Virus record (IMG/VR): IMGVR_UViG_3300042392_001083
Coordinates: 1-21,051 of that record
Origin: a virus
Direction: 5' to 3' (one strand)
Length of the DNA: 21,051 bases
Position numbers and translations under genes: made by a program. Below, one piece after another: positions 1 to 21,051 of this stretch. Under the pieces are notes generated by a model that saw nothing but the letters and a program-made list of their open reading frames with translations, made no database searches and had not been told where the DNA came from. Within the stretch, counting starts at the first letter, position 1. Each line of letters opens with the position of its first letter.

Positions 1-1
1 A

Positions 2-2203
2 GGTTGGATTGAATACGGAGATAAGAATTTATATCCACAATATCTGATTGAAGTAAGCGAGCAGTCACCAGTTCACGGATCGCTGGTTCGTTCTATCAGT
101 CAGATGGTTGCTGGAAAAAAAATATATAGCGATAGTATCGAGGCTATATCAATGATGAAGAAACTCGGAATTGATAAAGCGATAAATAATACTGCATACG
201 ACTTGGTGATGCAAGGTGCTATTTATTGGGAAGTGATTTGGTCAATGGACAAAACGCAACCAGCAAAGGTTAATCAGCTACCAGCAGAATGTTGCCGATT
301 AGCATACGATAAGGTTAGTGGTGACGTTACTGGAATCTATTATTCAAAAGATTGGTCAAACTTGAGAATGCGTAGAAACACACCAGTTTACATTCCATTA
401 CTTGACGAAAGACAAAAAGAAAATCAATCAAGACAAGTCAAGATTAAGTTCAAAAATAGTAGTGATGCAAATTACTATTCAAAGCCTGACTACATAGCTG
501 CGATGAACTATATCGAGTTGTCCAGACAGATAGGAATCTTTCACGTCAACAACATTCAGAATGGATTATTTCCATCATTTGTCGTGAATATGAATAATGG
601 TGTTCCAGAAACCGATGAGGAAATGGACATCGAAAAAAGAAACATTGAACGCAATGTAAGTGGTGCAGTTAATGCTGGTAAGTTCTTAATCTTCTTCAAC
701 GAGAATAAGGAACGTGCAGCAGAGTTCATTCCTTTCCCTACTAATGATGCAGATAAGCTATACGATATGCTTGAGCAGACTTGCACAAGACAAATAATGA
801 TAGCGCACAGAGTTACATCACCATTGCTTTTTGGTATTCGTGATGGTTCTGGATTGGGAAGCAATAAAGATGAAATGGAAACTGCTCTCAAGATATTCAA
901 TGAGCAAGTTATTGAGCCATCACAAAGAATCATCTGTGAATGTGCTGAAGAAATTTTGCAATTAGCGAATGTGAGTGCTGATGTATTTATTGTTATGAAT
1001 GATGAGGAGATAAATTCTACAACTGGAAATAAAACAAGTGTAGAAGAAGCACAACAAGTTCTTGATGCATCGCAAATATCAAGTGCTTTAGAGATTGTTT
1101 CAAAAGTAAAAGAAGGAATCTTGACAGAGCAACAAGCAATCATCTTCTTAATTCAATTCTTGCAGTTGCCAGAAGAAGTAGCAAAGTCATTTTTTCTTAG
1201 TGATGGACAGATAGCAGTACAAAAATTGTGTACTCACTTAAAAAAAAAAGTTAAGTTAGCAATACCAGATTCTTTTGAGCCAACTAATGAAATGGCTTCT
1301 GAAGCAGAACTTGGTTTGAAATGGAGAGAAGAATTTGGTCGTGGTGGAACTGAAGTTGGTGTTGCTCGTGCAAGAGATATCAGTAACAAAAGGAATCTTT
1401 CTTATGATACTGTAAAGAGAATGAATAGCTACTTTGCTCGTCACGAAGTTGACAAAGAAGCTACTGGATGGAATGACGGAGAAGATGGTTTTCCAACTGC
1501 TGGAAGAATTGCTTGGCAATTATGGGGTGGTGATGCTGGTAGAGATTGGGCATCAAGAATAGTTGAGAGATACAGAGAAGAAGAATTGAGCGACATACCA
1601 GAATTTACCAAAGAAGATGAATCTTTTTGGAGAGAAAAACTTTCAAAGGTTGGTGAGATTGTAGATGAAGATGAATGGGAACTGGTATATGAAGAAGAAG
1701 TTGGAACATCAGAAGAAGAAAGCGACATCATCAAAAAATTAGTGAACGTGAATATGTCATATAGCAGTTATGCTAATCCAGATGAAAAAAGTGATTGGGG
1801 TGATAGTGGATTGTATAAGTTGAGATATAAGTATTCAGAAAACATCAGCGCAAATAGTAGAGATTTTTGTCGTGATATGGTAGGTCTTTCAAAGGCTGGA
1901 TATGTTTACAGATATGAAGATATTGAAACTATGAGCGAACAAGAAGTGAATGGAGATTTTGCTCCACAAGGACAAAATAGTTACAATATATTTCTTTACA
2001 AAGGTGGTTCGTATTGTCATCATAGCTGGTTGAGAAGAATCTATTTTAGAAAGAGAGAGAATGGAAGATTCTTGCCAAATGATGGACTATCAAATGACGA
2101 AAGAGTAAAAGATTCAAACCTTCCATTCTTAAAGCCAAAAGGCAGAGAGAGCATCAGACCTATAAACACACCGAACAGAGGTTCATTAAAAAACCAAGAT
2201 TAA
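2..2203 (+). CDS. Phage portal protein with two extra C-terminal domains (5' partial)
   Basis: The frame is open from the window edge, reading GWIEYGDKNLYPQYLIEV, the usual start region of Bacteroidota phage portals, so the true start lies upstream and the ATG at 104 is internal. Portals form the dodecameric DNA gate at the capsid vertex. The first ~425 visible codons look like portal. Around codons 429-520 is a compact domain containing WREEFGRGGTEVGVARARD, FARHEVDK and AGRIAWQLWGGDAG, which I recall as a small conserved domain in structural proteins of many phages. Around codons 583-716 is a third domain with SRDFCRDMV, VYRYEDI, YKGGSYCHHSWLRRIYF, known to me from Bacteroidota phage virion proteins, function unknown. 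The downstream connector gene starts one base after the stop. Portal identity is a strong inference; the roles of the extra domains are unknown. Confidence 0.88.
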   Translation, partial: GWIEYGDKNLYPQYLIEVSEQSPVHGSLVRSISQMVAGKKIYSDSIEAISMMKKLGIDKAINNTAYDLVMQGAIYWEVIWSMDKTQPAKVNQLPAECCRLAYDKVSGDVTGIYYSKDWSNLRMRRNTPVYIPLLDERQKENQSRQVKIKFKNSSDANYYSKPDYIAAMNYIELSRQIGIFHVNNIQNGLFPSFVVNMNNGVPETDEEMDIEKRNIERNVSGAVNAGKFLIFFNENKERAAEFIPFPTNDADKLYDMLEQTCTRQIMIAHRVTSPLLFGIRDGSGLGSNKDEMETALKIFNEQVIEPSQRIICECAEEILQLANVSADVFIVMNDEEINSTTGNKTSVEEAQQVLDASQISSALEIVSKVKEGILTEQQAIIFLIQFLQLPEEVAKSFFLSDGQIAVQKLCTHLKKKVKLAIPDSFEPTNEMASEAELGLKWREEFGRGGTEVGVARARDISNKRNLSYDTVKRMNSYFARHEVDKEATGWNDGEDGFPTAGRIAWQLWGGDAGRDWASRIVERYREEELSDIPEFTKEDESFWREKLSKVGEIVDEDEWELVYEEEVGTSEEESDIIKKLVNVNMSYSSYANPDEKSDWGDSGLYKLRYKYSENISANSRDFCRDMVGLSKAGYVYRYEDIETMSEQEVNGDFAPQGQNSYNIFLYKGGSYCHHSWLRRIYFRKRENGRFLPNDGLSNDERVKDSNLPFLKPKGRESIRPINTPNRGSLKNQD

Positions 2204-2204
2204 A

Positions 2205-2783
2205 ATGGCAGCAGAAATTTGCATAATAGACGAGAACTACGTTAAGAAATATACACAAGTTAATGATGCAGTTGATAGCAACAGAATCTATCAAGCGATC
2301 TACATCGCGCAAGATATGAGCATTGAGCAGTATCTCGGAACTGACTTGTGGAATAAGATAAAAGATGATAGTGCTGATGGTAGTATTACTGGAAACTATC
2401 TTGCATTGCGTGACAATTACATTCGCAAAAGTTTAGTCTGGTGGGTTATGGTGCAACTTCTTCCATCTATGTATTATCGTTATGATAATGGTAGTTTGGT
2501 AAAGAAGAATAGCGATAATTCTGAAGTGATACTACCATCTGAATTAGACAGATTGATTGCTGATGCAAGAGGCAAGGCATTGTACTACACACAAAGAATG
2601 GTGGACTATCTTTGCCACAATAGCAATCTCTTTCCAGAATATACGAGCAACGAGTTCCCAGATAAGTCACCAGTAAAGAATGTGAATGGCAGAAGCAAGA
2701 TGGTATTCAGTACTGGCAACACACCAACGAGCAGAACAAGCGATGATTTAAGATTCACCAATAGATATCTAAATGGATTCTAA
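2205..2783 (+). CDS. Head-tail connector-like protein (DUF6712-like)
   Basis: A 192-residue protein directly after the portal gene. The pattern of an N-terminal segment (YVKKYTQVNDAVDSNRIYQA), then IAQDMSIEQYLGTDLW, then a mostly helical body with YIRKSLVWWVMVQLLP and ALYYTQRMVDYLC, matches the protein I know from Bacteroidota phages and prophages as the DUF6712 family. It probably acts as a head completion or adaptor protein below the portal. Position right after the portal supports that. The C-terminal ~40 residues are low complexity and polar. The family assignment is from memory of the pattern and the adaptor role is inferred from position. Confidence 0.7.
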   Translation: MAAEICIIDENYVKKYTQVNDAVDSNRIYQAIYIAQDMSIEQYLGTDLWNKIKDDSADGSITGNYLALRDNYIRKSLVWWVMVQLLPSMYYRYDNGSLVKKNSDNSEVILPSELDRLIADARGKALYYTQRMVDYLCHNSNLFPEYTSNEFPDKSPVKNVNGRSKMVFSTGNTPTSRTSDDLRFTNRYLNGF

Positions 2784-2883
2784 GACAAACACAAGAACTA
2801 AAGGATTGAAGAAAAAAGTTGAAGCCAATCTAAAGGCATACATCCAAAAAAAGAAAGAGAATGATGAAAGAAAACGGGCTTGA
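2773..2883 (+). CDS. Tiny basic ORF, 36 aa, between connector and holin
   Basis: An ATG at 2773 opens a 36-residue frame (MDSKTNTRTKGLKKKVEANL then a Lys/Glu-rich helix ending in KRA). It overlaps the end of the connector gene by 11 bp and the start of the holin gene by 23 bp, so it would bridge an otherwise empty 77-bp gap. Composition is highly basic and helical, with no recognisable domain. Such overlapping spacing is normal for this genome, which supports it being real, but a frame this short could also be chance. Confidence 0.4.
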   Translation: MDSKTNTRTKGLKKKVEANLKAYIQKKKENDERKRA

Positions 2884-3352
2884 TATTTTTATTCCATACT
2901 TCAACGCATTCAAGTATCAAGGAGCGTTCATCATCGCGTACACTTGGACTACGTTTGCTTCGTTTTTTCAGACCTATATTTTCAATGATTGGTCATTCTT
3001 GATATACTTGGCTATCGTTGTGCTAATAGATACGATTTTGGGCATCTGGAGAGCCTACAAATACAATCAGATATCTTCTGCAAAGTTTGGTGGGTTCATC
3101 ATCAAGGTAGTCTTGTATGGATTATTCCTTATAATGATTCATTCATTGAGCAACTTCTCAAATGCAGATTGGGCAAAGTATGTTTTTAGCTATTTGCAAG
3201 AATTATGTTTTGCTGCTCTACTCGTGAGAGAAGGAATCAGTATTGTTGAAAATATTGGAGCGATCAAAAAAGATTTGATTCCAGTATGGATTCTGAAGAA
3301 GATGAAATCATTTGACGAAACTGGCGAATACAAAATCAATAAGGATGCGTGA
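2861..3352 (+). CDS. Phage holin (holin_4 family type)
   Basis: A 163-residue membrane protein. Hydrophobic segments lie at about residues 20-40, 45-63, 78-95 and 107-122. The second ends in the motif IDTILGIWRAYK, typical of the phage_holin_4 / toxin secretion-lysis holin family, followed by the polar stretch QISSAKFGG. It would form the inner-membrane lesion that releases the endolysin at the end of infection. The purine-rich AAGAAAGAGA lies directly before the ATG. The gene overlaps the start of the amidase gene by 8 bp, a standard holin-endolysin pairing. The C-terminal ~35 residues are charged and likely cytoplasmic. Confidence 0.87.
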   Translation: MMKENGLDIFIPYFNAFKYQGAFIIAYTWTTFASFFQTYIFNDWSFLIYLAIVVLIDTILGIWRAYKYNQISSAKFGGFIIKVVLYGLFLIMIHSLSNFSNADWAKYVFSYLQELCFAALLVREGISIVENIGAIKKDLIPVWILKKMKSFDETGEYKINKDA

Positions 3353-3755
3353 TATAAAATACATCGTGGTTCATTGTACTGCGACACAACAGAGTGCAAC
3401 AATAGATAGTATTAAAAGATACTGGAGAGAAGTTTTGAAGTGGAAGCAAGTTGGATATCATTTCATCATTCAAGCTGATGGAAAAGAAGTGCAATTATTG
3501 TCGGTTCTGCATCCATCAAATGGTGTCAAGGGTTACAACCAAGAGTGCATTCACGTTTGTTATATTGGTGGTATAGATAAACTTGGCAAGCCAGTAGATA
3601 ACAGAACTGAAGCACAGAAGAAAAAACTATTGGAAAGAATTACTGACTTGAAGAAGATGTTTCCAAAAGCGATGGTGCAAGGTCATCGTGATTTTGATGG
3701 CGTGAGCAAGGCTTGTCCTTGTTTCGATGCGATGGAAGAGTACAAACACTTATAA
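3345..3755 (+). CDS. N-acetylmuramoyl-L-alanine amidase (endolysin, T7 lysozyme-like)
   Basis: A 136-residue zinc amidase that would cut the bond between MurNAc and L-alanine in peptidoglycan. Starting at 3345 the protein opens MRDIKYIVVHCTAT, the usual short N-terminus of this family; an in-frame ATG at 3312 would only add 11 residues inside the holin gene. Expected zinc ligands of the T7 lysozyme type are visible at H10, H114 (GHRDF) and C124 (KACPCFDA). Y38 (GYHF) and K122 fall where the catalytic Tyr and Lys of T7 lysozyme lie. Length matches single-domain phage amidases, with no cell-wall-binding domain and no signal peptide, so it depends on the holin for export. Confidence 0.92.
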   Translation: MRDIKYIVVHCTATQQSATIDSIKRYWREVLKWKQVGYHFIIQADGKEVQLLSVLHPSNGVKGYNQECIHVCYIGGIDKLGKPVDNRTEAQKKKLLERITDLKKMFPKAMVQGHRDFDGVSKACPCFDAMEEYKHL

Positions 3756-3758
3756 TAT

Positions 3759-4700
3759 ATGTCGTATAACGTATGGACAAAGAGATTTGCTGACAATCCA
3801 GAACTGATTGGAGAATCGCAAGCAAAGTACATCAAGCGAATAGCTGAATTGTACAAGACAACGGAATCAAGTGTGCGAGCAAAGTATCATATGCACGTCA
3901 GAAAGAAGAAATCAAATACTAATGATAGCTTTTTTCACAACTTGCCAAAGTCATCTGCAACAGAAAAACACTTCTTTCAAATCGAAGGAAAGAGAGTGCT
4001 TTGTTTATACGATGTTCACGTTCCCTACCACGATGTCAAAGCGTTGCATTGCGCCATAAATGAAGGCTTGAAAAGAAAGTGCGACACCATATTCTTGGGT
4101 GGTGATTGCGTTGATGCTTATGAGTTGAGCAGATTCGAAAAGGACAAGAGAAAAAGAAGCTGGAAGGATGAGATACAACTCACAAAACAATTCTTTTCAT
4201 TCTTGCGATACAAATTTCCATCTGCAAAAATATATTATCTGTATGGAAATCACGACTTGAGATATCAAGCATACATCAGAAAAAATGCAAGTGCATTGGA
4301 TGGTATTGAAGCATTCGACTTCAAGAATTTATTTGACTTTGAAAGATTCCAGATAACAGAGATTGACCAATTCGCTCACGCGAAATACAAAGGATTATCG
4401 CTTGTTCACGGACACGAATGGGGTGGTAGTGTGTTTTCACCAGTCAATGTAGCACGAGGTCTTTATACACGAGCAAAGGCATCTGCAATGTGTGGACATT
4501 CACACCAGACATCAGAACATACAGAGAAGGATATCAATGGAAAGATGACAACTTGCTGGAGCGTTGGATGCTTAAGTGAAATCAGACCAGACTACTCGAA
4601 ATTCTCGAAGTATAATCAAGGATTCGCAATCATTGAAAGCAAGGGTGCTGATAAGTATCACGTCACCAATTACAGAATCGAGAACGGAAATATCTTGTAA
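3759..4700 (+). CDS. Metallophosphoesterase (calcineurin-like)
   Basis: A 313-residue protein with the complete calcineurin-like phosphoesterase signature: D85-x-H87 (YDVHVPYHD), GGD around 114, GNHD at 163-166, HGH at 217-219 and GHSH at 246-249. These bind two metal ions. The first ~55 residues are basic and helical (KYIKRIAELYKTTESSVRAKYH, KKK) and look like a helix-turn-helix or DNA-contact segment. The substrate cannot be told from sequence; a nuclease or nucleotide phosphatase role is plausible given the basic N-terminus. It starts 3 bp after the endolysin stop and is probably cotranscribed with the late genes. Confidence 0.85.
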   Translation: MSYNVWTKRFADNPELIGESQAKYIKRIAELYKTTESSVRAKYHMHVRKKKSNTNDSFFHNLPKSSATEKHFFQIEGKRVLCLYDVHVPYHDVKALHCAINEGLKRKCDTIFLGGDCVDAYELSRFEKDKRKRSWKDEIQLTKQFFSFLRYKFPSAKIYYLYGNHDLRYQAYIRKNASALDGIEAFDFKNLFDFERFQITEIDQFAHAKYKGLSLVHGHEWGGSVFSPVNVARGLYTRAKASAMCGHSHQTSEHTEKDINGKMTTCWSVGCLSEIRPDYSKFSKYNQGFAIIESKGADKYHVTNYRIENGNIL

Positions 4701-4702
4701 CT

Positions 4703-4906
4703 ATGTGGTCATACGAAATCCAAGTCAGTTTCAAAATTGGTCAGATAGTATATCTGAAAACTGATACAGAGAAGAATCCTTATGTTGTCTTGGGATATAC
4801 TATTCGTGAAGCACAAGTCAGGTATCTGCTGAAATCGAATGACTATGAAGGTGAGTTCTTGAATATGGAAATTGATTCCAACAATTTAGGAATATCAGCG
4901 AACTAA
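4703..4906 (+). CDS. Small conserved phage protein of unknown function
   Basis: A 67-residue protein starting 2 bp after the phosphoesterase stop. The core FKIGQIVYLKTDTEKNPYVVLGYTI followed by a beta-rich segment resembles small beta-barrel proteins I recall from Bacteroidota phages (pattern: GDIVYLKTDP..., then a residue-rich 'I.I....Y'). No function is known to me. Its last 12 bp overlap the end of the convergent minus-strand gene, so the two transcripts must meet here. Confidence 0.7.
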   Translation: MWSYEIQVSFKIGQIVYLKTDTEKNPYVVLGYTIREAQVRYLLKSNDYEGEFLNMEIDSNNLGISAN

Positions 4907-5317
4907 AAAGTAGATAGCAGCACCTTCACCAATAGCAATGAGAGTTGTTATAGCAGCAGTTTTGCGCCATCTTTTTTTTCTTCTATTCTCTTTGTTAAGT
5001 TCATCTTCACACTTGCCAACATTGATTGATTTTTGAATCTCGTACAATCTTTTAAGGTCTGCTTGATTGGATGATTGGATGCCGACAACCTTTATATAGT
5101 TGTCGATAATAGATTCCAGATGGATGATGATTGAATCTTTCAATTTGCTATCAGCATACCAATACTCAAGAGAATTAAAACACAAGTTGAATGCTTGGTC
5201 ATTTGATAATTTTGGGATTGTATCTACCATCAAAGTATCTCTGCTCGAATAGCTTTTGATTCCGTATGCGTAACTGGTGGTTAGTGCTATCATCAGCAGC
5301 AAGAATATTCTTTTCAT
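4895..5317 (-). CDS. Exported protein with C-terminal membrane segment; spanin-like partner
   Basis: A 140-residue protein. The N-terminus MKRIFLLLMIALTTSYAYG is a good signal peptide, but no lipobox cysteine is present. A periplasmic helical region follows (about residues 25-110), then a basic KENRRKKRWRK stretch and a final hydrophobic segment ITTLIAIGEGAAIYFLVR. Its start lies 119 bp inside the preceding gene in another frame, the arrangement seen for Rz/Rz1 spanin genes. With holin and amidase genes ending next to it on the other strand, an envelope-disruption role is possible. The lack of a lipobox and the C-terminal anchor differ from classical o-spanins, so the assignment is tentative. 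Confidence 0.6.
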   Translation of the reverse strand: MKRIFLLLMIALTTSYAYGIKSYSSRDTLMVDTIPKLSNDQAFNLCFNSLEYWYADSKLKDSIIIHLESIIDNYIKVVGIQSSNQADLKRLYEIQKSINVGKCEDELNKENRRKKRWRKTAAITTLIAIGEGAAIYFLVR

Positions 5318-5561
5318 TCTTATAATAGTTATTGATTATCGTTTCTTTTTTCTTCTCAATCAAGCGAATGGTATCACGATGATATTCTGTTGTTGTATTA
5401 ATACTATCTATCTGATGATATCTTTTCTCGATGTTTTCTTCTATTGTTTTGAGTTCTTTTATTAGATAGTCTTGCTCATCTAATTTCTTCAACAGAATGA
5501 ATAGTGCCATTATTAGACTAATCGTAATGCTGACCAGTATTATCTTTTCAAATTTGCTCAT
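5199..5561 (-). CDS. i-spanin-like membrane/coiled-coil protein
   Basis: A 120-residue protein with one N-terminal membrane segment (about residues 7-24, IILVSITISLIMALFILL) followed by a long charged helical region with coiled-coil character (about 25-85: KKLDEQDYLIKELKTIEENI and onward). This N-in, C-out topology is that of inner-membrane spanins (Rz). The 3' third overlaps the next exported protein gene by 119 bp in another frame. The ending is polar. I recall similar short TM plus coiled-coil proteins in Bacteroidota phages without assigned function. The spanin role is inferred from topology, overlap and the nearby lysis genes. Confidence 0.6.
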   Translation of the reverse strand: MSKFEKIILVSITISLIMALFILLKKLDEQDYLIKELKTIEENIEKRYHQIDSINTTTEYHRDTIRLIEKKKETIINNYYKNEKNILAADDSTNHQLRIRNQKLFEQRYFDGRYNPKIIK

Positions 5562-5934
5562 CTTGTTCTATTGAATTAATTGAATGGTTGTTGTCGAGTA
5601 GATTTAAAAGTGAGTTCAACAACTGACCTAATTTTGTTAGGTTGTTCTTGAGTTGATTCTTTCCAAGCACAGATGATATTGTTTCATCTTCATCACCAAA
5701 TGGATTGCTATCATCTTTGATTAATAAGTCATTGAATAGTTCAGCGCAAAAGACATTTCCAAGTTGGTCGAGAGATATAGCGCAAGCACGAAAATAGCTA
5801 CTGACTTTATTCCAATATCTTCTGAATCGAAAAGAAAATAGATAAGATAAGAATGCATAGAGCATACCTACTACCAACAAAGGTGATAGTAGGAATGCTA
5901 AACACATCAGAAGAAAATTAGTTACCAATTTCAT
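5548..5934 (-). CDS. Conserved phage membrane-associated protein (DETISSVLGKN motif)
   Basis: A 128-residue protein. Residues about 4-33 are strongly hydrophobic (two closely spaced or one long membrane segment). The soluble part contains LDQLGNVFCAELFNDLLIK, then FGDEDETISSVLGKN and a C-terminal LLNLLDNNHSINSIE. I recall this LD.LGNV...LFN..LI...FG...ETISS.LGKN...LT pattern as common in phages of this host group, with no known function. It overlaps its neighbours by 14 bp and 4 bp, so it sits in one operon with the spanin-like pair. Confidence 0.7.
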   Translation of the reverse strand: MKLVTNFLLMCLAFLLSPLLVVGMLYAFLSYLFSFRFRRYWNKVSSYFRACAISLDQLGNVFCAELFNDLLIKDDSNPFGDEDETISSVLGKNQLKNNLTKLGQLLNSLLNLLDNNHSINSIEQDEQI

Positions 5935-6332
5935 TTGAATGATATTGAAAAAGTTTCAGCACCTTCAATCTTTACTGCTGGTTCAATTCTGATTCCAGAT
6001 GAATCATAAATCTCATCATTTGTTTCTGCTGCTTTTTGTGACAACTCTTGATAGAGTTTCAGCTTCTTCTGGGTTTCTTCCACAAGCGTACATCCTTTGT
6101 ATGTCCATCTTGATGCTTCGTTCTTCATCTGAATCTTTGCTCCAAATGCAGAGAAGTTCTTTTCGCCAAATCTTGAGAATGCGATGTGTGCTTCTGGCTT
6201 GATTTGTTTCATAGAATCATCTATGAGTTCGGATAGTTTTTTTAATGCTATGTAGGCTTGACCAGCATTAGCATTTCCTTGTTCTACACCATCAACAATT
6301 TTGATGATTTCATTTTCAATTTGTGTTGTCAT
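5931..6332 (-). CDS. Phage protein of unknown function (coiled-coil, 133 aa)
   Basis: A 133-residue soluble protein. The first half is helical (VDGVEQGNANAGQAYIALKK, SELIDDSMKQIKPEA), the middle has FGEKNFSAFGAKIQMKNEASRWTY, and the end is IRIEPAVKIEGAETFSISFK. This layout (VE.G......AYIALK ... F.AFGA.I......WDY ... I.PA.K.EG...I.) is familiar to me from small proteins in phages of this group, but no function is known. It overlaps the next gene by 4 bp and the previous by 17 bp, which suggests translational coupling. Confidence 0.68.
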   Translation of the reverse strand: MTTQIENEIIKIVDGVEQGNANAGQAYIALKKLSELIDDSMKQIKPEAHIAFSRFGEKNFSAFGAKIQMKNEASRWTYKGCTLVEETQKKLKLYQELSQKAAETNDEIYDSSGIRIEPAVKIEGAETFSISFK

Positions 6333-6564
6333 TTGTTAATTTATTTGGTTCTCTGTATGTTTCATTAAAATATTGTTCACCATCTTCTTCTGAGCAAGGA
6401 AACCTATCTGAGCAATAAGCATCTTCAATCTGCTCCTTTTCCATTTCTTTGGCTTGTAGAAATATTTTTAAAAGTTGCCTTTCAGTCATCATATAAGTAG
6501 TTTGATTAAATTGCCTAGAATAAATCTGTTGAAAGAACCATTCTACTGCCGTTTGTTTACTCAT
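6316..6564 (-). CDS. Small conserved protein (SKQTAVEWF family)
   Basis: An 82-residue protein. MSKQTAVEWFFQQI at the start, then a helical AKEMEKEQIEDAYCSD, then EEDGEQYFNETY, is a layout I recognise from many small proteins of Bacteroidota phages and mobile elements, always annotated as hypothetical. The start is preceded by a G-free leader (AAAACAAAAAACAA) typical of translation initiation in this host group. Function unknown. Confidence 0.75.
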   Translation of the reverse strand: MSKQTAVEWFFQQIYSRQFNQTTYMMTERQLLKIFLQAKEMEKEQIEDAYCSDRFPCSEEDGEQYFNETYREPNKLTNDNTN

Positions 6565-6588
6565 TTGTTTTTTGTTTTATTGTTGTTA

Positions 6589-7896
6589 TTATCTTACACC
6601 ATATCTTCTGTAGTTGGGATATAGGTCAAAATATTTTCGCATCATAATCATATCAGCAATGTCTGGAGAAAATCCATTCATTCTCTTTATCTCATCCTTT
6701 GGTGTCACTTGCCTTCTCTTTTCTGTGTTGGCAGTATAATTCCTTACGACTTCCAATTCCTTGATGATATCACTCTTGTATGATTTGCAAATAAACGTGA
6801 TTGAATTATTAGCAATGTCATCTGATATCTTGAAGTAGCATTCACTTTTCAGATTCAAATATATCTCTGGTTCAGTTGACCTACCACCATTGTTGAATGC
6901 TTGACATTTAAGTATTCCAACCACACCAATTCCCAAGCCATCAGCATCGACAACTATATTTGACAATCGAACATTGTGTTGGATAGATAGCTGGCGAATG
7001 TAATCAGCTACTTCATTTGGGTACTTGTGTTCCAGTTTATGAATCTCAAGCAATGTCATACCATCCCACAATCCAATGATTGTTTTATCATTGCCTAAAG
7101 CAGCAATGTCGGCAGTTATGTATTTGGTTTTATTGCCAACTATTTCATCCCTAAAGCAGCGAAGCAAGTCATCATAATGATACAATCTGTCGTTGCTATC
7201 ATCAAAATCCCAGTCACCATCTTTCAATCTTTTTCTGTCACGTTCTGATAGCCTTGATAGCTTGTCGAGATACGATTGTGGTAAGTGTGGATTATCGTCT
7301 GGAAGGGAACGAATGAATGCTCTATCGAATCTCAAGTTACCAGAACGATGTGCATCAAAGAACTCGTTGTAAAGCCATCCTTTGGTCGGATTGCAAGTCA
7401 TCAACCCTTTTGGCTTATCATCTATTAGGTTGTATCGTACACGAGAATCAAGAATCTCAATAGCACGTTTACTCACTTCAGCAACTTCATCGACAAAATA
7501 ATCTGTAATTTCAAGCGAACCAAGTCTTGTGAACTCAACATCACTTGGCATATCTCTCAAGTCCATCAATACAATTTCGCTTCCATTGAAGAACTTGATT
7601 GTCTGTTCTTGCTGGTTATAGGTATAGTGAACATCTTTGATTAGACCAATGTCAACGCATATCTTCCAAAATGTTTTCATCGTTGTCTGCTTCAACTTTT
7701 TCAATTCGCATCTACCTATCAATCCTCTGGTGTTAGCGTACTTCAATCGTCTTGATATCTGCCAAGCACAACCAAGATATGACTTGCCACCACCAGCAGC
7801 ACCACCAAAGAGCAGCAGTTCGCAATCAGTATTGTTGATTGACAAATAACTCAATGCTTCTTGCTGCCTTTGGGTATACTCAAATTGATACATCAA
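6589..7896 (-). CDS. terL: Terminase large subunit
   Basis: A 435-residue packaging motor and nuclease. The ATPase domain has the Walker A GGAAGGGKS at 31-39 and the Walker B acid pair D136-E137 in DYFVDEVAEV, with the coupling-type motif TCNPTKGWLY at 167-176. The nuclease domain shows the acidic residues expected for the RNase H-like fold: D263 (ITADIAALG), D317/D319 (VVDADGLG) and D412/D415 (SPDIADMIM). It threads DNA through the portal and cuts concatemers. Length is typical. It overlaps the upstream winged-helix gene by 4 bp. It lies on the strand opposite to the portal, and about 8.6 kb from the small-subunit candidate at 16524. Confidence 0.95.
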   Translation of the reverse strand: MMYQFEYTQRQQEALSYLSINNTDCELLLFGGAAGGGKSYLGCAWQISRRLKYANTRGLIGRCELKKLKQTTMKTFWKICVDIGLIKDVHYTYNQQEQTIKFFNGSEIVLMDLRDMPSDVEFTRLGSLEITDYFVDEVAEVSKRAIEILDSRVRYNLIDDKPKGLMTCNPTKGWLYNEFFDAHRSGNLRFDRAFIRSLPDDNPHLPQSYLDKLSRLSERDRKRLKDGDWDFDDSNDRLYHYDDLLRCFRDEIVGNKTKYITADIAALGNDKTIIGLWDGMTLLEIHKLEHKYPNEVADYIRQLSIQHNVRLSNIVVDADGLGIGVVGILKCQAFNNGGRSTEPEIYLNLKSECYFKISDDIANNSITFICKSYKSDIIKELEVVRNYTANTEKRRQVTPKDEIKRMNGFSPDIADMIMMRKYFDLYPNYRRYGVR

Positions 7897-8246
7897 ATCA
7901 ATTCGTATTGTGGTGAATGATTATTATTGATCGCATCCAGAACCGATTGGATAGAGTTAATTCTATCTGTCAATGACTGAACATATTTGTGGAACTCTTG
8001 CTGCGTTCTTGCAACATAATATCCCTTGCTGCTGGCACATAAGTCAGGTACTAATCCATTCCTACGAATGTAATTAATAATGATTCTGATTCGCGCTTGA
8101 CTGATGTTCACTTTATCTTGAATGTGAGTGCAAGATACTGCTTTATCCCTTCCGTAGCTTTGCTTGAGCATTGCTATTATAGTAGGTAAGTGTTTCATTT
8201 CTTCATCAGTCAATTTGTAAGTGATGTTCTCAAAGTTTGTAATCAT
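7893..8246 (-). CDS. Winged-helix DNA-binding protein upstream of terL
   Basis: A 117-residue protein. Residues about 10-75 form a winged helix-turn-helix: LTDEEMKHLPTIIAMLKQ, then VSCTHIQDKVNISQARIRIIINYIRRNGLVP, then the wing ASSKGYYVARTQQE. The C-terminal 40 residues form a helix (YVQSLTDRINSIQSVLDAI). I recall very similar proteins in phages of this group, annotated as hypothetical. The 4-bp overlap with terL could point to a packaging-recognition (TerS-like) role, but a transcription or replication factor is equally possible. Confidence 0.72.
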   Translation of the reverse strand: MITNFENITYKLTDEEMKHLPTIIAMLKQSYGRDKAVSCTHIQDKVNISQARIRIIINYIRRNGLVPDLCASSKGYYVARTQQEFHKYVQSLTDRINSIQSVLDAINNNHSPQYELI

Positions 8247-8258
8247 TGGTGTGTGATT

Positions 8259-8588
8259 TTAATTAACATCTATCCATTCTGTTTTTGGCTTCATTACTCG
8301 ATATCCTAATTGAGTGAGATGATTAATCATCTTTTGGACATCAGAAGTTTCAGTTGTTGTGACAACTTGTTTGTGCCATTCTGGATTGGGATAATCAGTT
8401 TTCTTTTTGTAAACTTTTCTACTGACGAGTTCGCAATTTTGTAATAGAAAGTTCTTTGCGTGACCATTCTTTAGATAATGTTCTGGAATGTTCAATACTC
8501 TGCAAATAGAATAGAACTCGTTTCCAGTAAAAGTCTTGCCCATCTTGTTCAAGGCAGTTACCATTGTTTTGTAAATTGTTGCTTCCAT
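8259..8588 (-). CDS. Hypothetical phage protein, 109 aa
   Basis: A 109-residue soluble protein with no motif I can name. The N-terminal half looks helical (ATIYKTMVTALNKMGKTFTG, NEFYSICRVLNIPEHYLKNG), the C-terminal half is mixed and ends with VQKMINHLTQLGYRVMKPKTEW. The residue pattern in the first half could be a helix-turn-helix-like fold, but this is weak. The ATG follows a G-free leader (AATAACAAAACA). It lies between the methyltransferase and the winged-helix gene on the same strand. Confidence 0.62.
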   Translation of the reverse strand: MEATIYKTMVTALNKMGKTFTGNEFYSICRVLNIPEHYLKNGHAKNFLLQNCELVSRKVYKKKTDYPNPEWHKQVVTTTETSDVQKMINHLTQLGYRVMKPKTEWIDVN

Positions 8589-8611
8589 TGTTTTGTTATT
8601 TGATTTAATTA

Positions 8612-9493
8612 TTACAATAAACTTTTTTCTATTGCTTGAAAAATCTCAAACGCTAACTGTGGCACTAATGAATTTCCGTATCCTTTGATCGATTCGTTTC
8701 TCCATTTAGAAAAGGTAATTCCGTCCAATTCGGTGGGAAGCCCATCATCTCTGCCACAAATCGGGGATTGAGTTGGGAAGTTTTTCCAAGTTGCGCGAAT
8801 GCATCTGGCAGACTGTTGGTGTGATTTCTTCCACATCGTTCCAGCCGTTCTTCTGTATGAGAACCTTTCCAATCCCTTGTTGTTAGTGTAGGAAGCATTC
8901 CCATCACTTGAGTCGCAAGGTTTGGCATCGTTGTTCCGTTGGGATATTTCTCCATTCTTTTCTTGAATTTCTCCAAATCTTGCACTTGTTCTATTGCTCT
9001 TGGTGTGAGCAATAAACCAGACCCGGTCTCGTCTGTGTGGCGCACCAACGGCACAAGCTGGAAGTATAAAAGGGATGACTTCGTAGCCTTCATTTGCCAA
9101 GTCAATTTGCACTTCCTCGAACACCATTCCCCCATTCCAATTAACAAGCCCACGAACATTCTCTCCCACAACGAATCTCGGTTCAATCTCTCGTATTGCC
9201 CTAAGCATCTCTGGGAAGAGATGTCGCTCGTCATCTTTCCCAAGTCTTTTTCCAGCGACTGAATATGGTTGGCACGGGAATCCTCCCGTGAGTACATCGA
9301 TTCTTCCTCTGTGAATAGTGAAATCTGTTTTTGTGATATCTTCATAAGAAATTGAATTTGGAAAGTGATATTTTAATACTTGACGAGGGAAGGTCATCCA
9401 TTCGCAATGGAATATGTTTTCCCATCCCATCCATTCAGCAGCCAAATCAAATCCACCTATACCACTAAATAAACTGCCGTGAGTAAGTTTCAT
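8612..9493 (-). CDS. DNA cytosine-C5 methyltransferase
   Basis: A 293-residue methyltransferase with the standard order of motifs: I (SLFSGIGGFDLAAE, S7-E20) for AdoMet binding, IV (GGFPCQPYS, catalytic C74), VI (E111-N112-V113), VIII (HRRDRVWF, R155/R157) and X (GYGNSLVPQLAFEIF, from 271). The segment between VIII and X (about 165-240), where the target-recognition domain sits, is Ser/Asn/Arg-rich and looks unusual. That stretch is shared with a second long open frame, which may explain its composition. The enzyme probably modifies phage DNA against host restriction; no cognate endonuclease gene is visible. It overlaps the next gene upstream by 4 bp (ATGA). Confidence 0.93.
   Translation of the reverse strand: MKLTHGSLFSGIGGFDLAAEWMGWENIFHCEWMTFPRQVLKYHFPNSISYEDITKTDFTIHRGRIDVLTGGFPCQPYSVAGKRLGKDDERHLFPEMLRAIREIEPRFVVGENVRGLVNWNGGMVFEEVQIDLANEGYEVIPFILPACAVGAPHRRDRVWFIAHTKSNRTSARFGEIQEKNGEISQRNNDAKPCDSSDGNASYTNNKGLERFSYRRTAGTMWKKSHQQSARCIRATWKNFPTQSPICGRDDGLPTELDGITFSKWRNESIKGYGNSLVPQLAFEIFQAIEKSLL
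8665..9345 (-). CDS. Nested gene inside the methyltransferase gene, LNPRFVAEMMGFP family
   Basis: On the same strand but a different frame, a 226-codon frame lies wholly within the methyltransferase gene (over its codons 50-276). A second start at 9297 gives a 210-residue protein beginning MYSREDSRANHIQ. It carries features I recall from phage proteins linked to cytosine methyltransferases: SRKCKLTWQMKATKSSLLYF, HTDETGSGLLLTPRA, an LPT-type repeat (GMLPTLTTRDWKGS), then QLNPRFVAEMMGFPPNWTELPF near the end. These look like a true protein family, normally Trp/Pro-rich with TPT/LPTP repeats and an L(N/S)P..VE.(L/M)MG.P..W ending. Length and these motifs argue against a chance frame. Function unknown; expression not shown. 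Confidence 0.62.
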   Translation of the reverse strand: MKISQKQISLFTEEESMYSREDSRANHIQSLEKDLGKMTSDISSQRCLGQYERLNRDSLWERMFVGLLIGMGEWCSRKCKLTWQMKATKSSLLYFQLVPLVRHTDETGSGLLLTPRAIEQVQDLEKFKKRMEKYPNGTTMPNLATQVMGMLPTLTTRDWKGSHTEERLERCGRNHTNSLPDAFAQLGKTSQLNPRFVAEMMGFPPNWTELPFLNGETNRSKDTEIH

Positions 9494-10275
9494 TTGATTT
9501 TGTTTTTTAAGAATTGAACATACAATAGTTTCTTCATCTCATTCATTACTGATTCCTTGTATAACTGGTGCATTCTTTCGTTGCTGGTTATCCTTTGCAT
9601 TTTTGTCCTTGTCAACTCTTGTTCATCTGCTATATTTTTTTTCGCTTGCTTCTTTGCGCTTGACCATTCTTCTTCAGACCAAGATTCATCCGTTGCATTG
9701 TTGCTGGAATAGAGCCAGTCATACATTCGCGTTCCAAGCATATAAGCACTTCTGTACTTTCCTTCTTTGGCATAATCAATGTCTTTATTGAATATATCTT
9801 GTAAGTAGTCTATTGATTCAGTTGATGGTGCAAGTTGCTTCGAAGCATCTACATAGTTTACATTTATCTCATTCCATTTCTTCATTGCATCATTCCTTAA
9901 CTCTTTGTAGTCACTCAAGACGTTCCCGATAAACATATTGTCAAACGATTTGAATGAGTTGTGCTTTGCGTTTAATTTACCAGCAGCATTCATTTCAAAT
10001 GCAATTCTAAAGTCAGAACAACTACACCACGAAAAGTGGTCTTGAATAAAGGAATGAGATTGCAATACTGGTTCAATTCGTTCTGGTTGTGCTATCTGGT
10101 GAAACACAAGTTGAGCATAGTACAACTCAAGAAATTTTCTTTGGTCAACCATAGCGATCAATTCATCTTTACTTGCTGCGATTATCTTTCTGAAATCAGC
10201 ATTATAAACTTTTGCCAAGTTGCTCTGCCAATCTATTGAATCCGTCAACTGATGTGCCTTTTCCAAATGTTCCAT
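9490..10275 (-). CDS. Unknown protein of the replication block, 261 aa
   Basis: A 261-residue soluble, largely helical protein with no motif I can name. Visible features are a KFLELYYAQLVFHQIAQPER segment near residues 46-66, two cysteines in SWCSCSDFR, and a charged helical C-terminus (SEEEWSSAKKQAKKNIADEQ). The start at 10275 overlaps the end of the preceding gene by 74 bp; a later Met (10152) would remove the overlap, but the 10275 start has an A/C-rich leader (ACACAAAAAACATTAAGCA) like its neighbours. It lies between the methyltransferase and a replication-type gene. Possibly a replication accessory protein; this is positional inference only. Confidence 0.65.
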   Translation of the reverse strand: MEHLEKAHQLTDSIDWQSNLAKVYNADFRKIIAASKDELIAMVDQRKFLELYYAQLVFHQIAQPERIEPVLQSHSFIQDHFSWCSCSDFRIAFEMNAAGKLNAKHNSFKSFDNMFIGNVLSDYKELRNDAMKKWNEINVNYVDASKQLAPSTESIDYLQDIFNKDIDYAKEGKYRSAYMLGTRMYDWLYSSNNATDESWSEEEWSSAKKQAKKNIADEQELTRTKMQRITSNERMHQLYKESVMNEMKKLLYVQFLKNKIK

Positions 10276-10609
10276 TGCTTAATGTTTTTTGTGTTACATA
10301 CTTATTCATATCCCAAGCAGATATAGCTGCACGTTTCCAGTCTTTCATCTTGCGTTTACCATAATGCCATTCAGTCTGTTCGTAGTGTGCGATGAACTTT
10401 TGAGCGAATCTTCTTCCATCTTCCCAACTTCCTTCCGTTCTGTGAACGAAGTATTCAATCACTTCTGTTTCCGTAGGTGGTGTGAATCTGCTAGATTCTT
10501 TCTTGCGATGGTTGACATATTCTTCCATCATTCGAATGCACTCTTCTGGAGATATGCATCCTTGATTATTTGCCTTCGAATGAGCATAAAAATATTCTTG
10601 TGCTTTCAT
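10202..10609 (-). CDS. Replication-associated phage protein (KMKDWK motif)
   Basis: A 135-residue protein with the pattern RFTPPTETEVIEYFVHR, then FAQKFIAHYEQTEWHYGKRKMKDWKRAAISAW. The block 'F.PPT..EV..Y......d..kFi.hYe..gW..Gk.kMKDWKaAv..W' is one I know from phage replication proteins, including the C-terminal part of primosomal or DnaD-like phage proteins, where it follows a DNA-binding N-terminal domain. Here that domain is short or absent. It sits next to the DnaA-like gene, supporting a role in starting phage replication. Its C-terminus is polar (GTFGKGTSVDGFNRLAEQLG). Confidence 0.7.
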   Translation of the reverse strand: MKAQEYFYAHSKANNQGCISPEECIRMMEEYVNHRKKESSRFTPPTETEVIEYFVHRTEGSWEDGRRFAQKFIAHYEQTEWHYGKRKMKDWKRAAISAWDMNKYVTQKTLSNGTFGKGTSVDGFNRLAEQLGKSL

Positions 10610-10621
10610 TGTGTGTATTAT

Positions 10622-11083
10622 TTATTGGTTAACGTACTTCTGTAAAACATAAATACCCTTGTCAGAAAGATATTGATTCAAACTATCCATCCGTTCTCGA
10701 AGCACTATATCAAACTGATAATTCTGTATGCATTTAGTCCTAGCGTGAAGAACTGAACAATGGTCGCGTCTATTAAACATCTTACCTACATCAGTAAGAG
10801 ATATCACTCCTTTGAAATTCTCGTAAACAACAAACATCATTATATGTCTTATGATCGTTATATGTTGTTGTCGAGTTTGATTGAGTATTTCTTCGGGCTT
10901 GATTGAGTATTCGTTGATTGACCATTCAAATAAGTAGTCAAGCAATCTTCGAACTCTTACTGGTGTAGCGTACAACTTGCCATTGAACATCTTATTAAAT
11001 TCTTCAGCAAAGTCATCTTGACGTTCTGGAATAATAAATTCCATAAATCTTTCTGGAGAATAGTACTTGTCATTTTTACTCAT
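10622..11083 (-). CDS. DnaA domain IV-like DNA-binding protein
   Basis: A 153-residue protein. Residues 97-118 read LTDVGKMFNRRDHCSVLHARTK, matching the DnaA signature (eIG..Fg.RDHsTVlhA..ki) that contacts DnaA boxes. Upstream, TRQQHITIIRHIMMFVVYE fits the helix-turn-helix part of DnaA domain IV. There is no AAA+ ATPase domain. It likely binds a phage origin or competes with host DnaA. It overlaps the small HTH gene by 8 bp. Such stand-alone DnaA C-terminal proteins are frequent in phages of this host group. Confidence 0.85.
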   Translation of the reverse strand: MSKNDKYYSPERFMEFIIPERQDDFAEEFNKMFNGKLYATPVRVRRLLDYLFEWSINEYSIKPEEILNQTRQQHITIIRHIMMFVVYENFKGVISLTDVGKMFNRRDHCSVLHARTKCIQNYQFDIVLRERMDSLNQYLSDKGIYVLQKYVNQ

Positions 11084-11297
11084 CGTGCAGAATAATTAGC
11101 GTGGTTAATTCTTTCAAGGGTGTTTCTGTCTTGATTGACAAGATGTACACTTGCTCAATCGTCAATTTTGTTGGATGCTTTAGATATGTCCTTCCAGTTG
11201 GAGCAGTAACATTGAGCAGCGCAGCAAGGTCAACTGCGCTCCCAATGTTTGATTTGACATATGACTTCCAACTATCGTTATTAGAATGGTAGGTCAT
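11076..11297 (-). CDS. Small helix-turn-helix-like protein
   Basis: A 73-residue protein. The stretch GSAVDLAALLNVTAPTGRTYLKHPTKLTIEQVYILSIKTETPLKEL matches the layout of small phage HTH proteins (recognition helix near TAPTGRTYLKHP, followed by 'L...ql..is..t...l.eL'). It could be a regulator of the early block or a replication helper. The gene overlaps both neighbours (17 bp upstream SSB-like, 8 bp downstream DnaA-like), so it is translated as part of that block. Confidence 0.68.
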   Translation of the reverse strand: MTYHSNNDSWKSYVKSNIGSAVDLAALLNVTAPTGRTYLKHPTKLTIEQVYILSIKTETPLKELTTLIILHDE

Positions 11298-11937
11298 CGT
11301 CTTGTGTTGTTGTTGGTTCTGGTTGAGTTAGCTTTCCTTTTTGTTCAGACATCCAGTTCTGTAAGTATCCCCATTCTGGAGATTTGGAAATATCCTTTTG
11401 CATCCATTCTGGTAAAGAATTATATCCATCCCAGTTGAAATCTTCGAAGTTGTCAAGGAAGATTACTACTTGCGGATTGAATGTTGCTGGTGCTGACATT
11501 CCAGTTATTAGTGGTGTCATCGTGCTGATGTTCGCGTATGTCTTGCCATCTTTATTCGCGTGAATAATATTGAGTAATCCAGACATTCCGCATAAAGACG
11601 AGAAGTCAAATTTTCTTGCTTCATCATCACTCATCGTCTTGCCTAACCAAGATTGAATAAAAGGTCTTAAAACACTATTCTCGTGCATAGAAAAAGTGAA
11701 ATCACGATGCTTTACTAACGGCTGCTTTCCTTTTTCCTCGCTGAACACACGAAGTTCATTTGGTAATTCAAATGACAATCTGATTTTGCGCTTGAAGTTT
11801 GGTTGTCCTTCCCACTGTCCTTCAACAGTTCCCAAGTCAATGACTTGATAGCACGTTGCAACGTGATTGCCAGATGGCACAATTTCTTTTGGTTTTGATT
11901 CACTAACTGGTGCGTGAAATCCTTTTGATTGATTCAT
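11281..11937 (-). CDS. Phage single-stranded DNA-binding protein-like
   Basis: A 218-residue protein. The start region PSGNHVATCYQVIDLGTVEG and the following KRKIRLSFELPNE, FTFSMHENSVLRPFIQSWLGK, FDFSSLCGMSGLLNIIHAN..GKTYANI are the pattern I know from phage SSB-like proteins of this group. It ends in DDDLPF, the acidic tip found on bacterial SSB proteins (DDDIPF) that recruits partner proteins. It would coat single-stranded DNA in phage replication and recombination. The leader before the ATG is G-free. It heads the core replication block of SSB, HTH, DnaA-like and KMKDWK proteins. Confidence 0.82.
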   Translation of the reverse strand: MNQSKGFHAPVSESKPKEIVPSGNHVATCYQVIDLGTVEGQWEGQPNFKRKIRLSFELPNELRVFSEEKGKQPLVKHRDFTFSMHENSVLRPFIQSWLGKTMSDDEARKFDFSSLCGMSGLLNIIHANKDGKTYANISTMTPLITGMSAPATFNPQVVIFLDNFEDFNWDGYNSLPEWMQKDISKSPEWGYLQNWMSEQKGKLTQPEPTTTQDDDLPF

Positions 11938-11948
11938 AGATTGATTGA

Positions 11949-12110
11949 TTAAATTGATTGTAAATATTCGATTGCTATTGATTTGATTCTATCGTAAGCA
12001 GATAATGGTGAGTTATCTGCTATGTACTTTGATTGATCGTTGTAGTTCAGTCTATCTGGGGGATAGTAACTACTCTGAACACAGATGTAATTTCGTTTAT
12101 TCGCTTTCAT
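11949..12110 (-). CDS. Small phage protein, 53 aa
   Basis: A 53-residue frame (MKANKRNYICVQSSYYPPDR..., ending IKSIAIEYLQSI) fills the gap between the SSB-like gene and the 12097-12525 gene, which it overlaps by 14 bp. The content is rich in Tyr and Asn, with a helical end, and the leader before the ATG is A-rich. Tight fit between neighbours and sensible composition argue it is real. No function is recognisable. Confidence 0.62.
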   Translation of the reverse strand: MKANKRNYICVQSSYYPPDRLNYNDQSKYIADNSPLSAYDRIKSIAIEYLQSI

Positions 12111-12525
12111 TGATTCTGATTTTATCGTTAATTCTTTCCAATGCTTCTCGGTAGCAGTTGTCGCTTTCCGATGCGCGAAGATGTGCTTGATAGGAAATCT
12201 CTTTTAGAATCTTGTTGTGGTCAGCAGTCTTGTAAGAATGGAGCAAATCTTCTGCCCACGCTAACCAGTCAACTTCTTCAAGTGTGCCAGTATTAGCATC
12301 GAACTTATTATCCATATGAATAGTAGCCCATCCGCTTTCCATTACCGATATCCATACGTTGTGCGAATATTCCTTGCGTGATGTAAATGTCACGATTTTA
12401 TCTGCTCCTCGAAGCACGAAGTTTCCGCAGTCGATGTTCTCGAAGATTAAGCCTTGATAATCTTCTTGGATTAGCTGACCTAATTCAGCGAATATAGAAA
12501 GTGGTGTGTTGATTGTGTGTGTCAT
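12097..12525 (-). CDS. Hypothetical early protein, 142 aa
   Basis: A 142-residue acidic soluble protein. The first ~65 residues are beta-rich (QGLIFENIDCGNFVLRGADK, IVTFTSRKEYSHNVWISVME) and the rest helical (EEVDWLAWAEDLLHSYKTAD onward). I do not recognise a family. It is part of the leftward early transcript and is preceded by an A/C-rich G-free leader. Confidence 0.62.
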   Translation of the reverse strand: MTHTINTPLSIFAELGQLIQEDYQGLIFENIDCGNFVLRGADKIVTFTSRKEYSHNVWISVMESGWATIHMDNKFDANTGTLEEVDWLAWAEDLLHSYKTADHNKILKEISYQAHLRASESDNCYREALERINDKIRINESE

Positions 12526-12555
12526 TGTATTGAATTGTTTATTTGATTTTGTTGA

Positions 12556-12981
12556 TTATGCAGTCAATCTCTTTGTGATTTTCAGATGCTTGTTAACGGC
12601 TGCTTGATATTCGTTGGCACTTTTTTCTTTCAACTTTTGCAACTCATCTTTCATTGATTCAATAGTGATTTGGTCGAACTCTCCAGCTAAAGATTGATAT
12701 AAATCATCGCTACTCAGCTTGTCCATCATATAATCGTAATTGACATCATTAACATCCATAGTACTCATTTCCCAACAGAAATATTCTGATATGTTTGCAT
12801 TGATGGCAGTTTTGATTTCATCATATCCCTTAAACTTAAAATAAATCAATTTAATGTTATCAGCGCAATACGTTTCAATCTTCAACTGACCATCTTCAAA
12901 CAATGTTTTTCTGGTGTCGTTGGTGTACGAATAACGAGCAAGATTGCTCAACTTGTGTAGGGTTAAAATTAAATCTTTCAT
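12556..12981 (-). CDS. Hypothetical early protein, 141 aa
   Basis: A 141-residue protein of unknown family. The N-terminal half includes a beta-type stretch (KIETYCADNIKLIYFKFKGY), the middle is acidic (MDVNDVNYDYMMDKLSSDDL), and the end is helical with coiled-coil character (ESMKDELQKLKEKSANEYQA) finishing in a basic KHLKITKR tail. The ATG follows the sequence AACACACAACACA, shared with the next gene upstream. Confidence 0.62.
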   Translation of the reverse strand: MKDLILTLHKLSNLARYSYTNDTRKTLFEDGQLKIETYCADNIKLIYFKFKGYDEIKTAINANISEYFCWEMSTMDVNDVNYDYMMDKLSSDDLYQSLAGEFDQITIESMKDELQKLKEKSANEYQAAVNKHLKITKRLTA

Positions 12982-12998
12982 TGTGTTGTGTGTTATTT
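12982..12998 (-). promoter_or_regulatory. G-free A/C-rich translation leader
   Basis: Reading leftward, the bases before the ATG at 12981 are AAATAACACACAACACA, with no G and no Shine-Dalgarno match. The last 12 bases are identical to those before the next gene (ATG at 13243). A/C-rich leaders of this kind favour initiation in Bacteroidota, where SD pairing is little used. Confidence 0.5.
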
Positions 12999-13015
12999 GA
13001 TTTGATTATTAAATA

Positions 13016-13243
13016 CTATCGTGATTGTTTTTGCAATTCGTATTCTCGCCAGATGAGCATATAAGCAGTTCTCTTTGCTTCTTGATGCTGGTGCTTATCT
13101 GAATCATCGTTAAGGAAATCATAAATCGTCGAGTCAGTTGTGGTAACTTGCATCCTTTTACCTTTATAATCAGCAGTTAGCACATAGTGTCCGTATGCAT
13201 TGCCGTGACGAATAGTCATTTTTACTTTTCTAAAAGTTGCCAT
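13016..13243 (-). CDS. Small early protein, 75 aa
   Basis: A 75-residue protein, first gene of the leftward block. The sequence KVKMTIRHGNAYGHYVLTAD, then KRMQVTTTDSTIYDFLNDDS, then a helix EAKRTAYMLIWREYELQKQS resembles small phage proteins I recall from this host group ('.R......YGHY.i......g....vtttDs.ifD...d'). No function is known. It is preceded by the ACACACAACACA leader and by a candidate promoter at 13290-13320. Confidence 0.68.
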   Translation of the reverse strand: MATFRKVKMTIRHGNAYGHYVLTADYKGKRMQVTTTDSTIYDFLNDDSDKHQHQEAKRTAYMLIWREYELQKQSR

Positions 13244-13260
13244 TGTGTTGTGTGTTAATT
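13244..13260 (-). promoter_or_regulatory. G-free A/C-rich translation leader
   Basis: Reading leftward, AATTAACACACAACACA precedes the ATG at 13243. Its 3' 12 bases match the leader of the 12556-12981 gene exactly. There is no Shine-Dalgarno sequence. Confidence 0.5.
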
Positions 13261-13289
13261 GTGTGTATTATTGTGTTGTTTTGTGATGA

Positions 13290-13320
13290 CAAATGAATAA
13301 CAAAATTTTCATATAACAAA
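13290..13320 (-). promoter_or_regulatory. Candidate early promoter (TTTG-N19-TTCATTTG)
   Basis: On the minus strand, TTTG (13317-13320) is followed after 19 bases by TTCATTTG (13290-13297). This matches the Bacteroidota promoter form TTTG / TAnnTTTG with one mismatch in the second box. It points into the leftward early block, whose first ATG is 47 bp downstream. The boxes overlap both copies of a 12-bp direct repeat, as an operator might. Confidence 0.45.
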
Positions 13321-13324
13321 ATTT
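13297..13324. repeat. 12-bp direct repeat in the divergent control region
   Basis: ATAACAAAATTT occurs at 13297-13308 and again at 13313-13324, a spacing of 16 bp. It lies between the divergent early transcripts and overlaps the candidate leftward promoter. It could be a pair of operator half-sites or simply a duplicated promoter box (each copy contains the complement of TTTTG). Confidence 0.45.
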
Positions 13325-13368
13325 ATTTTCGTTTTTATTGAAAATAATTCGTAACTCGTTGAATATTA

Positions 13369-13734
13369 GTGATAAAAAAAAGTAAAAAAATAGTGCCTTT
13401 AGAGGAAATTGAGCAGAAAATAGTCATCCAGTACCTACGTTCTGTCCATCCCAATGTCCTTTATTGTGCTTCTGCTGGTGGGATGAGGACATCTATGCGA
13501 CAAGCAATCAAGATGAAGCAGATGGGATATATAGCTGGTTTCCCAGACTTATTCATTTACGAGCAGCGAAATGGTTTTGCTGGTCTTGCTATTGAAATGA
13601 AACGAGTGAGTGGTGGTGTGGCTTCGCCAGAACAGAAGCAATGGAAGTCACATCTTCTGCTCAATGGATATGCTGCATACATTTGCAAAGGTGCAGATGA
13701 AGCGATCAAAATTATAGATGAATATTTCAAGTGA
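13369..13734 (+). CDS. VRR-NUC domain nuclease
   Basis: A 121-residue nuclease of the PD-(D/E)xK type. The start appears to be GTG at 13369, giving (M)IKKSKKIVPLEEIEQK; no ATG lies before the domain. Active-site residues are visible: E15 in the first helix, D60 (GYIAGFPDLFIY), E76 and K78 (AIEMKR), then SPEQKQWKSHLLLNGYAAYI, which is the conserved VRR-NUC ending. Family members cut branched or recombination DNA; in phages they sit near replication genes and may resolve junctions before packaging. It overlaps the next gene by 17 bp. Confidence 0.9.
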   Translation: MIKKSKKIVPLEEIEQKIVIQYLRSVHPNVLYCASAGGMRTSMRQAIKMKQMGYIAGFPDLFIYEQRNGFAGLAIEMKRVSGGVASPEQKQWKSHLLLNGYAAYICKGADEAIKIIDEYFK

Positions 13735-14212
13735 TACATATAATCGACTATTGATTAGCGCACATAAGATTGCGCCAACATCAGATGATGCTTACGAGTT
13801 GCTTCATTTCACTCTCACTTATCTGGACTTAAAAAACGACATTGTATTCACTTTTCCCGACTTACAACAATTCAGTTATATAAATAGGGCAATGTATATG
13901 GGCTGGAACTTTCCATCGTCACCATTCTATCGGCAGTACAGACATCAACAAATATCCTATGTTGAACACATTGATGATGTAGATGATTCTGGTATGACTG
14001 ACGTTCTGAATATTGAACTGCTCGACATTGCCATCAGCAGACTTCCAGAACACGAACAATACATTATCAACGCATATCTGCAAGGTGACTTCGACTATGA
14101 ATACTGGAGCGCAATAGCTGGATGTTCTGTTGACTACCTATACACATACATAAATAAAATCAAATCAAAAATCAAATCATATGTGGTTCGCTGCAAAACA
14201 AATAGTAGATGA
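13718..14212 (+). CDS. Sigma-70-like RNA polymerase factor (phage type)
   Basis: A 164-residue protein. The first ~60 residues (SSDTYNRLLISAHKIAP, DDAYELLHFTLTYL, then SYINRAMYMGWN and FYRQYRH) resemble the region 2 layout of small sigma factors. Residues about 105-155 (LPEHEQYIINAYLQGDFDYE, YWSAIAGCSVDYLYTYINKIKSKIK) fit region 4 with its helix-turn-helix. I recall such divergent sigma-like proteins in Bacteroidota phages. It may direct the host polymerase to late phage promoters. It overlaps the nuclease gene by 17 bp and the next gene by 32 bp. The similarity is weak in region 2, so a generic HTH protein is the alternative. Confidence 0.68.
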   Translation: MNISSDTYNRLLISAHKIAPTSDDAYELLHFTLTYLDLKNDIVFTFPDLQQFSYINRAMYMGWNFPSSPFYRQYRHQQISYVEHIDDVDDSGMTDVLNIELLDIAISRLPEHEQYIINAYLQGDFDYEYWSAIAGCSVDYLYTYINKIKSKIKSYVVRCKTNSR

Positions 14213-14588
14213 GCGCAGAGCCATCTGCAAGAGTTGTCAATTCTTCAATAAAGGATGGTGTGGTAAAGCATTCATTCCAGAAACTCACAAAATCAAAAAG
14301 AAAACATATCACACTTGTGGATGCAACATATATCTCAAAACTCAATTCAGCAATCAGTATTGTCCAAATCAATTCTGGAAAAGCACTGGTAAGTTGACTG
14401 AACAAGAAAGAGCAGAAATCAAGAAGTTGATAGGTGAAATAAAGAACGATGAATTGACCAAAGAACAATACAATCTACTATACAACTATGCAGATAAGAT
14501 TGTGGGTGGAACGCACAGAAGGACATCGTGCGAACCTTGTTTGAAAGATTTGGTGTCAAAACTCAAAGCATCAGTTATTGATGCGTAG
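14181..14588 (+). CDS. Cysteine-rich putative zinc-binding protein
   Basis: A 135-residue protein. The N-terminal ~67 residues hold a cysteine set, CKSC, WCGK, HTCGC and YCPNQFW, which fits a zinc ribbon. I recall this 'R...C..C..f....C.......kTCgC.l..K.....CP...W' pattern from small phage proteins in this host group. The middle is a helical EQERAEIKKLIGEIK segment, and the C-terminus has SCEPCLKDL, a further Cys pair. Function unknown; single-strand nucleic-acid or protein binding is possible. It is the last gene before a strong terminator. Confidence 0.72.
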   Translation: MWFAAKQIVDERRAICKSCQFFNKGWCGKAFIPETHKIKKKTYHTCGCNIYLKTQFSNQYCPNQFWKSTGKLTEQERAEIKKLIGEIKNDELTKEQYNLLYNYADKIVGGTHRRTSCEPCLKDLVSKLKASVIDA

Positions 14589-14640
14589 ATTTGCATCGCA
14601 TTAGAGTTTCCTTGTTTTATTGTGTGGTTATTCAAAGAGA

Positions 14641-14675
14641 GAAGTCAGGCATAGTGCTTGGCTTCTTTTGTTTTT
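14641..14675 (+). terminator. Rho-independent terminator after the nuclease/sigma-like block
   Basis: GAAGTCAGGCA pairs with TGCTTGGCTTC around a TAG loop: 11 bp with two G-T wobbles, extended further by AGAG/TTTT pairing. It is followed by TTTTGTTTTT. It lies 52 bp after the stop of the Cys-rich protein gene and would end the 13369-14588 transcript. Confidence 0.85.
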
Positions 14676-14704
14676 AATATGTTTATTATGTGACTAACTT
14701 TCTC

Positions 14705-14735
14705 TTGACCATTCAAAATAATCATTCAATATTTG
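14705..14735 (+). promoter_or_regulatory. Candidate promoter of a small RNA (TTG-N20-AATATTTG)
   Basis: TTG at 14705-14707 and AATATTTG at 14728-14735 are separated by 20 bases. This fits the Bacteroidota TTG / TAnnTTTG promoter with a single mismatch (A for T at the first position of the second box). A start of transcription near 14741-14743 is expected. No coding frame follows before the terminator at 14808. Confidence 0.55.
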
Positions 14736-14741
14736 TCACGC

Positions 14742-14843
14742 ATTACATAACTACTCAATATCCCACCATTGATTAGTTGTGTGTGTAGGTTTCTTCTTGA
14801 AACTTTGAGAGCAGTAATGGTGGGATTACTGCTCTTTTTTTTT
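14742..14843 (+). ncRNA. Candidate free-standing small RNA, about 100 nt
   Basis: The stretch is bounded by a promoter-like sequence on the left and a perfect terminator on the right, with no coding frame of its own. In order it holds ATCCCACCATT (14760-14770), a short hairpin GTTTC-TTCTT-GAAAC (14789-14803) and the terminal hairpin. The first element is an exact 11-base complement of 14816-14826, which is the terminator loop GGTGGG plus flanking stem bases. The RNA could thus form a pseudoknot-like contact (CCCACC with GGTGGG) or switch between two folds. The start point is inferred, expression is not shown, and I recognise no known RNA family. Confidence 0.5.
14808..14843 (+). terminator. 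Rho-independent terminator of the candidate small RNA
   Basis: AGAGCAGTAAT (14808-14818) pairs perfectly with ATTACTGCTCT (14825-14835) around the loop GGTGGG, followed by a run of T to 14843. It is a second terminator only 130 bp after the first, so it does not serve the upstream genes and implies a separate transcript. Confidence 0.88.
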
Positions 14844-14855
14844 ACATAACACACG

Positions 14856-14936
14856 AATCACGATTGGCAATGTGATTGGAAGATGCCTACACTTGCAATA
14901 TACCAATGCTTGGATCGCGCAACTGCTCTATTGAGC
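14856..14936. repeat. Cluster of three short inverted repeats
   Basis: AATCAC (14856-14861) / GTGATT (14872-14877), CCAA-TGC-TTGG (14903-14913) and GCTC-TATT-GAGC (14925-14936) follow each other within 81 bp, directly before a pyrimidine tract. No convincing gene covers them. They could be part of an RNA leader, a replication origin or protein-binding sites. Each repeat alone is short enough to be chance. Confidence 0.35.
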
Positions 14937-14948
14937 GAGAGATTTATT

Positions 14949-15027
14949 GTTTCTTTTTTGTACGTTTTTTCTTTCTTTTTTCTTTTCTTTTTTACCTTTT
15001 TTTGTTTTTCTTTTTTCTTTCTTTTTG
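14949..15027 (+). other. Homopyrimidine (T/C) tract, ~80 bp
   Basis: Nearly all bases are T or C on the plus strand, broken only by a few purines (for example at 14960-14964, 14994 and 15004). Units such as CTTTCTTTTTTCTTTTC give near mirror symmetry, as in triplex-forming DNA. The strand asymmetry is unlike any other place in the window. Open frames through it encode only poly-Phe or poly-Lys and are not genes. It may be an origin-associated unwinding element or a control region. Confidence 0.7.
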
Positions 15028-15053
15028 TATAAACATTCTTCACATTAATACAT

Positions 15054-15061
15054 TAACTTTG
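15054..15061 (+). promoter_or_regulatory. TAACTTTG promoter box, 5 nt before a start codon
   Basis: TAACTTTG matches the Bacteroidota -7 box TAnnTTTG exactly and is followed by CTTCT and then the ATG at 15067. The usual -33 TTG is not at the expected spacing; the nearest TTG (15025-15027) is 26 bases upstream. If active, transcription would begin at or next to the start codon, giving a leaderless mRNA for the rightward late genes. Confidence 0.5.
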
Positions 15062-15066
15062 CTTCT

Positions 15067-15366
15067 ATGAATGAATTATCACAAGAAAAAATTGATGAAG
15101 TAATCCAACTCGTTGCAAATACAGAAATGGATGTCCTGGTCAAGACTCTGAAAGCAAAGAACTTTTCTTTCAAGAGCGAAAAAGCATTATCTCGATTTGT
15201 AAGAAACAATCTCATAAAGACTTCCAGAGATAACACGATAACCTATCATTACAAGGAATATGGTAGTGGTGTTCTTCACTTTCTTTTTTCAATCACCAAA
15301 GAAATAATAACGGAAGGTGATTCAATCAAACTGAATCTCAATATCAATAATGGTTCTAATGAATAG
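15067..15366 (+). CDS. Hypothetical protein, 99 aa
   Basis: A 99-residue soluble protein, first gene of the right-hand plus-strand block. It begins with a helical half (SQEKIDEVIQLVANTEMDVL, VKTLKAKNFSFKSEKALSRF) and ends with a beta-type half (TITYHYKEYGSGVLHFLFSI, DSIKLNLNINNGSN). No family is recognised. It follows a TAACTTTG box by 5 bases and overlaps the lipoprotein gene by 8 bp. Confidence 0.62.
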   Translation: MNELSQEKIDEVIQLVANTEMDVLVKTLKAKNFSFKSEKALSRFVRNNLIKTSRDNTITYHYKEYGSGVLHFLFSITKEIITEGDSIKLNLNINNGSNE

Positions 15367-15988
15367 ATACATAATTCTTCTTGTGAGTTTTTTATTAGTG
15401 GGGTGCAATCCAGAACAAATGATGATGCCATCATTCGCTAATGAATTTGAAACGCAGCAAAGTCAAGTCAACACTTTACTTTATAACGAAAATGGTCAGT
15501 TATTACTTGACTTCGTTCCAGCGATTCAGCCATTCGTTAACGAAGGTTGTGAAACTGCTTGGGATAATCTATCTGCAATCATCAATACAGATGGTTCACT
15601 CACTTATTTTAGTTCGCTTCCAAATTACACACCAAGCCCTACTGATTTGGACAAAAGTAGATTTACGTTTATTTATCAAAGCCAGAATCCATACTTTGGA
15701 ATTTTCGCTGAAGAAGAACCATATGCTCAAATCGGAAGTAGTGGTTGGATGATGCTGCCAATAGATGATTATGGTAGTATGACTTGCAATGGATTGCAAG
15801 AGATTCGAATTTGGGTACTTGATGAACTGACTGGTCAATGGTATATGAATAGTCAAGTGTGTTGGGCTGGCTATTTATGCAATGGACAAGGTGACTGCAA
15901 TCAAGGTTGGTCTTTTGACCAAATAGAATTTACTACTTACGAGCAAGGCTATATTCATCTTTCTGACACAATCATAAACAATGGCTAA
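15359..15988 (+). CDS. Phage-encoded lipoprotein
   Basis: A 209-residue protein starting MNRYIILLVSFLLVGC, a type II signal peptide with lipobox LVGC (lipidated C16). An ATG 9 bases earlier (15350) is also possible but weakens the basic start. After processing, the mature protein would sit on a membrane. It has a region with FVNEGCETAW, a middle rich in aromatic and acidic residues, and a cysteine cluster near the end (VCWAGYLCNGQGDCNQGW). No family is recognised. Lipoproteins made by phages often block superinfection, but that is only an analogy. It overlaps the small gene before it by 8 bp and the ParB-like gene after it by 8 bp, so it is embedded in the structural/packaging operon. Confidence 0.78.
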   Translation: MNRYIILLVSFLLVGCNPEQMMMPSFANEFETQQSQVNTLLYNENGQLLLDFVPAIQPFVNEGCETAWDNLSAIINTDGSLTYFSSLPNYTPSPTDLDKSRFTFIYQSQNPYFGIFAEEEPYAQIGSSGWMMLPIDDYGSMTCNGLQEIRIWVLDELTGQWYMNSQVCWAGYLCNGQGDCNQGWSFDQIEFTTYEQGYIHLSDTIINNG

Positions 15989-16520
15989 AAAAGAAATCAA
16001 AAGTATTGGTATTGCTGGATATAATGTCCAACGAGTACCGATTCAATCGATCAAATCGAATGCTGCAAATCCTCGCATCATCAAAGATGATAAATTCCAG
16101 AAGTTAGTCAAGTCAATAGCTGAATTTCCACAAATGCTTGAACTAAGACCTATCATTGTCGATTCTGATATGATTATTCTTGGTGGCAATATGCGACATA
16201 AGGCAGCGATGGAATGCGGTCTGCAAATAGTACCTATCATAGTAGCTGAATATTTATCTGACCAGCAAAAGCAAGAGTTCATCATCAAAGACAATGTTGG
16301 TTTTGGTGAATGGGATTGGGACATCCTTGCAAACGAATGGGATGCTGAATCACTTATTGAATGGGGTTTGGATGTGTGGACAGATGATGAGCAAAAAAAA
16401 TTGGATGAACACCAAGAAGAATCATCAACGAAAGTGATGGTTGAGTTCAACTCATATGACTTGGCAGAAAAGTTCTATGAAGAATGCTTATCAAAGAAAT
16501 TGAAGGTTAACTACAAATAA
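15981..16520 (+). CDS. ParB-like N-terminal domain protein
   Basis: A 179-residue protein with a ParB/Srx-type domain: VPIQSIKSNAANPRIIKDDK (N30-P31-R32), then LRPIIVDSDMIILGGNMRHKAA (GGNMRH at 68-73), and the block IIKDNVGFGEWDWDILANEW followed by LIEWGLD. That last block is typical of phage ParB-like proteins, which often come fused to or next to methyltransferases and next to terminase genes. Family members include CTPases and nucleases; the activity here is unknown. It lies 3 bp before the terminase small subunit candidate, the usual neighbour in phages of this group. Confidence 0.87.
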   Translation: MAKKEIKSIGIAGYNVQRVPIQSIKSNAANPRIIKDDKFQKLVKSIAEFPQMLELRPIIVDSDMIILGGNMRHKAAMECGLQIVPIIVAEYLSDQQKQEFIIKDNVGFGEWDWDILANEWDAESLIEWGLDVWTDDEQKKLDEHQEESSTKVMVEFNSYDLAEKFYEECLSKKLKVNYK

Positions 16521-16523
16521 GTT

Positions 16524-16856
16524 ATGAACAAAACGGAACATCAAAAAAAGGCAATGCTTGAGGCACTTGAGAAATCTCTTGGCATTGTCACATCAGCTTG
16601 TCGAGCAGTTGGTATTGGAAGGACTACGCACTATATGTGGATGATTGAAGATAGTGAATACCGGGATGCAGTTAATTCGATAGATGACATTGCTCTTGAC
16701 TTTGCGGAATCACAATTACACAAGCAAATTAAAGAGGGCGAAGTATCATCAACCATCTTCTTTCTAAAAACAAAGGGAAAGAAGCGTGGTTATGTTGAAC
16801 GTCAAGAGGTCACCCAAGTTGAACCAATCAAAGTTGTTATCAGCGATTCCATATGA
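16524..16856 (+). CDS. Terminase small subunit-like HTH protein
   Basis: A 110-residue protein. Residues about 5-45 form a helix-turn-helix (KKAMLEALEKSLGIVTSACRAV, GIGRTTHYMWM), then ALDFAESQLHKQIKEGEVSSTIFFLKTKGKKRGYVER. The pattern 'eALe..lG.vt.Ac..vgi.r.thy.W......y...v..i...alDfaEs.Lhk.I..g...atiFfLKtkgk.rGY.er' is that of phage terminase small subunits in this host group. It would bind the packaging start site. Unusually, the large subunit does not follow; it is far away on the other strand. It overlaps the next gene by 4 bp. Confidence 0.78.
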   Translation: MNKTEHQKKAMLEALEKSLGIVTSACRAVGIGRTTHYMWMIEDSEYRDAVNSIDDIALDFAESQLHKQIKEGEVSSTIFFLKTKGKKRGYVERQEVTQVEPIKVVISDSI

Positions 16857-17440
16857 AGAAAGGATTTATACCACGCAGTTATAGCGACATCTCTTTAGGT
16901 CAATTCCTTGATTGGAATAATACCAAGAATGAGTTTGAAAGATTCTGCATTATGACTGGCGTATCTGAAGAAGAAGTGCGCTCGCTGCCATTTACAGAAG
17001 TGAAAGAAACTCTCGACTACATTCAATCAGTGATCGATAACCAAGAGTCTGGAGAGTTCAAGTTAAGGTTTGACTTGAATGGAAAATCATATGGCTTCAT
17101 TCCAAATATCAGTCAATTATCGTATGGCGAATTTGCAGACTTGATGCACTACACCAAAGAAGAAAACATATTGCAAGAACTCGACAAAGCAATGGCGATA
17201 TTTTATAGACCAGTAACGGCAACGATGGGCAAGCAATATGAAATCGAAACCTACAATGCAGATAAGCACATCAAGAATGCAGTTGATATGCGACATCTTC
17301 GATTGGATTATGTGTTTGGTGTCACGCTTTTTTTTTCGAGTATTGCAAGCAACTTGCTCGACAATTCCCTAATCTTCTTGGGGGAAGCAACGAAGGAACT
17401 TCAAAAGATGACGGAAGAACTGAAGGAAGAGATGCAATAA
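16853..17440 (+). CDS. Tail assembly chaperone-like protein (G type)
   Basis: A 195-residue protein. The core DLNGKSYGFIPNISQLSYGE, then FADLMHYTKEE, then LDKAMAIFYRPV followed by YEIETYNADK and FGVTLFFSSIASNLL matches proteins I know from Bacteroidota siphophages located before tail tape measure genes and likely to be tail assembly chaperones. The 3' part is a charged helix (ATKELQKMTEELKEEMQ). A run of nine T at 17328-17336 reads C TTT TTT in-frame, a possible -1 slippage site. A second frame continues past the stop to 17604. Family role is inferred. Confidence 0.62.
   Translation: MKKGFIPRSYSDISLGQFLDWNNTKNEFERFCIMTGVSEEEVRSLPFTEVKETLDYIQSVIDNQESGEFKLRFDLNGKSYGFIPNISQLSYGEFADLMHYTKEENILQELDKAMAIFYRPVTATMGKQYEIETYNADKHIKNAVDMRHLRLDYVFGVTLFFSSIASNLLDNSLIFLGEATKELQKMTEELKEEMQ
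17328..17336 (+). other. T9 run: candidate -1 frameshift site
   Basis: In the chaperone frame the bases read CTT TTT TTT TCG, so the heptamer T-TTT-TTT fits the X-XXY-YYZ form of -1 slippery sites. Slipping one base back enters a frame open from 17287 to the stop at 17602-17604. No clear downstream stimulatory hairpin was found by eye. Confidence 0.4.
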
Positions 17441-17445
17441 GCCAG

Positions 17446-17604
17446 ATGGGCAAGATATATGGCTACTATCATTTCTTGATGTCCATCTGTGGTGGTGACT
17501 TAAAAAGATTCAAGGAATACATCTATTATCCAATAGAAGAAATATTGTACTATGCACAATACTCATCCGATTTAAATCAAGCAAAAAATGTCAAGCAATT
17601 ATAG
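17446..17604 (+). CDS. T-type extension of the tail chaperone (frameshift or re-initiation), 52 aa
   Basis: Just after the chaperone stop (17438-17440) an ATG at 17446 opens a 52-codon frame: MGKIYGYYHFLMSICGGDLK, then FKEYIYYPIEEILYYAQYSS. The pattern 'w.wy..i..l..gDi.k..e....p..e.l..l.y..d' is that of the T part of G/GT tail chaperones I recall from phages of this group. The frame extends upstream without a stop to 17287, so it can be joined to the chaperone by -1 slippage at the T9 run. Alternatively it is translated by re-initiation 6 bases after the chaperone stop. It overlaps the next gene by 17 bp. Confidence 0.58.
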   Translation: MGKIYGYYHFLMSICGGDLKRFKEYIYYPIEEILYYAQYSSDLNQAKNVKQL

Positions 17605-19699
17605 TTATCGTGTAGCAATCGAGAGGCTTCGCCAATTTGCCGAAGGTCATTTCCTTATCCGTAAATTCTATCACGGAGAAGTCGCTGAAGCAGACTTGTT
17701 CAAAGAACCAGAATATCCGTTTATGCACGTTCTTCCAGTAACGATAACACCATCGGAAGGAACATTAGAATACGACTTTGAAATCAGATTTGCTGATATT
17801 GGTCGTGACAAAGAAACCAAGCAAGAATACCAAAAGGAAATCATTAGCGATTGCACGAGATTAGCCCTTGACCTTATTGCAGAAATTCAAAATGGTGGTG
17901 TGCTATTCGGAAGGGAAGTTGAAGTTGTTGGTAAGACGGCAACCATCCAACCATTCATCGAAGAGTTCACTCACGTTCTGACCGGGGTTCAACTGAACTT
18001 GCAAATAGCAGTTCCGTACAACTGGTCTGCTTGTGATATTCCAGCAGATTATTCACCAAACATAACCGACAATCCAGAAATCAATGGTGGCATTTTAACC
18101 AAGATTGGAATCTACAATGATGGTCAGTTAGTAGGCTATACTTCTTTGCTCGATTTTAGCGATGAGTTCGATGTCGTTGTCAATGGCAGCAAGATTGAAA
18201 TCTCTCTTGTTGGTGGTGGTGGTGGCGATCAAAATCTGCAAGAAGTAACTGACAATGGAAACACTACAACAAATGACATTCAGTTAATAGATGCAGCAGA
18301 AGTAATATTTGGTGCTGGTGGTGGTGTGTTGTTGGATAATGCTTCACGACTTAGAGAAGGAACGATTGATGCAAATACTGGCGGTTCGAAAGGCATTGCT
18401 TTAATTTGTGGTGTTGGCTATGAATTGAAATGGGAAGCTGGAAGTCAATATGTGATGAATGGAAGTGGTGACAACATTCGTGTTGTGAATCACAAGTTCA
18501 ACATTGCACCAGCAGCAACCGATGATAGTTCAAGTGGTTTTTATGTTGGCTCAAGATGGATTCTTGACAATGGTGATATTTATGTTTGCACAGATGCAAC
18601 GATAGATTCTGCCGTTTGGGAAATAGAAACTTATGCAGATTGGAATGCTACAAGTGGTTCGCGTGAAATTGCGAATAAACCATCTATTCCAACATCAACA
18701 AGCGACTTGATTAATGATGGTGAAGATGGTGTCAATCCATTTATCACTGCTCAAGACATTCCATCATTAACGGGCTACGTTCCGTACACTGGCGCAACAA
18801 CTGATGTTGACTTGGGTACGCACAACTTGACTGCTGACCATATAGCTTTAAATGTCAATCCATCTGGTGCTGGTTTTGTTGTTGGTGCTACTCAATGGAA
18901 TAACACGATTGGTAGTTCTGAAACTTTACTCAAGGGTGGTAATGTCACTTTAAAAAATGGTGTTGACTTGGTTGCTCGAGTAGTAAATAAAGTCACGCCA
19001 AATACAACTCTGACAAAAGCATCTTATCAAGCAGTCAGGGTGAGTGGTGCTACTGGTGGAAGATTATCAGTTGAATTAGCAAGAGCAGATTCCGATATCA
19101 ATTCAGCAGATACGATTGGATTGGTATGCGAAACAATAGCAACAAATCAAGAAGGGTTTATCATCACAGTTGGTCAATTATTGGATGTCAATACAACTGG
19201 TTCGCTGCAAGGTGAAACTTGGGCAGATGGTGACGTTCTTTATTTGTCACCTACAACTGCTGGAAGAATCACAAAAGTCAAACCAACGGGAACTGGTCAC
19301 ATTGTTGTTATCGGATATGTTGAATATGCTCACGCAGTCAATGGAAGCATATACGTCAAGGTGATGAACGGATGGGAACTTGACGAACTGCACGATGTAG
19401 CTATTTCTAACGTGCAGAATGGTCAATGGTTAATTTACAATTCTGATAGCGGAAGGTGGAAGAATACATCAGTGTTCAATTATTCAGTTAACTTCAAAGA
19501 TGTTATTCAGCACGAAGTGATACTACCTTATGCTTGGAAGATTCAAAGCATTGGAAGCAATCCATCTGGTGTGACATTGACTATACAACTGAATGGTTCA
19601 GGGTACACACTTGGAAGCACGATTGCTGCGAATACTGGCGTTATAACAATAGACACAAGTGCTATTGGATTCATCAATTTAATCTGTGAGAGAATATGA
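17588..19699 (+). CDS. Tail-terminator-like / tail-fibre fusion protein
   Basis: A 703-residue protein joining two kinds of virion parts. Residues 1 to about 160 (EYPFMHVLPVTITPSEG, LEYDFEIRFADIGRDKET, IISDCTRLALDLIAEI, NLQIAVPYNWSACDIP) look like the tail terminator/completion proteins of Bacteroidota phages. After a linker and a Gly run near 209-214, the rest is fibre-like: LQEVTDNGNTTTND, NKPSIPTSTSDLINDG, YVPYTGATTDVDLGTHNLTA (from about 397), then a domain from about 485 (RVSGATGGRLSVELA, GLVCETIATNQEGFIITVGQ, GDVLYLSPTTAGR, NGSIYVKVMNGWELDELHDV) that I recall from phage fibres. It would link tail structure to host contact. It starts inside the T-type frame before it. Confidence 0.75.
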   Translation: MSSNYSYRVAIERLRQFAEGHFLIRKFYHGEVAEADLFKEPEYPFMHVLPVTITPSEGTLEYDFEIRFADIGRDKETKQEYQKEIISDCTRLALDLIAEIQNGGVLFGREVEVVGKTATIQPFIEEFTHVLTGVQLNLQIAVPYNWSACDIPADYSPNITDNPEINGGILTKIGIYNDGQLVGYTSLLDFSDEFDVVVNGSKIEISLVGGGGGDQNLQEVTDNGNTTTNDIQLIDAAEVIFGAGGGVLLDNASRLREGTIDANTGGSKGIALICGVGYELKWEAGSQYVMNGSGDNIRVVNHKFNIAPAATDDSSSGFYVGSRWILDNGDIYVCTDATIDSAVWEIETYADWNATSGSREIANKPSIPTSTSDLINDGEDGVNPFITAQDIPSLTGYVPYTGATTDVDLGTHNLTADHIALNVNPSGAGFVVGATQWNNTIGSSETLLKGGNVTLKNGVDLVARVVNKVTPNTTLTKASYQAVRVSGATGGRLSVELARADSDINSADTIGLVCETIATNQEGFIITVGQLLDVNTTGSLQGETWADGDVLYLSPTTAGRITKVKPTGTGHIVVIGYVEYAHAVNGSIYVKVMNGWELDELHDVAISNVQNGQWLIYNSDSGRWKNTSVFNYSVNFKDVIQHEVILPYAWKIQSIGSNPSGVTLTIQLNGSGYTLGSTIAANTGVITIDTSAIGFINLICERI

Positions 19700-20358
19700 T
19701 AGACTACTATGCAGAAGTAAAAATAACTGGTGTCACTCCTTCTGGTATTCTTTACCAACGTCCACCAATAACGCAAAGAACATCTTATCGTACTGGTGAC
19801 ACTGGATGGGCTTATCAGAATGGTTACTATGATTATTCAAGCGATCCAATTAATCCAGCAGTAATTCAACAACTCGATTATACAGATACAACAAACTTCT
19901 TTTTCAAGTTGAAATTTGACAATGCATTCGGAAATAAAAATCGTTTTACAAATTCTCTTGGTGTGAATAGTAATGCATCTGGAAGGATTATTGGAATGTC
20001 ATTCACTGGAGCATTGAGCAACTACATCATTGACAATCTTACTGGATGGGCATTTAGTGCTATTAATAATGGTGCAAACATAAACTGGGCAGCAACTATT
20101 GACTTGATTTCAGCTCAAAGAACAGGTAATTATTTAGGTTTCAATGATTGGATACCAGTTATGTTGTCGCAATATTATCAAAGTTATTCGCCACACTTTA
20201 TCAATGACAATCCATTCATCAGCACCGCTTGGTGGTTGTCTGAAACCAATTCTGCATCAACAAACAACGGTTGGAGAGTTGTTTCATCATCGGTTGCGGT
20301 TACCGCCAAAGCTAATAACACAACTGCTATTTATTCATTCACTCGAAAACATTTTTAA
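19696..20358 (+). CDS. Fibre-tip / adhesin-like protein (DUF1566-Lcl type)
   Basis: A 220-residue protein overlapping the fibre gene by 4 bp. It opens with a short strand segment (DYYAEVKITGVTPSG), then RTSYRTGDTGWAYQNGYYDY, then FDNAFGNKNRFTNSLG, IIDNLTGWAFSAI, WAATIDLISAQRTGNYLGFNDWIPV and PFISTAWWLSETNSAS. The order TGq..SYrtGDdg, NnaFGN.nRFTd..G, D..tgl.W, A...lG..DW..p, .ssT is that of the DUF1566/Lcl C-type-lectin-like domain common in phage adhesins and bacterial surface proteins. It probably binds the host surface at the fibre tip. Confidence 0.72.
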   Translation: MIDYYAEVKITGVTPSGILYQRPPITQRTSYRTGDTGWAYQNGYYDYSSDPINPAVIQQLDYTDTTNFFFKLKFDNAFGNKNRFTNSLGVNSNASGRIIGMSFTGALSNYIIDNLTGWAFSAINNGANINWAATIDLISAQRTGNYLGFNDWIPVMLSQYYQSYSPHFINDNPFISTAWWLSETNSASTNNGWRVVSSSVAVTAKANNTTAIYSFTRKHF

Positions 20359-20359
20359 T

Positions 20360-20677
20360 ATGAAAATTGAAATCATCTTCCAAAAGTTAGGACTCGTTCC
20401 AGTAGGCACGAATGAAGCAGAGCAAACAATAAATATGCTTAATCCTTTAGGTAAGCCATTGAGCATCTATTTCAATTTCGTTGATGGAAAAGCAATAATG
20501 ACAATCGAATCTTGGGATGATAGAAACTCTATCGTAAGAGATTTTGAATTGGAACTGACAGATGCTTGCTGGCAAGATTTTCTTGTTCACGTTTTTACCA
20601 AGCACATCAGACCAATAGCGAAAGAAAGCTATCCAGAATTTGATGAATTAATTGAAGTATCTGCAACAATCAACTAA
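20360..20677 (+). CDS. Hypothetical protein after the fibre tip, 105 aa
   Basis: A 105-residue protein starting one base after the stop of the fibre-tip gene. It has a beta-type middle (LSIYFNFVDGKAIMTIESWD) and an acidic helical end (SYPEFDELIEVSA). It could be a small fibre chaperone given its position right after the tip gene, but no family is recognised. Its stop codon shares a base with the next start codon. Confidence 0.62.
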   Translation: MKIEIIFQKLGLVPVGTNEAEQTINMLNPLGKPLSIYFNFVDGKAIMTIESWDDRNSIVRDFELELTDACWQDFLVHVFTKHIRPIAKESYPEFDELIEVSATIN

Positions 20678-21051
20678 TGGAAGAATTTGATATCAATATC
20701 AAAATAGAGCAGATTGCTGATGAACTTGCAAAGAATGTAATTGAACGTGCAAGAAGGAATCTTGCAGTGACCAGAACAAGAACTGGATATCGCACAAAGA
20801 ATGGCGTAACAACACCATACAAGTACAAGTCAAAAGTAGATTCAAGTGGAAGGTTGAGTAGGTCATTAACTTATAATGTTGTTGTAAAAAAAAGTTTGTT
20901 CGACATTAAGTTCTACGGAAAAGGAACGCAGCAGTATGCAGATGTTGTTGAAGAAGGAAGAAAACCAAATTCGAAAAGACCACCAGTAAGTGCAATTCTG
21001 AACTGGATGTCTGTTAAAAAAATAAGGTCGAGAAGTGCAAGTGGAAGATTC
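20677..21051 (+). CDS. HK97 gp10-like tail completion protein (3' partial)
   Basis: Open to the window end (125 codons). The start is helical and basic (IADELAKNVIERARRNLAVT), then a basic loop (YRTKNGVTTPYKYKSKVDSS), GRLSRSLTYNVV, YADVVEEGRKPNSKRPPVSAILNWMSVKKIR. The 'YA.vVEeGRkp....PPv.aI..Wm..K.i' part is characteristic of HK97 gp10-type head-tail joining or tail completion proteins. Such genes usually lie near portal and connector genes; here one follows the fibre genes. Confidence 0.78.
   Translation, partial: MEEFDINIKIEQIADELAKNVIERARRNLAVTRTRTGYRTKNGVTTPYKYKSKVDSSGRLSRSLTYNVVVKKSLFDIKFYGKGTQQYADVVEEGRKPNSKRPPVSAILNWMSVKKIRSRSASGRF

Follow-up and report, generated by a model that had tools for sequence, protein, structure and literature searches.

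A nested reading frame within a phage cytosine methyltransferase gene as the probable second subunit of a split enzyme

Long genes nested on the same strand inside other genes are rare, and few are known with a functional reading for both frames. The stretch of DNA analysed here (the window, 21,051 nucleotides) raises this question directly, as a C5 cytosine methyltransferase (MTase) gene of 293 codons encloses a second open frame of 226 codons: is the nested frame translated into a protein and, if so, what would that protein do beside a methyltransferase encoded by the same nucleotides? The window is a phage fragment whose genes run in opposed directions, and no restriction enzyme genes were found among the window neighbours checked with Pfam and PHROGs. 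The features relevant to this work are the following:

104-2203, portal
3759-4700, metallo-phosphoesterase
6589-7896, minus strand, terminase large subunit
8612..9493, minus strand, outer gene, alpha: C5 cytosine DNA methyltransferase, 293 aa (PF00145, 1.8e-45, profile positions 4-244 of 324)
8615..8707, minus strand, alpha tail KWRNESIKGYGNSLVPQLAFEIFQAI... with motif X (hhalign; alpha coding signature restored)
8665..9345, minus strand, nested gene, beta: 226 aa in the +1 frame of alpha (open frame, synonymous constraint, codon-position tests, phrog_1008 8.9e-18)
8707..8778, minus strand, motif IX equivalent in the nested frame, SQLNPRFVAEMMGFPPNWTELPFL (aligned at motif IX of ordinary MTases)
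8786..8995, minus strand, segment between motifs VIII and IX, i.e., alpha codons 167-236 and the LPTP-type repeats of beta (nested-frame coding signature)
9343..9345, minus strand, ATG start of the nested gene (+1 ATG conservation)

The nested codons begin at position 2 of the MTase codons, that is, in the +1 frame, and the nested ORF lies wholly inside the MTase gene; the third frame of the same strand is rich in stops, and in the +1 frame stops flank the nested ORF with none within it. An earlier note on this DNA had recognised both genes, and their lengths, strand and positions were confirmed, but it took MYSREDSRAN for the nested start, which is in fact an internal, second ATG, 16 codons into an ORF that begins with MKISQKQISLFTEEESMYSREDS / MKISQKQISLFTEEESMYS in the reading of the window. 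The nested stop lies 14 residues beyond ...TELPF.

The +1 open stretch of the window spans 235 codons, a length equalled in none of 2,000 synonymous-codon shuffles (mean 101, maximum 222). In all 111 distinct complete IMG/VR homologs, the +1 frame is open over 183 codons or more, and over 216 or more in all 53 distinct loci among them that were picked by the MTase protein alone; the medians for the other frame were 37-38 codons in the homologs and 37 in the 53 loci. Across 109 of the homologs, the +1 frame accumulated 64 stops against the 769 expected, with a column identity of 0.484 against 0.274 in shuffles. Furthermore, heterozygosity at fourfold sites was about half inside the overlap (0.266) of what it was outside (0.517; p=3e-7), and at alpha codons 241-260, 9 of the 12 scored fourfold sites were invariant across 44-109 sequences. 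The earlier note had proposed that two real proteins share this DNA, with reduced synonymous change in the overlap as the expected trace and stops in the nested frame of close relatives as evidence to the contrary; the halved heterozygosity and the conserved open frame both speak in favour of its proposal. The nested 226-codon frame is real, far beyond chance.

The frame that governs the sequence changes along the gene. At alpha codons 1-48, 50-166 and 263-290, variation is greatest at outer position 3, the pattern of an ordinary gene (p=7e-8, 8e-9 and 3e-5, respectively; for codons 263-290, position 3 exceeds position 1 with p=2.7e-5). At alpha codons 167-236 this pattern flips, with outer position 1, which corresponds to nested position 3, being more variable than outer position 3 (p=1.4e-8 on the outer alignment and 1.5e-9 on the nested alignment); codons 239-262 display the same tendency more weakly (p=0.04, and 0.07 on the nested alignment). 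From this flip it follows that coding is chiefly in the nested frame between motifs VIII and IX, and in the outer frame before and after them. Each of the two proteins must be produced. The earlier note had suspected the second frame of shaping the odd Ser/Asn/Arg-rich region of the MTase, and codons 167-236 indeed carry the codon signature of the nested frame. This segment is likely a target recognition region in beta and a weakly constrained linker in alpha. The first ~65 residues of beta, in turn, carry the codon signature of alpha and may have little function.

With regard to the identity of the two proteins, alpha contains the catalytic GFPCQP (motif IV, PCQ), GENV (motif VI, ENV), motif VIII and an AdoMet-binding fold. 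Its model (pTM 0.70) matched M.HhaI best among PDB structures (Z 18.2), together with M.HaeIII (Z 16.3), and its modelled fold is that of M.HhaI/M.HaeIII; pLDDT was 32-51 over most of the segment between motifs VIII and IX, and the VIII-X region is of low confidence. The alignment of the alpha profile to ordinary MTases with hhalign spans residues 3-169 only, i.e., motifs I-VIII, and the C-terminal tail aligns at motif X (hhalign, E 0.0034 and 1e-4). No motif IX was recognisable in the alpha chain, either in the Pfam match, which ends at position 244 of 324, in the hhalign alignment, which ends at residue 169, or by inspection of frame 0.

The end of beta, LNPRFVAEMMGFPPNWT, aligns at motif IX (RRLTPRECxRLQGFPD) within a 340-column profile of ordinary C5-MTases (E 0.004), and the C-terminal part of the nested profile alone aligned to ordinary MTases at the same motif (E 0.001), these being matches to one short motif with modest E-values. 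Further, the nested family matches the C-termini of actinophage MTases in which this segment is in frame (hhalign, E 3e-9), and PHROG 1008 was matched by 61 of 61 nested homologs; its label, "DNA methyltransferase", probably comes from the outer gene, and the family itself corresponds to the nested or recognition part. Searches of NCBIfam with the nested protein gave no match above chance, and its profile matched no PDB sequence. AlphaFold modelling of beta alone (61 homologs) yielded a mean pLDDT of 51 and a pTM of 0.22. A structure look-up gave weak, unrelated matches only (best Z 4.4), and no fold was assigned.

The motif IX absent from the outer MTase is found in the nested protein, so that the two proteins are most likely subunits of a single enzyme and not unrelated products, a function that had escaped the earlier note. 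Our preferred reading, to which we assign a probability of roughly 0.86, is that the two frames encode the alpha and beta subunits of a single split C5-MTase, with beta carrying motif IX and a probable recognition segment; it builds on the conservation of both coding frames, on the reciprocal way in which the motifs are divided between them, and on the existence of homologous in-frame versions. Alpha would provide the AdoMet-binding and catalytic domain (motifs I-VIII) as well as motif X, and beta, translated in the +1 frame from its own internal ATG, would provide motif IX and, in all likelihood, the target-recognition segment, thereby completing the small DNA-reading domain. We infer that the two proteins would form an active, site-specific complex, an alpha-beta dimer methylating a specific site in phage DNA, and that this methylation would most plausibly shield the DNA from host restriction, protection from restriction being the usual reading of orphan phage MTases. 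The poor model of beta alone speaks against this reading; the folding of a subunit on its partner would explain it, but this is no proof. Also weighing against it are the modest E-values of the short motif IX match, the alpha codon signature over the first ~65 residues of beta, and the lack of a Shine-Dalgarno-like site upstream of the nested ATG in 108 loci, although alpha, too, mostly lacks one (present in 12 of 108).

A programmed +1 frameshift could instead join alpha and the nested frame into one fused methyltransferase, for which there is a precedent in the many actinophages with the same segments in one frame. However, 106 of 109 sequences keep a +1 ATG within alpha codons 44-57, close to where the overlap begins, against 59.5 (maximum 74) in synonymous shuffles, a signal that emerges only when alternative ATG positions are pooled, the Tyr codon under the nested ATG being unremarkable by itself (TAT 78, TAC 22). 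Moreover, the coding signature of alpha resumes past the nested motif IX, at codons 263-290, where motif X is also located, which indicates that translation of the outer frame runs to completion, and a frameshift product would be devoid of motif X. Altogether, we consider a fused product very unlikely.

Similarly, the nested product could be an independent protein unconnected with the methyltransferase, e.g., a homing endonuclease or a regulator, and HNH genes lying out of frame inside actinophage methylase genes have been published (PMC11855218). This reading is highly improbable, as the 61 nested homologs gave no Pfam match beyond chance level, and the nested frame overlaps conserved MTase sequence, not an insertion, and ends in the very motif IX missing from alpha. 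One gene of the HNH kind was seen in Gordonia phage Bibwit (L253:1850-2305), where an annotated HNH endonuclease lies out of frame in an MTase gene, like the published ShiLan element; it is unrelated to the nested subunit.

The earlier note had also called for a search for stand-alone homologs of the nested protein. These do exist, though they were found at one locus only: in Sphingobacterium phlebotomi (L217:4814-5879), an alpha/beta MTase gene is followed by two ORFs of 201 and 175 codons that resemble beta and stand alone, each of which has TPT repeats and ends in a motif IX-like sequence. A search of viral contigs for relatives of one of them returned none, and no second array of free-standing betas was found in 301 genomes from the family of L217. 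From this single example, it is conceivable, if rather doubtful, that beta might be an exchangeable specificity subunit, comparable to HsdS, which sets the target in type I systems, so that one alpha would pair with nested or free-standing betas and reach several target sites. Finally, codon bias and conserved MTase sequence might by themselves have kept the nested frame open, with no functional protein made from it. This view agrees with the N-terminal ~65 nested residues, which evolve as alpha alone predicts, but it is already contradicted by the comparative data (length beyond all shuffles, 64 stops against 769, invariant fourfold sites, the codon signature flip and the free-standing homologs in L217) and is practically untenable.

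The split enzyme that we favour would not be confined to the window. At 80 bacterial loci, a biased set since they were selected with the nested profile, a nested-type frame sits at +1 in an MTase, the outer frame being broken in a few; the same frame was also read at +1 in phages of Paenibacillus, Lacticaseibacillus, Synechococcus, E. coli, Microcystis and Mycobacterium. A pooled count put 323 cases in the +1 frame and 28 in the MTase frame, overlapping loci being counted more than once. Actinophage loci, which were found with a consensus query and then read directly, provide a bridge between the nested and the in-frame layouts. In around 20 of them, e.g., Mycobacterium phage DLane gp65, the catalytic half shares its frame with TPT repeats, with a motif IX-like PEWMMGWPAGWVT and with motif X; in a few (L251, L252, L264, L267 and L270), the TPT/motif IX segment is in the +1 frame. 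A mixed arrangement was seen in Arthrobacter phage MidnightRain (L249:1741-3195), with TPT repeats at +1 and motifs IX and X in the MTase frame. In Bacteroides (L243:1416-2483; also L219 and L220), the outer MTase has a stop after the catalytic half, and the nested frame is open over 353 codons. Occurrence among genomes was patchy, with 13 of 369, 3 of 296 and 25 of 301 in three samples.

The class thus extends to phages of several bacterial phyla and to bacterial genomes, where it likely sits in prophages, and annotations name one frame only, or both frames alike. The record of Paenibacillus phage Bloom has both frames annotated under an identical name, and that of BKO1-TP3 only the outer one. 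In a Porphyromonas phage record (L244:1456-2070), the nested frame is a hypothetical protein and the full outer MTase frame is unannotated. Given such annotations, phage MTases of this class are likely to be mis-cloned, as an alpha expressed without its beta would look dead. On sequence grounds, both frames can be given a reading here, with catalysis in one and DNA recognition probably in the other, and the class offers hundreds of natural examples in which to study a fast-evolving recognition region shared between two overlapping proteins.

No phage MTase with an overlapping subunit gene was found in the literature searched, and two of our observations go beyond anything found written: the codon signature, which appears to put the recognition segment in the nested frame, and the bacterial locus with two free-standing beta copies. 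Compared with known systems, ordinary MTases encode motif IX in frame and have no long +1 frame, the reverse of the window; in 16 such records (RB43 type), the longest +1 stretch was 28-140 codons, and motif IX was found in frame 0 by pattern in 8 of the 16 and, in most others, by eye from the C-termini. Single-chain C5-MTases of actinophages (DLane gp65) share with beta the LPTP/TPT repeats and the motif IX-like ending, but have all segments in the frame of the catalytic half, motif X included. In M.AquI, an alpha/beta C5-MTase of two polypeptides split in the variable region, the small subunit holds motifs IX and X (PMC3404938); the window differs from this arrangement, as its motif X is in the outer frame, and an M.AquI-like split was seen in some loci of actinophages and Streptomyces (L251, L252). 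In M.EcoHK31I, also a C5-MTase of two polypeptides, the larger subunit contains motifs I-VIII and X and the smaller one only motif IX (PMC3404938). The window shares this division of motifs (alpha I-VIII and X, beta IX). M.EaeI is a two-subunit C5-MTase as well, the site of M.EcoHK31I/M.EaeI being YGGCCR. Lee, Kam and Shaw are said to have described, in 1995, the smaller gene of M.EcoHK31I as lying inside the larger one in a different frame, and the small-subunit gene of the window likewise lies inside the large one in another frame. M.EcoHK31I differs in that its recognition segment is predicted in the larger subunit, whereas the codon signature of the window places it in beta, and in that the window gene is a phage gene with no restriction enzyme found among the neighbours checked. 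Since its motif division is the same as that of M.EcoHK31I, the window would belong with a known but obscure two-subunit kind of methyltransferase, here borne by a phage.

Follow-up and report, generated by a model that had tools for sequence, protein, structure and literature searches.

A candidate stand-alone phage RNA whose 5' part is predicted to lock onto its own terminator loop, in a clade with a probable Bacteroidota host

Our analysis points to a stand-alone non-coding RNA, probably one with its 5' part locked to the loop of its intrinsic terminator, in a clade of phages that probably infect Bacteroidota. The window, i.e., the whole stretch of DNA analysed here, is a 21,051-base virus record of a tailed phage. 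In its RNA, a kissing contact of 6-7 bp would tie the loop of hairpin 1 to the terminator loop, while elsewhere in the clade the transcript would pair with the terminator loop directly through its first 6-11 nucleotides. This predicted structure is well supported by comparison between phages, and it marks a phage RNA family that is absent from Rfam and is defined by a pairing rule, not by sequence.

Among cultured phages, the closest terminases belong to Flavobacterium phage 11b (40%), Cellulophaga phage phi10:1 and Bacteroides phages. These terminases, together with the TAnnTTTG-like boxes described below, make a host among the Bacteroidota very probable. Genome contigs searched for the VRR gene gave only two matches, both unrelated, and no host was found. 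Upstream of the RNA, the genes for a VRR nuclease, a sigma-like protein and a Cys-rich protein form an operon (13369-14588) whose order is kept in the relatives, and this operon and the RNA may be functionally linked. The operon is separated from the next one (15067 onwards) by a gap of 480 bp, which contains, in order, a terminator, the pattern TTG-N20-AATATTTG, the candidate RNA and a second terminator (Table 1). The first of these, a separate terminator for the upstream operon, had already been pointed out in the preliminary description and was found as described; its equivalent is missing in L041-type relatives, where the promoter of the RNA overlaps the end of the Cys-rich gene.

Table 1 Coordinates of the candidate RNA, its parts and its upstream neighbours in the window, and loop pairs of distant relatives.
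Feature	Position	Strand	Sequence or make-up	Basis or remark
VRR-nuclease gene	start 13369			upstream of the RNA
Sigma-like protein gene	start 13718			upstream of the RNA
Cys-rich protein gene	start 14181			upstream of the RNA
Separate terminator of the VRR/sigma-like/Cys-rich operon	14637-14669	+		retained in L002, partly in L003
Predicted Bacteroidota-type promoter	14705-14735	+	TTG (14705-14707), 20-nt spacing, AATATTTG (14728-14735)	read from sequence; box conserved in L002 and L003
Candidate small RNA	14740-14843	+	predicted +1 at 14740, ends in T-run	fold, z = -6.97
Hairpin 1	14740-14786	+	stem, 1x1 mismatch, 5 bp, 8-nt loop AUCCCACC (14760-14767)	fold
5' kissing partner	14761-14767	+	UCCCACC	pairs with 14819-14825; swap matrices, covariation
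Hairpin 2	14787-14805	+	core GUUUC-UUCUU-GAAAC	fold; small hairpin 2 also in architecture-A relatives
Hairpin 3 (intrinsic terminator)	14807-14843	+	loop GGUGGG (14819-14824), then T-run	fold
3' kissing partner (terminator loop)	14819-14825	+	GGUGGGA	swap matrices, covariation
Loops of L041			UCGAGAC/GUCUCGA	
Loops of L048			CGACAAC/GUUGUCG	
Loops of L050 and L085			CGGAAUC/GAUUCCG	
Loops of L054			CAAUCAC/GUGAUUG	
Loops of L093			CUGCAACC/GGUUGCAG	

The promoter layout given in the preliminary description is present in the window. Taken alone, this pattern is not significant (7 matches in the window vs 3.4 expected), the initial T of TAnnTTTG is absent from the -7 box, and the promoter is weak there. 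The earlier proposal that the RNA has its own promoter is nevertheless credible because distant relatives carry perfect TAnnTTTG boxes in the same place, not because of the match in the window. In Flavobacterium, TAnnTTTG spans -12 to -5 (PMC9723704), and the +1 predicted by this rule is exactly the first base of hairpin 1. The RNA is predicted to be transcribed from its own promoter by the host RNA polymerase and to be stopped by the intrinsic terminator.

The window RNA folds into three successive hairpins with an energy of -38.6 kcal/mol, 7 SD better than shuffles, in agreement with the earlier reading of a structured RNA of about 100 nt. The terminator has the loop GGTGGG and the T-run that had been reported, while its stem (14807-14836) consists of 12 pairs, not 11. 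The hairpin-1 loop is complementary to the terminator loop GGUGGG and, as stated before, ATCCCACCATT (14760-14770) is the exact reverse complement of AATGGTGGGAT (14816-14826). However, forcing the full 11-bp pairing yields -25.5 kcal/mol, which is 13 kcal/mol worse than the three-hairpin fold, and the terminator would break; for this reason we read the contact in the window RNA as loop to loop and not as an antiterminator. A covariance model gave an E of 1e-26 for 14740-14843, a value that holds by construction, and elsewhere in the window it made no other strong match.

Two close relatives, L002 and L003, with Cys-rich proteins 93% and 84% identical to that of the window phage, retain the promoter box, the three hairpins and the core complementarity, and the RNAs of the close relatives fold 5.6-5.7 SD better than shuffles. 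One terminator stem pair is changed from A-U to G-C in L002, and in L003 the loop pairing is reduced to CCACC/GGUGG and a flanking A-U. The complement that relatives keep is therefore a loop-loop core of 6-7 nt (6 of 7 pairs in L002 and L003, 7-8 in distant relatives) and not the full 11 nt of the preliminary description. Both phages also carry, right after the terminator, ACTACACAACT, which complements the 3' arm of hairpin 1, AGTTGTGT, is altered in the window and is possibly the remnant of a duplication.

Because the loops and stems of the distant relatives have unrelated sequences, the covariance model built on the three close ones does not reach them, and they had to be located by synteny. 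A terminase scan led to distant phages with 67% identical terminase and the gene order of the window, and across a large phage clade the RNA occupies a fixed syntenic spot after the VRR-nuclease, sigma-like and Cys-rich genes. The RNAs of architecture A come with a TAnnTTTG box, followed by hairpin 1 (loop of 8-9 nt), hairpin 2 and a terminator that has a stem of 9-10 bp and a loop of 8 nt; in L041, L048, L050 and L054 a TTG lies 19 nt upstream of the box, and the mismatch, 5 bp and 8-nt loop of hairpin 1 are seen again in L050 and L054. Their loops are unrelated in sequence to those of the window and mostly to each other, yet they are complementary within each RNA (Table 1). Swapping loops between phages abolishes the complementarity: in swap matrices of loops extracted automatically from a pseudoknot-free fold, own partners match over 5-8 nt and most foreign ones over 2-4; those outside this range come mainly from relatives that have an identical or near-identical loop.

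Covariation gives the same picture. In the kissing helix of architecture A, the window and the close relatives, 98.3% of the cells are paired (63.6% in shuffles), double changes number 40 (12.4 in shuffles), and both sides have changed in six of the seven pairs. The covariation score of the helix is 0.960 compared with 0.232 after shuffling, a value reached by none of 500 shuffles, and slid registers score only 0.07-0.21. As MAFFT was unable to align the hypervariable parts, the pair counts refer to helix arms excised by hand, and automated scans without hand-cut arms agree with them. The covariation check and the swap matrices therefore both speak for the loop contact that the preliminary description had suggested.

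The pace of loop change can be set against that of the neighbouring gene. The Cys-rich proteins of L041, L048, L050 and L054 are 96-99% identical, and dS between the neighbouring Cys-rich genes is 0.35-0.99, from which it follows that the loops turn over at least as fast as silent sites, a pace that is no proof of positive selection. Furthermore, the stretch around hairpin 2 is near-identical in L041, L048 and L050 while both flanking loops differ, and because the region between them is so similar, the two loops must have changed jointly and not as one swapped block. Comparison of the phages shows, for the predicted RNA, the three-hairpin fold and a selection that keeps the loops paired while their sequence turns over. 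This matched turnover of both loops amounts to a natural experiment on loop-loop recognition.

Where terminase or VRR identity is down to about 55%, phages carry a shorter RNA at the equivalent spot, for which we distinguish architectures B and C. Here the terminator stem usually has an internal loop (U-U/U-U or similar), and the terminator loop is complementary to the predicted first transcribed bases. Of 36 sequences, 34 have a 5' partner that begins at most 1 base from the predicted +1. Covariation is 0.433 in architecture B (0.145 shuffled) and 0.628 in architecture C (0.229 shuffled), with 0 of 500 shuffles reaching either value, and architecture C retains a AUUACUGU...GAUUUAAGG stretch between the helices. 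These RNAs are not alignable with that of the window and have in common with it the position, the promoter and the pairing logic; from place, promoter and the shared pairing of the terminator loop with the 5' part, we infer that they are homologous to it. A generic detector, which looks for a -7 box followed within 150 nt by a terminator-like hairpin whose loop is complementary over at least 6 nt to an upstream segment, was positive at the expected place in 39 of 61 loci, compared with 1 of 61 on the reverse strand and 1 in same-strand upstream regions. Among the 22 loci it missed are several with C-type RNAs, which fall outside the stem settings of the rule.

Such a family is nearly invisible to sequence search, and the rule itself can serve as a template for finding more of its kind. 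No family of Rfam 15 matched at gathering score, in line with the earlier remark that no known family fits; the best sub-threshold score in the window was that of suhB (24.5 bits vs a threshold of 41), covering the terminator half. The exact terminator sequence had no match in viral contigs, a gapped stem pattern found there only the two known close relatives and coincidences in coding sequence, and blastn against cultured phages and plasmids returned nothing relevant. Neither tRNA nor tmRNA was found in the neighbouring intergenic RNAs. The consulted portions of two comparative RNA surveys (PMC2864571, PMC8040213) name no such motif.

The region 3' of the RNA has features of its own. A second conserved element at 14888-14956, ACTTGC-AAYAYACCAAYGCTTGG-AACGAGCAACT with a small hairpin, is present in at least 15 relatives; its fold alone is weak (z -1.6), and its hairpin stem covaries (GCTC/GAGC in the window, GCCC/GGGC in L101, ACTC/GAGT in L121). 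Adjoining it is a pyrimidine tract of about 80 nt (14949-15027, 93% C+T), possibly a leader, packaging or replication signal. Just after or instead of the RNA, element and tract are replaced in L054, L093, L041, L048, L064, L069, L070, L074, L097, L099, L113, L112 and L115 by structured-looking non-coding sequences of roughly 200-400 nt, of several types that recur between phages and had no Rfam or tRNA match among those searched. L050 and L085, otherwise near-identical here, carry different DNA methyltransferase genes in one slot after the RNA; the slot resembles a place where anti-restriction cargo is exchanged, and the genes are no more than a hint of an anti-defence region. The next operon has its own box (15054-15061, in TAACTTTG of the region 15054-15069) 5 bases before its ATG, so that its mRNA would be nearly leaderless; this TAnnTTTG box is conserved in relatives, and in L050 the predicted +1 is the A of the ATG.

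In the explanation we favour, the tie between the 5' part and the terminator loop would bury the 5' end against the 3' terminator and give a compact, knotted and stable RNA, which would resist 5'-end-dependent decay and build up in the infected cell. Whether the accumulated RNA then acts in trans on a component of the host or of a competing phage, and not as antisense to its own genome, is a tentative suggestion that we hold with considerable doubt. Antisense matches to the phage's own sequence showed no excess over shuffles, so the target search named in the preliminary description came out negative there, and this also counts against a trans-acting antisense small RNA or sponge working via exposed loops. 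The size and the promoter/terminator layout are those of bacterial small RNAs, but the loops are occupied by each other and are wholly different between phages with a 96-99% identical neighbouring protein, and we consider this reading highly improbable. That the RNA is only an elaborate insulating terminator, stabilised by the loop pairing, would suit the L041-type relatives, in which no other terminator was seen after the Cys-rich gene; it is very unlikely given that the RNA has a predicted promoter of its own, that another terminator lies just upstream in the window, L002 and L003, that a 12-bp stem with a T-run needs no help and that a plain terminator would not predict loop-specific covariation.

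The preliminary description had also considered a switch between terminator and antiterminator folds. As a cis-acting regulated terminator, the 5' element would pair with the terminator loop before the 3' arm is made, delaying or permitting termination and controlling read-through to the late operon. The RNA does lie on the same strand between the operon of the sigma-like regulator and the structural operon; the 5' helix of architectures B and C can be the first to form, and some of them (e.g., L165, L121) have 0-1 nt between the helices, so that both cannot complete together. A kinetic switch may operate, above all in relatives whose 5' end is itself the partner of the terminator loop. In the window, however, the switched fold is disfavoured by its energy, only the loop nucleotides are conserved, and control of read-through is unlikely because the downstream operon keeps its own promoter box and the sequence in between varies among relatives (element and pyrimidine tract, methyltransferases, other RNAs). 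Overall, we judge this alternative unlikely. The contact may instead join two molecules, an alternative to be taken seriously for architecture A, because simple geometry suggests that an intramolecular 7-bp kiss is strained with hairpin 2 folded. Kissing complexes stack their stems end to end, and across a linker of 24-29 nt with hairpin 2 folded the stem bases would be hard to join in one molecule. The loops of L041, L048, L050 and L054, with 8 nt, 7 of them paired, and one unpaired A, have a make-up similar to that of known dimerising kissing loops. The two loops of phi29 pRNA covary likewise (PMC12670572). Two copies of such a self-recognising RNA would be linked by two kisses, each between the terminator loop of one and the 5' element of the other, into a closed dimer or ring; the loops would form a private lineage code deciding which RNAs assemble, and loop changes would bar joining with the RNAs of other phages competing in the same cell. 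Against this, in architectures B and C the free 5' end has a possible partner inside its own molecule, Rfam does not class the RNA as a pRNA, and the terminase genes of the phage are of the ordinary sort. Overall, we consider intermolecular assembly quite unlikely.

Several known systems share single traits with the locked RNA proposed here. Attenuators and pseudoknot-controlled terminators likewise have a 5' element that pairs with part of an intrinsic terminator, whereas here the loop alone is paired and not the stem arms, no conserved gene follows directly 3', and a promoter box lies downstream. An attenuator or switch is disfavoured, as the competing terminator-breaking fold is not of similar energy (-25.5 vs -38.6 kcal/mol) and no conserved gene depends on read-through, the downstream content being variable and the operon having its own TAnnTTTG box. 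A type III toxin-antitoxin RNA, with its tandem short pseudoknot repeats ahead of a toxin gene, does not fit either: the window holds no second strong copy, and the next gene (15067) matches no family. The HK022 put antiterminator RNA, which acts in cis on RNA polymerase so that it passes later terminators, and the lambda 6S/oop RNA are short phage RNAs with hairpins that precede an operon, late or other, and we know of no loop-terminator complementarity of this kind in them. ColE1-type RNAI and RNAII have fully complementary 7-nt hairpin loops whose variation sets specificity; unlike in that pair, both loops here are on one strand, in one RNA with a single promoter and terminator, and there is no antisense partner transcript. 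STAXI, a pseudoknotted candidate RNA found near DNA-handling genes, is described in the consulted part of the survey (PMC2864571) as two or three tandem repeats, in contrast to the one copy here, which has no Rfam hit. The RNA of phage phi29 differs in more respects: the window RNA has three successive hairpins, no three-way junction and no Rfam pRNA match, pairs over 6-8 bp and not 3-4, has a predicted promoter of its own and an intrinsic terminator whose loop provides one of the two partners, and belongs to a different type of phage, a tailed one with a terminase large subunit (TerL) and a TerS-like gene, for which a role of the RNA as part of the DNA packaging motor is unlikely. What phi29 pRNA and the RNA described here have in common is that each is a small phage RNA with two mutually complementary loops that covary between phages while staying complementary (PMC12670572).
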